Shown: one piece after another, positions 1 to 64,000 of the stretch
Numbering within the stretch: the stretch's first letter is position 1
Layout of the letters: the number at the start of each line of letters is the position of its first letter
DNA from: Clostridiales bacterium
GTDB taxonomy: Bacteria; Bacillota; Clostridia; Christensenellales; Pumilibacteraceae
Reading direction: 5' to 3'
Assembly: GCA_022511445.1 (NCBI GenBank)
Contig: JAFLVE010000010.1
Span: forward strand, 15,387 to 79,386
Length of the DNA: 64,000 nt
Translations under genes and position numbers: made by a program
Notes under the pieces: model-generated
Database searches by the model: none
What the model was told of the DNA's origin: nothing
Seen by the model: the letters and a program-made list of their open reading frames with translations, nothing else

Positions 1-683
1 CCGAACGTCTCGTCCATCGTCTTGCCAGAGCCGTATATCCCGTGCATCGACCACACGACAAGCCGAAACTCCTTCATCTTCTCCGCCGTCGCTTCCCCTA
101 TCTCCTTTGTCCCGCACAGCATCCACGGCAGTATTCCCACTCCGTCCGGGAAAACCACTATGCATTCCGTGCACATCTCCCAAAGCGTATGCGTGAACTT
201 CTTTTCGTCCAGCTCGTGCACGTAGTTCATTGCAAGCGTATTCGTCGGGTGGCTGTGCATTACTACCCTGTGTTCGGGGTCCGCCTTTAGTCTCGCCATA
301 TGGCACATTAAGTGCGCCGGCAATTCGCTCGTAGGTCTCCCTCCGTCCTTATATCCCCAGAGTAATTCCGCGCCGTTCTTTACTACTCGTATTATTCCGA
401 GGTTGGTTTCGGGGTCTTCCTTTACGTTCTTAAAGTATTTGCCCGTGCCGGTTACTATGAATATCTTGCCTATTAATGGCATTACGTCAAAGTCCGCTTC
501 GTTTACTCCGGCTAAGGGTATTGTACGCAATACATTTTTTATGTCGAGATACTCCGCTACTTCCTTTTCGTCTAATAGGTAGCTTATATTCCCGCCGTTT
601 CGCTCGTCCCAGCCGAGCCTATACATATTCGCCGTCGTATCGCACATCTCCTTTACGAACGGCGCCGTTACTATGTTCTTCAT
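1..683 (-). CDS. rhaD: Rhamnulose-1-phosphate aldolase, 3' end cut off by the window
   Basis: This class II aldolase splits L-rhamnulose 1-phosphate into dihydroxyacetone phosphate and L-lactaldehyde in the cytoplasm. I translated 227 codons from the ATG at 681-683. They show the family signature: [10 protein letters not shown] near the N-terminus, [15 protein letters not shown] carrying the catalytic Glu, the zinc-binding HSHPTN pair, and [15 protein letters not shown] near the end, which holds the third zinc His. Only about 40-50 C-terminal residues should be missing. An AGAGGA ribosome site overlaps the end of fucO, whose stop lies 9 bases upstream. It is therefore the last visible gene of the rhamnose operon. 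The assignment rests on recognised motifs and on context. Confidence 0.95.
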
Positions 684-692
684 GTCGTCCTC

Positions 693-1841
693 TTAATAAG
701 CTTTTTTGTAAAGCGCCAAAATATCTTTTTGAGTTATCTCTCTCGGATTGCCGCCCGTGCACACGTCCGCGAACGCGTCCTTAGACAGCTGTTCGAGCGC
801 GCTTTCGGGTATATTGATATCGCGCAGTCTTTGGGGAATGTTCAAATCGAGGGAGAGCTTTTTGACCGCTTCCACCGCCGCCGCGGCGCCGCGCTCCGTC
901 GTCATGCCCGTAATATCCACACCCATAGCCTTTGCAATATCGCAATACTTATTGAGCGCCGCGGGCATGTTGTATTCCATAACGATAGGCAAAAGCAACG
1001 CGTTTGCCACGCCGTGCGCTATGTCGAACCTAGCGCCGAGCGGGTGCGCCATGGAGTGAACGCAGCCGAGTCCTACGTTGCTGAAAGCCATGCCCGCAAC
1101 GTACTGAGCGAGCGCCATGTTTTCCCGCGCCGTCATGTTCTTTCCGTTTTCGGTCGCCTCGCGCAGGTTTTTGGAAATAAGCTCGATCGCCTTTAGCTCG
1201 AACATATCCGAAAGCTCCCACGCGCCCTTTGTTATATAGCCCTCTATCGCGTGAGTGAGCGCGTCCATACCCGTTGCGGCGGTAAGACCCTTGGGCATCG
1301 TTGCCATAAGCTCCGCGTCCACTATTGCAAGGACGGGGATATCGTTGGGATCGACGCACACCATTTTTCTGCCCGATTTCTCGTCGGTTATTACGTAGTT
1401 GATGGTAACCTCCGCCGCAGTTCCCGCCGTTGTGGGAAGAGCGATAATAGGCACGCACTTGTTTTTGGTATCCGCAACGCCCTCGAGCGAAACGATATCC
1501 GCAAACTCGGGATTGTTGGCTACTATCGCAATCCCCTTAGAGGTGTCGATAGCCGATCCTCCGCCTATTGCGATGATAAAATCCGCCTTCGACGAAGAAA
1601 ACGCCTTAACGCCGTCTTTAACGTTTTTGACGGTAGGATTCGCTTTAAACTCCGAGAACAACTCGTAAGGAACGCCGCCGAGCTCGCTCGTAACCAAATC
1701 GACCGTGCCGAACTTTAACAAATCCTTGTCGGCGACTATAAACGCTTTTTTAAACCCGCGCCTTGCGATTTCGTTTTTAAGCTCCTTTCTCGCTCCGCTG
1801 CCGAAGTAAGACGTTTCGTTCAAAATGAATCTGTTTGCCAT
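693..1841 (-). CDS. fucO: Lactaldehyde reductase (iron-dependent group III alcohol dehydrogenase)
   Basis: This 382-residue protein, the normal family length, reduces the L-lactaldehyde made by RhaD to 1,2-propanediol and regenerates NAD+. It has the nucleotide-binding GGGSAID (about 93-99), LPTTAGTAAEVT (135-146) and the iron-binding residues D193 and H197 in TGMDALTHAIEGY, plus H262 and H276 in VHSMAHPLGARFDIAHG. Spacing of these ligands matches E. coli FucO. An AAGGGGGT ribosome site precedes the ATG. It starts 11 bases after rhaA stops and ends 9 bases before rhaD starts, so the three are cotranscribed. Placing a propanediol-forming reductase in the operon suggests fermentative rhamnose use. 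No microcompartment genes are visible here. Confidence 0.95.
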   Translation of the reverse strand: MANRFILNETSYFGSGARKELKNEIARRGFKKAFIVADKDLLKFGTVDLVTSELGGVPYELFSEFKANPTVKNVKDGVKAFSSSKADFIIAIGGGSAIDTSKGIAIVANNPEFADIVSLEGVADTKNKCVPIIALPTTAGTAAEVTINYVITDEKSGRKMVCVDPNDIPVLAIVDAELMATMPKGLTAATGMDALTHAIEGYITKGAWELSDMFELKAIELISKNLREATENGKNMTARENMALAQYVAGMAFSNVGLGCVHSMAHPLGARFDIAHGVANALLLPIVMEYNMPAALNKYCDIAKAMGVDITGMTTERGAAAAVEAVKKLSLDLNIPQRLRDINIPESALEQLSKDAFADVCTGGNPREITQKDILALYKKAY

Positions 1842-1852
1842 AGTTTACCCCC

Positions 1853-3094
1853 TTATTTCCTGTCCTTTAAGACTTTATTTTCATATTCTTTTATCTCCGA
1901 CAGATAGTCGGCTTTTACCTTTTCGCGCTTTAAGTACTCGCTCCAAATTATCCCGAGCGGCAGGTCCTTTAATTCCTCCTGCAAAACCATAAGCTCGGTA
2001 AACTCGGCGCTGTCTTGCAATTTCTTTAGCTTATCGTGCGGAAGAAGCAACGCGGTCAAAAGCGCCTTTTGCATAGCGCGCTGACCGGTAACCCAAGCGG
2101 ACAAACGGTTGATCGACGCGTCGAAATAGTCGAGCCCGATTTTTACCTTATTCAAAGCGTCGTTACGCACGATCTCTTTAGCTATCTCTTTAAGCTCGTC
2201 CTCGAAAAGTACGACGTGGTCGCTGTCCCAGCGCACTCCCCTTGTTACGTGAAGCGCAACCGTGTCGTAAAACGCGAGGAGGCTGGGGATTTTGTCGCTT
2301 ACGTATTCGAGCGGGTGGTAATGCCCGTTGTCGAGTAGACAGCAGATATTGTTCTTGGCGGCGTAGATTTGGTAGAACTCGTTACTTCCCACGGTGTAGC
2401 TTTCCACGCCTATTCCGAACACCTTGCTCTCCACGGCGACGCTTACCTTTTTACGGTCGTAGTCGATTGAAAGAATTTCGTCGAGCGATTTTTTTAATCT
2501 CAATCTCGGCGACAGCCTATCCGCGGGAACGTCCTTGTAGCCGTCGGGAATCCAAATATTCATAACCGTGGGCGTGCCGAACTCGTCCGCAAAGTATTCC
2601 GAAATCTTTATGCACGCCTTGCAGTGCTCCACCCAAAACTTTCTCGTTTTTTCGTCGGGCGACGAAAGCGAAAGCCCGTCCTTCATCATAGGATGACCGA
2701 ACATCGTCGGGTTGAAGTCTATGCCGTCGAGGTTTAACTCCTTAGCGAATTTAACCCACGGCTCAAAGTACTTGGGCGCGTACTTGTCGCGGTCGACCTT
2801 GCCCCTGTCGCTTCCGAGCACGGCATAGCTTGCGTGCAGGTTAAGCCGCTTTTTGCCGGGCATAAGCGAAAACGCCTTTTTTATATCCGCTTTAAGCTCT
2901 TCGAAATTCCTTGCCCTACCCGGATAGTCGCCCGTCGTCTGTATCCCGCCCGAAAGACTGTCGCTGCCGTCGAGACCGATTACGTCGTCGCCCTGCCAGC
3001 AGTGAATACTTACGGGAACGTTCTTTAAGACGTCTAGCGCCTTTTCCACGTCCACACCGTAGACCTCGTAAAGTTTTTTTGCTTGTTCGTACAT
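1853..3094 (-). CDS. rhaA: L-rhamnose isomerase
   Basis: This enzyme interconverts L-rhamnose and L-rhamnulose, the first step of the pathway. At 413 residues it is full length (about 419 in E. coli). Recognisable blocks are VSIHCWQGDDVIGLD near the N-terminus, FNPTMFGHPM, and the metal-site segments GIGVESYTVGS, LLDNGHYHP and VRWDSDHV, which carry the Glu, Asp and His ligands of the TIM-barrel active site. A good AGGAG ribosome site precedes the ATG. It follows the truncated rhaB end by 43 bases; that spacer contains the tail of the short repeat described separately. It looks intact and functional. Confidence 0.96.
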   Translation of the reverse strand: MYEQAKKLYEVYGVDVEKALDVLKNVPVSIHCWQGDDVIGLDGSDSLSGGIQTTGDYPGRARNFEELKADIKKAFSLMPGKKRLNLHASYAVLGSDRGKVDRDKYAPKYFEPWVKFAKELNLDGIDFNPTMFGHPMMKDGLSLSSPDEKTRKFWVEHCKACIKISEYFADEFGTPTVMNIWIPDGYKDVPADRLSPRLRLKKSLDEILSIDYDRKKVSVAVESKVFGIGVESYTVGSNEFYQIYAAKNNICCLLDNGHYHPLEYVSDKIPSLLAFYDTVALHVTRGVRWDSDHVVLFEDELKEIAKEIVRNDALNKVKIGLDYFDASINRLSAWVTGQRAMQKALLTALLLPHDKLKKLQDSAEFTELMVLQEELKDLPLGIIWSEYLKREKVKADYLSEIKEYENKVLKDRK

Positions 3095-3125
3095 GGTTAA
3101 TTCTCCTGGATGGATTTAATAAAGA

Positions 3126-3155
3126 TGAGATTCTTCGCTAACGCTCAGAATGACA
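3126..3155. repeat. Short imperfect-palindrome repeat that forms the end of rhaB
   Basis: The plus strand contains GATTCTTCGCT, then AACG, then CTCAGAATGACA. The arms ATTCT and AGAAT pair, with a further GC/GC pair, giving a small imperfect hairpin. From memory, words of this kind (CATTCTGAGCG followed by GCGAAGAATCT) occur many times in some gut-bacterial genomes. Read through on the rhaB strand it encodes the telltale residues CHSER and then a TAG. I saw no second copy in this window, so its repeat status rests on recollection. Confidence 0.6.
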
Positions 3156-4436
3156 AAGCTGTATTTTAAGGTTGCCTATCGCGGTTGCCTCAATAGGCAA
3201 AGCGATTACCTTTATGTTGCATATCTTTTCGGTGAGCGCGTTAAGGTATTTATTCTTCGCGCCGCCGCCTACGATATACAATTGGGAATAGGTTTTGTTT
3301 GTGTTATGCTGCAATTCCTCTATCGCCTGTTTGTAGCCGTGGGCGAGAGATATGTACGCGCAGTTAAAGTAGTCGGCGGTCGTTTGCGGTTTTGCCTTTA
3401 CCATATAATCGAACGCTTCTTTCATACTGTCGGGCGATAAAAATATCTTGTCGTTTATATCCACCCATTCGGTAAAAGCGCTCTTGATCGCCTCTGCCGT
3501 TATCTCGTCCCAAGGCTTATCGGGGCAAAGCTCGGCACGAAGTCGGTTAACCACCCACATACCCATTATGTTCTTTTGGTATCTCGTGTATCCGACGCCG
3601 CCCTCGTTGCTGTAATTGGCCTTTTGGCTGTTTTCGTCCGTTATCGCTTTATCCGCCTTAACGCCGAGCAACGACCAGGTGCCCGACGAAATGTAAAGCG
3701 CGTCGTCCGCCATTGGTATACCCTCGACCGCGCTTGCGGTGTCGTGACTTGCGCAGAGCACGACCTTGATATTTCCGCCCACGCGTTTTTCCACGTCGGG
3801 CTTGAATTTTCCGACAAGCGTACCCGGCGAATACAGTTTTCCGAACAGTCTTTCGGGCAAGCCGAGCTTACTTATTATCCCCATATCGTACGCGCCCGTT
3901 GCGGCGTTTACAAGCCCCGTCGTCGTCGCGTTGGTGTACTCGTGCATTTTAACGCCGGTAAGCACGTAGTTAAGATATTCAGGTATCATTAAAAAGTCGG
4001 TTGCGCCTTGCAGTCTGCCCTTTTGCAAATCGTCGTAAAGCTGATATATCGAATTGAACGGCTGAAACTGTATGCCCGTTTTGGAATACAGCTCGCTGAA
4101 AGGAATCTTTCCGTGCACCCTGTCTATTATCTTTTCGGTGCGGGAGTCGCGGTAGGAGTAGCACGGCGCGATAACCTCGCTTCCGTTTAACAGTACGTAG
4201 TCGACGCCCCAAGTGTCTATCGCGAGGCTGTCTATATCGGGATATTTTTTTATCGCCTCTTTTATGCCGATTATTACGTTTTCGGTAAGCTCGTCTATAT
4301 CCCATACAAGAGCTTGCGCGTTTTTTACACCGTTATTAAAACGGTACACCTCGTCTGTTTGTATACCGCCGTCGCGGCAGCCCACGATATGTCTGCCGCT
4401 TGACGCCCCTATATCTATTGCAAGATAATGCTTCAT
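3138..4436 (-). CDS. rhaB: Rhamnulokinase, C-terminus replaced by repeat sequence
   Basis: This FGGY-type sugar kinase phosphorylates L-rhamnulose with ATP. It shows IDIGASSGRH at the N-terminus, DTWGVDYVLL, the catalytic-Asp segment CASHDTASAVEG, YISSGTWSLLGV and the ATP-site segment YIVGGGAKNKYLN. The last homologous residues are IEATAIGNLKIQL. After them the frame runs straight into the short repeat, reads CHSER and stops, giving 432 residues where relatives usually have about 465-490. The lost part would be the final helices of domain II, so activity may persist or be weakened. It is the first gene of the operon. The ATG at 4436 has no ribosome site and sits 9 bases after a promoter -10 element. 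Confidence 0.9.
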   Translation of the reverse strand: MKHYLAIDIGASSGRHIVGCRDGGIQTDEVYRFNNGVKNAQALVWDIDELTENVIIGIKEAIKKYPDIDSLAIDTWGVDYVLLNGSEVIAPCYSYRDSRTEKIIDRVHGKIPFSELYSKTGIQFQPFNSIYQLYDDLQKGRLQGATDFLMIPEYLNYVLTGVKMHEYTNATTTGLVNAATGAYDMGIISKLGLPERLFGKLYSPGTLVGKFKPDVEKRVGGNIKVVLCASHDTASAVEGIPMADDALYISSGTWSLLGVKADKAITDENSQKANYSNEGGVGYTRYQKNIMGMWVVNRLRAELCPDKPWDEITAEAIKSAFTEWVDINDKIFLSPDSMKEAFDYMVKAKPQTTADYFNCAYISLAHGYKQAIEELQHNTNKTYSQLYIVGGGAKNKYLNALTEKICNIKVIALPIEATAIGNLKIQLCHSER

Positions 4437-4445
4437 AACTGATTT

Positions 4446-4474
4446 ATATTACCACATTCGAACAAAAGTTGCAA
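4446..4474 (-). promoter_or_regulatory. SigA promoter of the rhamnose operon (leaderless)
   Basis: On the minus strand TTGCAA (4469-4474) and TAATAT (4446-4451) are separated by exactly 17 bases. Only nine bases lie between the -10 box and the rhaB ATG, so transcription would begin within about 0-4 bases of the start codon. There is no Shine-Dalgarno sequence. Both facts point to a leaderless message. Confidence 0.7.
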
Positions 4475-4499
4475 TAGATAATCGAATAATGAGTAAATA

Positions 4500-4558
4500 T
4501 TGCAAAATCAATCAAAAAAATATTGCGTTTCGCTTCGTTTCTTGCAAAATCAATCAAA
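4500..4558. repeat. Two direct 17-bp repeats upstream of the rha promoter, candidate operator
   Basis: The word TTGCAAAATCAATCAAA occurs at 4500-4516 and again at 4542-4558, 42 bases apart, which is four helical turns. It begins with the palindromic hexamer TTGCAA, which also forms the promoter -35 box at 4469-4474. This arrangement upstream of an inducible sugar operon is what one expects for paired activator or repressor sites. The regulator gene is not in this window. Confidence 0.5.
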
Positions 4559-4639
4559 TTGAACAGCCGGAAACATTTTTACCGAAGGAATAACCCGACC
4601 TTAACGCCGCAAAAACGGCTATATATTCACTCTTACCCA

Positions 4640-6652
4640 TTACTCGGGTATAAACTTATCGGTAAAAAGCGTGGTGCCGCTTCCCGCCGCGCCCACCGCG
4701 CCGCCGAAGTCGTTTACTACATGGTTAATCGCACCGTTGCCGTTAAGCCTTACGGTTGCGATATGGTTAATGGCGATGCCCGACTTATTCGGCGCGGTGA
4801 TTGCGCTGTCGAGAACGATTCCGCCGTTATGGAAGTTGGAGTATATACCGAGACCGCTTGCGCTGAACGAGTTCACGTTTTCGTCCACCATGATAGACGA
4901 AAAACCTTTGCGCTCTCCGTCCATCCACTCGGCTTGGCTCGGCACGTCGTAGGCAATCTCGCTTTGGTAGAAAAACAGCTTACCGCCCTCTCCGTACCAC
5001 TCGACGTTGTGCCCCTTGTAGTGCTCCGCCATAAGCGCGTACGCCGTAACGTTATCGCCGTATATTTTTACGCCGGTTTCTCCGTCGTTTACGTCCCAGC
5101 CGACGCCGTAGCCTCTGTCATTTGCGGGACCGTGATCGGCGCGCCATATCCACAGATTGTCGCACGTGGTACCGTAGCCGTAAATTACGAGCGAGGCGTC
5201 AGCCGCGGAACGCGCATACGACCCGCCTACGCGGAAATAGCAGTCGTAAAGACTCGCGCCAACCGTGGTCGAGTTTTCCGTGCCTACCGATACGAGCACG
5301 TCGCTTTTCGTCTCGCCCGCGTCGAAAAGGATTCCCGCTACCGTAACGCCGACAGAATCTCCCACCGTAAGACAGGCGTTGCCCGCGGTCGGAGTGATTG
5401 TGGCAAGCCCCAGTCCGAGTATGACGGCGTCGTCACAATCTACCTCTACCGCCTTATCGAAGGAATACACACCGGGCGTGAACACGACCGACTTTCCCTT
5501 CGAAATAGCCGCGTTTACCGTGTCGGCTGTGTCGCGGTCGGAGCGGGCAAAATAAATTTGCTCCTCGGGGATAAAGCTTTCTATGCGCGATCCGCCGCCC
5601 GTCCAGGAGCAGCCCACTCTGTCCTCGCGCAGCGCGGGAACGGCTATTCTGTATCCGTTTGTTTTGTCGAAGGTAAGAAAGGGCTTTTCTCTTATAGACG
5701 ACGCGTCCTCCACCGTGTACTTTAAGGACGGATAACTGCCGACGGGCGGTTTGTTAACGCCGGAAAAGCACATATTCCAAACGTTGCCGCTCCAAGAAGA
5801 CCACTCGCAGTTGCGCGAAAGCCATTGCTGTTGGGAGCCCGAATTAACTTGGCCGGATATTCTCGAGTCGGCAAGCATTCCGCCGCTTGCGTATCCGCCC
5901 GAATCGTGCAAATTCAGATTTCCGCTAATATCCACCGCGCGGAGAGAAACGCCCTGCGAAACCGCCCAGGTCGTATTGCTGCGGACGGATAGATTTTCCG
6001 CGCCCCGCCAAAAGTTTATAAGCGCATGCGCGCCGTTCCCCTCGCCGCGGTTAAGACAGGACAGCGACGAAACAGAGGTGTCGGTAGGACTTGTCCCAAG
6101 CCCGAAAACGGTGGTGTAGTAGCCTACGGATATTCCTATATCGTCGTCGTATTCGCCCGGTTTAAGCAAAAAGGAATATCTGCCGTTTGAAAACTCGTCG
6201 TCCACCGTGCGCGAATGTATTGCCGAAAAAAGATTCTTTACCGAGGAAACGTCGTCGTCGGGAGAAAATACGTAAACGTTCTGCCCGAACATCTCTATTT
6301 CCTCGCCGAGGTTACTAAACGTTTTAAGCGTTTTGCCGTCGCCGTCCGACAAAACCACCTTGTAATAACAATAATGCTCGGCGTCGGTGAATTTATTCCC
6401 TTCGGGATTGCGGCCGACAAGAGTGTAATCGCCGAATCTCGAACCCGATTTATAAACCGAAAAATCGACGTCCTTAACGTTCTGCCAGGACAGCGTTACC
6501 CCCTTCTCCGTCGAAACAAGCGATATTTCCACCTCGTCTACGCTGACGTACCGCGGCTTTTCCTCCGCACAGCCGACAAAGGAAAAGCTAAACGCCGCGA
6601 CTAAAAGCGCGGTTATAACATATTTTTTTACGACAGTGCGTTCTCTCCCCAT
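4640..6652 (-). CDS. Secreted beta-helix lipoprotein with N-terminal Fn3-like domain
   Basis: This 670-residue protein has a lipoprotein signal (a hydrophobic stretch ending in SFVGC). A short Fn3-like domain follows at about 40-110 (ISLVSTEKGVTLSWQNV). The remainder is a right-handed beta-helix. Segments such as LINFWRGAENLSV, GSQQQWLSRN, VWNMCFSGVN, FTPGVYSFDKA, LGLGLATITP and WIWRADHG match bacterial secreted proteins often labelled 'coagulation factor 5/8 type domain' or, wrongly, 'adenylyl cyclase'. That family's substrate is unknown to me, but the fold is typical of carbohydrate-active exo-enzymes. A GGAG ribosome site precedes the ATG. It lies just upstream of the rha operon on the same strand, so it might release rhamnose-containing sugars; that is inference. 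Confidence 0.8.
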   Translation of the reverse strand: MGRERTVVKKYVITALLVAAFSFSFVGCAEEKPRYVSVDEVEISLVSTEKGVTLSWQNVKDVDFSVYKSGSRFGDYTLVGRNPEGNKFTDAEHYCYYKVVLSDGDGKTLKTFSNLGEEIEMFGQNVYVFSPDDDVSSVKNLFSAIHSRTVDDEFSNGRYSFLLKPGEYDDDIGISVGYYTTVFGLGTSPTDTSVSSLSCLNRGEGNGAHALINFWRGAENLSVRSNTTWAVSQGVSLRAVDISGNLNLHDSGGYASGGMLADSRISGQVNSGSQQQWLSRNCEWSSWSGNVWNMCFSGVNKPPVGSYPSLKYTVEDASSIREKPFLTFDKTNGYRIAVPALREDRVGCSWTGGGSRIESFIPEEQIYFARSDRDTADTVNAAISKGKSVVFTPGVYSFDKAVEVDCDDAVILGLGLATITPTAGNACLTVGDSVGVTVAGILFDAGETKSDVLVSVGTENSTTVGASLYDCYFRVGGSYARSAADASLVIYGYGTTCDNLWIWRADHGPANDRGYGVGWDVNDGETGVKIYGDNVTAYALMAEHYKGHNVEWYGEGGKLFFYQSEIAYDVPSQAEWMDGERKGFSSIMVDENVNSFSASGLGIYSNFHNGGIVLDSAITAPNKSGIAINHIATVRLNGNGAINHVVNDFGGAVGAAGSGTTLFTDKFIPE

Positions 6653-6680
6653 ATACCGCTCCGAATATTATTCTAAGCGT

Positions 6681-6689
6681 ATTATAGCA
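6681..6689 (-). promoter_or_regulatory. Extended -10 promoter of the beta-helix lipoprotein gene
   Basis: The minus strand reads TGC directly before a perfect TATAAT (6681-6686), an extended -10 element. The -35 at the right spacing is poor (TATCAA). The predicted 5' leader is about 20 bases and contains the GGAG ribosome site. Confidence 0.55.
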
Positions 6690-6782
6690 CACTTTCGGAA
6701 ATATTGATAGCGTTTTTCAACCGTTGTTCAAAAAATCAAAACTCGAAAACAATCGTCGAGTTAGCCCCACCAATCGCCGCAT

Positions 6783-6816
6783 AAAAAATCGGCAACCGCA
6801 AGTTCGGCCGCCGATT
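6783..6816 (-). terminator. Rho-independent terminator of the DUF2779 gene
   Basis: On the minus strand AATCGGC pairs with GCCGATT, with an inner CCG/CGG pairing, and the stem is followed by TTTTTT. It lies 27 bases after the stop of the gene that ends at 6843. Confidence 0.75.
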
Positions 6817-6842
6817 AAACTATATATATATTATTGTCGGTA

Positions 6843-8354
6843 TTACGCGCGGGCGGCGCGAACAAGCTCCTGCCAGATTTTAACAAGAACAAATGTATCG
6901 AGCTCGCAGTGCTTTAAAAGATTGCGCTCGGCAATTTTGCGCTCGGTATCGGGCATTCGTTTCAGCTCGGTGGAAAAAAGCACCATCGCCTCCCTGCCGG
7001 TATGAACGCCCTCGAGCCTGCCGTAGTCGAGTTCGGGATCGTCGGGGAATATCGCCGGCAGCACGCTTCTTATCGAAAACGACCCGCCCATTTCCCGTTT
7101 GTAATAATGTCCCTCCTTAAACGGTTCGAGCAAATCCTTTATGTTGTTATTGATTTTTGTAAGCTGCGGAGCAAGGTCGGGGAAAATATCGGCAAGCTCG
7201 TTGAGAATGGTACACTCGAATTTTTTGTTATATGCGAGCAAGCACGCGCCTTCGGGAATCGTCTTTACGAGCCGCTCCGCAAACTCGCGCCGAGGATCGC
7301 TCTCCGGCCGTCCCAAAAACTCCAAGTGCTTTATCTCGCCGTCCTCCGCTTCAAGCGCGTGCAGCGAGTATTGCACGGGAATCATCTGGAACGGGCGGGT
7401 ACCGGAGTACAGCGGAACGGGCGGCTTTACCACCTCGAAATCGATAAAATACAGCGGAAAAGATAGCGATTTCAAAAACGCATTTATCCCTTTCCTGTTT
7501 ACGTACGTACCGCTCTCGTCGAGCGCAAGCTCTAACCGCCGCTTCACTTTACCGTTGAACCTCGTGTCGCCGTCCGTTACGCCGGAAGAGCAATCGGCCG
7601 TTTTGCCGTGCGGCACTTTTGCGCTTGCCGTCGGCATGTGATACAAATCAACCGACGACGGCGACGAAAGCTGTCCTCCGCAATAATTCCAATATCCGCA
7701 CTTGTGCGAATGGGCGCAAGGATGCGACAAGTCGGTATTCGGCTCGTCGTCCGAAAAAAGCGTTTCCTTTGCGCGGAGCAAATCTCTTTCCGTCCTTCCT
7801 CCCCACTTTTTTACAAGCGCGGAAACGTCGGTTATGTTAAACAGCTTGTGAATATCTATTTCTCCGTCAAGAACGTACTCGTCGTTTATCGTCACGACGT
7901 AAACTCCGTCAACCGCAATACCGAGACTGTCGAGTATGTACTTTCTATAGCACATGTCGATTATGTCGTCGTACTTATCGGAAATCGTGCCGCTCGTTAC
8001 CGCATAAACCGAATATCCGTTTTGAGTCTTTTTAAGTATGTCGACGGCGCAATAAAACCCGTCGTAAACAAACGCCGCGCCGCAAATAACGGTTTGCCCT
8101 TCCGCAATGTACTTGCGGGTCAGCTCTGCCGCGCTCTCTAAACCGTCTCCGTCGGGAGAAGGGGCGGGCACTTCGACATAAACACCGAAAAGCCCCTTTG
8201 CAAGATTGTAAACGTCCTTTCCCGTCCCCACGTATGCATGGTACGCCTCGACGGACGCATTCTGATTATACACGTCTATCTTGTGCTCGTGAAGCCAGCT
8301 CGCCTTGGGGCACTGTTTAAACTCGCTGAATTTTGATTTACAGAAAACTACCAT
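6843..8354 (-). CDS. DUF2779 protein: Cas4/RecB-like Cys-cluster nuclease region plus DnaQ-like exonuclease region
   Basis: A 503-residue soluble protein. The N-terminal half begins LxxSKFSEFKQCP-like and ends with CAHSHKCGYWNYC, a four-cysteine layout like the iron-sulfur clusters of Cas4, AddB and RecB-type nucleases. It has AVDIL where a PD-(D/E)xK acidic residue would lie. The C-terminal half is the DUF2779 region: YFIDFEVVKPPVPLY (DxE), TRPFQMIPVQYSLH, CLLAYNKKFE, SFSIRSVLPA and a final HCELDTFVLVKI, matching the acidic residues of DnaQ-fold exonucleases. It is monocistronic, with its own promoter and terminator. The cellular role of the family is not established to my knowledge; nucleic-acid processing or defence is plausible. 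Confidence 0.8.
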   Translation of the reverse strand: MVVFCKSKFSEFKQCPKASWLHEHKIDVYNQNASVEAYHAYVGTGKDVYNLAKGLFGVYVEVPAPSPDGDGLESAAELTRKYIAEGQTVICGAAFVYDGFYCAVDILKKTQNGYSVYAVTSGTISDKYDDIIDMCYRKYILDSLGIAVDGVYVVTINDEYVLDGEIDIHKLFNITDVSALVKKWGGRTERDLLRAKETLFSDDEPNTDLSHPCAHSHKCGYWNYCGGQLSSPSSVDLYHMPTASAKVPHGKTADCSSGVTDGDTRFNGKVKRRLELALDESGTYVNRKGINAFLKSLSFPLYFIDFEVVKPPVPLYSGTRPFQMIPVQYSLHALEAEDGEIKHLEFLGRPESDPRREFAERLVKTIPEGACLLAYNKKFECTILNELADIFPDLAPQLTKINNNIKDLLEPFKEGHYYKREMGGSFSIRSVLPAIFPDDPELDYGRLEGVHTGREAMVLFSTELKRMPDTERKIAERNLLKHCELDTFVLVKIWQELVRAARA

Positions 8355-8377
8355 AAACGCCTCTCGAGGTTTATAAT

Positions 8378-8406
8378 ATTTTATCGAATATCGGGCGGCG
8401 TGTCAA
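8378..8406 (-). promoter_or_regulatory. SigA promoter of the DUF2779 gene
   Basis: The minus strand has a perfect TTGACA (8401-8406), a 17-base spacer and TAAAAT (8378-8383). The ATG at 8354 follows about 24 bases later, with an AGAGG ribosome site between. Confidence 0.8.
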
Positions 8407-8471
8407 GGATATTCCCAAACCCGACAGAGTCGTTCGTCACGTTTAACTTTTTTGAGATTGGTTAAAATCAC

Positions 8472-8530
8472 TTCGGAGACAAAAACAAAAAGGAGAAATG
8501 CACGGCGGAAGTCTCCGAAAAGCCGTGTAA
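8472..8530 (+). promoter_or_regulatory. Structured leader with two competing stems and a 10-codon upstream ORF
   Basis: TTCGGAGAC (8472-8480) can pair with GTCTCCGAA (8511-8519) over nine bases, enclosing a strong AAAGGAG ribosome site. CACGGC (8501-8506) can instead pair with GCCGTG (8522-8527). The two stems interleave, so only one can form comfortably. The ribosome site is correctly spaced for an ATG at 8498 that opens a 10-codon ORF (MHGGSLRKAV, stop at 8528-8530). The real gene starts at 8541 without its own good ribosome site. This could be translational coupling, a conformational switch, or a hairpin that brings the distal ribosome site near the ATG. Confidence 0.5.
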
Positions 8531-8540
8531 GTAAACAGAT

Positions 8541-8996
8541 ATGAACCTCAATCAAAAGGAAGTGCAACTTATCACCGAGCTCAAGACCCAAGAGCAGCTG
8601 TGCGTTCAAAAGTACGACTTTTACGCAACCCAGGCAAAGGACCCCGAACTTAAAAAGCTGTTCAAAAAGATTTTAAAAATGGAGCAGTACCATTACGATA
8701 TGCTCGACTCGCTCACTAAGGGCACCGTGCCCCAAATCAAAAGCCGCAAACCCGGCGCCGCCTCTTACACGCCGCAGGCCAAGTATACGGGCGACTCTAC
8801 CGCCAAGGAATTCGATAAGTTTTTGTGCACCGATATCATAGCCACCGAAAAGTACGTGGCGACAGCCTACAACAACGACCTTTTCTACTTCGCCTCCCCC
8901 GAAGTCCGAAACGTTTTGAACGCGATCATGACCGACGAACAAAACCACGCGGAAATGATTTGGATGTACAAAACCGCAAACAAAATGGTGGCGTAG
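8541..8996 (+). CDS. Ferritin-like protein of the CotF spore-coat type
   Basis: This 151-residue protein is predicted to be almost all helical. Two ExxH motifs, E48-Q-Y-H51 and E133-Q-N-H136, together with E18 and E103, give the carboxylate/histidine pattern of a diiron ferritin-like four-helix bundle. The layout (ELKTQEQLCVQKY, LKKILKMEQYH, LNAIMTDEQNHAEMI) is that of CotF-type proteins of Clostridia, which are annotated as spore coat proteins but also occur in non-spore-formers. Iron or redox chemistry is possible but untested. It is the only plus-strand gene in the first 27 kb. Its leader is structured and carries a short upstream ORF. Confidence 0.8.
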   Translation: MNLNQKEVQLITELKTQEQLCVQKYDFYATQAKDPELKKLFKKILKMEQYHYDMLDSLTKGTVPQIKSRKPGAASYTPQAKYTGDSTAKEFDKFLCTDIIATEKYVATAYNNDLFYFASPEVRNVLNAIMTDEQNHAEMIWMYKTANKMVA

Positions 8997-9044
8997 TTTA
9001 CTCGCCCACGGTATAGCCGGTCTTTACGCGCATTAATAAAAAGT

Positions 9045-9085
9045 CGCACCGCCAAAGCGAGACGCCTTGACGGTGCGTTTTTGTT
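9045..9085. terminator. Bidirectional terminator between the convergent ferritin-like and giant-protein transcripts
   Basis: CGCACCG (9045-9051) pairs with CGGTGCG (9071-9077), with further pairing inside. The plus strand continues TTTTTGTTTT, and the minus strand leaves the stem with ACTTTTT. It can therefore end both the plus-strand gene that stops at 8996 and the minus-strand operon that stops at 9098. Confidence 0.8.
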
Positions 9086-9097
9086 TTGTGTATTTGG

Positions 9098-10159
9098 TTA
9101 TGCCTCGGTGTTCTCCGCGGGAGTCTCCGTCTCTGCGGGCTTTGACTCTTCCTCCGGTTTTACTTCCTCGGTGGGTTTCGGGGCGGATTTGGCTTTCGAC
9201 TTGGTCTTAGGCTTCGCCTCGGCGGGTTCTGTTTCTTCCTCCGTCTTCGGCTTTTGTGCGGGCTTTGACTTAGGCGGCGTCTTGGGCTTCGGTGTTGCGG
9301 CTTTCGGTTCTTCCGGCTTCGTTTCCGTCTGTTCCGTCGTTGCCGCGGCTTCCGCTTCCCTTTCCACTTCCTCTATCCTAAACGTGCGTGTTGATCCCGA
9401 CACTACGCGTTTTACAAGCCCTTTCTGCATCAACGCCATGTCGCCCTCGTACGGCAGGAAGTAGTCCTTCGGCTCGTATCTCGGGTCCTTGAACAGCCGC
9501 AGCTCTTTCATTATCCCCGCGATCATCTCTTTCGCGTACTTAAGCCGTCTTACGCTCTTTATCCTGTACAGCGTAGGCGTATCTAGCGTGCTCGACACGT
9601 TCGACACGTCCTCTACCGTGTACTTCGTTCCGTTGTACCCGTCGGGCTCCACCGCAAGCAGCAGGCACAGCGTTTTTCCGCGCACCACTATCCTTGCTAC
9701 CGTGTTCCTTCCGATCCTGTACGTCTCGCGTTTCCAGCTCGTTCGTAGTTTTACCGTTTCGTACGACAGCAGTTCGTTCTTAAGCTCCGAGTACCATTCC
9801 TTTACCTCGTTGGGTAACTGGCTCACCTTCGCCATCATGGATCGGTTGTAGCTTACGCGCTCCTGTCCTTCCGTTACAAACGTAGGCGCTTCGTCGTCAT
9901 CGTCGTCGTCCTCAGGCTCGGGCGGCGGAACGTTGTCTCCCGTCGCGCCCTCTCCCGCCGCGTCTTCCGAAACACTGCTTTCCTCCGCTTCTTCCGGCTC
10001 TTCTCGCGTCGGCTGCGCGCTCATTACTACCTTTACCACAGGCGCGCGCTTACGTAGCGCTACTATAAAGACTATGCCAAGCGCTACCAACAGCACCACA
10101 AACGTGATCAGTACCACCATCAATATGACCAGTAATACGTTGTTATCTATCCCTTTCAT
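9098..10159 (-). CDS. Single-span membrane protein with cytoplasmic basic domain and Lys/Pro/Glu tail, coupled to the giant surface protein
   Basis: This 353-residue protein has one transmembrane helix (about 7-36) followed by RKR, which predicts an extracellular N-terminus and a cytoplasmic body. An acidic linker (PEPEDDDDDD, about 80-90) leads to a conserved basic domain at about 103-265. It contains VKEWYSELKNELLSY, VRGKTLCLLLAVEP and TPTLYRIKSVRRLKYAKE. I recall this domain recurring in Clostridial surface-protein loci, but know no function for it. The last 85 residues are a histone-H1-like Lys/Pro/Glu/Thr tail (KPKTPPKSKPAQKPK). Its ATG shares one base with the stop of the giant gene (TAATG), so translation is almost certainly coupled. 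An anchoring, sensing or scaffolding partner is an inference. Confidence 0.75.
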   Translation of the reverse strand: MKGIDNNVLLVILMVVLITFVVLLVALGIVFIVALRKRAPVVKVVMSAQPTREEPEEAEESSVSEDAAGEGATGDNVPPPEPEDDDDDDEAPTFVTEGQERVSYNRSMMAKVSQLPNEVKEWYSELKNELLSYETVKLRTSWKRETYRIGRNTVARIVVRGKTLCLLLAVEPDGYNGTKYTVEDVSNVSSTLDTPTLYRIKSVRRLKYAKEMIAGIMKELRLFKDPRYEPKDYFLPYEGDMALMQKGLVKRVVSGSTRTFRIEEVEREAEAAATTEQTETKPEEPKAATPKPKTPPKSKPAQKPKTEEETEPAEAKPKTKSKAKSAPKPTEEVKPEEESKPAETETPAENTEA

Positions 10160-13100
10160 TAGTGTTCTCTGTACCTCCTTATTGCAAAGTAGATTACGAC
10201 TATTGCAAATATGCTCGCTACCGCCGCAAGTATGATGTCTATTGTTAGTAGCGTCCTATCGTACGCCGGCTCGATAGTGAATTCCGAACGCGATTCGAGC
10301 GTCTCATAACCCTCCACCTCGACCGTAGCGACGAGAATGTACGTTCCCGCTTCGGTCGGCTTCTCGTGATAAACCTTGCCGGTTGCCTTGTTGATGTAGG
10401 TGTAGGTTATGGTGCCCTTAAACGCCTCGCCCGTCGGCTTGGGACTTGTATCGTTGTTTGCCTCCGACCAGTCCTCTATGGACGGGGAAGTTCCGACCCA
10501 GTGGTTGATGGAAAGCTCGACCGCGAACTCCATTTTGTAGGTGAACGGCGTAATAAAGTCTGCGGACGCCGTGACGATGATGTAGTAATTGCCTACTGCG
10601 GTCGGGAGCTCCTTTTTGGCGGAGTCGAGGTTTAGCTTCTCGTCGGTCTTAGCGTCGAACACCTCGAACGTTACCTTAACTCTCTTATCGGCGACAGTTG
10701 CTATCGGGTACACCCACTTGTCTTTTTCGCCGAGGCGGAGCACCGGCGCTATGGGCTCGAGCCTATCCCACGAAAGCGTAGGACGCTGAATTGCAAACAT
10801 CTTAGCGCTTGTGATTGTGGTGGTGTATCTGCCGTGAGCGACCGCCATTACGTAGTATTTGCCAACTTCGGTCGGCATTTGCGCGCTCCACAAGCTGTCG
10901 TCGATATCCGGCCCGTACAGAGTCGAATCGATATAGTAGTATTCGATGACCTCGGTGCCGTCCTTAATGTTGGTCGAAGCGGTAGGTCCCTCCCAGTTGG
11001 CCTCGTCGCCGAGCATGAACGTTTCGTTAATCTGAACGGAGGTCTCCCAGTTGATGGGACGTTCGGCGATAGTAAAGACAATAAATTCGTTATCACCGGG
11101 TACCAAATCGTCGTTGCCGTTGGCGGGGTTAACCGCGTAAGCGTACATAAGATAGGTGCCGGGCGCCATGGGAATGTAGAAATCCTGCGCGTAGTCGTCG
11201 CCCTTTTCAATCGTCTTTGCGTCGACGCCTGCGACAACCTGCTTGCCCTTGACGTATTTGTCACCGTCAAACTCCGCTTCATAGAACACGAAATACGGTT
11301 TGCCGATTGCGGGCGTGCCGGTAGGCATGTTGACTATTTCGTTGACGTTGGCGGTCCAACCCAAAATGTTGGGATTGGTCGTCCAGTAGTTACCTACCGT
11401 CTCGGTACCTTGAGGGAAGACCTGGAACTCGATTACCTCGGTAAAGCCGTTGTACTTGCCTTCCGCCTCGACGACGGTTACGGTCATTACAAACCAGCCT
11501 GCGGGCATTTTTTCGAGCTCGTCCTCGTCGTCGCCCGTCTTGGTGCGAGTCTTAGTCCTTTCGTCAAACGCATAGTGGGCGCTGTACCAAACCGTACCCT
11601 GTTCGCCGCTCGCGGTCTTGCTCGAGATTACGATATCGTAGGAGCCGTAACGCACGTCCGCCTTAGGCGAGTTTTGCGTCTTCTTAAATCCGCCCGTGTA
11701 CCAGGACGCAATCTTAGGCGTCTCAAGCCAAGCGTTGGTGGCGGAATCGATGGAGATCTTGACCAATTCCTCCGCGGGTCCGTTAATAGCGCCGTAGTCG
11801 AAGCCCTCGTAGTTGAGGGTCGCCTTGACGTGCATAATCAGGTAGTAGTCGCCCTTTGTAAGTGCGCTGAGGAAATACTGAAGCGTTTCTGTCGCGCCGT
11901 CAAGAGTAAACGTTTGAGTTATGGGCGCGTAGATATCGGCGTCGTAGTTGCCGGTATACTTGCCGTTGGAGTTGTTGGCGTTAACAAGGTGGAATTCGGG
12001 AACGACCGTTTTGCCCGTGCCGTCCACAATCTCGAACGAAACCTCGCCGCCCGACTTCGGCCTGCCGTTAAACAGGTTGGAGTTGACGTCGTAGCCGTCC
12101 CACGTCCAGTTGGAAACGCTCGGGGTCTTGTCAAAGCCCAAATCCTTGCCAGATGCCTGCGCTATGGTGAATACAAGCGTAAACTCGGCTAAGCCCTTGT
12201 ACTTGGTCGGGTCGCCGTCCACGCTGAACACCGCCTTGTAGTGACCGGCGTCGGTAGGCATACCGTTTATTACTTGGTCCTTGTCGGTATCGCGGAAGAC
12301 GACTTTGTACGTGCCGTACGTGGAGCCGGCGCTTACGATAATGGGCGCGCCGTACGACCAGGAGTATTCCCACTCGTTTTCGCCTTTCTTACTCGAGTTA
12401 AGCGTTTCGCTGTCGGTGCGCTCGAATGCGGGCATTCCGCCGTCCCAATAGTTTTCGGCAAGCACAATCTCGAACGTCCTATTTACGTCAAGCACGTTCC
12501 AGTTGGCGCTGCCTTCGATTACTATACGCATCGTATAGCTGCCGACTTTGGCGTCGCTCTTGCAGGAAAGGTAGCTGTTGAGACGAACGACCATCGCGTT
12601 GTATTGAGAGAAGTCGAACGAGCTGGTAAAGCTTCTTTCCTCGCTTGCAGTATTGTTGGTTATAAAGATTTGGATATTTACGCCGTCGGTGTATTTGGGA
12701 TTAGCGCTCGTCCACTCTACCTCGGTACCCCACTCCCAAGAGTTAACGACTTTCGCATTTTCGCCTTCGACGGTCTTGATGCTGTCGTTAAGCGAATAGT
12801 CGGTGCCGAGAGTGTTATTGGCCTTAGCGATTATGAGCGTAAAGGAGAAGGTTATGGTTTTGTAGTGACCGTCTCCATCTACAACGGAAGCGACTATCGC
12901 GTACTCGCCCGCGTTAAGAGTTTCGAGGTATGAACCGATGCTGTTATCTTCACCCGTGAAAGCGCTGCGAGAGACGTTGTTGCCGTTAACGGTAAGGGTA
13001 AGATAATTATCGCAATACTCAGGCGTAAGCTCGATTTCGAGGTTGTTGTCCGCGTCGTACGTCCAGTTAACCTCGCCGCCGTCCGTAACGTTGTCGGCGT

Positions 13101-16100
13101 TCCACTTGTTTTCCGCCTTCAGCTTGATAAAGGTAAAGGTGAACGAAATTCCCGTATACTTGCCGTTTTGGGCGACGGTCGCTTCCACGGTGTACTTGGT
13201 GGTGTCGTCGTCGCTGTAAGGCAAGGACATGAGGTATGCGTGCAGGCTGTTGCCGTAGTCGGACAGATAAACCGTGTTGCCGCCGACCTTGATTACGATA
13301 TTATCCTTATCATAGAGAGAGGTAAGTTCGACCTTAGCATAGCCTTCGCCGTCTTCGTACGTCCATTTAATCTCGCCGCCGTTTTCGACGTTTTTGGCGT
13401 CCCAATCGTTAACACGTCTTAAGACGGAGAGCGTTATCGTGGCGACAAGGTCGTTGTAATTACCCTCTTCGTCGATTACGGACGCCTTTATTACGTAGGT
13501 GCCGTATTCGAGCGACTTAAGATACTGTGCAAGGCTATTATCGTAGCCGCTCAGATCGATAGGACTGTCGTTATTTGTAAACTTGAGCTTGTCGTTAAGC
13601 TCTTTCGCCTTGAAGCTTATATCGTCGGCTTTAGCGTTCTCGCCGTACGTCCAAACCTCGTAAGTCCACTCGATTGTTCCGGGAACGGACCCGCCCTCAA
13701 TCCAATAGTTGGTCGCCTTTTGCGTCGAGAAGGAGAACGTGAGCGAAAGCCCCGTGTACTTGTTGTCCTCGGCAACCGTCGCAACTATGTTGTACGTGGT
13801 ATCGGAAAGCTCAAGCGACGCAAGGTAATCGTTAATCGACTGACCGGGCTCCAAAGTAATATCGAAACCGTTTCTCGTAAACTTGATGTTTTCCGAATTG
13901 TACTTAGCTAAAATAGTAATCGTTTTATTATCGCCGCCGTACGTCCAAACGATACTGTCGCCGTTTTTGACGGTATTCTCTTCGTCCCAAGCGTTTGTAG
14001 CCCTTACGACCTTGAGGGTAAAGGTAAAGGAAATATCCTTGTAGTGACCCGTAGTATCCGTAACGCTCGCCACGATAGTATAGGTGGCGTTACCGTTGGT
14101 GTTTGATTCGAGCGTTGCCAAATACTCGTTGAGAGTTCCGTCGAAAGACACGGAGCCTGCGTTTACGCTAAATGTAAGGTCCTCGCCGCGGTAATTGGGC
14201 GTGAGCGTTACTTGCTTATTGGTTTTGTCGGGATTGCCGTAAATCCAAGTAATCTCTTCGTTAGGATCGAGGTTGGTTGACCAGCCGTTTTCCGCCTTCG
14301 GTTTTTGGAAGGTGAACGTGAGAGTGAGTCCCGTATGCTGACCGTCCGCGGCAACCGTAGCCGAAATATTGTATACGGTATCGCCGTAAGGCAGCTCCTT
14401 GAGGTAGTCGTTGATTGTTTTATCGCTCAACGTAACGCTGCCGCTGCTGCTCGTAATAACGATAACAAGCTTATCCTTGAGGAAATGAGGAACAATCTTA
14501 ACCTCGTCGTATTTCTCGCCGTCCTTGTACGTCCAGGTAACGGTATCGCCGTCAAGCGAATCACCCTCTTCCCAATAGTTTTCGGCTATCGCTATATTGA
14601 GAGTAAACGTGTAAATAAGAGTGTTGTAGTGTCCGGCGGGATCGGCAACGGTTACGGTAATCTCGTAACGGCCCGCGCCGAGAGTCTTAAGATAATTGTT
14701 AACCGTTTGGGAAGTACCCAGCTTTACGGTAGTCGCGCCGTACGAAACGGTAAGCTCCTCTTTGAGGTATTTAGGCGAGAGTATTATTTCCTCGTTGTTT
14801 TCCTCGCACTTCCAGGAGTATTCCGACTTGGTGGTGGTGCTGTCCTCTTCCCAATAGTTTGCCGCAAACGCATACGTAAACTTAAAGGTAAACGTAAGCT
14901 CTTTGTAATACGCGTCCTCCGCCACTCTTACGACAACGTCCACACTGTTGCCGAGAGAAACGTTTTGCTTGAGATACTCGTTGATGTCGGTATCGACGGC
15001 GGTAACTCCTACGGTGTAAGTGAGCGTCGAGCCCTTATACTTAGGGCTGAACGAAATCGTCTTGTTGTCGGAAGCGCCGTATACCCAGGTGATTTCCTTA
15101 TCGGTCGTGCTGCCCGCTTCCCAAGTGTTTTCCGCCCTGTCGACGTGGAGCGTAAAGTCGAAGGTAAGGTCTTTGTAGTTGCCTTTTGTTTCGACAACGG
15201 TAACCCTTACGTTGTAGTCGCCGTAACCGAGCGTCTTAAAGTAAGTATTGATATTGTCGGAGTAGCCGCTCAAATCGACGACATTTCCGCCTACCGTGAA
15301 GGATATCGTGCCTTCTTGCGTAGGAATGAAAGTGAACTGGCTGTTATTAGCCGCGTCATAAGTCCAAGTAACGCTCGTGCTGCTTACGGTACTGCTGCTG
15401 TTCCAAGTGTTGGTTGCCTTTTGGTACAGGAGGTTAAAGGTAATAACAAGATCCTCGTAGTTACCCGTCTTCTCCACGAGCGTCGCCATAACCGTATACC
15501 GCGTGAGGTCGTTGGGCTTAAGGTTGTGCTCGAGATACGTATTTATATTAAGATTACCGAGCTCGACAGGACTGCCGTTTACGGTGTAGGAAATCGTACC
15601 TTCGTGCAACGCGTTAAGGCTTATATACTTAGAGGTGTTATCCGCCGCAAGGTAGTACGTCCAATCGATATCGCCTTCCGGAGTGCTTCCGCTCTTCCAG
15701 CTGTTAGCCGCTTTGAAGATGGTAAGCGTAAACTCTTTAGACATTGCGCCGTACTTATCGTCGGCGGGGACGTCTACTTTTATCGTGTACGTGCCTGCGC
15801 CGAGCTTGGCGAGATATTCCGCAACGGAGTTGCCGTAGTTTACCGTGGTGCCGCTTAAGGAAAGCGTGAGAGCGCCTTGGTTGTAAGTGGGAACGAGGTC
15901 GATTATCCAGCCGCCCTCTTCCGTCTTGTTGCCGTTTCCTCCGTTATAAGTCCAAGAGAACTCTTTCTTCTCGCCTACGGTATCGGTTTTCCAGCTGTTT
16001 CCGGTAGCGCTTATCGTTATCGTCGCAGTATAACGACTGCTGTCGTTTTCGAGACCGGTGTAGTTCTTTCCCTCTACGACGATTGCCGTAAGAGTGTACG

Positions 16101-19100
16101 CGCCGGTAAAGGTGTCGGCTTTGATTGCCTCTAACACCTTATCCCAATCATTGCCGCTGTATATCGAGCTTCCGGCGGCTTTTGCAAGCGTGTACACTAC
16201 GGGAATGCTCGTTATCTTTTCGGTAACTTTCTTAATCTCAGGCTTATGGAGCTCCGTAGCGGACTTAGCCTCGCGCTCGTCGTAGTTCCAGGTGTATTCG
16301 CGTTTTGCGCTTGCGGTAGCGTCCGTCCATTCGGTTGTTACCTTGTGTACGGTAAAGACTGCGGAGATTGTGGACGCGGGAGCGTATTCGTCCGTGCCTT
16401 CAACGAAAGCGGTTATGGAGTAAGTGCCCGCGTCCATATCGACGAGGTACTCAACGAGCGCCTTCCACGCGTCTTCCGAAGTGTCGTACTCCGGAGAAGT
16501 GGCGCTGAACGAGGTTACGGCTTTGCTGCCGTTCTTTATGGTATACACCGCGTATGAGTCGCCCAAGTTGGCTACCGGTCTGTGAGCTTCGAGGTACTTC
16601 AATTCATCGTAGGTCGCGCCGTAGGTCCATTCGATGCCGCCCTCAAACGCGTTCGTCCAGCCGTTGCCTTGAGTGTTAAGACTTATAAGCGCGCTCTGCG
16701 TTTCGAGAATCTTATAGCTCGCTCTGTATGCCGCCAAGGCCTTTACGAGCTTTTCGTCCATATCGTTGGTGTAGTAACCGTCGCCGCCGAGGCGCGCGTA
16801 CACGGTGAACGTGCCGCTTACAAGTTTACCGAGCTCCGTCTTAAACTCGTCGCTCGTAAGGTTGTACTTAGGCGTTCCGTTGTAAGGAATGATATCGAAA
16901 CGCAAGACGTCTACCTTCTCGCCGTCGACTTCCATCTGTGTGGTAGTAGCGGACGGTATTGTGTAGGTATCCGTGTTGACGCGTTCGACGCCGACAACGT
17001 CCTCGAGCTTGCCTACCCATTCGTTATCGATACGGCCTACCGTAACGTTAACAATAAACTCCACCGATTTGTAATTGTCGCAGGCTACCATAATAGACAC
17101 TCTGTACGAGCCGACGACCTTTCCGCTAAGCTGAGAAATAAGCGCTTCGTAGCCGCCGACGCTGCCGCCGTTCTCCTCGTTGTCGATAACGGTATAGAGA
17201 TAATACGTTACCGTAGTGCCTGAGGGCTTCTCGCCTGTAAAGTTCACGTCGGAAATCTTTGTTTTGATATCCTCCGCGGTTGTTCCCGGGGTCCAGCTGA
17301 CCGAGCCGTCGGGACCGGTAACGCTGAACGTTGCCTTTTCGATAACAACTTCACCGCTGACCGTTTCGGGAATGTAGTTTACTCCGCCGCTTATGGAGAT
17401 AACAAAGTTATACGTGCCGGCGGGTTTATTCTTTAAGAGTGATACAAGGGCCTCGTAGCTTGTAGGCTCTTCGGAGCTCGAGCCGATTGCGCCCGTGTAC
17501 AAGCGATAGGTTACATCCACTTTGTCCGAAGGAAGTACGGTGCTGTAAGTCAATGCCGCAATCTTATCCTCGGTGTAATTACCCCATACCCAGGTGATAT
17601 GCTCGGCGGGCTTGCTCGTAAACGTGAACCTTGCCTGCGTAACGCTGACCGCAATCTCCTTGGATGCGGCGCCGTAGTTGCTGTTGGAAGCGGAAATCTC
17701 CACCCTGTACGTATTAACGCTCTTTCCGTAAAGCTCGGCAAGCATTGCGTTGAGCGTGGTGTACGGGCCTTCCGAGCTGGTGCCCGTCCAGATGCGGTAG
17801 GAAAGCGTCGCGTCGCCCGCTAGCGTGTCGTCGCCATTTACGGTTACGCCGTTGCCGTTTGCGCCCGTTACGGTTATCTTGCCGTCGAACAGCGCCTTTA
17901 CCGTATCGTTTGCCGTGCCCCAGGACCAAGTCGCGCTTTCGGGTGCGTTTATGGTAAACGCCGCCGATTGAATTAAGAGCGATACTACGCTGTACGCAGT
18001 CTCGTAGTTGGGGTTGCTTATAGTTATATTAATCGTATACGAACCCGCGGCGTAGCTCTTAATAGCCGCCATCATCTCCGCGGCGCTGTAATACGTATCT
18101 CTCGTGCCCGTACCGATTACGCGGTATTCGGTGGTTACTACATCGCTTACCTTCGCCTTGGTTATAACTACGTCCGTATAGTGTTCGCCGTTCTGCCAAG
18201 TATAGCCGTCTTGGGTAGTCCATTCGGCGCCCCAAATCCAGCCGCCGTTTGCAAACTCGCCGTCCTTGACGGTAAATTTGGCGGGAGAAACGGTCACTTC
18301 GATGGAAACGGTCCAATCGGAGTAGTTTTCGCAGGTTATGGTTATGGTTACGGTGTACGTGCCCACGCCCTTATCCATGAGCAAGGTAATCAACTCCCCG
18401 TAGGACTTGGGAGACTCCGAGCTTACGCCCCATCTAATGCCGTACACTTCCTCCGCTTTTTCGGCGTCGGCGGGGTTAACCGAGTAAACGGTAAGCGGAA
18501 TAAGATCCTTTATAACCGCTTCCGCAGCGCCCCAAACCCAGGAAACCTTTTTCTCGTACTTGGACTTTTCCTCGTCTACCGTGATGGTAGCGGGGGTAAC
18601 CGTAACGGTGAGGTTGCGGATAACGGTCGTGTAGTTGGGATTGGTTACCGTTACTTCGACTAAATACGTGCCTACGCCGTACTTACGGATAGTAGAGAGC
18701 ATGGCGGAGTAATCCATCACGCCCGTCCAGCTTACGCCGCTGTCGATGCTTATGCGGTACGACCTGTTAACCGCGTCGCCGGGATTTACGGTAGTAACTT
18801 TAAGGTCATTAAATACCTTATCGTCCTCGGCTACTCCCCACACCCAAGTGGATTCGCCCTGCTCTTCTACCGAGAACGAAGCGAACGCTATGTTGATGTG
18901 AATCTCGTAGGTATCGGTGTTGTAGTTTTTGTTGGTAACGGTTACTTCGAGTATGTAGTTGCCCGCGCCGAAGCCTTGGAGTGCGGCAAGTACTGCTTCA
19001 AAGCCCCCGTAATAATCGACCAAGATTCCGTCCTTGGTTACGCGGTACGATTTGTTTACATCTTCACCTTCGATAACCGTTTCTACTTTCACAGGTGTGA

Positions 19101-22100
19101 ACGTCTTTAAGGAGGCGTCGTCGGTCCAGTTCCAGTTTACCTCGGGAATTTCTTCGGGGATGATGAAATTAGCCGCTTTAATTACAAGCTGCAATATGGT
19201 GCTCGCCGAGGCGGAGTTATCGTTGCTTGCCGTTACGTAAACGCTGTACGTTCCGGCGTCGTACTTCCTGACCGCCGCCATCATTGACGCGGGATCGGTA
19301 AATATGCCCTCGATACTCGTGCCGCGGGTAACGCGATATTCTTTGGTTACCTTGTCGCCCGACTTTGCGGTGGTTACGGTAACGTCGGTAAAGTGGTTGT
19401 CGGCGGCGCCCGCAGTCCACGTCCAATCCTTTTGGGTGGTCCAAGAGTCGCCCCAGGTCCAGCCGTCTCCGAACGAGCCGTCGGTAATCGTTATCTCCGC
19501 CCTCGATACCGTTACCTCGACGGAAGCGGTCCAAGGCGTGTAGTTTTCGCACGATATCGTTATGGTTACGGTGTACGTGCCCACGCCCTTATCCATGAGA
19601 GCCGAAATAAAGGTCGGATAATCCGACGATTTATCGTCGCTTACGCCCCAGGCTATGCTGTACGCTGCGCTCGCCTTGTCCGAATCAAGAATATTGACCG
19701 AATAGAGCGGCTCGGGAATCAAACCCTTTACGGTAGCTTCGGGAGCGCCCCACGCCCAAGTAATCTTGCCGTCGGTCGAATCGTAATCGAATTTATCTTC
19801 GTTGCTTACGGTGATGGCAGCGGGCTTGACGGTAACGGTAACGCGCTTCGTCGCAGTCGTATAATTGACGTTGGTTGCCGAAACCTCGAGCAGGTAGCTG
19901 CCTACGGTATTGCCCTTAAGAGCATTGAACATGGAGTCGAGAGTTTCGTACGAATCCGACCAGCTCGTGCCCCCGCTGTTGCCTATACGGTAGCTTATTT
20001 TAGCGTCCGAGGATGATCCGCCCACTCCCGTTGCGGATATCTTCCCTTCGAACTTTGCCTTTATACTTGTTTCTTCTTCGCGCCAGGTCCATTCGATGGT
20101 ATCGGGTGCGGTCAGCGTGAACGAAGCGTATTCGATGTTGACTTCGACGGTAAATTCCTTATCCTTATAATTCTCGCAGGAGACTATAACGACCACTTGA
20201 TATTTTCCTGCGCCCAATTTGTAAAGCGCGGCGGTCAAATCGCCGTAGGAATAGTACGGGTCGTACGAAGTCGCGCCGTCTTTGTATATCCTGTACTCGT
20301 ACGATACCTTATCGTCGTCGCCGTCTACGAGAGTTTGGACCTCTGCGTCGTGGAACGCGTTTGTTCCCCTGTTGCCCCATATCCAAGCGTAGGCGTCGTC
20401 GGCTTTATCGACGTAAGGCGCGTTGTCGACGGTGAATTCCGCCTCCGTAATTTTAACCTCAATCTCTTTGAGTGCGGTTTCGTAGTTGGCGTTGGAAGCG
20501 GTGATCTGAACTTTGTAAGTGTTTACGCCCTTTTTGTAGAGCTCGGCAAGCATCAGATCGAGCGTGGCGTACGGACCCTCCGAGCTGTTGCCCAATACTA
20601 TATAGTATGAAAGCGTAGCGTCGCCGAATACGGAGCCGCCGCTCGTTACGGTTATAGCGGCGCCGCTTGCGCCTTTTACCGTTATTTTTTCGTTGAACAG
20701 CGCCTTAATGGTCTCGTTTGCCGTACCCCAGGACCAAGTTGCGGCTTGGGGTGCGGTTACGGTAAACGCGGCCTTGGCAACGGTAAACGACAGATAGGTG
20801 CTTGCGGAATCGTAGTTGACGTTGCTGACCGTTACGGTTACGCTGTACGAGCCGACGTCGTACTTCCTGATAGCCGCCATCATTGACGCGGGATCGGTGA
20901 AGGTGTTCTTAATGCTCGTGCCCGACATTACGCGGTACTCGACGTCTATCTTTTCGCCGGATTTTGCGCCCGAAATAGTTACGTCGGTATAATGATTATT
21001 TTCGGCGCCCGCGGTCCAAGTCCAATCTTCTTGAGTAGTCCACTCCTCGCCCCAGGTCCAGCCTTCTCCGAAAGATCCGCCGGACACGGCAAGCTGACCC
21101 TTTTTGACTTGTACGTTAACCGTATAATTAAGCGAATCGTAATGCTCGCATTCTACCAAAACGGTAACGCTGTACGTGCCTGCGTTCTTTGCATAGAGCG
21201 AGGCAAGCATCTTTACGTATTCCGGATCGGACGCCCCTGCGGTCGTCCTTACGTACGGATCCTCCGAGGTCGGACCGGTGTAAATGCGGTACGTTACGGT
21301 AGGTTTATCGATATTCTTAACGGTGTCGTCCTGTACGGTGGAGAACTGCACGTCGTTAAACTTGCCCGTTTCGCCCCACGTCCAGCCGTCGTTATCTACG
21401 GAAGGCGGTGTGACGTTTGTAAAGCTCGCCTTAATGACGGTGACGTCTATACGCAGCGTCCTCGTCGTGTAGTTTGTGCACGAGACGGTTATTATTACGA
21501 CGTAACTGTTTTCGCCCTTTCCCGTGAGGAGGGTAATCAAATCCCCGTACTCTTCGGGATTCTCCGTGCTCGAGCCGGTCATAACCGCATACGTTACCTC
21601 GACCTCGTCCTTGTCGGACTCCGCAACGAAGTAATCGGGATCGGGAACGTAGCCCTTTATCGCCGTTTCGCCTGCGCCCCAAGCCCAGGAAACGTTAACC
21701 TTATTATCGTTCTCGCCGTACTTCGATTCGTTTGCTACGTTTATCTTGGCGGGCGAAACGACAAACTTGCATTCAAGAGTTTCGGAGGTATAGTTGTCGC
21801 ACGAAAGCTCTACGTATATCGTATAAGTACCTATCGGCTTGGCGTAAATGAGCTTCGTCAATTCCTCGAGGGTTAAGGGCTCCTCCGCGCCGGGCAGACC
21901 TTCCGTCGTTACGCGGTAAGAGCGTTTTATCGTACCCGCCGTTCCCGCTATTAAAGCAGCGTCGGCGTCGGTGTATACCTTATCGGTTTCGGCGGCGCCC
22001 CAGGTCCAGCCGCCGTTTTTAACGCTTTGAGTTGTAATCGAAGTAAACTTCGCGGGCGTAATCGTGAACGTAACCTCGCGCGTATCTTCGACGTAGTTGG

Positions 22101-25100
22101 GGCACTTAACGGTAACGTATACCGTGTACGTGCCTATCGGCTTTGCGTAAATGAGCGCCCTCAATGCCTCAAGCGTATTGGGAGCGGGCGTTTCCAGTCC
22201 GTCTCTGCCTTCCGTCGCTACGCTGTACGAGTAGGTTACTTTGCTCTGATCTTCGGGTAAAACTGTCACGACGGAAACGTCGGTGTACACCTTCTTGCCC
22301 GCTTCGGAGCCCCAAATCCAGCCTGTTGCGCCGCTTTCGAGATTTTTATCGACCGTAGGATCGGTAACGCTCTTAAACTGCGCGGGAGAAACGGTAAACT
22401 TAACTTCGCGCGTCTCCGTCTTGTAGTTGGGACACGAGATCGTGACCGTTACCGTGTAAGTGCCTATCGGCTTGGCGTAAATGAGCGCAGTCAATGCGCT
22501 AAGGTCTTTAGGCGTTTCCACACCGGTCGCGCCCGCCGTCGCTACACTGTACGAGTACGTTACTTTGCTTTGGTCCGTTTCCAAAGCGGTCACGGCCGCC
22601 GCGTCCTTATACTCTTTATCGATATCGCCCCAGGTCCAGCCCTCTCCCGTTACTTTGGGATCGGTTACGCTCTTAAACTCGGCTTCGTAGACAACGACGA
22701 ACAGGCTTGTATTAAGAGCCTCGTAGTTGCTCGTTGCGGCAACGGAAAGCGCTACCGTGTAAGTGCCGACGTTAAGACCGTACAATGCGGCTTTAAGCTT
22801 CGACCTGTCCACCGACCCGTCCTCAGCTTTTTTAACCGTAACGGTCGTGGAATAAGTGCCGTCAGACTTTGTAATGGTATAGATTATACCCTCCACCCAA
22901 TCGATAGGGGTGGCGTTAAGGAGACCCGATTTTTCGATTTCGGTTTTACCGACGAGATTGGGTCTGGTGTGATCGACATCGGTTACTTCCGGCCAGCCCC
23001 AAATCCACTCGAGTCTTTCCTCGGGCGTGTAATTGACGTCGTCCTCGTTTGCCTTCCAGTCGTTTTTGTTTACGGTAACGCGGAAGGTGACCTCGGCGAC
23101 GAGGTTATTGAAGTTTGCCGTATCGTTGCTGACGGTGGCCTTCATCATATAGGTGCCGACCGTAGCGTCTTTAAGATCCCCTAACGGATTGGTGGGAGTA
23201 TTAACGCCGCCGATATATTCCGTGTAGAAATAACTGTAATCAATCGTAAATTCGGACAGCTCGATTTCCTTGAGCTCCGTATAACCGTCGTCCTCCGTGT
23301 AGGCGCGGTAAACAACCTTAACGCCTGTATCGACGGGCTCGGAGTGCTTTTCGCCGTACACCCAGTCCGCTATTGTGGGGACGCCCTTCCACTCGTAATC
23401 GGCTTTGCTCACCTTAAAGCGGAGATCCTGCGGCGAAGCTGCGCCGTAGTTGTTGTTTGCCGCGGCGGGAACGGTGACGCGAATGTTGTACATGTCGCCG
23501 AGCTCGCCGGTAGCGCTTAATACTCTAAGCTCCTTGATAAGGTCGTCGTAGGAGAGGTTTTCCTTGTAATTCTTTTCGGATACTATGCCGCCCGTGCTGT
23601 TGGCGTACTGAATGGTGTACGTCGCCTTGCTCTCTGCGCCGAACGTGGTTGCGCCTATATTGAGCAGTCCGGTCGTAAACCTGCCGTAAACCCAGCCCTC
23701 TATCGAGGGATAGGTCGTCCAAATGTTGGTTGCGGTCGAAACGCTGAAAGTAGCCTGCCCCGTAAGCGAGTAGTAATCGGAAGTATCCTCGACCTTTGCG
23801 GTTATCGCATAGTTGCCGTAATTTAAGTTGTTAAGATAGTCGGTAACGTTTTTGTACTTGGAGCCGTCCTCCTTAAGCAAAGTGTCCGGCACGCTGTCGG
23901 TAAGAGCGTTGAACGAAACAAGCGCTTCGCCCGTCGCTCCGCCCGCGTGCAGCGTATATGTGACGGGCTTTGCCTCATATCCCGTCGGTACGAATTGCGG
24001 CTCGCCGGGAGTAAAGTTGCTGTCCCTCGTGACGCCGCCCTCGGAAGCGGTGCCGTCCGAAAAGTCGTTATACGTCCAACCCGTCATAACGGGCGATACC
24101 GTCCAACTGTTAAAGCCTTTTATAACGGTTATTTTGGAGAGCGCGGCACTTCCCATCGTGTGGAACGGCTTAACGTTGTATTCATCTTCGCTGTTCGGCT
24201 TGAGTATGCCGAATATATAGCTGTCCAAGCTGTAATCGCCTACGTGAAGCGCGTTAAGCTTGGCGGAAATCGGTTTGGCCGCTCCCTCCACAATCTTGCC
24301 GGTACCGTCAACCGCGAAGTACGCGGAGTCGTAATCGTCGCCGTCAACTTCGAGCGAACCCCCGACGTTAAGCCAGGAATAACCGTTTTTCGCGTCGTAA
24401 AGCCAATCTTCGCCTTCGACTTGTCCCGCCTTGCCCAATCGGTAATAGATGACGGTATTGTCGCTACCCTGTGAGTCGGTGCTCTTAAACTTGGGCGTGC
24501 TCTTAACGGTGTTTACCTCGCTGTTAAAGCTGTAATACAGCCAGGAGGTAATCCAAGGCGCGTCCGACCAAGCGTTGTCCGCCGCAACGATATTAAACCT
24601 AATCGTGATAGACTTGTCGTTGTCCTTCGTTACGTAATTCACCAAGTCATTCGGAACGTCGCCCCAGCCGTAGAGATCGCTCTCCGCGTAAAGGGTGAGC
24701 GTAACGTAACCGTAGCCGACGTTTATGTATTGAGGCTTATCCTCGGAATCTATAAAGTAATACGCGCTGTCGGGAACAACCGGCAATACGCTCTCGCCCG
24801 TGTAAGCAACGTCTTTAAAGTAAAGACCTTCGTTTTTAATTCCGTTACGTATGTCGTCGTAAATCGGTATAGGCGAATACAACTTTACCTTAAAGGAATA
24901 GTTTTCACGGTTATTATCCTCCGCGCCGCCCGTCGTAACGTAGTTTCTGGCGGAAACGCTGTAATAGAAAGTATACTCGCCGCGCGAAGTCAAATTGTTT
25001 AGCGTGTTTTCGTAGCTGTTGTAATTGTTTACGCCGTCCGTGCTGCGCCTGTAATTTAACACAACCGCGTCGTCGTAGTACTTAGACCAATCGTCGGTAC

Positions 25101-26850
25101 CCTTTAGCTTCGCCCAGAAGTTGTCGCCCGTAACGTTGCCGTTAAGCCATTTTTCAAGTTTAGTCTGCGCACCATCTTTTCCGTCCTCGTCGGGCTCCGT
25201 CAATTTCTTGTGGAGCATGGGCGCGTGATCGTTTTCGAGCGTGTAATAGTTTATACCGTTTTCGCCCTTTATCGCGGTATTTATTCCCGACACCAAACCG
25301 GGATCGAGCTCCGCCGGCAAAACGTACAGCGTGTACGTACCCGCAACGGTATGATTTACGTTACCGTCGGCGCCGAAAGTTCTGGAAGTTATGGTTAGTG
25401 TGTATGTACCCGCCGGCATAGACGAGTTAAGATAATATGCCAGAGTATTTTTTACGTCACTGAGGTTTTCATTGGGTGCGGATGACCACTTGTTGTTGCC
25501 GAGATTCGTCCACAGTATTACGTGTTCGAGCCTTCCGTCCTCTCGTATGGTTTCCTCCACATTACCGTCTGTCGACTTGTAATCGATAGAAAAAGTAAAA
25601 GCTCTGTCTGCCGATTCGTCCCATACGTACTTATCCTCATCGTCTTTAGGCTTAAAGTCAGGATCCTTAATAGAAGAATCCGGCTCATTGACCGTAACGT
25701 TGTCGCCGAATGTAATGGTGTCGACAACCTCGCTCACGCCGTTTTTCATCACGGAAAAAGGAACGTACGGTTCATTGCCGTTAAGATAACCGGGTCTTCT
25801 TATTTTTTCACCGGATTTAATTATAAACCAGTGCTTTTCAAGTTCAAACGAGTAATCCTTTTGAGTCTTTTTAGGTATGCTCAAGCATTTGTACGAGTTA
25901 GACAATATCGACGGGTCACTGTAATCGAATCCCGCGATGTCGTTTTTATACTCCTCCGGTATACTGAATGTAAACGTTGCGACATATTCGCCGACTTGTG
26001 TATACTGAAGCCCCGCCCTATCCGTTATATCGAGCGTTAACTCGTCATAAACGTATTTCGAATTGGAAACAAGCACGTTGTCGGGAAGACCGTTGCCTTC
26101 CTTGGTTTTTTCGAATATCTCGCCGGTTAGCATAATCGGTATCGGATTACCGCTGTAAGCATAAGTGGCGTTTGTGACAACCTTCGTATTGACGGTTTTT
26201 CTGTTATCAAGCTGACCGTCGTACCAGCCGTCGTCAAGCTGATAAATAGTGGTTATTTCACCGTGTGCCGCCCACGGTCCGTTTACCGTACCGTTCCAGC
26301 TTGTTGCGTTACCGAAGTCGCCGAGTTTGTTAACGTCAAACTTGACTTTGCCTTTATTAACCACAACCTTTTTGGTAATAGGCGCACCGCCGCTTGTCGG
26401 CGTCAGCTCAAAGGTGTACGTTCCCGACGAGCGCACTCCGCCCGTCGAACCTTTATAGTCTATCCCGTCGTTATGAAAACAGCTTTTTAAAACAATACTG
26501 TAATCGGCGATATTAAAGCCTTCGATTACCCGATTGAACGGAGTTAGCGCCGTCGCATAAGGCATAAAATTTGAATTGGGGGCGCCGTCGGGTCTGTAAT
26601 AGATTCTGTAAGTAGTGCCGTCGATTTTGTACGTATCGCCGAATGTATAATAAATCGTATCTTCCTCGATAAGATCGGCTTCCTTGTCTATGGTCGCATT
26701 AGCGCCCACGGGAGGCCTTACCGCACTGTCAACCGTCGGCTTGGCAGTTTGGGAGTTAAAACCCCAAACGGCGAACGTGCAGGCGAGGAGCGCTACTGCA
26801 CTTAATAGAATTGTCAAAAGGTATTTAATTTTTGTTCTTGACTTTAGCAT
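10159..26850 (-). CDS. Giant surface protein of about 45 Trp-rich Ig-like modules with C-terminal membrane anchor
   Basis: About 5563 residues. I place the start at the ATG at 26850, with an AGAGGG ribosome site, because the longer frame begins at a TTG with none. A Sec signal (KIKYLLTILLSAVALLACTFAVWGF) opens it. A less repetitive region of about 750 residues follows, then roughly 45 modules of 75-105 residues. Each module has a Trp-x-Trp/Tyr-Gly start, a central V/I-x-YxV strand, a G-x-Y-x-V turn and an NYxxxxxxxxFxV end. The last 45 residues hold a transmembrane helix (TIDIILAAVASIFAIVVIYF) and a basic RRYREH tail, with no LPXTG motif. Very few Cys are present. Adhesin or stalk-like surface display is the likely role. 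The downstream gene overlaps it by one base. Confidence 0.88.
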   Translation of the reverse strand: MLKSRTKIKYLLTILLSAVALLACTFAVWGFNSQTAKPTVDSAVRPPVGANATIDKEADLIEEDTIYYTFGDTYKIDGTTYRIYYRPDGAPNSNFMPYATALTPFNRVIEGFNIADYSIVLKSCFHNDGIDYKGSTGGVRSSGTYTFELTPTSGGAPITKKVVVNKGKVKFDVNKLGDFGNATSWNGTVNGPWAAHGEITTIYQLDDGWYDGQLDNRKTVNTKVVTNATYAYSGNPIPIMLTGEIFEKTKEGNGLPDNVLVSNSKYVYDELTLDITDRAGLQYTQVGEYVATFTFSIPEEYKNDIAGFDYSDPSILSNSYKCLSIPKKTQKDYSFELEKHWFIIKSGEKIRRPGYLNGNEPYVPFSVMKNGVSEVVDTITFGDNVTVNEPDSSIKDPDFKPKDDEDKYVWDESADRAFTFSIDYKSTDGNVEETIREDGRLEHVILWTNLGNNKWSSAPNENLSDVKNTLAYYLNSSMPAGTYTLTITSRTFGADGNVNHTVAGTYTLYVLPAELDPGLVSGINTAIKGENGINYYTLENDHAPMLHKKLTEPDEDGKDGAQTKLEKWLNGNVTGDNFWAKLKGTDDWSKYYDDAVVLNYRRSTDGVNNYNSYENTLNNLTSRGEYTFYYSVSARNYVTTGGAEDNNRENYSFKVKLYSPIPIYDDIRNGIKNEGLYFKDVAYTGESVLPVVPDSAYYFIDSEDKPQYINVGYGYVTLTLYAESDLYGWGDVPNDLVNYVTKDNDKSITIRFNIVAADNAWSDAPWITSWLYYSFNSEVNTVKSTPKFKSTDSQGSDNTVIYYRLGKAGQVEGEDWLYDAKNGYSWLNVGGSLEVDGDDYDSAYFAVDGTGKIVEGAAKPISAKLNALHVGDYSLDSYIFGILKPNSEDEYNVKPFHTMGSAALSKITVIKGFNSWTVSPVMTGWTYNDFSDGTASEGGVTRDSNFTPGEPQFVPTGYEAKPVTYTLHAGGATGEALVSFNALTDSVPDTLLKEDGSKYKNVTDYLNNLNYGNYAITAKVEDTSDYYSLTGQATFSVSTATNIWTTYPSIEGWVYGRFTTGLLNIGATTFGAESKATYTIQYANSTGGIVSEKNYKENLSYDDLIKELRVLSATGELGDMYNIRVTVPAAANNNYGAASPQDLRFKVSKADYEWKGVPTIADWVYGEKHSEPVDTGVKVVYRAYTEDDGYTELKEIELSEFTIDYSYFYTEYIGGVNTPTNPLGDLKDATVGTYMMKATVSNDTANFNNLVAEVTFRVTVNKNDWKANEDDVNYTPEERLEWIWGWPEVTDVDHTRPNLVGKTEIEKSGLLNATPIDWVEGIIYTITKSDGTYSTTVTVKKAEDGSVDRSKLKAALYGLNVGTYTVALSVAATSNYEALNTSLFVVVYEAEFKSVTDPKVTGEGWTWGDIDKEYKDAAAVTALETDQSKVTYSYSVATAGATGVETPKDLSALTALIYAKPIGTYTVTVTISCPNYKTETREVKFTVSPAQFKSVTDPTVDKNLESGATGWIWGSEAGKKVYTDVSVVTVLPEDQSKVTYSYSVATEGRDGLETPAPNTLEALRALIYAKPIGTYTVYVTVKCPNYVEDTREVTFTITPAKFTSITTQSVKNGGWTWGAAETDKVYTDADAALIAGTAGTIKRSYRVTTEGLPGAEEPLTLEELTKLIYAKPIGTYTIYVELSCDNYTSETLECKFVVSPAKINVANESKYGENDNKVNVSWAWGAGETAIKGYVPDPDYFVAESDKDEVEVTYAVMTGSSTENPEEYGDLITLLTGKGENSYVVIITVSCTNYTTRTLRIDVTVIKASFTNVTPPSVDNDGWTWGETGKFNDVQFSTVQDDTVKNIDKPTVTYRIYTGPTSEDPYVRTTAGASDPEYVKMLASLYAKNAGTYSVTVLVECEHYDSLNYTVNVQVKKGQLAVSGGSFGEGWTWGEEWTTQEDWTWTAGAENNHYTDVTISGAKSGEKIDVEYRVMSGTSIKNTFTDPASMMAAIRKYDVGSYSVTVTVSNVNYDSASTYLSFTVAKAAFTVTAPQAATWSWGTANETIKALFNEKITVKGASGAAITVTSGGSVFGDATLSYYIVLGNSSEGPYATLDLMLAELYKKGVNTYKVQITASNANYETALKEIEVKITEAEFTVDNAPYVDKADDAYAWIWGNRGTNAFHDAEVQTLVDGDDDKVSYEYRIYKDGATSYDPYYSYGDLTAALYKLGAGKYQVVVIVSCENYKDKEFTVEVNIEYASFTLTAPDTIEWTWREEETSIKAKFEGKISATGVGGSSSDAKISYRIGNSGGTSWSDSYETLDSMFNALKGNTVGSYLLEVSATNVNYTTATKRVTVTVKPAAITVSNEDKFDYDSTDGKITWAWGAPEATVKGLIPEPLYSVNILDSDKASAAYSIAWGVSDDKSSDYPTFISALMDKGVGTYTVTITISCENYTPWTASVEVTVSRAEITITDGSFGDGWTWGDSWTTQKDWTWTAGAADNHFTDVTVTTAKSGDKVTKEYRVTRGTSIEGIFTDPASMMAAVRKYDAGTYSVYVTASNDNSASASTILQLVIKAANFIIPEEIPEVNWNWTDDASLKTFTPVKVETVIEGEDVNKSYRVTKDGILVDYYGGFEAVLAALQGFGAGNYILEVTVTNKNYNTDTYEIHINIAFASFSVEEQGESTWVWGVAEDDKVFNDLKVTTVNPGDAVNRSYRISIDSGVSWTGVMDYSAMLSTIRKYGVGTYLVEVTVTNPNYTTVIRNLTVTVTPATITVDEEKSKYEKKVSWVWGAAEAVIKDLIPLTVYSVNPADAEKAEEVYGIRWGVSSESPKSYGELITLLMDKGVGTYTVTITITCENYSDWTVSIEVTVSPAKFTVKDGEFANGGWIWGAEWTTQDGYTWQNGEHYTDVVITKAKVSDVVTTEYRVIGTGTRDTYYSAAEMMAAIKSYAAGSYTINITISNPNYETAYSVVSLLIQSAAFTINAPESATWSWGTANDTVKALFDGKITVTGANGNGVTVNGDDTLAGDATLSYRIWTGTSSEGPYTTLNAMLAELYGKSVNTYRVEISASNSNYGAASKEIAVSVTQARFTFTSKPAEHITWVWGNYTEDKIAALTYSTVLPSDKVDVTYRLYTGAIGSSSEEPTSYEALVSLLKNKPAGTYNFVISISGGVNYIPETVSGEVVIEKATFSVTGPDGSVSWTPGTTAEDIKTKISDVNFTGEKPSGTTVTYYLYTVIDNEENGGSVGGYEALISQLSGKVVGSYRVSIMVACDNYKSVEFIVNVTVGRIDNEWVGKLEDVVGVERVNTDTYTIPSATTTQMEVDGEKVDVLRFDIIPYNGTPKYNLTSDEFKTELGKLVSGTFTVYARLGGDGYYTNDMDEKLVKALAAYRASYKILETQSALISLNTQGNGWTNAFEGGIEWTYGATYDELKYLEAHRPVANLGDSYAVYTIKNGSKAVTSFSATSPEYDTSEDAWKALVEYLVDMDAGTYSITAFVEGTDEYAPASTISAVFTVHKVTTEWTDATASAKREYTWNYDEREAKSATELHKPEIKKVTEKITSIPVVYTLAKAAGSSIYSGNDWDKVLEAIKADTFTGAYTLTAIVVEGKNYTGLENDSSRYTATITISATGNSWKTDTVGEKKEFSWTYNGGNGNKTEEGGWIIDLVPTYNQGALTLSLSGTTVNYGNSVAEYLAKLGAGTYTIKVDVPADDKYGAMSKEFTLTIFKAANSWKSGSTPEGDIDWTYYLAADNTSKYISLNALHEGTISYTVNGSPVELGNLNINTYLEHNLKPNDLTRYTVMATLVEKTGNYEDLVITFNLLYQKATNTWNSSSTVSSTSVTWTYDAANNSQFTFIPTQEGTISFTVGGNVVDLSGYSDNINTYFKTLGYGDYNVRVTVVETKGNYKDLTFDFTLHVDRAENTWEAGSTTDKEITWVYGASDNKTISFSPKYKGSTLTYTVGVTAVDTDINEYLKQNVSLGNSVDVVVRVAEDAYYKELTFTFKFTYAFAANYWEEDSTTTKSEYSWKCEENNEEIILSPKYLKEELTVSYGATTVKLGTSQTVNNYLKTLGAGRYEITVTVADPAGHYNTLIYTFTLNIAIAENYWEEGDSLDGDTVTWTYKDGEKYDEVKIVPHFLKDKLVIVITSSSGSVTLSDKTINDYLKELPYGDTVYNISATVAADGQHTGLTLTFTFQKPKAENGWSTNLDPNEEITWIYGNPDKTNKQVTLTPNYRGEDLTFSVNAGSVSFDGTLNEYLATLESNTNGNATYTIVASVTDTTGHYKDISFTFTLKVVRATNAWDEENTVKNGDSIVWTYGGDNKTITILAKYNSENIKFTRNGFDITLEPGQSINDYLASLELSDTTYNIVATVAEDNKYTGLSLTFSFSTQKATNYWIEGGSVPGTIEWTYEVWTYGENAKADDISFKAKELNDKLKFTNNDSPIDLSGYDNSLAQYLKSLEYGTYVIKASVIDEEGNYNDLVATITLSVLRRVNDWDAKNVENGGEIKWTYEDGEGYAKVELTSLYDKDNIVIKVGGNTVYLSDYGNSLHAYLMSLPYSDDDTTKYTVEATVAQNGKYTGISFTFTFIKLKAENKWNADNVTDGGEVNWTYDADNNLEIELTPEYCDNYLTLTVNGNNVSRSAFTGEDNSIGSYLETLNAGEYAIVASVVDGDGHYKTITFSFTLIIAKANNTLGTDYSLNDSIKTVEGENAKVVNSWEWGTEVEWTSANPKYTDGVNIQIFITNNTASEERSFTSSFDFSQYNAMVVRLNSYLSCKSDAKVGSYTMRIVIEGSANWNVLDVNRTFEIVLAENYWDGGMPAFERTDSETLNSSKKGENEWEYSWSYGAPIIVSAGSTYGTYKVVFRDTDKDQVINGMPTDAGHYKAVFSVDGDPTKYKGLAEFTLVFTIAQASGKDLGFDKTPSVSNWTWDGYDVNSNLFNGRPKSGGEVSFEIVDGTGKTVVPEFHLVNANNSNGKYTGNYDADIYAPITQTFTLDGATETLQYFLSALTKGDYYLIMHVKATLNYEGFDYGAINGPAEELVKISIDSATNAWLETPKIASWYTGGFKKTQNSPKADVRYGSYDIVISSKTASGEQGTVWYSAHYAFDERTKTRTKTGDDEDELEKMPAGWFVMTVTVVEAEGKYNGFTEVIEFQVFPQGTETVGNYWTTNPNILGWTANVNEIVNMPTGTPAIGKPYFVFYEAEFDGDKYVKGKQVVAGVDAKTIEKGDDYAQDFYIPMAPGTYLMYAYAVNPANGNDDLVPGDNEFIVFTIAERPINWETSVQINETFMLGDEANWEGPTASTNIKDGTEVIEYYYIDSTLYGPDIDDSLWSAQMPTEVGKYYVMAVAHGRYTTTITSAKMFAIQRPTLSWDRLEPIAPVLRLGEKDKWVYPIATVADKRVKVTFEVFDAKTDEKLNLDSAKKELPTAVGNYYIIVTASADFITPFTYKMEFAVELSINHWVGTSPSIEDWSEANNDTSPKPTGEAFKGTITYTYINKATGKVYHEKPTEAGTYILVATVEVEGYETLESRSEFTIEPAYDRTLLTIDIILAAVASIFAIVVIYFAIRRYREH
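10260..17030 (-). repeat. About 22 N-x-W type modules (C-terminal block of the giant protein)
   Basis: Modules here mostly begin ANxW, followed 10-20 residues later by a xxWTYG-like motif: NTWEAGSTTDKEITWVYG, NGWSTNLDPNEEITWIYGN, NKWNADNVTDGGEVNWTYD. Many carry SIxxYLxxL and YxIxATVxxxGxYxxLxFTFT. The last few near 10.3-11.7 kb return to the xxPxIxxW form seen at the N-terminal end (NAWLETPKIASW, NYWTTNPNILGW). Boundaries are approximate. Confidence 0.7.
17030..22690 (-). repeat. Eighteen W-x-W-G modules with multi-module duplications (central block)
   Basis: Modules begin with F/I-T/S-V and a WTWG, WAWG or WIWG motif. Three recurring subtypes appear in the same order. The first is WAWGAxExxxKxxIP at about 21.7, 19.75 and 18.5 kb. 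The second is GWTWGxxWTTQ at about 21.05, 19.45 and 18.2 kb. The third is ATWSWGTANxTxKALF at about 20.7 and 17.9 kb. Between such units, 41 bases at 18341-18381 are identical to 19559-19599. This is evidence of block duplication or gene conversion rather than single-module drift. Confidence 0.72.
22690..24590 (-). repeat. Five xxPxIxxWxYG modules (N-terminal block of the giant protein)
   Basis: These begin NAWSDAPWITSW, NSWTVSPVMTGW, NIWTTYPSIEGWVYG, YEWKGVPTIADWVYG and NDWKANEDD, the last followed by EWIWGWPEV. They resemble the final modules near 10.3-11.7 kb more than the central block, so the protein is roughly symmetric in module type. Boundaries are approximate. Confidence 0.65.
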
Positions 26851-26974
26851 GACCGTATCCCTCTGAGTAAATCCGATTTTGCTGTTATCGAATACATAAA
26901 AGCCAAACAAAAATCAATTGTTCAGCCCGTTGTATTTCTCTTATTACGCGCGCATACGCGTGTTTATATGGTTT

Positions 26975-27003
26975 ATTATATTACTCGCACCTCCGCATGT
27001 CAA
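26975..27003 (-). promoter_or_regulatory. Perfect-consensus SigA promoter of the giant surface protein operon
   Basis: The minus strand has TTGACA (26998-27003), a 17-base spacer and TATAAT (26975-26980), identical to consensus. The predicted leader is about 118 bases. It carries a GC-rich hairpin very near its 5' end (ACGCG/CGCGT at 26946-26961), which could stabilise a message of nearly 18 kb. Confidence 0.88.
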
Positions 27004-27284
27004 TATTACAAATGATTTTTTTGTAGACTTTTTAACTTTTTTCGCCGTAAATGTGCATATTTCGGGGGTATAAACCCGTTTTATCCCCCTATTGCGGCGG
27101 TTTTACCGCGCAAAACTCACATATGGTCCGCCAAACCGCATATGCGGTACGCCGAAACGTGCATATTTAGGGCATTTCGGACAAGGCGGAAACATTAAGC
27201 CGCGGCCTATATATCGCTTTTTTCGGAAAATACCCTCCTAAGCTCAATATACTTTTATCGACAGGCTTTTCGCATTGCTCGGTT
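27004..27284. other. Divergent intergenic region rich in palindromes and near-repeats
   Basis: No gene is evident between the two divergent promoters. CGCCGTAAATGTGCATATTT (27043-27062) is repeated with small changes at 27150-27168. A GGGGGTATAAA/TTTTATCCCCC hairpin lies at 27064-27089. The palindrome ACCGCATATGCGGT at 27135-27148, with the next six bases, is identical to 50097-50116. The flanking GTCCGCCAAACCGC (27127-27140) matches, in reverse complement, 45786-45799. Confidence 0.5.
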
Positions 27285-27329
27285 ATGTACCGATTACGGT
27301 ACAAGGAAAGTACCGAGTCGATTTTTCGG

Positions 27330-27358
27330 TTGACAAGTTTAAATACATCTGTTACAAT
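27330..27358 (+). promoter_or_regulatory. SigA promoter of the DIP1984-like gene
   Basis: TTGACA (27330-27335), a 17-base spacer and TACAAT (27353-27358) with a TG extension. The ATG at 27426 lies about 60 bases downstream of the expected start, behind a GGGAGGAAG ribosome site. Confidence 0.8.
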
Positions 27359-27425
27359 TCACTCTAACACATCGAACACATCGAAAAAGTGTCCGTTAAG
27401 AAAATTCATACGGGAGGAAGTAAAA

Positions 27426-27923
27426 ATGAAATATACGTCTGCGGAAGCGGCAAAGCTTTTAAGGAGCCTCAACGAGGAGCTCGGCGCGGTAGTAAGCGCC
27501 GAAATGGCGACCCGCGAATTTGTCGCGGCCACCACGGAGGACGTGGAATCGGTACGGCCTAAATACGATTTTGCGGAATCGCAAAAGGAGATAGAACGCT
27601 TACAAAAGGAAATACGCAAGGTGAAGCACGCCATCAACGTGTTCAACACCACGACCGTTATTCCCGAGCTCGGCATGACGATAGACGAGGCGCTCGTTTT
27701 CATGCCGCAGCTTTCGTCGCAAAAGGTAAAGCTGTCCTCCATGCGCAGCCGCCAGGCGAAAACCAGGGAGTACGCCCGCTCCGCCAGCAGCATTATAGAG
27801 TACCGCTACGCCAACTACGACGTAGAAGCCGCGGACGCCGAGTTTAAGCGCGTATCCGACCTTCTTGCAAAAGCGCAGACCGCGCTCGACGTTATTAACA
27901 ACTCGGTTAAGTTCGAGATATAG
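27426..27923 (+). CDS. Coiled-coil hypothetical protein, DIP1984-like
   Basis: 165 residues from the ATG at 27426, chosen because a strong GGGAGGAAG ribosome site precedes it; a longer in-frame start at 27285 lies upstream of the promoter. The protein is helical, charged and has no signal or transmembrane segment. A central coiled coil (SQKEIERLQKEIRKVKHAIN) leads to TIDEALVFMPQL, SSIIEYRYANYD and LDVINNSVKFEI. This resembles DIP1984-type proteins, which share an EAL-x-x-x-x-L block and a VNxxxxFEV-type ending. Function is unknown. It is a single gene, divergent from the giant protein operon, and the two could share regulation through the region between them. Confidence 0.65.
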   Translation: MKYTSAEAAKLLRSLNEELGAVVSAEMATREFVAATTEDVESVRPKYDFAESQKEIERLQKEIRKVKHAINVFNTTTVIPELGMTIDEALVFMPQLSSQKVKLSSMRSRQAKTREYARSASSIIEYRYANYDVEAADAEFKRVSDLLAKAQTALDVINNSVKFEI

Positions 27924-28122
27924 CTATTCTTTCCGTCGATTTTGCGCCCGAGCGGTAAACCTAGAAAAGGTATTGGTATTTGTATCTGTATCTGTTTAAC
28001 GTATTAAGTTATCCGTTATTATCCTATATTATGCGTTATCGGTAATGTTTATTGTTGTATAATCGGAATTACGGGAGTCATTTTAATTTAATTTTTTTCG
28101 GGGCAAAATCGAAAAAACTTAC
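27924..28122. other. AT-rich intergenic stretch, nothing recognised
   Basis: Runs from the stop of the DIP1984-like gene to the first terminator-like hairpin. It includes TATCTGTATCTGTTT near-repeats and a TTAATTTAATTTTTTT run, but I see no ORF with a ribosome site and no clear RNA structure. Confidence 0.5.
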
Positions 28123-28150
28123 GGCGGCTGAAGTTCGGTTATAAGCCGCC
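28123..28150 (+). terminator. Candidate terminator of the DIP1984-like gene
   Basis: GGCGGCT (28123-28129) pairs with AGCCGCC (28144-28150), followed by a poor T tract (ACCTTTAAAAA). It lies 200 bases past the stop, so support is modest. Confidence 0.4.
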
Positions 28151-28164
28151 ACCTTTAAAAATAC

Positions 28165-28189
28165 AGCCGAGCACGAAAAGTGCTCGGCT
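28165..28189. terminator. Strong hairpin terminator, mainly for the SHOCT gene
   Basis: AGCCGAGCAC and GTGCTCGGCT form a perfect 10-base stem with a GAAAA loop. On the minus strand it is followed by GTATTTTTA, 71 bases after the SHOCT-gene stop. On the plus strand TTCTT follows, so it may act both ways. Confidence 0.75.
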
Positions 28190-28260
28190 TTCTTATAGCG
28201 CTTCGATAACACAAGCGTATTCCATTATTTTAATATATGCATAAACGATATTACTACTGG

Positions 28261-28869
28261 CTAAATTTTTAAATCCTTTATTATTTCCGACCTTTTTTCG
28301 TCGTATTCCCGTTCCGTCAAAACGCCTTGCCTTTTCAAATCGTCCAACAATTCAATCCGCTTTCTTAAAACGTCTATTTTTGATTCTTGATATGTCTCAC
28401 GCGATGCTTCCGCATCTTCGTTTGCATTTTGCGACTTGCTTACTAAATACACAATAAAGGAACTGATAACCGCAATAAACAAAAAGACTAACGTTACAAT
28501 ATATATGTAGTAACCGTATTGAAAAGCATAATCATAATAGCTGCTAGTATTATCTAATACCATTCGCGATAAAGACAAAATCGTAAATATGCCATTAAGC
28601 ATATATGTGCCCATTAATCCGAAAAAAAACGGTCTGCTACTTTTAAAATTCGCAAAAAGGAACACTATTGCTACGATAGGTATCAGCAATTCTGAAAAAT
28701 ATACTAAAAGATAAATAGAACTCGAGCTGTATAGATAACTCAAAATAACTTCCGGGTCGCTGTACGAGGTCTGACTGGTCGCAGAATAAATAGGCATAAA
28801 GAATGCAAGTAAATGCAATATAAACACGCCAAAAACAATCCACTTAAAGATTTTATCGATTTTCTTCAT
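28261..28869 (-). CDS. Four-helix membrane protein with C-terminal SHOCT domain
   Basis: 202 residues with about four hydrophobic helices: near 8-27, 50-72, 78-103 and 120-143. A cytoplasmic tail ends in LRKRIELLDDLKRQGVLTEREYDEKRSEII, a clear SHOCT (short C-terminal) domain. SHOCT domains are thought to mediate oligomerisation, and nothing here identifies a transported or sensed molecule. AGAGGAAAC precedes the ATG and the gene has its own consensus promoter, so it is an independent unit between the two large surface-protein regions. Base composition is more AT-rich than that of its neighbours. Confidence 0.8.
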   Translation of the reverse strand: MKKIDKIFKWIVFGVFILHLLAFFMPIYSATSQTSYSDPEVILSYLYSSSSIYLLVYFSELLIPIVAIVFLFANFKSSRPFFFGLMGTYMLNGIFTILSLSRMVLDNTSSYYDYAFQYGYYIYIVTLVFLFIAVISSFIVYLVSKSQNANEDAEASRETYQESKIDVLRKRIELLDDLKRQGVLTEREYDEKRSEIIKDLKI

Positions 28870-28908
28870 GATTTTTCTGTTTCCTCTTTTGTTTAATAGC
28901 TTTAATAG

Positions 28909-28937
28909 ATATTAGCAAAAAATAACGTAATTGTCAA
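28909..28937 (-). promoter_or_regulatory. SigA promoter of the SHOCT gene
   Basis: TTGACA (28932-28937), a 17-base spacer and TAATAT (28909-28914) preceded by TGC, on the minus strand. Confidence 0.85.
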
Positions 28938-28973
28938 TAGAAAAGAGAATATTACATATCTAAGTTTATTTAC

Positions 28974-29007
28974 AAAAAAATACGGCCGCGTACTGTGCGA
29001 CCGTATT
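28974..29007 (-). terminator. Terminator of the CBM/GH3 surface operon
   Basis: On the minus strand ATACGG-t-CGC pairs with GCG-g-CCGTAT and is followed by TTTTTTT, about 30 bases after the stop at 29039. Confidence 0.85.
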
Positions 29008-29038
29008 TTGAGTTTTAATATAAAGTTTTTCGGCGAAT

Positions 29039-32000
29039 TCAGTCCTCTTTTATGTAAGCCGTTTCTTGAGGAATGACGGGAGCGTTTACTTGAGCCGTCT
29101 CCTCCCCTTCCGCTTCGGGGGTAAGAAGAATGTAGTCCATAGCGATAGCAATCGGCCAGTCCCAGTTTTCATACGTGAATAAAATCGTGTTCGCTCCTTC
29201 GTTGAGGTAAATTACACCGAGTCTACATTCTACGTAAACCCCTTCGCCGCTCCAGTTGGCTTCCTTTAATACTACGCCGTCGCAGTTAAGAGCAAAGTCG
29301 CCGTTTGTAACGCTAATGTAATCGGAAGCGGGGGTACTCCATGCGGCACAGCCGGGATTGCCGGTGTAAGCTATTGTAAGGAGCGCCGTGCCGCTCTTAG
29401 CCGCATTTATCTTAAAGGAGAATGTGCGGACATCTTTCTTAAACTCGGCTAACTGGTGCTTACCCGAAGCATTGGGTTTATTAGTAACAACATTACCTGT
29501 TTCACCCTCTACATTTAATCTCGAATCACGGTAGGAAGCCTCCGCCTCGTAGATATGTGTGCCGTTAGTCGGGTCGTAAGCGAACTCGTGCTCCACATTG
29601 GCAACGTTTACGTCATTGGCGTTTTCCACCACTGTGTAATTCTTTTCGAGATTCTCCGCGCCGAACACGCTGTTCCAGTTATCGGCATTCGCAAGCCATA
29701 CCGCATCGAAAGTCACCTCGTCCTCGGGCATTGTAAACTCCGCACCTGCTTTATAGTACGTTCCGTCATATACCCAGCCGCCGAGAGTGTAGCCGTTCCT
29801 TGTGACTTCTTCCGCCGAGGGAAGATTGAAGTGCGAGCCCGACATAGCCACTGTATTCTCCGCGCCCGAGCCGCCGTTAAGGTTGTAGTTTACGGCATAC
29901 TCGTTGCTCTTTTCCCATTGTGCGGTAAACGTTACGGCTTCCTTGGGCATTATGAGCTTTTCGCCGCCGAGGTACGTTTGTCCGTTGTAGCTCCAGCCCG
30001 CGAAGTAGTGCCCCGCTCTCGTAAGCTCGGCGCCGCTTGCTACGGTAAAGAACTCGCCCTCGAAGTGGTCCTCGTCGTCCACACTGCCGTTACCCTCGTT
30101 TAAGTTGTAGGTTACTGTGTACTTACTCTGCGCGGAAACGTCCGTAAGCTTGGGCATTAACAGCATGTAGTCAAGGCAGAGGTTATTGGGATCGGACAGG
30201 TTTTTCATCTCGAACACAATGGTGTTTAAGCCTACCGAAAGGTTTATCTCGCCGATATAGCTTTCCACATAGACTCCGCTACCCGTCCAGTTACCTGCGT
30301 TAAGATAAGTGCTTGCGCAGTAAACCTCTTCGTCGCCGTTTTTGATTGTCATAAAGCGATCGGCAAAGGTAGTGGACGAGAACGACGGCGAAGTCGTGTA
30401 GCCGAGCGAGATAAGCGCCCTGTACGCATACTGCGAATACACCTTGAAGGTTACGACGCGCGTCGCCGTGGTAAAGCCGCCTACCTGCTTATTGCCCGAA
30501 GCGTTTACCTTGCCGCTCTCGACGGAAAGCCCGCCTCCAAGTTCCGCGTCCTCCGCCTCGTAGATGTACGCGCCGCGCGCGGGTACGAACGAGTTGTTTC
30601 CTCCGTCCACGTAGGTTTCCTTATCGGGATTGCCGTAGGTAGCCGTCCAGTCGGGACGAGGGTCCTTTTTCCACACGGCGGTGAGCGTAATGTCGCTCTT
30701 GCCGACTATAATCACGTCGCCTACTTCGTAACGGGCGGAGCCTACCGTATAGCCGTCGAACAGGTAACCCTCGTAAGTAATGCCGCCGAGTCCCGCTACC
30801 GTGATAATCTTATCCTCGGGATAGGTTTCGGGAGATATGGTTCCGTTCGCGCCGCCGAGGTCGTAGGATACGGTACGCATTTCGCGAGCCGCGGACGACA
30901 CGTCGAACTTTTTGGGCGAGAGGAGCATGTAGTCCATTTGGATGCAGTCGTTGTCGCCGAATATGGTATTTTTCACTTTTACGACAATCGTGTTTTTGCC
31001 CGCAACAAGCTTAATCTCGCCTATCGCGTTTTCGGCAAACAGTATGGGACTTGCCCCCCAGTTGCCGCCGAAAACGCCGGTGGTTGCCGAGCAGTCGAGG
31101 TTGTAACCGTTTGCGTTGTTGGTAATTGTAAGGTATTCGGTCATATTACGCGTACCGAAGCCCGGTTGACCGGTGACGGCTATGGATAACAACGCCGTAT
31201 AATCGCGCGCCGAATACACGGTAAAGGTTACCGTCTTCTCATTTGCGTCAAAGCCGTTAAGAACCTTGCCGCCCGAACCTCTGTTATCTGTGCCGAGCGT
31301 CGACTGCGCGTCCTCCGCCTCGTAGATATACTCGCCGTGCTCGGGGTTAAACGCGTATTCCTTGCCCGAAATGTAATCCTTTGTGAACTCGTTGACGTTA
31401 TCGTTGTTGTAGTAGCTGTTGGTTTTGCCGTACAGTTTATCCCACGTCTTGGACCACACGGCGGTAAACGTAACCTCGTGCGCGGGCATTGTAAACTCGT
31501 CGCCCGCCTGGTAATGTTCGCCGTTATATTCCCAGTAATCGAACGCGTAATACTCGCCGTTAACCACCTTGTACAGCTTATCGCCGCTCGGCAGCCTGAA
31601 CTTTGCGCCCTCGACAAGACTTTCCGCTATCGCATTAAACTCGCCCTCGCCGCCGTCGAGCTCAAACTCGAGCGCGTACTTTTCGGGCTCGGGCTCGGAC
31701 TCTTCTATCCACTTGGCGGTAAAGGTGACGTCCTTGGTTACCGTATACGACGAGCCCGCGTAATAATCGCTTTCGCCGTCAGTCCAGCAAAGGAATACGT
31801 AACCCTCTTTTACGAGGTGACTTCCGCTCGGTATATTGAAGGTTGCATTGGTGTCGAACTTTTTATCAAAGCCCTCGATAGACCCCTCCACGTCGTCGTC
31901 CAATTCGAATTTTACGGTGTAGTGGAGCGGGCACTTGGCTTTGCAAGCGTCGTCATCGCACTCGGTATCCGTGCACTTGCCGCAGATATCGCAAGCGCTC

Positions 32001-35000
32001 GAGCACTTGTGGTTTTCCTCCCACACGGCGGTAAAGGTTACGGCGCGGTCGGGCATGGTGTACAAGTCGCCCGGCATATAGTCGTCCTCACCGTCGTTCC
32101 AGTTAAGGAACTTGTAGCCCTCTTTTACTATTCCGTTTGCGCTCGGCACGGTGAACTTTGCGCCCGCGGCGTAGGAAGCCGCGACTCCCGTTACCTCGCC
32201 GTTGCCCTCGTCGAGATTGAACGACACGGCGTGCTTGGTTCCTACGTCGCTCTTTTCGGGAGCGAGCGACATAAAGTCGAGCGTGATGCAGCTCGGCCAC
32301 GCGAAGTGGTCGAATATAAACTCGATTGTGTTAAGACCTTCGTTAAGGTAGATTACGCCGATTCTTACTTCGACGAACACACCGTTATTGCCGTCGCCGT
32401 TCCAATTGCCTACGGCAAGCTCTACGCCCGCGGTGTCGAGCGTAAACTTTCCGTTTTTGACCGTAACGTACTTGGAAGCGAGCAATCCGCCCTCGATAGG
32501 CGTGCCGCCTACCGAGTCCTTGCCAAAGTCGGGATGTCCCGTATATCTTAACGATACAATCGCGGTGCCGCTTCGTGCCGCGTTAATCTTATAGGTAAGA
32601 ACGCGCTCGTAATCGCCGAAGCCGCCTATCTGCTTTCCGCCCGAAGCGTTGCCCTTGTTCTCAACGCTGAACGCGCCGAGTATACCGTCCTCCGCCTCGT
32701 AAAGCTGAGTGCCGATTGCCGAATCGAAATCGAACTCGCCTGCGGCGGGCTTTTGAACGGTGTAGTAGCGGTAGTCCTCTTCCTCGCCGTAGACTTCGTT
32801 CCAATTATCCTTGTTCGCTATCCAAAGCGCTTTGAAGGTGATATCGCTGTTGGGCATTGAAACGGTTTCGCCGAGCGCGTACGAAGCGCCGCCGCTCAGC
32901 CAGCCGCGGAGCGTGTAGCCCGCTTTGGTTAAGCTCGCGCCCGTAGAAAGGTTAAACTCGTCGCCTGCCACGTGGCTCTCGGCGGGAACGGAGCCGAGGC
33001 CGCCGTCCGCGTCGTACGTAACGGTGTGCATGCCCGATACTTCCCATACCGCGGTGAGCTTAACGTTTTCGCTCGGCATGGTAAAGAGCGCGCCGCCCTC
33101 GTAGGTTGTCTTTCCGTCCGTCCAGCCCGCAAAGTAGTGACCGTCGTAGGTAATTTCGCTGCCGTCCGCAAGGTAGAACTTTTCGCCCGCATACATCGAC
33201 ACGGGAGGAATGTTGCCCTTGCCGCCGTTAAGGTCGTAGGTAAGCGTTACCTTTTGCTCGTACAGCGAAACGTCCGCGGTAAGGAGCACGTAGTCGAGCG
33301 CAATGCAGTCGCTAAACGGCAGGTGTTCGAACGAGAACTCGATTGTATTTAATCCCTCGTTGAGGTAGATAACGCCGAGGCGAAGCTCTACGTAGATATC
33401 GTTGCTCCAGTCGCCCGCAATAACCGCAGTACCCGTGCAGTCGAGAATGTGACTGCCGTTTCTGACGGTAAAGTAGTACGACGCCGGTCTCGAGGTGTTC
33501 ATGCCGGGGTTGCCGGTATAGCCCAAGGTGAGAAGTACGGGACCGCGACGGGATGCGTTTACCGTAAGGCTGAACGTCCTCGCTGCGTCCGAGAAGCCTG
33601 CAAGCTGCTTATTGCCGGAGGCGTTTACTTTGCCGTCCTCGACGCTTAGTCCGGCGCCGCGATTTAGGTCCTCGCCCTCGAACAGATGCGTGCCGCGCCC
33701 GACGTTGTAATCGAATACGCCGTCCGTTGCGGTCGCCTTGCGGTAATCCTTGTTGGAGTCCGCCGCGCCGTAGACGGAGTTCCAGTTATCCCTTACGGGA
33801 ATCCATATCGCGGTAAGGGTAATATCGGAGTTGGGCATTTCCATTACCGTGCCGCCGCCGTAGCAATTTCTTCCGTCCGTCCAGCCGCCGAAGGTGTAGC
33901 CCGTTTTGGTAAACACGTCGCCGTCGGGCAGGTTGAATGACTCGCCCGCATAATGCGTTTCGTCTTTAACCGTTCCGTTTCCGCCGTCGAGCTCGAACGA
34001 AACCTTGCGAAGATCCGCATTAATCCATACCGCGGTAAAGGTTACCGAGGCGTTGGTCATAACGTACTGCTCGCCGCCCTGATATATTTTATTTCCGTCG
34101 TCCCAGCCGCCGAACATGAAGCCGAGCTTTTTAATGCCCGTGCCGTACGCAACGGTAAACGTAGATCCCGCTTTGCGCTTGATAGGCTCAATGGGATCGC
34201 CCTCGCCGCCGTTAAAGTCGTAGCTGACGGTGTAGCCGGAAGCGTCCTCCTGCTTGGGACTTAACAGCATGTAGTCGAGGCAAATGGTGTTGGGATACTT
34301 CATGTTAAAGCAATCGAGCGTAACGACGTTAATCCCTTTAACAAGCGTTATCTCGCCGATATAGCTTTCTACGTAAGTGCTGTTGCCGTTCCAATCGCCC
34401 GCGGTTACTCTGCTGTCGTTGCACTTGACCGTCTTGCCCTCGCCGTAGGTAATTTTAATAAAGCTGTCCGCCGTCAGGTGCTGTGCAAAGTCAGGCGCCG
34501 AAGTGTAGCCGAGCGAAATGAGCGCGGTGTATTCGCAGCTCGATTCGATTGTAAACGTAATCGTGTGGCTGTCTGCGTCGTAGCCCGCCACCTGCTTGCC
34601 GCCCGAAGCGTTGGCCTTTGACTCTATCTTTAAGCCTTCGCCGAGCTCGCCGTCCTCCGCCTCGTAGATATGCGCGCCGCCTTCGGGATTGAACGCGTTG
34701 GTCTTGCCCGAAACGTAGTCGCGTTTATCGTACTTGCCGTACACGGTGCCCCATTCGTCAAAGGGCACCACGTAGCCAGCGTTCGGGTCGTAGTCGGGAT
34801 TGCCGACGATATTTGCTTTTATCGGAAGAAGCGCAATATAGTCGAGCTCAAACGCGTCGTGAACGAGCGGCTCTATCCTCAAAATGTTTCTGCCCTTGTT
34901 CAGCTTGACCGTGCCGAGACTGTTTTCGACGGGCTGTTTGTCGAGCCCGTTCGTTGCAATCATGCCGTCCGAACTGACTATGCTCTCGCCGCCCATAAGA

Positions 35001-36049
35001 CCGATTTTCATAAGCGAGGAAATCGCCGTGCTCTTATAGGTGTTTGCCGTGACGGCCGCCGCCTTAATAAGCACCTCGCAATCCGCAAGCGAATTGATTA
35101 CGACGTCTATCATGGCGGTGCTTACGCTGCCGACGGTCGCATAGCCGGAAGCAAAACGATTGCTCGTTTTCGCCTCTATCCCTCCGAACAGATTGGCGCG
35201 TTCCGCCTCGTATTTGTATGCGCCCCAAGTGGGGTCGAAGCCTTCCGTAACGTTCTCCGCGCGCAGATACTCTTTTATCGCGTAAGAGCCGAATACGGAC
35301 TCCCACTCCGTCTTGGGCGTGTGGGTAAACGAATCGGACGGTTTACCTTTAACGTCAGACAGTTGCGGAGTGAGAGTAAAATAATCAAGATTAAAGCCGC
35401 CGAACGAAACCACCTTAATAGTGTTTTTGCCCGACTTAAGCGACATCTCGCCTATGCTCTGTTCCTTAAACGAAACCCAGCCGCCCGCCGTAAAATAATA
35501 ATCGTCTATCTCGAGCGTGCTTTCGTTTCCGCTCTCGTCGGTGTAGGTTATCGCAAACAGATCGGTGGTAAGCTTGTTGCCCGAATCGCATGCAAGACTC
35601 ATACCGAACAGCGCGGTGCAGTCGACTGTGGAATACACGTCAAGGTAAAGCTCTACACCCTGATCTATGTACTCGACAAATATTCCGCCCGAAGTAGAAG
35701 AGTTCAATCCCACCCTCGCGGAGCCGAGCACGGCATATTCCGCCTCGTAATAATGCGCGCCCCATTCGGGATTGAAGGTCTGACCCGCCGTGGCGTTTAT
35801 ATAATCGGACTTGTTGCCAATCTCGCCGTACGTTTCGCTCCAATCGGTTTGCGTGTGCTGATTGCCGGAGCCGCTTCCGCCCCAATCGTCAAAGAAGTCG
35901 TTAAAAAAGTCGTCGAGGTTGCCGTAACCGCCGCCCCCGCCGCCTCCGCCGCCGCCGAAATCATCGTCGGTAGTACAGGCGAAAACCGCAAGAGACATTA
36001 TAACCGCCAACGCGCCTACGGCTAACTTCTGCCAAAACTTGCTTTTCAT
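29039..36049 (-). CDS. 2336-residue lipoprotein with eight CBM6-like and ten InlB B-repeat modules
   Basis: The signal ends in LAVFAC, followed by a run of ten glycines, so this is a lipid-anchored surface protein. It alternates two module types. Eight modules of about 160 residues start W-x-x-x-Y/F-G and contain YEAEDA/YEAEDG, ASGGKQV, YTALLSLGYT, GEIxLVxGxN and LDYMLLSPK. This is the jelly-roll pattern of CBM6/35-type carbohydrate binding. Ten InlB/Flg_new repeats of about 70 residues have V-x-YDLNGGxG, GYxFxGWxDG and TMPxxxVTFTAVW. Order is 3 CBM, 2 InlB, CBM, 2 InlB, CBM, 3 InlB, CBM, 1 InlB, CBM, 2 InlB, CBM. A Cys-rich insert (CSSACDICGKC...) lies between InlB repeats. No catalytic domain is seen. 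It ends the GH3 operon and is preceded by AGGAGGA. Confidence 0.88.
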   Translation of the reverse strand: MKSKFWQKLAVGALAVIMSLAVFACTTDDDFGGGGGGGGGGYGNLDDFFNDFFDDWGGSGSGNQHTQTDWSETYGEIGNKSDYINATAGQTFNPEWGAHYYEAEYAVLGSARVGLNSSTSGGIFVEYIDQGVELYLDVYSTVDCTALFGMSLACDSGNKLTTDLFAITYTDESGNESTLEIDDYYFTAGGWVSFKEQSIGEMSLKSGKNTIKVVSFGGFNLDYFTLTPQLSDVKGKPSDSFTHTPKTEWESVFGSYAIKEYLRAENVTEGFDPTWGAYKYEAERANLFGGIEAKTSNRFASGYATVGSVSTAMIDVVINSLADCEVLIKAAAVTANTYKSTAISSLMKIGLMGGESIVSSDGMIATNGLDKQPVENSLGTVKLNKGRNILRIEPLVHDAFELDYIALLPIKANIVGNPDYDPNAGYVVPFDEWGTVYGKYDKRDYVSGKTNAFNPEGGAHIYEAEDGELGEGLKIESKANASGGKQVAGYDADSHTITFTIESSCEYTALISLGYTSAPDFAQHLTADSFIKITYGEGKTVKCNDSRVTAGDWNGNSTYVESYIGEITLVKGINVVTLDCFNMKYPNTICLDYMLLSPKQEDASGYTVSYDFNGGEGDPIEPIKRKAGSTFTVAYGTGIKKLGFMFGGWDDGNKIYQGGEQYVMTNASVTFTAVWINADLRKVSFELDGGNGTVKDETHYAGESFNLPDGDVFTKTGYTFGGWTDGRNCYGGGTVMEMPNSDITLTAIWIPVRDNWNSVYGAADSNKDYRKATATDGVFDYNVGRGTHLFEGEDLNRGAGLSVEDGKVNASGNKQLAGFSDAARTFSLTVNASRRGPVLLTLGYTGNPGMNTSRPASYYFTVRNGSHILDCTGTAVIAGDWSNDIYVELRLGVIYLNEGLNTIEFSFEHLPFSDCIALDYVLLTADVSLYEQKVTLTYDLNGGKGNIPPVSMYAGEKFYLADGSEITYDGHYFAGWTDGKTTYEGGALFTMPSENVKLTAVWEVSGMHTVTYDADGGLGSVPAESHVAGDEFNLSTGASLTKAGYTLRGWLSGGASYALGETVSMPNSDITFKALWIANKDNWNEVYGEEEDYRYYTVQKPAAGEFDFDSAIGTQLYEAEDGILGAFSVENKGNASGGKQIGGFGDYERVLTYKINAARSGTAIVSLRYTGHPDFGKDSVGGTPIEGGLLASKYVTVKNGKFTLDTAGVELAVGNWNGDGNNGVFVEVRIGVIYLNEGLNTIEFIFDHFAWPSCITLDFMSLAPEKSDVGTKHAVSFNLDEGNGEVTGVAASYAAGAKFTVPSANGIVKEGYKFLNWNDGEDDYMPGDLYTMPDRAVTFTAVWEENHKCSSACDICGKCTDTECDDDACKAKCPLHYTVKFELDDDVEGSIEGFDKKFDTNATFNIPSGSHLVKEGYVFLCWTDGESDYYAGSSYTVTKDVTFTAKWIEESEPEPEKYALEFELDGGEGEFNAIAESLVEGAKFRLPSGDKLYKVVNGEYYAFDYWEYNGEHYQAGDEFTMPAHEVTFTAVWSKTWDKLYGKTNSYYNNDNVNEFTKDYISGKEYAFNPEHGEYIYEAEDAQSTLGTDNRGSGGKVLNGFDANEKTVTFTVYSARDYTALLSIAVTGQPGFGTRNMTEYLTITNNANGYNLDCSATTGVFGGNWGASPILFAENAIGEIKLVAGKNTIVVKVKNTIFGDNDCIQMDYMLLSPKKFDVSSAAREMRTVSYDLGGANGTISPETYPEDKIITVAGLGGITYEGYLFDGYTVGSARYEVGDVIIVGKSDITLTAVWKKDPRPDWTATYGNPDKETYVDGGNNSFVPARGAYIYEAEDAELGGGLSVESGKVNASGNKQVGGFTTATRVVTFKVYSQYAYRALISLGYTTSPSFSSTTFADRFMTIKNGDEEVYCASTYLNAGNWTGSGVYVESYIGEINLSVGLNTIVFEMKNLSDPNNLCLDYMLLMPKLTDVSAQSKYTVTYNLNEGNGSVDDEDHFEGEFFTVASGAELTRAGHYFAGWSYNGQTYLGGEKLIMPKEAVTFTAQWEKSNEYAVNYNLNGGSGAENTVAMSGSHFNLPSAEEVTRNGYTLGGWVYDGTYYKAGAEFTMPEDEVTFDAVWLANADNWNSVFGAENLEKNYTVVENANDVNVANVEHEFAYDPTNGTHIYEAEASYRDSRLNVEGETGNVVTNKPNASGKHQLAEFKKDVRTFSFKINAAKSGTALLTIAYTGNPGCAAWSTPASDYISVTNGDFALNCDGVVLKEANWSGEGVYVECRLGVIYLNEGANTILFTYENWDWPIAIAMDYILLTPEAEGEETAQVNAPVIPQETAYIKED

Positions 36050-36088
36050 AATTTCCTCCTACTTATTATCGCTTTATTTTGCTCCGTC

Positions 36089-39000
36089 CTATTTGTTGCC
36101 TTCGATTGCGGGAATCGCTTTTTTCTTATCAAGACGCATCGCCTGTCGCCGTCTCTCCCGCTTTACCCGTTTTTTTTTGGGCGTAAGCTTTACCGCCGCT
36201 TCTTCCGCCGACGCATTTTTCTTTTCGGGCTCCGGCTTTTCTGCCGTGTCTTTCGATTCGGTCGCCTCTTTCTTTTTGGGCGCGGCTTTTTTCACGCCGT
36301 CCGAAGCCGCCTTCTTCTTTTCGGGCTTCGGCTTTTCTGCCGTTTCTTTCGATTCGGTCGCTTCTTTCTTTTTGGGCGAAGGCTTTTTCGTGCCCTCCGA
36401 AGCCGCCTTCTTCTTTTCGGGCTTCGGCTTTTCTGTCGTATCTTTCGACTCGGTCGCCTCTTTCTTTTTTGGCGCGGCTTTTTTCTCGCCGTCCGAAGCC
36501 GCTTTCTTCTTTTCGGGCTTCGGCTTTTCTGCCGTGTCTTTCGACTCGGTCGCTTCTTTCTTTTTGGAAGCGGCTTTTTTCGTGCCGTCCGATTTAGTCG
36601 TTTTCTTCTTTTTGGGTGCGGGCTTTTCGCTTTCGGACTCGACGGGCTCGGATTCCTGTTGCCCTTCCGTCGGTAGAACTTCGGTTACAGGCGCAGGCTC
36701 CGCGGATTTTTCTTCTTCCGCCGTAGACTCGTCCGCCGTAGGCTCAACCGATTCCGTCGGCGCTTCCGCCTGCTCCGCTATCGGCTCCGTCGCCGCCGCT
36801 TCTTCCGCGGGCGGAGCTTCTTCCGTCGGCGGAGTGTCTTCCGCGGGCGGAGTTTCTTCCGTCGCCGCCGTTTCTTCCGCCGGCGGTTGCTCGTCCGTCG
36901 GAGGCATACCGCCTGTCGGAGGCTCATCCGTCGGAGGCGTACCGTCGCCGCCGCTCATCTCCTGCACTTTACCCTTGGCGGGCTTACGCTTTTTCTTTAC
37001 GATATACATAACCCACAGAGTGATTATGGGTACGATGAACAAGACAATAAGCACGCTGACGCCTATATTTATCCACAGTAGGTAAGTGTAGTATTTAGGC
37101 GTGCCGACGTCTATCGTGGAATTGCTGTCTATGCCGTTCATGGCGTTGCTGTTTGCAACGGCGTACAAGCAGTGGTGCATGGCGCGGCGGAGGTAAGTAA
37201 GCGACCTATCCGACGAGGACGAAACGGGGCCGCCCTTGTTCTGCGGATTGAGCGCGCCGTCGCCGCCCGCCGCAAGCATTTGGTCGATATTTTCGTAATC
37301 GCCGTCCATGTAGTCGGTAAGCACGAAGCCGTTAAAGCCCCATTCCTTGCGGAGAACGCCCGTAAGAAGGTTGTAGTTTCCGCCCGCCCACGTGGTGCCT
37401 ATACGGTTGTACGAGGTCATTACCGCCTTCGATCCGCCGTACTTAATAGACATCTCGAACGGTTTAAGGTAAACCTCGCGAATAGCCTGTTCTCTCGACC
37501 AGGTTACGTTGTCGGTCATGCGGTTGCGCTCTTGGTCGTTTAGCGCAAAGTGTTTAATGTAAGTCATTACGCCGCGGTCGGACGCGCCCTTAACCACGTT
37601 GGCGCCGATGATGCCGGATAGCATTCCGCACTCGCTGTAATACTCGCTGTTTCTGCCGCCGAACGGTGTGCGGTGAATGTTCATTGCGGGCGCGTACCAG
37701 CCGGTAAGGTTGTTGGTGCTCATCTTAAGCCACAGGCACAATTCGCCTATTATATCGCCTACGCGGTAGGCAAGCTCTTGGTTCCAGGTGGACGCCACAA
37801 CGACCTCGACGGGAAGCCCCGCCATGTTGACGTTGTCGCCGATAAACGACTTAAAGCCCTGCGGACCGTCTATATCCGATTCGTGCGGTTTGGCGACCGA
37901 ATCTATCTGCGGAGTGCCGTAAGCCGATTGCGACGCTATCTTTACAAGCTCGTTTACCGTCGCTTGGTCGAGAAGCTCCTCCCACTTCGGGTCGTTGAAA
38001 TCCAAGTCCTTAAGCTCGATTAGCTTCAGACCGTTTTTGGCGCCCGTCGTGATTTTGGAAAACTCCTCGTCGGGTGCGCCCGAAGCGGCGTAACCTATCG
38101 TTTCCAGCTTTTGCTTTAACGCGGCGGACATGGGCGCGCTGTAAATGCTGCCCTCGGCGTCCGTCTTTTTGGTGTCGGTGCCGTTCATCAGACCGTTGTT
38201 GTCCATAACGGACCAGTCGTTGCGGCTTAAGTATTTGATATTATCGTAGTATTCCGAGCCGTCGCAGTCTTCGAAAAGATTGCCTACGGCGTTCCCCGAG
38301 GTCGTGTCCTTGTCGTAAACGCGCTCTTCTATCTTCAGCTTGGTGGTAAAGCCCTTGTCGCCGTCGCCGTCCATTCCGTCGGAGGTGGTTTTGCCCTTGG
38401 CGGCAAGAATATTGTTTATAGCCGTGTGCGCGTTGCTCGCCGCGGTAACGTAATAGTCGTCGCTTCCCTCGAGAATGTAAGTGCCTTTGCCGAACTGGTC
38501 GTACGACTTCATGTCCTCGATATTGAACTTTATGGTAAGCTCTTGCTTTTCGCCCGGCTGCAGCTTTTTGGTCTTGCCGAACTGAACGAGCTTGACCGCC
38601 GATTTTTCCACCTTGTTGTCTATATCGTACTGCGTGTACGGCGACTGCACGTACACCTCCACAACGTCCTTGCCCGGACGGTTGCCGTTGTTGGTTACGG
38701 ACACCTTTACGGTTATCTCGTCGCCGCTGCGGATTGCGGAATATCCGTTCCAGATAAAGTTTGTGTAGCTCAGCCCGTAGCCGAAGGGATACGCCACTTC
38801 CTTTGAGTAGTCGTAATTGCCGGCGTTGCCTCTGCCCAAAACCTTATCCTCGTAACGAGTTTCGTAGTACTGATACCCTACGTATATTCCCTCCGAATAA
38901 GTAACGTAATGATGCTCGGTCGTCGTGCCGTTATACACGTACTCGAAGTTGCCGAAGTTTTGAACTGCGGGCGCCGACGTAACGTCGTAAACGTGCGTGT

Positions 39001-41050
39001 CCGCAAGCCTGCCCGACGGACTGAGCTTACCCGCGAGAATACCCGCAACGGAAAGCATTCCGTAGTAGCCTACGCCGCCTACCCACAAGCATGCGTCCAC
39101 GTTATACTCGTCCAAAAATCCGCAGTTAATAACGTTGGTTGTGTTGAGAAGCACAATAACCTTATTAAACCTTGCGCGAACGTTTTGTAATAGTGCGCGC
39201 TCGTCCGCGTCAAGCTCGAGAAGCGAGCCCGTGTTTTTGCCGTTTGTGGAAACGGACATGCTGCGCGGAAGGTCGCCGTTTTCGCAGCCCGTTCTTCCAA
39301 TTACGACAATCGCCGCGTCGCCGTACGCCGAGTAGCTGTTTAACACGTCGGACGGATACTGCGAGTACGGGATTTCGTTTATCTCGAAGTTGTATGCGTT
39401 GTAGGGGTGCGTCGCTTGAGCAAGTCCGCCTATCTTGCGGTGCTTGTTGCTCGTGCGGTAGTAGTTCCACAGCGTGGGATTGGCTTCCACGCCGAATACC
39501 GCAAGCGCGTCCTTAAGCGTTTCGGAGCCGCCGCCGCTCGCACCCGAGCCGCCGCCGACCGATCGCACCATGTCCACGGACGAAATGGAGAAAAGGCTTA
39601 CCTTGGCACCGTCGGCAAGCGGGAGGGCTTTGTTCTCGTTTTTCATAAGGACGGCGCCCTCGCCCTCCGTCTCGATGCCTATCTGCTGAGCGATACCCGT
39701 CGCGACGTCGAGGCTTGTCGTTTTGCGCTCGAAGTACTGATTGGTGTCGTAAGCGAGCTGCGTTCCGCCGCTGTACCCGAAGTATACGGTAAGTAGCACG
39801 TCGTACGTAGGGATAAGAACGAGGTTGCCGACGATAAGGAAAACGGCAAACGCAAGCGCAAACGGACCGAGTACGCTCGTAGTTATTACGCTTGACGCGA
39901 GAGGTCCCGGTCTCTTCCTCTTTTTAACGTTGGGCTTGGTTACGGGGCGGGGACCGTCGCCGCCCGAAAGGTGGTCGCTTCCGCCGTAGGCGCCGTCGCC
40001 TTGATATGTGCTTTCCGTAGCGGTAGGATCGGTTTCGTAAGAGTAAGCGGGCTCTTCCTCTTCTTCGAAGTATTCCTCGGGAATGGGCTTCCAGAAGTAC
40101 CGCCAAACCTCCGCCGCCACAAACAGAAGCATTATGAGTGCGGCAAATACCGCCACTATCGGCATCGCCACGTTGAGATTGTACTTCCACTCGGGCTCGA
40201 ACGAAATCAGGCGAACGTTGCTCGTTATGCCGTTCATGGCGCTGCTGTTTACAACCGAATATAAAATGTTGTGCGCCGCTTCCCGCATTGCCCATGCGAC
40301 CGCGCTGTAACCCTTTTCGTAATTGCTTATGCGCGAATCCTGCGCGAGCGGAAGGTCGTTGCCGGCAAGAATGCACGAGCCTATTTCCATATAACCCATA
40401 TAACTGTCGGTTACGCAATAGCCCTGCATTCCGAACTCGCCGCGAAGTATCTCGTTAATAAACGGATGGTGGGGTGCGGGAGTCGCGCCGATGCGGTTGA
40501 GCGAGGTCATAACGCCCTGAACGCCCCCGCGCTCTATGGCGATTTGGAACGCCTTGAGATACACCTCGCGGATAGTCTGCTCGTTTGCCCAGCTCGCGCC
40601 GCCGCAGCGGTTGCACTCCTGCTCGTTAAGCACGCAATGCTTTAACAGCATGTACGAGCCCTTGCTTTCCATACCGATATTTATTTGCGCCACGCACAGT
40701 CCCGTAACGGTCGGATCCTCGGAGAAGTAGCCGTAAGTTCTGCCGAGATACGGGCTGCGGTGAATGTTGGCGCCCGTGCCGTAAAGGCCCTGATAGCCCG
40801 CCCACAGGCAGTCCTCGCCCCACTGAACGCCGTACTCCAAGCAAAGCTTTTTGTTGCGCGTCGCGCCCACTATGCCGTTATCGAGGTAAAGCGGCGGGCT
40901 TTGATTTTTTCCGGGGTCGTTTTTACGCGTCGCGAGCCCCATGCTTCCCGCCGAGTACGCGTTGATAACGCCAAGGTCGCTGTCGTAGTCGTACGTTGCG
41001 GGCTTGCCTATGGAGTTGACGTTTTTCGTCATGGAAAAGCCGTTGGACAA
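36089..41050 (-). CDS. Downstream part of an amber-interrupted double GH3: barrel A plus complete permuted GH3 B
   Basis: This frame is in phase with the upstream ORF that ends at a TAG (41096-41098). Its nominal TTG start has no ribosome site. In order: TIM barrel A (about 1-270 of this piece) with NIHRSPYLGRTYGYFSEDP, KHCVLNEQECNR and the nucleophile Asp in GYCVTDS (D215); a transmembrane helix; a cytoplasmic acidic/basic linker ending KKRKRPG; a second helix; the alpha/beta domain of GH3 B (AVLMKNENKALPL); an Fn3-like domain; barrel B with NIHRTPFGGRNSEYYSE, KHFALNDQERNR and FVLTDYMDGD; a final helix (INIGVSVLIVLFIVPIITLW); and a Pro/Glu/Lys-rich tail with four 32-residue repeats. Both catalytic barrels look intact. 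Predicted topology puts them outside the cell. Confidence 0.85.
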   Translation of the reverse strand: MSNGFSMTKNVNSIGKPATYDYDSDLGVINAYSAGSMGLATRKNDPGKNQSPPLYLDNGIVGATRNKKLCLEYGVQWGEDCLWAGYQGLYGTGANIHRSPYLGRTYGYFSEDPTVTGLCVAQINIGMESKGSYMLLKHCVLNEQECNRCGGASWANEQTIREVYLKAFQIAIERGGVQGVMTSLNRIGATPAPHHPFINEILRGEFGMQGYCVTDSYMGYMEIGSCILAGNDLPLAQDSRISNYEKGYSAVAWAMREAAHNILYSVVNSSAMNGITSNVRLISFEPEWKYNLNVAMPIVAVFAALIMLLFVAAEVWRYFWKPIPEEYFEEEEEPAYSYETDPTATESTYQGDGAYGGSDHLSGGDGPRPVTKPNVKKRKRPGPLASSVITTSVLGPFALAFAVFLIVGNLVLIPTYDVLLTVYFGYSGGTQLAYDTNQYFERKTTSLDVATGIAQQIGIETEGEGAVLMKNENKALPLADGAKVSLFSISSVDMVRSVGGGSGASGGGSETLKDALAVFGVEANPTLWNYYRTSNKHRKIGGLAQATHPYNAYNFEINEIPYSQYPSDVLNSYSAYGDAAIVVIGRTGCENGDLPRSMSVSTNGKNTGSLLELDADERALLQNVRARFNKVIVLLNTTNVINCGFLDEYNVDACLWVGGVGYYGMLSVAGILAGKLSPSGRLADTHVYDVTSAPAVQNFGNFEYVYNGTTTEHHYVTYSEGIYVGYQYYETRYEDKVLGRGNAGNYDYSKEVAYPFGYGLSYTNFIWNGYSAIRSGDEITVKVSVTNNGNRPGKDVVEVYVQSPYTQYDIDNKVEKSAVKLVQFGKTKKLQPGEKQELTIKFNIEDMKSYDQFGKGTYILEGSDDYYVTAASNAHTAINNILAAKGKTTSDGMDGDGDKGFTTKLKIEERVYDKDTTSGNAVGNLFEDCDGSEYYDNIKYLSRNDWSVMDNNGLMNGTDTKKTDAEGSIYSAPMSAALKQKLETIGYAASGAPDEEFSKITTGAKNGLKLIELKDLDFNDPKWEELLDQATVNELVKIASQSAYGTPQIDSVAKPHESDIDGPQGFKSFIGDNVNMAGLPVEVVVASTWNQELAYRVGDIIGELCLWLKMSTNNLTGWYAPAMNIHRTPFGGRNSEYYSECGMLSGIIGANVVKGASDRGVMTYIKHFALNDQERNRMTDNVTWSREQAIREVYLKPFEMSIKYGGSKAVMTSYNRIGTTWAGGNYNLLTGVLRKEWGFNGFVLTDYMDGDYENIDQMLAAGGDGALNPQNKGGPVSSSSDRSLTYLRRAMHHCLYAVANSNAMNGIDSNSTIDVGTPKYYTYLLWINIGVSVLIVLFIVPIITLWVMYIVKKKRKPAKGKVQEMSGGDGTPPTDEPPTGGMPPTDEQPPAEETAATEETPPAEDTPPTEEAPPAEEAAATEPIAEQAEAPTESVEPTADESTAEEEKSAEPAPVTEVLPTEGQQESEPVESESEKPAPKKKKTTKSDGTKKAASKKKEATESKDTAEKPKPEKKKAASDGEKKAAPKKKEATESKDTTEKPKPEKKKAASEGTKKPSPKKKEATESKETAEKPKPEKKKAASDGVKKAAPKKKEATESKDTAEKPEPEKKNASAEEAAVKLTPKKKRVKRERRRQAMRLDKKKAIPAIEGNK
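36236..36600 (-). repeat. Four tandem 96-bp repeats encoding a histone-H1-like cytoplasmic tail
   Basis: The unit KKKEATESKDTAEKPKPEKK plus AASDGxKKAAP (32 codons) repeats four times near the C-terminus of the double GH3 protein, with few changes. It is Lys/Glu/Pro/Ala only, probably disordered, and lies on the cytoplasmic side after the last membrane helix. Length polymorphism among strains is likely. Confidence 0.8.
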
Positions 41051-41095
41051 TAATTCCGCCGTTTCCGCAAAGGTCAGTTGGTCGAGAAGCTCCTC

Positions 41096-43129
41096 CTAGC
41101 GCGGATCGTCGTAGGGCAGTCTTTCGCCGTTCTCGTCGTACATAAGGTCTACAAGCTGCCATTTTGCGGGAGCGCCGTAGGTAGGATATGCGCCGTTATC
41201 GGACTGCGGTCGAGTATTTTCGTCCGCCGAAATCTGCGAGGTTTTCGTAAGTTTAACGTAGTTGTTTAAGTAAGTAAACGTGTTAAGGTCGTATGCAAGC
41301 TTGACGGTGCCCGCCCAGTTGCTGCGCGTGATATAATCGAACGCGTCGGCGTTTTTGCCCGCGCCTTTATAGAGCTTGAGGTCGGCGTCGTCAAACCGAT
41401 TAACTATTTTCTTGCCCGTTTCGGACGACGAGTATAAAAGCAGCTCGTCCTCCTTTACGTCGTCTATCTTGCTTACGAGCGCTTTGTCGCCCTCGCTGTC
41501 GCCGCTGAAGCCCTTTACTTTGAGTATGTTGTTTACGGCGGCGTGAGCGTCGGAGGCAACGGTCAAGTAGTAGTCGCCCTCTTCGAGTATGTACGTGCCG
41601 TTTACGTAGGAATCGTAAGAAGCAAGCTCGCGGCGGGAAACGTTAAGCTTTACCGTCGTGCTCGTTTTGGGCGCAAGCTCGTCCGTCTTTTCAAAGTCGA
41701 CAAGTTCGACCGCCGCCTTTTCTATACCGTGCGCTTTATCGAACTCGGTATACGGCTTTTGCAAAAACAACTGGACGGCATTCTTGCCCGCTTTCTTTCC
41801 GCTGTTTGTAACCTTGACGGAAACGGTATAGCTGTCGGTTGCTTTGTCGTAAGCTACGGACATATCCGAATACTCGAAGTCGGTATAGCTCATTCCGTAG
41901 CCGAACGGGTATGCGACAACGTCGTTATAATTAAACTCGCCGACTTTTTCGGTACCCATAACCGAGTCCTCGTAGCGCGTTTCGGTATAGCGGTAGCCCG
42001 AATAAATACCCTCCTGGTACACGACGTAGCCGTCGGCGTAGTTATTGGTGTTGTCGTAGGTAAAGCCGACGTACTGATAAATCATGGAAAGGTTTTTGTT
42101 GTACGTCATCGGTCCCCAGTTGGTCAGCGCGGGATTAAGGTAGTGATTTTTCCAGAACGTGTCCGAGAGCTTTCCGCTCGGATTGACGTCGCCGGTAAGA
42201 ATTTTGCCCACCGCGTTTGCGCCCTTGGAGCCGAGTCCGCCGCAATAGAGCACAGCGTCCACGCCGTACTCGTCCTCGAAGTCGCACGCCACCTGATTGG
42301 TGGTGTTCATGAGCACTATGAATTTATCGAAAGTTCCTTTTTGCTTTTCGGCGTAAATATTGCTCATTACGTCCTTTTCGTCCGGACTTAACAGCAGATA
42401 GTTTCCGTTTGTGGTGTCGCCCTTATCGGAGTTTTCGCCGAGGTCGCGCACCGCGCAGTCGGTACCCTCGCCGGCAATACGCGAAATAACGAATATCGCG
42501 GTGTTAAAGCCGCTTTTGGTTTTGCTCTCCCCGATAGTGCGCCAGGGCGCCTCGTTAATCGAATAAATCTCGTAGATGCCGCTGTTTGTGCCTATAAGTC
42601 TCCGCCCGTACGAGGAAGAAAGAGTTTTGTAGTTGTTGTAGAGATCTTCATTTACGGTAAGCCCCGCGTTTTTAAGCCCGTTAAAAAGATCGACGGCGGC
42701 GGACGAGCCCTTTTTCATGGAAGTTTCGCGCGCGCCCGAATACACCGGGTCGACGGAGGAAACGGAAAACAGGCTTACCTTATCCTTGGATTTGTCGAGC
42801 GGGAGCGCGCCGTCGTTTTTAAGTAGCACCGCGCCCTCCGCCATAACGCGTTCCGTAAGGTCCATGCCCGCGTCCTTTACCGCCTTTACGCTGTCGTACT
42901 CCGACTTATAGTAGTCTGCGTCTACCTCTTCCTCGTCGTCGTCCGACTCGATTTTAACGATGTTGACAAAGTCCTGACCCAAATATTGCGAAACGGTGTC
43001 CTCGTTTGCAAGCGCAATCTCGCGCCCGACGATAAGCACGCCCAAAACGAGCGACATTACCGCAGCGAGCACGCGCAACGATATAAGTAAAGCCTTACGC
43101 GATCTCTCTATTTTCTTTCCTCTGCTCAT
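41096..43129 (-). CDS. Upstream part of an amber-interrupted double permuted GH3
   Basis: 677 codons before an in-frame TAG. An N-terminal membrane helix (about 13-40) is followed by the GH3 alpha/beta-sandwich domain (EGAVLLKNDGALPL at about 98-111, VSLFSVSSVDP, FIVLMNTTNQVACDF, SGKLSDTF, VAYPFGYGMSYTDF). An Fn3-like domain follows (VSVKVTNSGKKAGKNAVQLFLQ, YILEEGDYYLTVASDAH). The frame ends LPYDDPR-stop. The paralogues have DDEKWDLLLDQL and NDPKWEELLDQA at this site, and here the codons after TAG read EELLDQL. The stop therefore replaces Trp (TGG to TAG), and translation would halt before the catalytic barrel. It starts 2 bases after the upstream gene's stop, with GGAGG in that gene's end. 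Confidence 0.85.
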   Translation of the reverse strand: MSRGKKIERSRKALLISLRVLAAVMSLVLGVLIVGREIALANEDTVSQYLGQDFVNIVKIESDDDEEEVDADYYKSEYDSVKAVKDAGMDLTERVMAEGAVLLKNDGALPLDKSKDKVSLFSVSSVDPVYSGARETSMKKGSSAAVDLFNGLKNAGLTVNEDLYNNYKTLSSSYGRRLIGTNSGIYEIYSINEAPWRTIGESKTKSGFNTAIFVISRIAGEGTDCAVRDLGENSDKGDTTNGNYLLLSPDEKDVMSNIYAEKQKGTFDKFIVLMNTTNQVACDFEDEYGVDAVLYCGGLGSKGANAVGKILTGDVNPSGKLSDTFWKNHYLNPALTNWGPMTYNKNLSMIYQYVGFTYDNTNNYADGYVVYQEGIYSGYRYTETRYEDSVMGTEKVGEFNYNDVVAYPFGYGMSYTDFEYSDMSVAYDKATDSYTVSVKVTNSGKKAGKNAVQLFLQKPYTEFDKAHGIEKAAVELVDFEKTDELAPKTSTTVKLNVSRRELASYDSYVNGTYILEEGDYYLTVASDAHAAVNNILKVKGFSGDSEGDKALVSKIDDVKEDELLLYSSSETGKKIVNRFDDADLKLYKGAGKNADAFDYITRSNWAGTVKLAYDLNTFTYLNNYVKLTKTSQISADENTRPQSDNGAYPTYGAPAKWQLVDLMYDENGERLPYDDPR

Positions 43130-43131
43130 TA

Positions 43132-43671
43132 TTATTCCTCCGTGGGCATATCGGTCGGCATAGCCGTCTCGGGTTTCGGAGCGTTACCGAAAAAGTCCTT
43201 TTCCTCGCGGTACTGCTTAAAGCACAGCGCCGTAATGCAAATAACAATATTCAGCACGTATGCAAGCGTGCAGAACGAAAAAGAAAAACCGGCTTGCACG
43301 AGAACGTTTCCGCTTATGCCGCCGAAAAACGCCGTCGTAAGATGCATATACGCGGTTTTAATAAATACCAAAAGTCCGGCAAGCTCCACCGTGAACATGA
43401 CGAACGGCGCAAACCTCGCCGTCGGTTTAAAGAATGCAAGCACGAACGACGCCACCCCCAAAAACGGCAATATGACCGCCCAAGCGCTCATGTAGTAGGT
43501 TTTCAAAAACCCGCTCATGTAAACGAACGGCACAATAAAGCTTATAATCACCGCGGGGATAAGCAGGTAAAATCCTACCCACCGCATCTTAAATCTTTCC
43601 CAAACCCTAATAAAAAAGTGTTTGGGCTTTTCTTCCGCCGTCGCGAAACTCTGTTTGTTCTTGTCGTCCAT
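43132..43671 (-). CDS. Small four-helix membrane protein of the GH3 operon
   Basis: 179 residues with four hydrophobic segments (about 33-54, 63-80, 86-108 and 130-150) and charged cytoplasmic ends. I do not recognise a family. Its ATG shares one base with the stop of the lipoprotein gene before it (TGATG), and its own stop lies 2 bases before the GH3 start. It is therefore translationally locked between a CBM32-like lipoprotein and the membrane-anchored GH3. A role in assembling, stabilising or localising the GH3 complex in the membrane is possible but only inferred from position. Confidence 0.7.
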   Translation of the reverse strand: MDDKNKQSFATAEEKPKHFFIRVWERFKMRWVGFYLLIPAVIISFIVPFVYMSGFLKTYYMSAWAVILPFLGVASFVLAFFKPTARFAPFVMFTVELAGLLVFIKTAYMHLTTAFFGGISGNVLVQAGFSFSFCTLAYVLNIVICITALCFKQYREEKDFFGNAPKPETAMPTDMPTEE

Positions 43672-45185
43672 CAGTTAGCCTCCGTGGTCTTAAATACTTC
43701 GATTTCGGCAAACTCCAGATAGTACTTGCCGCCGCTGCCGTTGGTAAGCTCGGTCGCCGTTATGCGGACGTAGCGCGCGTTTACGGTATCGAACAGAATG
43801 TTCCTCGGCGACGTTCCCATGACGGAAGCGGTCGCGTCCTCTTTCTCCTCGAACACTTTTTCGTATGCTACTCCGTCCTCCGAAACCTCTACAAAGTACG
43901 CTTTGGGGAAGTAACATCCGTCGTGCCGCGCGTACAGCACGATATTATCTATCGTCTCGATATTTTCAAGGTCTATCTGCACCCATACCGAGCTCATAGC
44001 GGAGTCGTGCGGGTCGGAGCCCCAAGCGTTAAAGTTGTCGTACTGCCCGTCGGTTAGTTTGTTAAGTCCGAACTGCGACGGGTTAAATCCCGCCTCGCTC
44101 GCAGTAGCCGCCTTTCCGCGCGCGAAGTTTTCCCCGCGCTTAAAGTTGCGGACGATAATGTCGTAGGAGAAGGTCATCTTTTTGTAGGTAACGACTACCT
44201 TGGTATCCTCTACCGTAAGCTCCTTGTCGGCAAGGTTGACGGTGTACTCGCCGTGCGAAAGCACCCGCGTTACGCCGTTGGCGTAAGTCGCGGTAAGCGT
44301 TATGCCGTCGGTATCGAGCTTTTCGCCGAGCATGTATTCCGTTCTGCCCTTACTCGTAAGCTCCACGCTTTTAACCTTTTCGCCCGAATAGTAGTAGCCC
44401 AAAACCTTGAGCGTGACCGCCGTATCGAGCTCGCTTATCATCGTCAGCTCGTGATAGCTCCTCGGCTGTGAACGCGAAAAGTAAACGTCCACCGCCGCCG
44501 TGGCATAACCCCTTGCGGGGATGGCAATCTCGGGCGAAGTGCAGTATTCGCCGTAGCACTCCGCGCCGTACGTAATCCGTACGTCCTTATCGCTCGAATT
44601 ATAAATGTAAACTATAAGATATCTTGATTCGTTCGCTTCAAACGGAACGTGAACGTTGGCGCGCGAATCGGATTTGCTGTCGTTAAGGGGCATTATAATC
44701 TGCTTGGCGCCGCTCTGCGTGCCCGCGGGAAAGGTAAACTCGGTAGCCGATAATTCTCCCTCGCGGACGTGCTTGGCGGAGGCCACGCCGTTATTGTCGG
44801 ACGGCGTAAAGGGAATAAGCCCGTCCTTATCGACCACGAACTTTTCCTCACACTCGGCGCACACCGAGTAAACTTCCATATCCGAAAACTCGGTTTTTCC
44901 CTCCGGCATAACAAACTCGTTGTCCGCGCTTACCGTATGCTTACCGAGCGGAGCCTTTTCGCGCTCCTTAATCTCGTACAAGCCCTTGTCTACGGTGTAC
45001 GCGAACATCTTGCCGCACTTTTCGCATTTGTACGCCGTGCGGAGTCCCTGCTTGATGCATGTGGACGGCTCTTTGACAAGCTCCGTCAATTTATGTTGGC
45101 AATAGCAGCCGGTAAAAACAAAACAGCACGACAATGCGGTAAGAACCACAAGTACGATAGCCGCAACATACCTGATCTTCCTCAT
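43671..45185 (-). CDS. Lipoprotein with Ig-like and C-terminal discoidin (CBM32/F5-8 C) domains
   Basis: 504 residues. The signal ends CCFVFTGC, giving a lipoprotein. At about 30-150 there are two CxxC pairs (YKCEKCGKMF, SVCAECEEKF) in a His/Cys-bearing region of a kind common in Clostridial surface proteins. A beta-rich central part leads to a bacterial Ig-like domain (VKSVELTSKGRTEYMLGEKL...GITLTATYANG). The last 150 residues form a discoidin domain: FARGKAATASEAGFNPSQFG, LTDGQYDNFNAWGSD, WVQIDLENIETIDNIVLY, VRITATEL and YYLEFAEIEVF. Such domains bind galactose- or GlcNAc-type sugars. It is the first gene of the four-gene operon that ends at 29039. AGGAG precedes its ATG. Confidence 0.85.
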   Translation of the reverse strand: MRKIRYVAAIVLVVLTALSCCFVFTGCYCQHKLTELVKEPSTCIKQGLRTAYKCEKCGKMFAYTVDKGLYEIKEREKAPLGKHTVSADNEFVMPEGKTEFSDMEVYSVCAECEEKFVVDKDGLIPFTPSDNNGVASAKHVREGELSATEFTFPAGTQSGAKQIIMPLNDSKSDSRANVHVPFEANESRYLIVYIYNSSDKDVRITYGAECYGEYCTSPEIAIPARGYATAAVDVYFSRSQPRSYHELTMISELDTAVTLKVLGYYYSGEKVKSVELTSKGRTEYMLGEKLDTDGITLTATYANGVTRVLSHGEYTVNLADKELTVEDTKVVVTYKKMTFSYDIIVRNFKRGENFARGKAATASEAGFNPSQFGLNKLTDGQYDNFNAWGSDPHDSAMSSVWVQIDLENIETIDNIVLYARHDGCYFPKAYFVEVSEDGVAYEKVFEEKEDATASVMGTSPRNILFDTVNARYVRITATELTNGSGGKYYLEFAEIEVFKTTEAN

Positions 45186-45321
45186 GCATTTTTCTCCTAT
45201 TATATAGTTTGAGCCGTATTTATTTTAAAATAAACTCGGCGCTTTATCCATAAAACCGTCATAAACGGTCAAAACTGCGCCGTATTCGGCAACTCTGCCT
45301 ATAACTTCGGACCGCCGCAAA

Positions 45322-45353
45322 AGAAATAAAAACGAGCCCTAAAAAGAGCTCGT
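45322..45353 (-). terminator. Terminator of the 75-residue protein gene
   Basis: On the minus strand ACGAGC pairs with GCTCGT and is followed by TTTTTATTT. It lies 122 bases after the stop at 45475 and upstream of the lipoprotein operon. The rest of 45186-45474 contains only short GCCGA/TCGGC hairpins. Confidence 0.65.
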
Positions 45354-45474
45354 AAAACAAGCAATCCGTAATTACGGTTTGAGACGCTTAAGCCGAAATA
45401 ATTATCGGCATATCGATATAACCCGTTTATGACGGAGCGGTAAAAGTAACCGAAATTGATAATCGGCAAAAGAA

Positions 45475-45702
45475 TTATAAAAGTTCTTTTTTGAAGAGGT
45501 CGATTAGCTGTTTTGCTACGTCGGGCGTAATATGCAAAGACTGGTTAACCGCTCCGCTCTTGGCGTTTGGATTGTACGTGCTTAAAATAAGACAGCGCTC
45601 GCCGTTATCGAGCTCGCCCATTTTCCAAAGGCACTTAACCCCGCTCACCTTGCGGCGAACCTGGGCCTCGGTGTCGTAACCGATTTCGACTATTTTCGAC
45701 AT
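45475..45702 (-). CDS. 75-residue conserved-looking protein of unknown function
   Basis: Start chosen at 45702, behind AAGGGGA. The in-frame ATG at 45738 is upstream of the predicted transcription start. The sequence MSKIVEIGYDTEAQVRRKV, with VKCLWKMGELDNGERCLIL, STYNP and LHITPDVAKQLIDLFKKELL, is compact and soluble. I recall very similar small proteins widespread in Clostridia, sometimes mislabelled as methionyl-tRNA formyltransferase; I cannot assign a function. It is monocistronic, with a consensus promoter and its own terminator, which suggests steady expression. Confidence 0.7.
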   Translation of the reverse strand: MSKIVEIGYDTEAQVRRKVSGVKCLWKMGELDNGERCLILSTYNPNAKSGAVNQSLHITPDVAKQLIDLFKKELL

Positions 45703-45740
45703 AAGCTTTCCCCTTTTACCGTGGTTTTTATTCTGCATAT

Positions 45741-45769
45741 ACTATATAACTTTTGCGCCGTTTTGTCAA
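45741..45769 (-). promoter_or_regulatory. SigA promoter of the 75-residue protein gene
   Basis: TTGACA (45764-45769), a 17-base spacer and TATAGT (45741-45746) on the minus strand. The expected transcript start is near 45734, which fixes the start codon at 45702. Confidence 0.85.
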
Positions 45770-45799
45770 TACCGCATTTTAAAGAGGCGGTTTGGCGGA
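45770..45799. repeat. Hairpin element related to those at 27135 and 50097
   Basis: TACCGCAT is followed, after a short spacer, by GGCGGTTTGGCGGAC. The second arm matches the reverse complement of 27127-27140 (GTCCGCCAAACCGC), and the first arm matches the ACCGCAT half of the palindrome at 27135 and 50097. It sits between a promoter and a terminator. Confidence 0.45.
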
Positions 45800-45800
45800 C

Positions 45801-45842
45801 AAAAAAAGAACGCCGTCGGGTTAATCCGAAAGCGTTCTTTTG
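45801..45842 (-). terminator. Terminator of the third GH3 operon
   Basis: On the minus strand AAGAACGC pairs with GCGTTCTT around an inner CGG/CCG pairing and is followed by TTTTTTT, about 25 bases after the stop at 45868. Confidence 0.85.
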
Positions 45843-45867
45843 CATGGAGGAAAAGAAAAATATTACT

Positions 45868-48800
45868 TTAGTCCTGCGTCAGTTCTTGTTCGTCCTTTTT
45901 GTCCTGTCCTGCATTTTTCTTGCCGCGCTTTAAGTATTTATCGGGGTACTTCTTTTCGTCGAGCGTACGCATAACGATCCACACCGCGCCGCCGATAACG
46001 AGCGCGCCGAGCACGACGTCGCCTATGATAAGACCAATCTTCCACGGGGACATTGTAAACTCTACGTTCTGACCGGGTCCCACGTACTGCGTGTAGTTGC
46101 TGTTTACAACCGCATAGCAGATGTTGTGAACCGCCTGCCTAATCGCCCATTGCGCCGCGGCGGAGGTTTTGTCGGTCAGCTTGGAGCTCATAAAGGTGAG
46201 GTAGTAGTCGTTGCCTGCGGCAATCGAGTTGTTGAGCTGGTTCTTTTCGGGAGTGGCGGAGTCGGTAATGACCGCGCCCTCGAAGCCCCACTCGCCTCTT
46301 AAAATCGTGGTGGTAAGCGAGTAGTCGAGGCTCGTCCAAACGGCGCCGATATAGTTCATGGAGGTCATCATGCCGGTAGCCGCTTTTCTCGTTACCGTTT
46401 TGACGGAGAATTTGCCGCTCTCGTCCTTGGAGAGATATTTTTCTTCCACCGTGCCGAGTTTTACCGCCATCTCGAAGGGTTTAAGGTAAATCTCGCGGAG
46501 GGTTTGCTCGTCGAGCCAGGTCATTGCGGCTATTCTTCCGCTTTCCTGATCGTTAACCGCAAAGTGCTTGATGAACGCGGTGAAGCCGCGGGAAGCCGCG
46601 CCCTGAACGGTGTACGCCGCCATGTAGCCGGACAGTACCGCGTCCTCGCTGTAATACTCGTAAACTCTGCCGAGGAAGGGGCTGCGGTGAATGTTGCATG
46701 CGGGAGCGTACCAACCGTTGGCGTTTTGCGCGAGCGCCTCGTCGCCTATCGCAACGCCCATTTTTTCGGCGAGCTCTTTATTCCAAGTGGAAGCTATAAC
46801 GACCTCCGCAGGATAGGCGTTTGCCGCGCCCGTTCCGTCGGATACACCCGTCTTGCCTATCGCCTGGGGACCGTCGCTGTCGTTGGTCTTGCCCTTTCCG
46901 ATTGCGGCAACCGCCGCCGTATTAAACGCACCGTAGCCGAGGAGCTTATCGATATCGTTAGAGGAATAATCGAGCTGGTCGAGAAGGAGATCCCACTTTT
47001 CGTCGTCGTAAGGGAGACCGCGGAGCTCGGAGAGCGTAAGACCGTTGTCCTGCTTGGACTTGGGCGCCGCACTGCCGTACTTTTCGGTGATATACTCGTC
47101 GTAATCGAATGAGCCTTCCGCGCTCTTTTTGAACTGATCTATAACCGCCTTGGGCGCGGAAACGTTCGAGGGCGCCGTGGTCGCGGACTTTAGCCCGTTC
47201 TCGCGGGTGAGCTTATCGGTCGCACCGTTCGCGCCGAACTCGCCCACGCCGTCCATGTAGTCGCTTATATAGTCGTATTGATTGGTTGCGACAACCTCGT
47301 CCGAGGCGCGCTTGCCTACGTACTCGCAGTCGGACTTGGGCGAAGCGAGGTCGGAGGAGTTGTAGTAGACTATCGTCTTTTCGACCGAAATCGAATCGCT
47401 GTCCCAGCTGTCGTGCGAGTTTTTGCCGATGTAAATTTCGTAGCTGCCGCCTTCGAGCACATACGAGCCTTTGCCCTCGGTGTAAAAACCTTTGTAGTCG
47501 TACGACGCCATATCCTCTGCGGGGAATGTAATCTCAAAGTTCTTTTCGGAGTTTTTGGCAACCGTTACTTTGTCGAAAGCAACGAGGTTTTTAGTCGCCT
47601 TTTCTATCTTGCTCGAAGTGTTGTACGGCGGGTTAAAGTACACCTGCACAACCTCTTTGGTATCGAGATCGGACTCGTTCTTGACCTTACCCTTTACGGT
47701 AACGGAGCCGCTTGTCTTGTCGTAGGTAACTTCGGTAAGCTCCTGGCTGACTGCGTTTCCGCTGTAAGTAAGCCCGTATCCGAAGGGATACACGACCGCT
47801 TGAGAGTACTCGTCCTCGTCCTCGAAGCGCGTTTCGTAGTACTTGTAGCCGAGGTAAATGCCCTCCTCGTATTCTACAAAGTGCGCCTTGTCGCCGTGCT
47901 CCTCGCCCCTATGCGTAAACGAGGAATCGTTGGTGTAGTAGAAGTAGCCGTAGTTAACGAACGTGGGGTCCGCCTTAAAGTCGCGGTAGTAGGTGTCTAC
48001 GAGTCTGCCGGAGGGATTAACCTCGCCGCAGAGAATTTTGCCCATCGACTCGAAGCCGCGGCTGCCGGTGGTGCCCACCCACAAAATTGCGTTTATCTTG
48101 TTGTCGTTTTGTAAGACGCCGAGTTCCATGGGATTGGGAGAGTTTACGATAACGACTACCTTGTCGAAGTTGAGCTCGGCAAAGGCTATCATCTGCTTTT
48201 CGTAAGGCATAAGCTGAAGCTGGTGCTCCGCAATCTTGGTTGCGCCGTCGTAGTACGGGGTCATTTGCAAATCGCCGCCCTCGCCGCCTTGACGTCCGAT
48301 AAACACAATAGCCGTCTTGTAGTCGCCGATATCTCCCGCCTTATATATGTTGGGATTGAACTCGCCGACAGAGCTCGTCGCGCCGCTGAACGTGCCGTTG
48401 TTGTCCGATTTACTCTTGTAGCCCTGCGCCGTCGCGTAGGTGGGGTCGGCGCCGTCGAGCACCGATTCCATCTTTTTATTGACGTCGAAGTACTTATTAA
48501 GCGCGCCGCTCGGACGAACGACAAAGGTTTGTAACAGCGTCGCCGCACCCGAGCCTGTTCCCGTCATAACGGGGTTGGTGTAACGGAAGCCGAGCGGGGT
48601 AACCTTGGTCTTTTTAGCGAGCGGGAGCGTTCCGTCGTTTTTAAGGAGCACCTCGCCCTCGTCCGAAATTTCCTCGCCCACCTTGTACGCCGCATAGCTC
48701 GAATCGAGCTTGCCGTTATCGCTTAAGAGGTATTTTTGACCATAATAATCTGTATCCTCTTTGCTGTACGATCCGCCGCCGCCCACGACCTTTCTTTCGC

Positions 48801-48936
48801 CCATACCGAGGTACGTATCGAGAGAAGCCTCGAAGGACATCGCAATGGGCGTTCCCACTGCGATAATCAAAAAGAGAAACGCCATAATGGGAATGAGGAT
48901 GAGGCGGAACATAAAATTACTCATTTTCTGTTTCAT
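45868..48936 (-). CDS. Membrane-anchored permuted GH3 beta-glucosidase-like enzyme (single unit)
   Basis: 1022 residues, intact. An N-terminal helix (about 9-35) is followed by the alpha/beta-sandwich domain (EGEVLLKNDGTLPL at about 93-106, DKVVVIVNSPNPMELG, VNPSGRLVDT, VVYPFGYGLTY). Next come an Fn3-like domain (VTVKGKVKNESDLDTKEVVQVYF) and the TIM barrel (DGPQAIG, VVIASTWNKELAEKMG, NIHRSPFLGRVYEYYSED, IKHFAVNDQE, nucleophile D892 in GAVITDS). A C-terminal helix (GLIIGDVVLGALVIGGAVW) and a Lys-rich tail end it. The domain order is reversed relative to standard GH3 enzymes, as in some ruminal beta-glucosidases. Substrates are unknown; beta-glucosides or xylosides are usual for the family. AGGAGGA precedes the ATG. 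It follows a lipoprotein gene in one operon. Confidence 0.9.
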   Translation of the reverse strand: MKQKMSNFMFRLILIPIMAFLFLIIAVGTPIAMSFEASLDTYLGMGERKVVGGGGSYSKEDTDYYGQKYLLSDNGKLDSSYAAYKVGEEISDEGEVLLKNDGTLPLAKKTKVTPLGFRYTNPVMTGTGSGAATLLQTFVVRPSGALNKYFDVNKKMESVLDGADPTYATAQGYKSKSDNNGTFSGATSSVGEFNPNIYKAGDIGDYKTAIVFIGRQGGEGGDLQMTPYYDGATKIAEHQLQLMPYEKQMIAFAELNFDKVVVIVNSPNPMELGVLQNDNKINAILWVGTTGSRGFESMGKILCGEVNPSGRLVDTYYRDFKADPTFVNYGYFYYTNDSSFTHRGEEHGDKAHFVEYEEGIYLGYKYYETRFEDEDEYSQAVVYPFGYGLTYSGNAVSQELTEVTYDKTSGSVTVKGKVKNESDLDTKEVVQVYFNPPYNTSSKIEKATKNLVAFDKVTVAKNSEKNFEITFPAEDMASYDYKGFYTEGKGSYVLEGGSYEIYIGKNSHDSWDSDSISVEKTIVYYNSSDLASPKSDCEYVGKRASDEVVATNQYDYISDYMDGVGEFGANGATDKLTRENGLKSATTAPSNVSAPKAVIDQFKKSAEGSFDYDEYITEKYGSAAPKSKQDNGLTLSELRGLPYDDEKWDLLLDQLDYSSNDIDKLLGYGAFNTAAVAAIGKGKTNDSDGPQAIGKTGVSDGTGAANAYPAEVVIASTWNKELAEKMGVAIGDEALAQNANGWYAPACNIHRSPFLGRVYEYYSEDAVLSGYMAAYTVQGAASRGFTAFIKHFAVNDQESGRIAAMTWLDEQTLREIYLKPFEMAVKLGTVEEKYLSKDESGKFSVKTVTRKAATGMMTSMNYIGAVWTSLDYSLTTTILRGEWGFEGAVITDSATPEKNQLNNSIAAGNDYYLTFMSSKLTDKTSAAAQWAIRQAVHNICYAVVNSNYTQYVGPGQNVEFTMSPWKIGLIIGDVVLGALVIGGAVWIVMRTLDEKKYPDKYLKRGKKNAGQDKKDEQELTQD

Positions 48937-48995
48937 AATTATTCCTCCTTATATTGATAAATCCGATTTTGCAATCGGATTTATAGTGTGCTCTT

Positions 48996-49979
48996 TTAGT
49001 TGCCGGAAGAGGACAATAAGCTCCAATGGCTGTAAGTGAGCTCAAAGTCCTGTTCAATCATCGAGAGCGTGCTGAACACGTAGTGGATAGCAAGCTTGCC
49101 CGCGCTGTCTACGTTGCCCGTGATTACGCTTTCGCCGGCCGTAAGCGTGAGCGTTGCCGAGGTCGCAGTCTGAACAAATTCCCAAGTGCCCTCGTCGGTA
49201 AGGTTGTAATCGTTATAAACGACCTTGTAGGAGCCGTCCGCGTAGATGTTAAGAGCTTTTCCGCCCGCGCCTATCGCAACGAGCGCTTCGTCGTCGAGGC
49301 CCCAGCCGGACATATCTTCGCCCTCATCGCCCTCATCACCTTCGTCGCCCTCGTCGCCCTCGTCGGGAACGGTGAGATCTACGGTACCGAATTTCATCGT
49401 CTTGCCTTCGAGCGTTACGGGCTGATCGACAACCTTGGACGCCCTAACGGGATACCATTTGTTAAAACGGGTCATAAGCGTGGGATACTCGGTGGAGTTC
49501 ACCCAATCCTGCGTCTGCTTTTCGATAGACTGATAGTTGAGCGCGGTGGGATAGTAGCAGTTGTACTTGCCGGTCGAGGGGACCTTGAGGGTAATCGCGT
49601 TCGTGTTGCCCGCGTCCACCGTGTAGTCGCCTTTAAACTCCCATTCGCCCTTAAAGGTGTAATCAAGCTTGCCGGATCCGTCTACGTCAACCTTTTTTGT
49701 GTAAATCGTCTTATAAAGCGTGTACTTAAGTCCGTCGCCGTCGAGGGTAAGCTTGGTCTCGAAAGTCACGTGGACTTCGTCGGGGTTGTAAGCGAACATT
49801 ACCTGGTTAACGGCGTCCGCAGGGATATCGCCCTTGTTGTCGTCGGTATACACCTGCTTAATGGTGTACGCGTTGCCGTCGTCTTCGACCGTATTGTCGT
49901 CGCACGCGGCGAGTCCGGGGATAGCGCAGGCGGCTACCGCAACGCCCATAGCTACAGCTAACATTTTCTTGAGTTTCAT
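48996..49979 (-). CDS. Secreted lipoprotein with Gly-Asp-Glu repeat, operon partner of the single GH3
   Basis: 327 residues from the ATG at 49979, behind AGGAGGAAAAC. The signal ends IPGLAAC, a standard lipobox. The rest is beta-rich, with a GDEGDEGDEGDEGED stretch encoded by 9-bp tandem repeats (about 49319-49370). The C-terminal part is lipocalin-like (ALNIYADGSYKVVYNDYNL, GTWEFVQTATSATLTL, ESVITGNVDSAGKLAIHYV), a pattern I have seen in Clostridial extracellular proteins without known function. It is the first gene of an operon whose second gene is the GH3 starting at 48936. A sugar-binding or chaperoning role is a guess. Confidence 0.75.
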   Translation of the reverse strand: MKLKKMLAVAMGVAVAACAIPGLAACDDNTVEDDGNAYTIKQVYTDDNKGDIPADAVNQVMFAYNPDEVHVTFETKLTLDGDGLKYTLYKTIYTKKVDVDGSGKLDYTFKGEWEFKGDYTVDAGNTNAITLKVPSTGKYNCYYPTALNYQSIEKQTQDWVNSTEYPTLMTRFNKWYPVRASKVVDQPVTLEGKTMKFGTVDLTVPDEGDEGDEGDEGDEGEDMSGWGLDDEALVAIGAGGKALNIYADGSYKVVYNDYNLTDEGTWEFVQTATSATLTLTAGESVITGNVDSAGKLAIHYVFSTLSMIEQDFELTYSHWSLLSSSGN

Positions 49980-50014
49980 TTTGTTTTCCTCCTGATTTTT
50001 TTGTTCTTGCCCAC

Positions 50015-50043
50015 ATGATAGCCGCAATCATTATTTTAATCAA
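50015..50043 (-). promoter_or_regulatory. SigA-type promoter of the lipoprotein-GH3 operon
   Basis: TTGATT (50038-50043), a 17-base spacer and TATCAT (50015-50020) on the minus strand. The leader is about 28 bases. Both boxes deviate from consensus more than most others here, which fits a regulated promoter. Confidence 0.65.
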
Positions 50044-50084
50044 TAGCTGTAACTTCTTCTGTCGATTCGTTTTCCTCTTTTGTT

Positions 50085-50114
50085 AAAAAAAAGCGCACCG
50101 CATATGCGGTACGC
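50085..50114 (-). terminator. Terminator of the LytTR two-component operon
   Basis: On the minus strand GCGTACCGC and GCGGTGCGC form a nine-pair stem (one G-T) with an ATAT loop, followed by TTTTTTTT. It lies 30 bases after the stop at 50144. The palindromic part is the same 20-bp word as at 27135-27154. Confidence 0.9.
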
Positions 50115-50143
50115 CGTAAACAATCCTTTGCATTATTTAATAT

Positions 50144-51430
50144 TTACTTATTAACGGGGAAAATCACCTGCGCCTTAAACAGCCCGTCCTCTACGCGGAA
50201 CGCGACGTTTCCGCCGTACTTTTCCGCAATGCGCGCAATGCTCTTGGTGCCGAATCCGTGCATAATCTTGTCCGCCTTGCTCGTAACGGGAAAGCCCTTG
50301 TCGTCCAAAACAAGCTCGCCCGAAAAATAGTTCTCGACGCTGAGTTTAAGGAAAAAGTCGGACCGCGACGACGAAACGTGAAGGCGGCGGTTTTCTTCTT
50401 CCGTCGTTACGAGATATTCTATCGCGTTGTCGAGAAGGTTGCCGAACAGCGCGTTCATATCCTCGACGGACAGAAAGGAAAACGCAGGACCGTCCACCAT
50501 GCACTTTACGTCTATCTTTTTGGAAATGCAATAGAATTTCTTTTCGGTGAGCACGGTGTCCAGCGTTTCGTTGCCGGTGCGCACGAACGCCTCGTAATCG
50601 GTTACGACCCCCTCCAAGCCGCGCAAAACCTCGTCGCTCACCTCGTGCTCCTTTGCAAGGTGACGGATTTGGTGCTTTAGGTCGTGCACCTTGTGGTTCA
50701 TAACCTCTATTACGCCGCGGAAATTTTCGTACTGCTCCACCCTGCGCCTGTTTATTTCCGCCTCTCGAGCAACGCCCATCATATTTACCGCGTTGGCGTG
50801 TATCATGTGTTGAAAGCCGAGTATTCCGTAGCCTGCCACAATTTCGATAGCGATAAGATATACGTACGCAAGCTCGCTTTCCTTAAACAAGATAGGCTCG
50901 AGGAAGGCGGACGGAAGAAGAACCATAGAAAGAATGAAAATAAACACGACCTCGCGCACGGACGGCCTAAACTCGGCGTTCCGCGCAATGTGCCGCGCAA
51001 AAAAGAAGTACGTCGGAATATACGTAACGCCCACAAACGCCGCGGTAATAAAAAACCTGCCTATATCGGAGGGGAACGGATGGAATGTAAAAACGGCGCC
51101 TATGGTTTTTCCTGCCGCAAACCTGACGAGCGAGCCTGCAAACACGTTGTAAACGAGCTTTGTCTTTCGCTCTTTAAACATAAAGAGCATAAATACTTCT
51201 ATTGCATAGCCCGCTACCGAATAGTTGACGTAGTCCAGCCAGCCCGGCGCTTCCGTGTATACGGAAATCACGGCAAGCGAAACGAGTACGGCGACGTACC
51301 CTATGCCGAAGATTGCAACCTTAAGCCAAAACCATTCCTTCCACGCCCGCTTGGAGCAAAACAGCATAATGGCGGCAAAAAGAGAAACCCCGTACAGAAT
51401 ATAGTTTAGCGAAACAGTAAAAACCTGCAT
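50144..51430 (-). CDS. Membrane sensor histidine kinase of the AgrC/GHKL type
   Basis: 428 residues. About six or seven transmembrane helices fill residues 5-215. A cytoplasmic kinase follows with the phospho-acceptor H249 in NHKVHDLKHQ, an N box NLLDNAIEYL and a G-box-like HGFGTKSIARIAEKYGG. This is the architecture of kinases that sense peptides or cell-envelope signals and pair with LytTR regulators. The kinase starts 3 bases after the response regulator stop, so the two form an operon. It lies directly next to, and on the same strand as, the lipoprotein-GH3 operon, making that operon a likely target. The signal is unknown. Confidence 0.9.
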   Translation of the reverse strand: MQVFTVSLNYILYGVSLFAAIMLFCSKRAWKEWFWLKVAIFGIGYVAVLVSLAVISVYTEAPGWLDYVNYSVAGYAIEVFMLFMFKERKTKLVYNVFAGSLVRFAAGKTIGAVFTFHPFPSDIGRFFITAAFVGVTYIPTYFFFARHIARNAEFRPSVREVVFIFILSMVLLPSAFLEPILFKESELAYVYLIAIEIVAGYGILGFQHMIHANAVNMMGVAREAEINRRRVEQYENFRGVIEVMNHKVHDLKHQIRHLAKEHEVSDEVLRGLEGVVTDYEAFVRTGNETLDTVLTEKKFYCISKKIDVKCMVDGPAFSFLSVEDMNALFGNLLDNAIEYLVTTEEENRRLHVSSSRSDFFLKLSVENYFSGELVLDDKGFPVTSKADKIMHGFGTKSIARIAEKYGGNVAFRVEDGLFKAQVIFPVNK

Positions 51431-51433
51431 TTT

Positions 51434-52135
51434 CTACCCCGTAAAAGCGACGAGTCGGTTTATAAACTCCTGCTTTCGCGGCCTTGATATTTTAAGCTCG
51501 TCTTTGCCTACTATAACGACGTCGTCCTTTACTCCGCGCACGAACTGTAAGTTTACGAGGTAGCAATTGTTGCAACGGCAAAATCTGTCTGCGGGAAGCT
51601 CCTCTTCGAGCTGGACGAGCGTGCCCCACGCCTCGTGCGTTTGTCCGTTTGCAAGATGATAAAAAAGACGGTGCTTGTAAACCTCGACGTACGTAATTTC
51701 GGAAACGTCTATCCTGACCACGCCGCTAAGCGACCGAACGGTGTGCATCATTTGTTGCTTTACCGACAGCCGCCGCCTTACGCGCGCCATAACGCCGACA
51801 AAATCCTTGTACTCGACGGGCTTTACGACAAAGTCGGTTGCGTCCACGCCGTACCCTTTTACGGCAAGCTGAGCCATGTGCGTAACGAATACGATAACGA
51901 CGGTGTCGTCCGATTTTCTAATCTCCTCCGCCGCCTCCAAACCGCTCATTCCCGGCATTTCGATATCAAAAAATATTATATCGTAGCTCGCCTTGTAGTT
52001 ACTCAAAAACGCAAGCGGCTTATCGAAGATATCGGTCTCTACGGCAAGCTCGCTTTCCTTTGCATAACGAGCAATCGCCTGTTCGAGCACGCGCGCCTCT
52101 TTTTCGTCGTCCTCTAATATAGCCGCCCTAATCAT
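51434..52135 (-). CDS. LytTR-family response regulator
   Basis: 233 residues. A receiver domain (1-120) has acidic residues EDDEKE, phospho-acceptor D57 in FFDIEMPG, Thr in FVTHM and Lys in VVKPVEY. A LytTR DNA-binding domain (about 135-230) has ITYVEVYKHRLFYHLANG, RFCRCNNCYLVNLQFV and ISRPRKQEFI. These proteins bind pairs of short direct repeats upstream of promoters. It is the first gene of the operon, under a perfect-consensus promoter, with a symmetrical element just upstream that may be an autoregulatory site. The ATG follows AAGGGGAATGT. Confidence 0.93.
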   Translation of the reverse strand: MIRAAILEDDEKEARVLEQAIARYAKESELAVETDIFDKPLAFLSNYKASYDIIFFDIEMPGMSGLEAAEEIRKSDDTVVIVFVTHMAQLAVKGYGVDATDFVVKPVEYKDFVGVMARVRRRLSVKQQMMHTVRSLSGVVRIDVSEITYVEVYKHRLFYHLANGQTHEAWGTLVQLEEELPADRFCRCNNCYLVNLQFVRGVKDDVVIVGKDELKISRPRKQEFINRLVAFTG

Positions 52136-52178
52136 ACATTCCCCTTTTGTTTTACGCTCGCGCGTATCCTATTATATA

Positions 52179-52207
52179 ATTATACAATACTAAAGCTCTG
52201 TTGTCAA
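52179..52207 (-). promoter_or_regulatory. Perfect-consensus SigA promoter of the LytTR operon
   Basis: TTGACA (52202-52207), a 17-base spacer and TATAAT (52179-52184) on the minus strand. The leader is about 37 bases. Confidence 0.9.
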
Positions 52208-52222
52208 CCTTTGCCGACAGTC

Positions 52223-52264
52223 CTAAACTATATACCGGGCGTACGCCTGCCACGAATAGTTTAG
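52223..52264. promoter_or_regulatory. Nested inverted repeat upstream of the LytTR promoter, candidate operator
   Basis: CTAAACTAT (52223-52231) and ATAGTTTAG (52256-52264) are perfect inverted repeats. They flank the palindrome GGCGTACGCC (52238-52247), which sits within one base of their centre. The element begins about 16 bases upstream of the -35 box. Its symmetry suggests a dimeric regulator. Confidence 0.55.
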
Positions 52265-52440
52265 CTTATAGCTCGAAACCGAGCAGTTTTATTATACTAT
52301 TTTTCGCACGTAAAATCAAGTAGGAAAAATCCTTATGCCGAATCGGCTTGACATCAACTTTCGATTCAATTTTTCCGTTTTGTTTATTGATGTCGGTTAC
52401 GGGAATACGAAAAAGCGCGAAGATGAATCGGACAATTATA
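52265..52440. other. Intergenic stretch between the LytTR operon and tnaA
   Basis: Contains a weak GCTCG/CGAGC hairpin near 52270-52290, the small palindrome GCCGAATCGGC near 52336-52346, and a spaced inverted repeat GACATCAA (52350-52357) / TTGATGTC (52387-52394). The last lies about 50 bases upstream of the tnaA promoter and could be an operator. I see no gene. Confidence 0.45.
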
Positions 52441-52469
52441 TTGACTTTTTGCGAAAAAAACAATAGAAT
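52441..52469 (+). promoter_or_regulatory. SigA promoter of tnaA
   Basis: TTGACT (52441-52446), a 17-base spacer and TAGAAT (52464-52469). The leader of about 28 bases is too short for a TnaC-type attenuation peptide. Confidence 0.75.
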
Positions 52470-52503
52470 ATATACATAACGAATTTCATACGGGAGTGAT
52501 ACC

Positions 52504-53880
52504 ATGAAGCCTATTTATTTCCCCGAGCCGTTTCGGATTAAAAGCGTAGAGCCCATTAAGATTTTGACCGCCGAGGAGCGCGAAAAAAAGATTAAAGAGG
52601 CTAATTACAACTTGTTCTATCTCGCCTCGCGCGACGTTTACATCGACCTTCTCACCGACAGCGGGACGGGCGCGATGAGCTCCGCGCAGTGGTCGGGCGT
52701 TATGGCGGGGGACGAGTCGTACGCCGGTGCGGACTGCTACTACAAAGTTCAAGAAGCCGCAACGCGCATTTTCGGCATGCCGCACGTTCAGCTTGTTCAC
52801 CAAGGCCGCGCCGCGGAAAAGGTGCTCCTCCCCGTTCTTCTCGAAGGCAAAAAGTACGCGATAAGCAACATGCACTTCGACACTACCCGCGCCCACGTCG
52901 AGCTTGCGGGCGCGCGCGCAATCGACTGCGTCGTACCCGAGGCGCTCGACACGACAACCTATCACGACTTTAAGGGCAACATGGACTTATGCAGGCTCGA
53001 AAAGTACATAAAGGATCTCGGCGCGAAAAACATAGGCGTTATCATAATGACGATAACCAACAACTCTGCGGGCGGTCAGCCCGTGTCCGTGGAAAATATA
53101 CGCGCTACGCGCGACATGGCGCATAAACACGGCATTAAGTTTATGATAGACGCCGCGCGTTACGCCGAAAACTCGTACTTTGTAAAACAGCGCGAAAAGG
53201 AATTTAAAAACAGCTCGATCGCCGATATAGTCAAGGCCTCGTTCGAGGGCGCGGACTGCTTTACCATGAGCGCCAAAAAGGACGCTATCGTCAATATGGG
53301 CGGACTTATCGGCTGCCGCGACAAAGCCCTTTTCGAAAAAATCAAACAGCGCACAATCTCCTTCGAGGGCTTTATTACCTACGGCGGAATGTCGGGCAGA
53401 GATATCGAGGCGCTTGCCTGCGGGCTTGACGAGGGCATTGAAGAAAACTATCTGCGCTACCGCATAGGACAAATGCAGTATCTTGCGGCAAGGCTTGAAG
53501 ACGGCGGCATTCCCTTCCAAACCCCCGTCGGCGGACACGCGGTGTTTGTCGACGCCAAAAAGCTCCTCCCGCACATACCCTACTATGAGTTTCCCGCGCA
53601 GGCGCTTAGCATAGAGCTTTACAAGGAAGCGGGAATCCGCGCCTGCGATATCGGCTCGTACATGCTCGGCAACGACCCCGACACGGGCAAGCAATTGGAA
53701 GCCGAATTCGAGTTTACAAGGCTTGCCGTGCCCCGCCGCGTTTACACTCAATCCCACCTCGACGTTATTGCCGACGCGCTTATTAACATAAAGGAGCGGG
53801 CAAAAAAGATAAAAGGCTACAAAATCGTCGAGGAGCCGCCCATTCTCCGCCACTTTACCGCAAAGCTCGCGCCGCTGTGA
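52504..53880 (+). CDS. tnaA: Tryptophanase (tryptophan indole-lyase)
   Basis: This PLP enzyme cleaves L-tryptophan to indole, pyruvate and ammonia. At 458 residues it is close to normal length. PLP-site elements include [11 protein letters not shown] (about 98-108), [11 protein letters not shown] (216-226) and the Schiff-base Lys in TMSAKKDA (K259). The C-terminal [15 protein letters not shown] and [11 protein letters not shown] are tryptophanase-type. Tyrosine phenol-lyases, the closest alternative, differ at IGSYMLG. GGGAG precedes the ATG. It is a single gene with its own promoter and terminator and no tnaB-like permease beside it. Indole production would make the organism a possible source of host-active signals in the gut. 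Confidence 0.93.
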
Positions 53881-53910
53881 TTTTTATTAATTGAATTATT
53901 ACGACACGAA

Positions 53911-53939
53911 AAATCGGCAAGCTCGCTTGCCGATTTTAT
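53911..53939. terminator. Bidirectional terminator between tnaA and the beta-helix gene
   Basis: AATCGGCAAG and CTTGCCGATT form a perfect 10-base stem with a CTCG loop. The plus strand continues TTATATTT and the minus strand TTTCG, so it can serve both convergent genes. Confidence 0.85.
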
Positions 53940-53964
53940 ATTTAGCCCGCGCAATAGTCGCGAT

Positions 53965-55905
53965 TTACAGTCCGAGCTTTTCTTTAATCTGTTTATAAAG
54001 GTCGGTTTGTATTATTTCCGTAAGCGGTGCGGAGGTGGCGCCCTTTCCGTCGACGCGCAAAAAGATTTCGTCCGTGGTCGCTTTGGCGCCGAAGGACGGA
54101 ACCGAGTTCTCTACGAAATAGTTCCCGTCGAAGTTGTAGCTCTCTACGCCGTCGCCGTTAACGTAAGAGTTCGACTCGTAAACGTTTGCTCCGCACACTC
54201 CGACGATATTTCCGTAGTAGTTAAACTCGCCCGAAATGCCGCCCGTAAAAATGCTATTCGTGACTCCGCCGCCGTAGTACGCGCCGTACAAGCTAAGCTG
54301 CTGAATAAGCCCGCCGATACCGCCCACGCACGAATTCCCCTCGCCGAGAGTTGCGGAGATATTACTCTCGCTTAAGCAGTAATCGGCAATACCGAAGTAT
54401 ACGTAAAAGCCGTTCCAAGCCGCCTGACTCATACCGTAAATGCCGCCTGCATAGGCGTACTTTGCCGTGACTGAAATATCACCGCTCGAATAGCAATACT
54501 CCGTTCTGCCGTACGACTGGCCGGCTATCCCGCCGCATATGGCAAAGTCGGCGCCGGTAACGGAAAGATTGCCCGTGCTTTTCGAGCGCTCGACCGTCCC
54601 GACGTTTTGCGATACGACGCCCGCCACGATAGGGCTCCAATCCTTGTCGTCCGAAACCTGCGAAAGATTAGCACTACTGACTATGCCGGACAGCACGGAG
54701 TTATTTATATAGCACGCTCCCGCAAGGTCGAACGTATCCGCCGATATATCGCCCTCCACCGAGCTGTCCTCTATAAGCCCGTTATTTACCCCGGCAATCC
54801 CGCCGAACGTTGCGTTGACGGCTATCTCGCCGGAAAGGGAAAAGCTTGTGTAATTAACGGTACAGTTTTTAATCTTGCCGTATGCGGAATCGCTCGAGTA
54901 AGCGTTAAACGCCGCAATCCCGCCGAAAACGGTCTCGCTCGTGCCGTCCGCGCCCTCGCCCGAGGCGTACGCGCTTCCCTCTGCGTTTACCGTAACGCCG
55001 TCGAGCGTGCCGTAGTTATAAACAGTGACAAACGCCGAATGGTCGGAAAACTCGGCGTCCGCCGTCACGTTTACGGTAATATCTTTAAGCACGGTGCTGC
55101 CCGAGCACGAGGTGAAAATAGGCGTGCCGTTCGTCTCGATTGTAAGATTACTCATCTTGCCCCCGAACTCGCCGAGAGACGCGCCCTTTTCCAAAACAAT
55201 CTTATGCCCGCCGCCTATAAAATTACAGGAAGTGGATTTTACCGAATACCGCGCGGGTATAACTATATCGTTTTTAAGCGCGTACGTTCGGGACTTTGTA
55301 AAGTCGATTTGCTCCACCGTAGATACGGCGATTCCGTATTTATTTAGATAGGATACGACCGATACGGGCGTGACGACGGAGACGGCGACGAATGCCGCGG
55401 ACGCCGACGCGATAATCGCTATAAGCTTTTTTTCGGCGCGGCGGAGCGGTCTTCTGTCGATATTTATTTTGTCGCCGTCAAACTCTATCCCGAGCGAATA
55501 CTTGACGTAGTAAGCTTTTTTAAGCCGCGACTTTATCTCCTCGGTAGGCGCGAAAAGCGGATACAGCTTTTTAACCTTACTCGTTTTATCGAGGATAAGG
55601 AGCATTTCGATAGGCATCACCACGGCGTCATAGTACAGTCTTAAGCACTTGCCCGCCGCTTTGGAAAACTTATCTACCGCGCTTGCCGGCTCCACCCGTA
55701 AATCCTTCCAAGAGGAAACGGGAATAAACTCTTTTTCGTACGCGGCGAGGATTTTTTTGGAGGAAAAAAGATAAAGTAGCGACAGCACGGGAAATCTGCC
55801 CAGTCGGTAAAATCCGCACTCGGCTTTTTCCATAAGAGCGTTAAACGCCGCAACGTCGTCGCTTTGGATTGCGCTTAGCAATTCTTTTTCCGTTATCTCG
55901 GGCAT
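53965..55905 (-). CDS. Membrane-anchored GLUG/beta-helix protein with cytoplasmic N-terminal domain
   Basis: 646 residues from the ATG at 55905; a longer in-frame GTG start lies inside the gene before it. The first 160 residues are helical and presumably cytoplasmic (MPEITEKELLSAIQSDDVAA). A transmembrane helix (LIAIIASASAAFVAVSVVTPV, about 164-186) follows. The remainder is an extracellular beta-helix with GLUG-like turns: FGGIAAFNAY, GGIAGVNNGLIEDS, CGGIAGQSYG, VGGIGGL. Its stop-start junction with the coiled-coil gene is TGATAATG, so translation is coupled. It is the last gene of a four-gene cassette. GLUG repeats are common in surface proteins; what this one binds is unknown. Confidence 0.78.
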   Translation of the reverse strand: MPEITEKELLSAIQSDDVAAFNALMEKAECGFYRLGRFPVLSLLYLFSSKKILAAYEKEFIPVSSWKDLRVEPASAVDKFSKAAGKCLRLYYDAVVMPIEMLLILDKTSKVKKLYPLFAPTEEIKSRLKKAYYVKYSLGIEFDGDKINIDRRPLRRAEKKLIAIIASASAAFVAVSVVTPVSVVSYLNKYGIAVSTVEQIDFTKSRTYALKNDIVIPARYSVKSTSCNFIGGGHKIVLEKGASLGEFGGKMSNLTIETNGTPIFTSCSGSTVLKDITVNVTADAEFSDHSAFVTVYNYGTLDGVTVNAEGSAYASGEGADGTSETVFGGIAAFNAYSSDSAYGKIKNCTVNYTSFSLSGEIAVNATFGGIAGVNNGLIEDSSVEGDISADTFDLAGACYINNSVLSGIVSSANLSQVSDDKDWSPIVAGVVSQNVGTVERSKSTGNLSVTGADFAICGGIAGQSYGRTEYCYSSGDISVTAKYAYAGGIYGMSQAAWNGFYVYFGIADYCLSESNISATLGEGNSCVGGIGGLIQQLSLYGAYYGGGVTNSIFTGGISGEFNYYGNIVGVCGANVYESNSYVNGDGVESYNFDGNYFVENSVPSFGAKATTDEIFLRVDGKGATSAPLTEIIQTDLYKQIKEKLGL

Positions 55906-55907
55906 TA

Positions 55908-56624
55908 TCAGTCTTTTTTGATTTTCACCTTTCTGTCCGCCGCCCACTTATCGAGAACGTCGAACAAATACTGCTCGTTGACCGTGCTCCCCTCGACAAT
56001 CTTTTTAAGGAGCCCCGTCGTCTCGGAGAACATGGCGGTAAGCGTTGCTATATCGTCGCTCTGCCTTGCGACGAGCTTACTTAATTCCTCGTTTTCCTTA
56101 CGAATGGATTCTATCTTTTCGGCGTTTTGTTTTAGCACCGAGCCGATATCCTTGTTAATAAAATCGCTTATTTTCTCCACGTTGGCGTTGTAGCCGTCCA
56201 GCGATTTCTGTAGCCCCTTTAGGTCGTACGACGCCGTTTTTTCGGCGATAAGCGTATCGATTCGCTCTATCTGATTGCGCGCGCTTTTTTCTATGTCGCT
56301 AAGCGCGTCGATTTTTTCCACTACGGAAGAAAACCGCGAATACATTTCGGTTACGGCCTTAGCGTACTTTTCGCCCGACTGCGCGTACTCTTCTATTCTG
56401 CGGTTAAGCTCCTGCCCGCTCTTTGCCTGCGCGGCGAGCGCGGAGTGCACCTTTTCCAGTCTGTCCGCGGTGCCGCCCGAAAAGCTTCTACTAAGCGCGT
56501 TAAGATCTTCCAAAATCTCGGCATAGGTTACGCTTACATTGTGCAAGCTTTCCTGAACGGGCGCAATAAGGTTGCGGTAGGAAATAAAGCTTTCAATAAG
56601 TTCTTTTACCGAATTGTCGTTCAT
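55908..56624 (-). CDS. Coiled-coil protein of the release factor/helicase cassette
   Basis: 238 residues, almost entirely helical and charged, with no membrane segment or signal. Long heptad stretches run at about 55-115 (DRLEKVHSALAAQAKSGQEL) and 130-215 (NAEKIESIRKENEELSKLVA). It resembles a generic apolipoprotein- or methyl-accepting-like coiled coil, and no family is recognised. It overlaps the helicase gene by 4 bases (ATGA) and couples to the beta-helix gene by TGATAATG. Its place between a cytoplasmic helicase and a membrane protein suggests a structural linker, which is inference. Confidence 0.75.
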   Translation of the reverse strand: MNDNSVKELIESFISYRNLIAPVQESLHNVSVTYAEILEDLNALSRSFSGGTADRLEKVHSALAAQAKSGQELNRRIEEYAQSGEKYAKAVTEMYSRFSSVVEKIDALSDIEKSARNQIERIDTLIAEKTASYDLKGLQKSLDGYNANVEKISDFINKDIGSVLKQNAEKIESIRKENEELSKLVARQSDDIATLTAMFSETTGLLKKIVEGSTVNEQYLFDVLDKWAADRKVKIKKD

Positions 56625-58990
56625 GATTTTCTCCTCAAACTCGCGTTTGCCGACTTGATAGCGGCGGCAAGCTCTTTACAGTCGTTATTAAGTGTGTCGA
56701 GTATTATCTTTTTAGCGACGTCGTTATCCTCGACGAGCGTGTAAAACCTTACTATCTCGGGGTCGAGCGCGCTCCCGCCCTCTCGGCATGCGTCCATTAA
56801 CGGGAAAAGCTTTTCGTCGCCCGAGCGGGTGAAGCACTCCCGCGCTTCGGCGTCCATGCCGTGCCGCCAATACTCTATGCCCGCGTCGCGGTACGCGCCG
56901 TAGCGCAGATACTTTTCGTGTACGGAAATGTACACAAGCTTTTTCTCGCGGAGCTCGTCCGCGGAAAGTCTGTCCGCGGCGGAGCGCGCATTGTCGTACT
57001 GCTCGAGCGCGCAGAAAGCTTCGATTCGCTCGATAAACTCGTCGTCGTCGAGCTCTATCCGCCCCGCAATGCTTTTCAAAAACGATACCGCGCCGTCGCG
57101 GTTTTTGCGAACGAAGCACTCGTCGAAAAGCTTGTCGAAAAACTTGGGGTGGTCCGATTCGGCAACGACAAGATACTGCCTTGCGCGCGAAACGCCCACG
57201 TAAAAAAGATTGTAATAGTATCTGAAAACCGAGTTTTCGTCGGCGGTCTTTCTGTTAAGGGTCATGTCGTTAAGCTGCCGCCATTTATCGGCGCTGTCGC
57301 TTAAAATATCTACGAGGATAACGGTGCCGCGCTCCAAGCCCTTTATCTCGGCTACCGTCAAGACCTCTATTTTCCCGAGCGCTTTTTTAAGCCGCTCCTT
57401 CTTTTTTTGCGAGCCGACGACGACGGTAAGGTTTTCGAACTGCTTGTTTTTAAGCATATCGGCAAAGCCCTTATCCTTTACGAACACCGCCTCGCTTTGT
57501 AGCGGCGACGGAACGCTCTCCCCTCTTAAAACAAAGCTGTGCGTGCCGAAGCGGGAAATGTTCATCTCGCCCAGCTTTTCCGCGATTCTTTCTATCTTTT
57601 GCGTGCTGCGGTAATTGTGCTTCAGCTCGCTTACGCCCGTAACGTCGCCGTACATAAGCCGCTTAAGATAGCCGAAGTTAAAATACGACGGGTTAATCAT
57701 CTGGAGCGCGTCGCCCACGCAAAACAGCTTTCTGCACAGCTTTTTCATAAGGCAAAGGTTGACCTGCGTAAAATCCTGCACCTCGTCGATTACGCCGAGC
57801 GAGTATTTGCATTCCGCAACCTTTTCCATTACTCGGCGGCTCATAAGGTTGTTGTCGAGGTATCCGCGCTTAGCCATAAAATCGGCATAGTCCACAGCCA
57901 CCGAATAAATAACCTCGCACTCGCGGGGTGTAAAGCTGTCCCGCCGCGCCGCAACGTAAGCCTCCTTAGTCATCATCTCTTGCGGGGAATCGAGCTCGTA
58001 CTTTCCGAAAATCATGCCGTAGATTTCTTTATAGATTATCTCTGTCGAGACGCTTTTTATCTTGTCGATTGCGCCCGCTATATGCGGACTGACCCCGCCG
58101 CCGAGATACTCTGAATTAAACACGCTCTCGCCCGCGGCGCGCGCCGCGTCGAAGTATTCCGAATAGATATCCTCTATAAGATAATAGTCCACCTTTTCGG
58201 CAAGGTATGAAGAAATGCGCTTAAGCGCGGAAATAATCTCGCCGTCGCTCTCCACCGAGAACATAATCCCGAGCTTGTTTTCCACCGCCTTTTTGTGGTT
58301 GCCGTCCGTAAACACGACGTCGCCGCGCTCGTACGCCGATATAAAATCGACGATGTTTTTTAAAAACAGCTCCACCCTGTTTTTGGTCTCGACAAGAAGT
58401 CCGCGCGAAAAGGTGGTGTAAAGCACCTTGCCGCGATAGTTTCGGCAAGCGCAGTAAACGATTTTTTCTACGCAAACGTTGGTCTTGCCGCTTCCCGCAA
58501 CGCCCTGAACGAGCATGTTGGAATCCTCGGTCTCCACAATCCTGCGCTGGGTATCGTTAAGGTACGGGAAGTTAACTATTCCGTCTGAATCGGACACGAG
58601 ATACAGCCTTTTTAAGTCCTCCGATTTCGGGGGCTCGTTCGCCCTGTCCATCGTAACCGTAACGGCGCCGCGCGAAACAAAAGCCTGAAGCCGCCTGTCC
58701 ACGCCGCCCTCGCCCGATAAAGAGCTCTCGAAACTATAAAACACTATATCGCCCGAGTAGACGTCCTTTCGGCAAACGTAAAGAGTGTATAGCCCGTCCT
58801 CCGTCACCACCTTTCCGCCGCCGTCGGGAATTGAAATGCTCGACTTGAATATGGCTTCCGCGACGCGCGAAACGAACGCGTCGATTGCAAGGATCTTTCG
58901 CGTCAAGCTTATAAACCCCTCCGTCTTATAAAACCTTTTGTCGGACGACAGAGCGATTTTTTGCATGTCTACGGTAAAGCTTACTGACAT
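56621..58990 (-). CDS. UvrD/Rep-family SF1 helicase with helical C-terminal extension
   Basis: 789 residues. The N-terminal 140 residues are unassigned. Helicase motifs follow in order: Q motif LNDTQRRIVE (144-153), Walker A GVAGSGKT (163-170), Walker B LGVIDEVQDF, motif III FCVGDALQMINP, motif IV ELKHNYRST, motif V VLTVAEIKGLERGTVILVD, and motif VI LFYVGVSRARQYLVV. The last 170 residues look TPR-like (YDNARSAADRL, YRDAGIEYWRHGMDAEA). The 2A/2B region is short compared with UvrD or PcrA, so this is a specialised member and probably not the housekeeping repair helicase. It starts inside the release-factor-like gene (10-base overlap) and overlaps the coiled-coil gene by 4 bases. Confidence 0.88.
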   Translation of the reverse strand: MSVSFTVDMQKIALSSDKRFYKTEGFISLTRKILAIDAFVSRVAEAIFKSSISIPDGGGKVVTEDGLYTLYVCRKDVYSGDIVFYSFESSLSGEGGVDRRLQAFVSRGAVTVTMDRANEPPKSEDLKRLYLVSDSDGIVNFPYLNDTQRRIVETEDSNMLVQGVAGSGKTNVCVEKIVYCACRNYRGKVLYTTFSRGLLVETKNRVELFLKNIVDFISAYERGDVVFTDGNHKKAVENKLGIMFSVESDGEIISALKRISSYLAEKVDYYLIEDIYSEYFDAARAAGESVFNSEYLGGGVSPHIAGAIDKIKSVSTEIIYKEIYGMIFGKYELDSPQEMMTKEAYVAARRDSFTPRECEVIYSVAVDYADFMAKRGYLDNNLMSRRVMEKVAECKYSLGVIDEVQDFTQVNLCLMKKLCRKLFCVGDALQMINPSYFNFGYLKRLMYGDVTGVSELKHNYRSTQKIERIAEKLGEMNISRFGTHSFVLRGESVPSPLQSEAVFVKDKGFADMLKNKQFENLTVVVGSQKKKERLKKALGKIEVLTVAEIKGLERGTVILVDILSDSADKWRQLNDMTLNRKTADENSVFRYYYNLFYVGVSRARQYLVVAESDHPKFFDKLFDECFVRKNRDGAVSFLKSIAGRIELDDDEFIERIEAFCALEQYDNARSAADRLSADELREKKLVYISVHEKYLRYGAYRDAGIEYWRHGMDAEARECFTRSGDEKLFPLMDACREGGSALDPEIVRFYTLVEDNDVAKKIILDTLNNDCKELAAAIKSANASLRRKS

Positions 58991-59982
58991 AGTGCGTTTA
59001 GTCCGTCGATGTATGCGGCGGGCTCCTTAAGCGGAAAAGCTACGTCCGAAAACGCTTTCAGCCTGGTATCCGTCATCGTGCCCTTGGCATAATCGAACGA
59101 AATGGGAGTGTTCTTAGCTTTGTACTGCGAATATATATCCGCCTCGATACGGCTTTTTTCGGCGCGCTCCCGCGAGGATATAAGCCGTCTTTTTATGGTC
59201 TCGATTGCGCGTTTTTTGTTTTCGAGCTGGCTCCTTTCGTCCTGACAAACGACGGTAAGCCCCGTAGGGATATGCGTTACGCGCACCGCGGTTTCCACCT
59301 TGTTTATGTGCTGACCTCCCGCCCCGCTCGAGTGCGTCACAGTTATCTTCAGCTCGTCGTCCGACACGGTTAGTCTTTCCTCTGCGGGCGTTACGGCAAA
59401 GCACAGCTCCTCCGTCCTTGCGCCGGACATATACACCCTGTGCGCGCCCGTAAGCGGCGAAAGCCTCGATATAATATCCTCACCCTCCGCGGTAAAGGAT
59501 ATTCCGAACGGACTGCCGTTTTTGCCGTGCTCGGTCTTTTCGTCCGTCAAAAAGCCGCCGCGGGAAATAATATATTCTTTAATCATGGCGGAAAACCGTA
59601 CGCCGAGCTCGGAGGGCGCGGTAAACTTAAAGCGAAGGAGAGCGCGCTCTACAGTATGCTTACAGCCGAGCTCGTCCGATATAGCCGAAGCGAGTTTCGA
59701 CGCGTCGCGCTTTAAGGAGGATATCTCCGCGTAAAGCTCGTCGCGCTCGGAGTCGTTACATTCTTGGATAAGCGCCGCCGCCTCGCGCTCGGAATCGAGA
59801 AGCTTTTTAAGCCGCTCGAGCTTGTCCGCAATCGACTTAAGCTTGTTGTACTCGGTAAGAACGGAAAGATAATGCGCCTTGTCCGCTTGAACCTCGGGAT
59901 ATTCCAAAAGCTCCTCCGCTTTACGAAACTCCTCCGCCGACTTTTCCGCCGCGTCTATTATCTCGCCGTAAATTCCGTACAT
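58981..59982 (-). CDS. Release-factor-like GGQ protein lacking stop-codon-recognition motifs
   Basis: 333 residues from the ATG at 59982, fixed by the promoter; an upstream in-frame start lies ahead of the predicted transcript. A helical N-terminal PCRF-like domain is followed by a shortened domain 2 and an intact domain 3 with SSGAGGQHINKVETAVRVTH (GGQ at 222-224) and CQDERSQLENKK. RF1 has [21 protein letters not shown] at the position where this protein reads TGAHRVYMSGARTEELCFAVTP. The PxT/SPF tripeptide and HTSA are therefore missing, as is the GTGGDEA block. It may hydrolyse peptidyl-tRNA on stalled ribosomes without reading a stop codon. First gene of the helicase cassette. Confidence 0.82.
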   Translation of the reverse strand: MYGIYGEIIDAAEKSAEEFRKAEELLEYPEVQADKAHYLSVLTEYNKLKSIADKLERLKKLLDSEREAAALIQECNDSERDELYAEISSLKRDASKLASAISDELGCKHTVERALLRFKFTAPSELGVRFSAMIKEYIISRGGFLTDEKTEHGKNGSPFGISFTAEGEDIISRLSPLTGAHRVYMSGARTEELCFAVTPAEERLTVSDDELKITVTHSSGAGGQHINKVETAVRVTHIPTGLTVVCQDERSQLENKKRAIETIKRRLISSRERAEKSRIEADIYSQYKAKNTPISFDYAKGTMTDTRLKAFSDVAFPLKEPAAYIDGLNALCQ

Positions 59983-59988
59983 AGTAAA

Positions 59989-60017
59989 ATTATACCACTT
60001 TTTTATTCGGCTGTCAA
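59989..60017 (-). promoter_or_regulatory. Perfect-consensus promoter of the release-factor/helicase cassette (leaderless)
   Basis: TTGACA (60012-60017), a 17-base spacer and TATAAT (59989-59994) on the minus strand. The ATG follows the -10 box after only six bases, where transcription should begin. There is no ribosome site, so the first gene is probably read from a leaderless message. Confidence 0.88.
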
Positions 60018-60100
60018 ACCGTGATAATATTGCCCTTAATCCGCGCAAGACAAAAGCGGGTGCTAAAAGTGCGTATTTTGCGGGGATTTACTTGCGGTCT

Positions 60101-60140
60101 AAAAAAAGCCCGCTACGCTTCGGAAACGAAGTATAGCGGG
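60101..60140 (-). terminator. Terminator of the PAS hybrid kinase gene
   Basis: On the minus strand CCCGCTA and TAGCGGG pair, with an inner CTTCG/CGAAG stem, followed by CTTTTTTT. It lies 185 bases after the kinase stop. Confidence 0.85.
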
Positions 60141-60324
60141 TGATATTTTTACAAACATATTTTTATTGGGTTATATTATTTGAGGAGTAAATTTGTCTGC
60201 TTGAAATAGCAACTTTATGACGGGAACAAGGGGAACACAAAATGACCGCCATACATTTGCCTTTCACTTAGCGAAGCGATATATCTTGCGTAGTAGTATC
60301 GCTCGCCGAAGGCGTTTGTTGCAC
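60141..60324. other. Intergenic stretch with a possible dispersed-repeat relic
   Basis: Between the kinase stop and its terminator. GCGATA (about 60275) and TATCGC (about 60297) can pair across a short loop. The stretch CATACATTTGCCTTTCACTT and the following GCGAAGCGATATATC resemble repeat words I recall from gut Clostridia genomes. No ORF with a ribosome site is present. Confidence 0.35.
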
Positions 60325-62397
60325 TTATTTATTCATTACCGTCTTTTTTATCGAGTTAAGGAGCGCGGGAATATCGACGGGCTTATTGAGGTGTGCGTTC
60401 ATGCCGTTTTTGGCGGAAAGGCGCTTGTCGCTCTCAAACGCGTTTGCAGAAAGCGCGATAATCGGGATATTGGCAATCTCAGGATTATCGAGGTTGCGGA
60501 TAGCCTCCGTTGCCTGCCAACCGTCCATAACGGGCATTTGGATATCCATAAGAATAAACAGATATTCACCGGGCTGCGCCGCCTGCATTTTGTCGACGGC
60601 AATCTGACCGTTTTCGGCGGGCTCGACGGTTAAGCCCAAGTCCTCCAAAAGCTCGGTTTCTATTTCGAGGTTGATTTCGTTATCCTCCACAACGAGGATT
60701 TTCTTGCCCTTAATAAACTCCTCAACGTCGTCGGTGTTCGACTCGTCGTCCTTCTTTTCGGAGAGACGGAAGCTTACGACTACGGTAAACGTACTGCCGA
60801 CCCCGACTCGACTTTCCGCCGTAATGGATCCGCCCATTCCGTCGATAATTTGCTTTGCGATAGTCAGCCCGAGCCCGCTTCCGAACACGCCGCTGTGCGT
60901 GGAGTTGTTTTCGCGCTCGAAGGGCTCGAATATTTTTTCGAGCGACTCGGGCGCAATGCCTATGCCGGTATCGCGCACGACAAAGCGGTAGGCGGCAAAC
61001 TCGGACGAAGCGGACGGGATTTCCTCAACGGTAAAATCGACCGTTCCACCCTTTGCGGTGTACTCGACGGCGTTGTTTATAATGTGACCGAGCACCTGTT
61101 TAAACTGGTCCTTGTCGACGTAGACCTCGGGATAGTTGACGGCGCTGTGGTCAAGCGCGAAGTTTATTTTCTTTTTCTTGGCGACGGGAAGAAGCGCGTC
61201 GTAAATCTCGGCGATAATATCCTTAAGATTGCAAACCTCCTCGTTAAAGTGGAAGTCCTTGGATTCGAGGTACGAAATTTCGAGCACCTTGTCCACTAGA
61301 TCCAAAAGCTGCTTGCCCGCTTTTTGAACGCTGTCGAGATGCTTTTCGAGCTTCGTCTTATCGTCTAAACTCTTTTTTGCAAGCTCGAGATAACCGAACA
61401 GCGCGTTAAGAGGGGTGCGCATATCGTGCGACATGTTGGAAAGAAAGGTATTTTTTGCCACGTTTGCAAGGTTGGCGTCGTTAAGCGCGTTTTCGAGAAT
61501 AGTCTTTTGCTGCATCTCCTGCTTAATCTCTTCCTCGATGTTTCTCGAGCCTATAACCACCTGCGAAATATGTCCGTTGTTTTTAACGTCGACTATACGA
61601 AGCTGCATGTACTGAAGCTCGTCGCCGTAAACGCACATAAAGTTTGCGTAGTACGTGTTGCTGCCCACAAGGTTAGCGCGGATATACTCGGGCGAAAGAA
61701 TCTCGCGTATCCGCTCCCTGTCGTCGGGATGAACCCACGAATTAACAAAGTCCTCGGAAAGCCAAGAATAAATCTTGGATTGCATCTTTCCGTCGAACTG
61801 CTTGGAAAGTCTATTGCTGAACCGATACGGATAAACCGTGTCCGTGTCGAGATCGACGTAAAGAATGGAATCGTAGTTAACGCTTAGCGCCTCGATAACC
61901 TCCATTCTCTGCAAATGCTCTCGCTGCTGTTTTTCGATTTTGCTCGTCGAGTCGGTGATAAATACGTAATAAATATCGCCTACGTTGGTTTGAATGTAAT
62001 GCCCGTAGTCCTCGACGTATCTAAGGTTTCCCTTTTTGGTAAGTATGCGGTATTCGACGTAATCGAGGTTGTTGCCACCCACGGTAATCTGCTGATGAAT
62101 GCTCGTCTGAACGTCCCAATAATCGTCGGGATAGACCACGCCGCGGAACGAATTAGACGTGTACTCTTTAAACTCTTCGACGCTGTCGCACTCGAACATT
62201 CTTACGAGCGCCGCATTCGCATAGATTATCTCCTCGCTATTGTTGGAACGGTAAATAAGAAACCCGCCCGGCAGATGATCGAGAAACTTCCTGAACTTGT
62301 ACGCGGTCTCTTTTTGCTCCGGCGTAAAGTCTCCATCCCCGTGCGAAATGAGTAGCGGAATCATCTCCTCGATTAATGCGTACTCTCTTTCATTCAT
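60325..62397 (-). CDS. Cytoplasmic PAS-PAS hybrid histidine kinase with receiver domain
   Basis: 690 residues from the ATG at 62397 (GAGGG ribosome site); a TTG six codons upstream has none. There is no membrane segment. Two PAS folds at about 40-150 and 165-285 (GGFLIYRSNNSEEIIYANAA, SILYVDLDTDTVYPYRFSN) precede HisKA with H324 in FLSNMSHDMRTPLNAL. An ATPase domain follows (N box HIINNAVEY, DTGIGIAPE, FGSGLGLTIA), then a receiver (VVEDNEINLEIE, D618 in LMDIQMPVMDGW). Such proteins pass phosphate on to a separate Hpt or regulator, and none is adjacent. It is common in gut Clostridia. It has its own promoter and terminator. Confidence 0.92.
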   Translation of the reverse strand: MNEREYALIEEMIPLLISHGDGDFTPEQKETAYKFRKFLDHLPGGFLIYRSNNSEEIIYANAALVRMFECDSVEEFKEYTSNSFRGVVYPDDYWDVQTSIHQQITVGGNNLDYVEYRILTKKGNLRYVEDYGHYIQTNVGDIYYVFITDSTSKIEKQQREHLQRMEVIEALSVNYDSILYVDLDTDTVYPYRFSNRLSKQFDGKMQSKIYSWLSEDFVNSWVHPDDRERIREILSPEYIRANLVGSNTYYANFMCVYGDELQYMQLRIVDVKNNGHISQVVIGSRNIEEEIKQEMQQKTILENALNDANLANVAKNTFLSNMSHDMRTPLNALFGYLELAKKSLDDKTKLEKHLDSVQKAGKQLLDLVDKVLEISYLESKDFHFNEEVCNLKDIIAEIYDALLPVAKKKKINFALDHSAVNYPEVYVDKDQFKQVLGHIINNAVEYTAKGGTVDFTVEEIPSASSEFAAYRFVVRDTGIGIAPESLEKIFEPFERENNSTHSGVFGSGLGLTIAKQIIDGMGGSITAESRVGVGSTFTVVVSFRLSEKKDDESNTDDVEEFIKGKKILVVEDNEINLEIETELLEDLGLTVEPAENGQIAVDKMQAAQPGEYLFILMDIQMPVMDGWQATEAIRNLDNPEIANIPIIALSANAFESDKRLSAKNGMNAHLNKPVDIPALLNSIKKTVMNK

Positions 62398-62466
62398 AGG
62401 TAAAACCCTCGACAAAACGTTTAATTATAGAAGCTTACTACATAGGTTGTTTTTTAGCAACCATTC

Positions 62467-62495
62467 ATTTTACCATGTTATCCAACAAATGTCAA
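62467..62495 (-). promoter_or_regulatory. SigA promoter of the PAS hybrid kinase gene
   Basis: TTGACA (62490-62495), a 17-base spacer and TAAAAT (62467-62472) on the minus strand. The leader is about 63 bases. Confidence 0.8.
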
Positions 62496-62642
62496 TACCT
62501 ATATGAAAATTTTTCAAATGAAAATATCGCCCCCGTAATCACACCGAATTATATACTGCTGATGAAAAGTTTATAGGCTACTGCCGTGCTTACTAATTTA
62601 ACCTTTTCTGTCTTTTGCACCCACGCCTTTTTTAGCGCGCGT

Positions 62643-63344
62643 TTATTGCTGTAAAATATAACGCGATTTCTTTTCCACTTGGAACTTCGCTTTGTCTTTC
62701 CAATCGAGCTTTTCCGTCCACTCATATTGTGTAGGCAAAAATGATTTAATGTTCCCTTTCATCGCTTCAAAAGGCTCGTCGTAACAGATAATCACGCTCG
62801 GTTTAATGCGCTTTAACATCTCATTATATCCGAGCATAAAATCATCTTCGCAGTTTTCTCTGTAATATGTGCAAACCGCCACAATCGAGCCCTGTTCTAT
62901 TCCGTCAAAACAAAAGTCAAACGTGCGCTCATCGCCCCATGCAACAGTAGGTATAACGCGCAAGCCTTGGCTTTGCCAATATGCCCCACACCACCTGTTT
63001 TTGAACACGTTTTCTATCTGCAACGCAAGCGGCATGTCGGTAAACAAGCTAAAATCGGGCGTAAGCAGTGCATAATATTGTTGCAGCTTTTCTATCTCGT
63101 CGTCGGGTTTATCGTACACCTTGTCGAACTTCCAATCGTGCATAAAAAAATGCAGTGTTTTATCTGCATTCCATCTATCATTTGTTTTGGCTTTGGTATA
63201 GTCTAAAAGCTTTATTTTGGTTATGTCTATCTGTTGTTTGCGCACAATCGGTATATCGTATTTGCCTGCGCCTTTATACTCATTACGCACCAAAAGGCGT
63301 TTGTGCTTTGCTTTTTGAATTTCGTATTCGGTTAATTCTTTCAT
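62643..63344 (-). CDS. DUF4417 protein
   Basis: 233 residues, soluble. The C-terminal two thirds match the DUF4417 family: LLTPDFSLFTDMPLALQI, NRWCGAYWQSQGLRVIPTVA, WGDERTFDFCFDGI, GSIVAVCTY and MLKRIKPSVIICYDEPF. The family is frequent on plasmids, phages and other mobile DNA of Firmicutes, and its function is unknown to me. AAGGAG precedes the ATG. It lies 17 bases after the zinc-ribbon gene and is probably cotranscribed. I see no convincing terminator between its stop and the kinase promoter. Confidence 0.85.
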   Translation of the reverse strand: MKELTEYEIQKAKHKRLLVRNEYKGAGKYDIPIVRKQQIDITKIKLLDYTKAKTNDRWNADKTLHFFMHDWKFDKVYDKPDDEIEKLQQYYALLTPDFSLFTDMPLALQIENVFKNRWCGAYWQSQGLRVIPTVAWGDERTFDFCFDGIEQGSIVAVCTYYRENCEDDFMLGYNEMLKRIKPSVIICYDEPFEAMKGNIKSFLPTQYEWTEKLDWKDKAKFQVEKKSRYILQQ

Positions 63345-63361
63345 GTTATTTACTCCTTATT

Positions 63362-63895
63362 CTAATCTTCGGGCGGAATATCGTAATCGTTTTTTCCGGC
63401 ACAAAACATAAAGCACGGGTGTACAACCTCGTCCCAAATGTCTTTAAGCAAGTGCCCGTTGATATTGGCTTTTTCGCGGAATTCGTTTACATGATTGTAT
63501 TCTTGCTTCATCTCTTTATTGCAAAAAACAACTATACAGTCGCCGGAGGCATACGCTTCAAAATCATTGCTTTTGAGTTTCGTATATACTTCATGCACTA
63601 AACCGTGATGCCAAAACAACATTTCTGAATAAAACATCAATCCGTTGATAAAATCTTCGAATGTCGCTTTAAATTTTTGCCCTGCTTTATACTGCTCTCT
63701 CGCGCGAGAAAGTGGTACAAGCATAGGATAGCTGATGCCTAATGTTTTATCTGTACGTTCATTATCTGCGCACTGCATCCAGCCGCAATGTGGACATTTT
63801 TCGCTATTGCCGTAATCATCGATAAAAGTAATTTGACCGCACACCTCGCACGGCACCGCATTATTATATTCGCTTGGATTATATTTCTTTTCCAT
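63362..63895 (-). CDS. Zinc-ribbon (CPCC-like) hypothetical protein
   Basis: 177 residues. The N-terminus has PCEVCGQITF and, 17 residues on, KCPHCGWMQC, a two-knuckle zinc ribbon like that of CPCC-family Cys-rich proteins. These are often found beside polymorphic toxins as candidate immunity proteins. A hydrophobic-aromatic middle (FINGLMFYSEMLFWHHGLVHE) and the C-terminus are unassigned. GAGGAG within the end of the preceding gene serves as ribosome site, and only 2 bases separate the two genes. An immunity role is therefore possible but unproven. Confidence 0.65.
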   Translation of the reverse strand: MEKKYNPSEYNNAVPCEVCGQITFIDDYGNSEKCPHCGWMQCADNERTDKTLGISYPMLVPLSRAREQYKAGQKFKATFEDFINGLMFYSEMLFWHHGLVHEVYTKLKSNDFEAYASGDCIVVFCNKEMKQEYNHVNEFREKANINGHLLKDIWDEVVHPCFMFCAGKNDYDIPPED

Positions 63896-63897
63896 GT

Positions 63898-64000
63898 TTA
63901 ATACTCCTCGTCCGACTTATAATGTTCATAATCGGGTTCCAAGTTTGTTGATATTCGTATTGACTCCCCATTAATAATTGTCCAACCATGGTCATGCGGA
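63898..64000 (-). CDS. C-terminal fragment of an ORF entering from the right edge
   Basis: The last 33 codons of a minus-strand gene are visible. They include HDHGWTIINGESIRIS, then TNLEPDYEHYKSDEEY and TAA (63898-63900). The acidic, Tyr-rich end and its position 2 bases before a zinc-ribbon gene are compatible with a toxin C-terminus or a small accessory protein, but too little is present to decide. Confidence 0.6.
   Translation of the reverse strand, partial: PHDHGWTIINGESIRISTNLEPDYEHYKSDEEY

Follow-up and report, generated by a model that had tools for sequence, protein, structure and literature searches.

In the window, as the whole 64,000-nucleotide stretch of Clostridiales DNA analyzed here is called, four open reading frames on the minus strand (53965-59982) encode, in transcription order, a release-factor paralogue (RF), a helicase (HEL), a coiled-coil-like protein (CC) and a membrane beta-helix protein (MEM). 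The arrangement recurs in many related genomes, the RF has lost the loop that reads stop codons yet keeps its catalytic GGQ motif, and, among the genomes tested, those with the cassette have a third release-factor gene that those without it lack. Our favored reading, given a probability of roughly 45%, is that the cassette encodes a membrane-tethered, stop-codon-independent module for ribosome rescue or translation quality control.

Organization of the cassette

A preliminary description of this DNA had reported a tightly joined four-gene cassette and named its products release-factor-like, UvrD helicase, coiled coil and membrane beta-helix; place, overlaps and naming were all borne out. RF (58981-59982, 333 aa) overlaps HEL (56621-58990, 789 aa) by 10 bases, HEL overlaps CC (55908-56624, 238 aa) by the 4 bases ATGA, and the junction of CC with MEM (53965-55905, 646 aa) is TGATAATG. 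The promoter, likewise described as perfect, lies at 59989-60017 on the minus strand and agrees with the consensus at 12/12 positions (TTGACA-17-TATAAT) with a TG extension. Promoter-like sites numbered 5 in a scan, compared with a mean of 4.8 in shuffled sequences, so that weight is carried only by the perfect score of this promoter and its conservation. The bidirectional terminator of the same description stood in part: a perfect inverted repeat does occupy 53910-53937, between MEM and a convergent tryptophanase-like gene, but it is absent from the sites listed by a terminator scan, and its probable role as a bidirectional terminator is therefore a reading from the sequence.

The convergent neighbor (52504-53880) is a tryptophanase-like beta-eliminating lyase (Pfam 5.7e-80) that also adjoins the cassette in genomes G018 and G011 and is absent from the fetched stretches of G012, G001 and G015. 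A hybrid histidine kinase (60325-62415), which has PAS and receiver domains, lies upstream and shares the strand of the cassette. At 62643-63895 is a DUF4417 protein, adjacent to one with a sub-threshold Cys_rich_CPCC match.

Recurrence within one order

Scanning the contigs of named genomes with part of HEL yielded 111 relatives, and all counts of cassette loci given here come from the best 80 of the 111. The relatives, nearly all of them metagenome-assembled, carry names such as Clostridia bacterium, Clostridiales bacterium, Christensenella sp., Ca. Stercoripulliclostridium, Bacillota bacterium and uncultured bacterium. Around HEL, present in 80/80 by construction, the one-strand order includes RF in 70 loci, CC in 79 and MEM in 74. 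Where CC or MEM is missing, the gap is at a contig end; RF is not upstream in 10 loci, of which 6 are cut by a contig end and 4 have room for an RF yet are without it. Overlaps occur at 44 of 70 RF-HEL and 56 of 79 HEL-CC junctions (median -4 bases), and CC and MEM are separated by a median gap of 13.5 bases, with overlap in 11 of 74. The preliminary description had held that the arrangement would be chance if the four families were rarely adjacent elsewhere. Their adjacency and order are in fact widespread within one order, with RF upstream of HEL in those 70 of the best 80 loci, and the arrangement is more than chance.

Searches of whole genomes gave a similar layout. A strong HEL match was found in 15 of 121 genomes, the window's own counted, and in 7 of 20 within the window's genus; among 37 genomes with any match, 22 matched only short helicase stretches (E 2e-5 to 9e-4), and these were left out of the carrier count. 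CC and MEM follow HEL in all 14 other strong-HEL genomes, and RF precedes it in all except G115; the cassette of G019 is split across two contigs, and that of G022 has an extra open frame between RF and HEL. Several of the 80 loci belong to these same genomes (L050 and G018, for example), so the two sets are not independent. CC was present in 45 of 297 genomes and 14 of 125 genera of the window's order, and in a sample of 291 genomes of the class it was found only in the window's own. A HEL model, with at most 4 candidates scored in most genomes, gave partial helicase-core matches to other genomes in 4 of 245 cases for a class sample and 4 of 249 for a phylum sample, at 97-143 bits versus 1210 for HEL itself.

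In 3 of 8 fetched distant loci (L158, L159 and L162, outside the order), the helicase is followed by an overlapping gene that by eye resembles a coiled coil, and the stretches examined there contain no RF match. This coiled-coil-like gene after distant helicases suggests that the pairing of helicase and coiled coil predates the partnership with RF and MEM.

At its other end, the cassette is followed by a small protein with two transmembrane segments in 23 of the 63 loci of sufficient length, and 22 of the 23 are outside the window's clade; this count is rough, since the rule used misses small hydrophobic frames seen by eye (in L104, L111, L112, L116 and L124, for example), and the call in L054 is probably false. 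Second MEM-like frames were also observed near the cassette in L119 (17697-19733, minus strand), L128 (17659-19704, minus strand) and L078 (674-3406, plus strand), as weak matches to the profile with E values of 9e-13 to 4e-8.

A release-factor paralogue without the stop-codon loop

The window's RF matches Pfam RF-1 (8.7e-27) and, over residues 17-109, PCRF (2.3e-5). Its genome encodes two further RF-1-domain proteins, which from their PVT and SPF motifs are RF1 and RF2. In the available part of one account (PMC1586002), the contacts to the stop codon are made by PXT, SP(F/Y) and GG. Seventy cassette RFs were compared (from the best 80 of 111 loci): besides the window's own there were 68 complete copies lying upstream and, from L096, one that is relocated. 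GGQ is kept in all 70 and the PxT/SPF recognition motif in none; the first-position GG survives in 5, and every copy has gaps in at least 4 of 15 decoding columns, in an alignment that is uncertain near the deletion. RF is thus a third class-I release-factor paralogue, and judged by these sequences it would be codon-blind yet catalytic. Most cassette RFs are about 300-345 aa long, the shortest complete one having 208 aa (L046). The window's RF scored far below the NCBIfam cut-offs for prfA (114.4 bits vs 423.25), prfB (106.2 vs 370), release_prfH (81.1 vs 166.65) and ArfB (44.2 vs 100). In locus L069, some 5 kb separates the cassette RF from an RF1-like gene with the PET motif (1836-2927), which lies upstream.

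The third paralogue and the cassette occur together. In 50 hand-picked genomes of at least 90% completeness, with "cassette-bearing" defined by a strong HEL or CC match and not by every gene, three RF-1-domain genes were found in 25 of 25 bearing genomes and two in 25 of 25 cassette-free genomes (Fisher p about 1.6e-14, uncorrected for relatedness). Within the window's genus, the third gene was present in 5 of 5 bearing and 0 of 9 free genomes (p 5e-4, likewise uncorrected). Genome G012, with 7% contamination, had four RF-1 matches. In 22 of the 25 bearing genomes the third RF shares a contig with CC or HEL and is no more than about 4 kb away from it; in G115, G136 and G285 the third RF is on a separate contig. 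Five genomes with no RF directly upstream were checked (L093, L094, L096, L097 and G115), and each has a loop-less third RF elsewhere, in L096 just downstream of the cassette on the opposite strand. The third RF-1 domain of G136 (contig C11:74708-75013) has two in-frame stops, with CC still in the genome, and may represent decay of the gene. RF and HEL distances are correlated over 58 loci (r = 0.98), and within two subgroups (0.93 and 0.82).

A start often predicted to be leaderless

In the window the -10 box of the promoter ends 6 nt before the ATG of RF, from which the mRNA is predicted to be leaderless. A -10 box ending 4-9 nt before the start was found at 45 of 70 RF starts (the distance being exactly 6 nt in 44 cases), compared with 25 of 502 flank genes (p 7e-31), and a box with the TG extension at 43 of 70 compared with 8 of 502 (p 6e-38). 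As RF starts were picked near the start expected by the model and flank starts were the first of the frame, a generous control admitting any ATG in the first 40 flank codons is also given, which yielded 35 of 502 for the box and 14 of 502 with the extension. The 70 starts include that of L054, an RF cut by a contig end. By the same rule, the other cassette genes gave 3 of 76 (HEL), 0 of 79 (CC) and 1 of 74 (MEM). A Shine-Dalgarno-like run precedes the start in 11 of 70 cases for RF, 77 of 79 for CC and 285 of 502 for the flank genes. The RF start is thus often predicted to be leaderless; the 25 of 70 that fall outside the rule are mostly beyond the window's close relatives. Leaderless mRNAs are translated under stress according to the available part of one paper (PMC8138138).

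The HEL, CC and MEM proteins

HEL, a UvrD-type helicase, has the SF1 fold, and its Walker A, DExQ, GDxxQ and C-terminal motifs are invariant in 47 sequences; besides the window's own proteins, the structure alignments used 46 of the 75 full-length HEL sequences and, for MEM, 48 of 62. The nearest solved relatives by sequence are DNA helicases and HelD, with an NCBIfam HelD score of 34.6 bits, below the cut-off of 419. PADLOC matches to GajB helicases reach 4.2e-19, a likeness at the level of shared helicase motifs. An N-terminal domain (residues 1-135, 58586-58990) has no convincing sequence match in Pfam or the PDB, and none to RelE/ParE in either; comparison with distant relatives on the RelE/ParE question gave an hhalign probability of 6.5%. 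To the eye, the N-terminal regions of several distant HEL-like helicases do look RelE-like. The C-terminal region (residues 636-789, 56621-57085) is all-helical. Two HEL-like proteins, in L160 (4215-6974) and L161 (3652-6456), have C-terminal ankyrin repeats (Pfam Ank_2 2.1e-6), whereas the ankyrin-like domain of the window is part of MEM. CC is coiled-coil-like, with PDB coiled-coil matches and a conserved C-terminal stretch.

The structure model of MEM (mean pLDDT 93.4) comprises an ankyrin-like helical domain (residues 1-150, 55456-55905), one long transmembrane helix (residues 156-190, 55336-55440), also found by hydropathy, and a beta-helix (residues 200-646, 53968-55308). Foldseek matches to the ankyrin-like part are weak (E 0.75 and 0.94), so that its label rests mainly on the helix pattern; for the beta-helix the best match had E 6.8e-4 with a query TM-score of 0.25, and a GLUG match was below cut-off. 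The ankyrin-like domain is the best conserved part of MEM and the beta-helix is more variable. Hydropathy gives one transmembrane segment in 60 of 67 complete MEMs, two in six and three in one. The model, hydropathy and the charge on either side of the helix predict that the N-terminus is inside and the beta-helix outside.

Proposed ribosome rescue at the membrane

Within the favored reading of a membrane-tethered rescue module, we infer ribosome binding, contacts among the proteins, a substrate for the motor and a trigger along the following lines. RF would enter the A site of a stalled ribosome, where its GGQ loop would hydrolyze peptidyl-tRNA and release the peptide without reading a stop codon. 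HEL, as an SF1 motor, might pull the mRNA or strip some other obstacle so that the complex is cleared, and CC could bridge or regulate HEL; RF would be recruited and cleared by HEL and CC under MEM. The ankyrin-like domain of MEM would anchor the complex at the inner face of the membrane, with the beta-helix displayed outside, and the small two-segment membrane protein may join in distant clades.

The rescue reading draws on the GGQ kept by every compared RF that has lost the recognition motif, on the retention of RF1 and RF2 in the window's genome, on the co-occurrence of the third RF with the cassette, on the correlated RF and HEL distances, on the invariant HEL motifs and on the predicted leaderless start. 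Several points weigh against it. SmpB, MutS2 and RqcH are found in cassette-bearing and cassette-free genomes alike, which leaves no gap in rescue visible for the cassette to fill, and the cassette is not a replacement for any of them; with SmpB present, tmRNA is presumably present too. The third RF-1 domain of G136 has in-frame stops, the nearest solved relatives of HEL are DNA helicases and HelD, and 25 of 70 RF starts fall outside the leaderless rule. Rescue alone does not explain an outward beta-helix. The preliminary description had envisaged a defense or stress-response module linking ribosome state, nucleic acid and the envelope. That link is still the best idea, made more precise by the loss of the stop-codon loop and by the co-occurrence of the third RF, while the defense or mobile-element setting found no support. 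A more elaborate proposal, which can be entertained only tentatively, is a membrane-anchored surveillance machine in which the codon-blind RF and the SF1 helicase would act jointly on stalled ribosomes at the membrane, the outward beta-helix would be the receptor that triggers them, and the leaderless start would keep expression going under ribosome stress. Such surveillance would have a loose parallel in the nonsense-mediated decay of eukaryotes, with its UPF1 and release factors.

Alternative readings and genomic context

An anti-phage or counter-attack role, in which MEM would detect an event at the envelope, invading nucleic acid would be the target of HEL and CC, and RF would free ribosomes damaged by ribotoxin or phage in the manner of PrfH-RtcB2, is unlikely, though several features are in its favor. 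The spread is patchy (within the order 45 of 297 genomes have CC, and within the genus 7 of 20 have a strong HEL match), HEL has PADLOC matches to GajB, and the MEM beta-helix is more variable than the ankyrin-like part. The likeness to GajB, however, goes no deeper than helicase motifs, and the surroundings of the cassette speak against this role. The flank scan covered 110 of 121 selected nearest proteins (110-900 aa), the 11 others being omitted for a repeated family, ambiguous bases, an antisense look or as the L096 RF. The 25 families listed, of 138, are mainly metabolic, led by chorismate synthase (5 proteins) and BspA-type LRR (LRR_5, 4), with at most 3 for the others; 24 defense profiles matched one protein each, and GajA was not among the PADLOC matches at 1e-15. 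The search for a defense or mobile-gene neighborhood that the preliminary description had proposed therefore found no defense island around the cassette, and since flanking genes vary between loci and defense matches are single, defense is held as a rival and not as the main reading. One viral-contig scan with a single protein, able to reach only close relatives, gave no match. RtcB is absent from the window's genome (no match in G000) and is not tied to the cassette, being found in 8 of 26 bearing and 6 of 25 cassette-free genomes.

Less probable again is a function in transcription or DNA conflict, with HEL resembling HelD or PcrA in its action on DNA or RNA polymerase and RF serving as a ribosome-side sensor that couples translation to it; the third-RF partnership, the GGQ kept in 70 of 70 copies and the membrane protein are all left unexplained. 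It is more doubtful still that the genes serve the synthesis or insertion of large beta-helix proteins of the membrane or surface, with RF and HEL acting on membrane-stalled ribosomes. MEM is itself a beta-helix protein, with one predicted transmembrane segment in 60 of 67 copies, and the two-segment protein was called in 23 of 63 loci; surface-protein neighbors, however, are inconsistent (LRR_5 in 4 of 110 flank proteins). That RF is a passenger, functionally unlinked to HEL-CC-MEM, can be set aside as highly improbable, for although 4 of the best 80 loci have room without an upstream RF and the gene is on a separate contig in G115, G285 and G136, the last with two in-frame stops, a loop-less third RF exists in all five checked genomes lacking one upstream, and a third RF-1 gene in 25 of 25 bearing against 0 of 25 cassette-free genomes.

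Relation to known systems

By gene content, the cassette matches no system tested. ArfB, ICT1 and C12orf65 are codon-independent GGQ hydrolases and share that motif with the cassette RF. ArfB, a single-gene factor, is short and ends in a special C-terminal tail, whereas the cassette RFs are mostly about 300-345 aa and mostly in an operon. HEL has the SF1 fold and motifs of HelD, PcrA/UvrD and Rep, but differs from them in its own N-terminal domain, its C-terminal helical region and its fixed partners, and its NCBIfam scores fall far under every cut-off. Gabija GajB is also a UvrD-like helicase, though its nuclease partner GajA had no match at 1e-15 among the 110 cassette flank proteins. HrpA belongs to a different helicase class and is not known to have a release-factor operon. 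It is described as an ATP-driven RNA helicase that rescues stalled ribosomes in the available part of PMC13159725.

On the proposed mechanism, the cassette would be akin to release-factor-paralogue rescue operons, for which PrfH-RtcB2 is the precedent (PMC6514570, PMC9223846, as far as the available parts go). The available parts of PMC1586002, PMC6514570 and PMC9223846 describe an operon with a class-I RF paralogue, GGQ kept, an altered stop-codon region and sporadic spread, all as in the cassette. The cassette differs by joining its RF to an SF1 helicase, a coiled coil and a membrane protein in place of RtcB, and by the deletion of the RF loop, without the SXY motif. PrfH also lacks N-terminal domain 1, according to the available part of PMC1586002, whereas RFs of the window's clade keep one and some distant RFs are shorter. 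The words "helicase" and "UvrD" do not occur in the available main text of PMC6514570. No description of the operon was found in the literature searched, a scope that mostly excluded subscription papers. As far as the available parts of these sources extend, each half of the cassette has a precedent, in PrfH-RtcB2 (PMC6514570, PMC9223846) and in HrpA (PMC13159725), and the combination is absent from the literature searched.

In summary, some uncultured Clostridia possess a conserved gene system in which a loop-less, GGQ-keeping third release factor is passed on together with a motor and a membrane protein. The favored reading, if true, would link rescue of bacterial ribosomes both to a helicase and to the membrane, in a manner absent from the literature searched, and it raises the question of what role a codon-blind release factor has where SmpB (and presumably tmRNA), RqcH and MutS2 already exist. 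If the membrane and helicase parts are essential, the system would deserve more than the rank of a variant.
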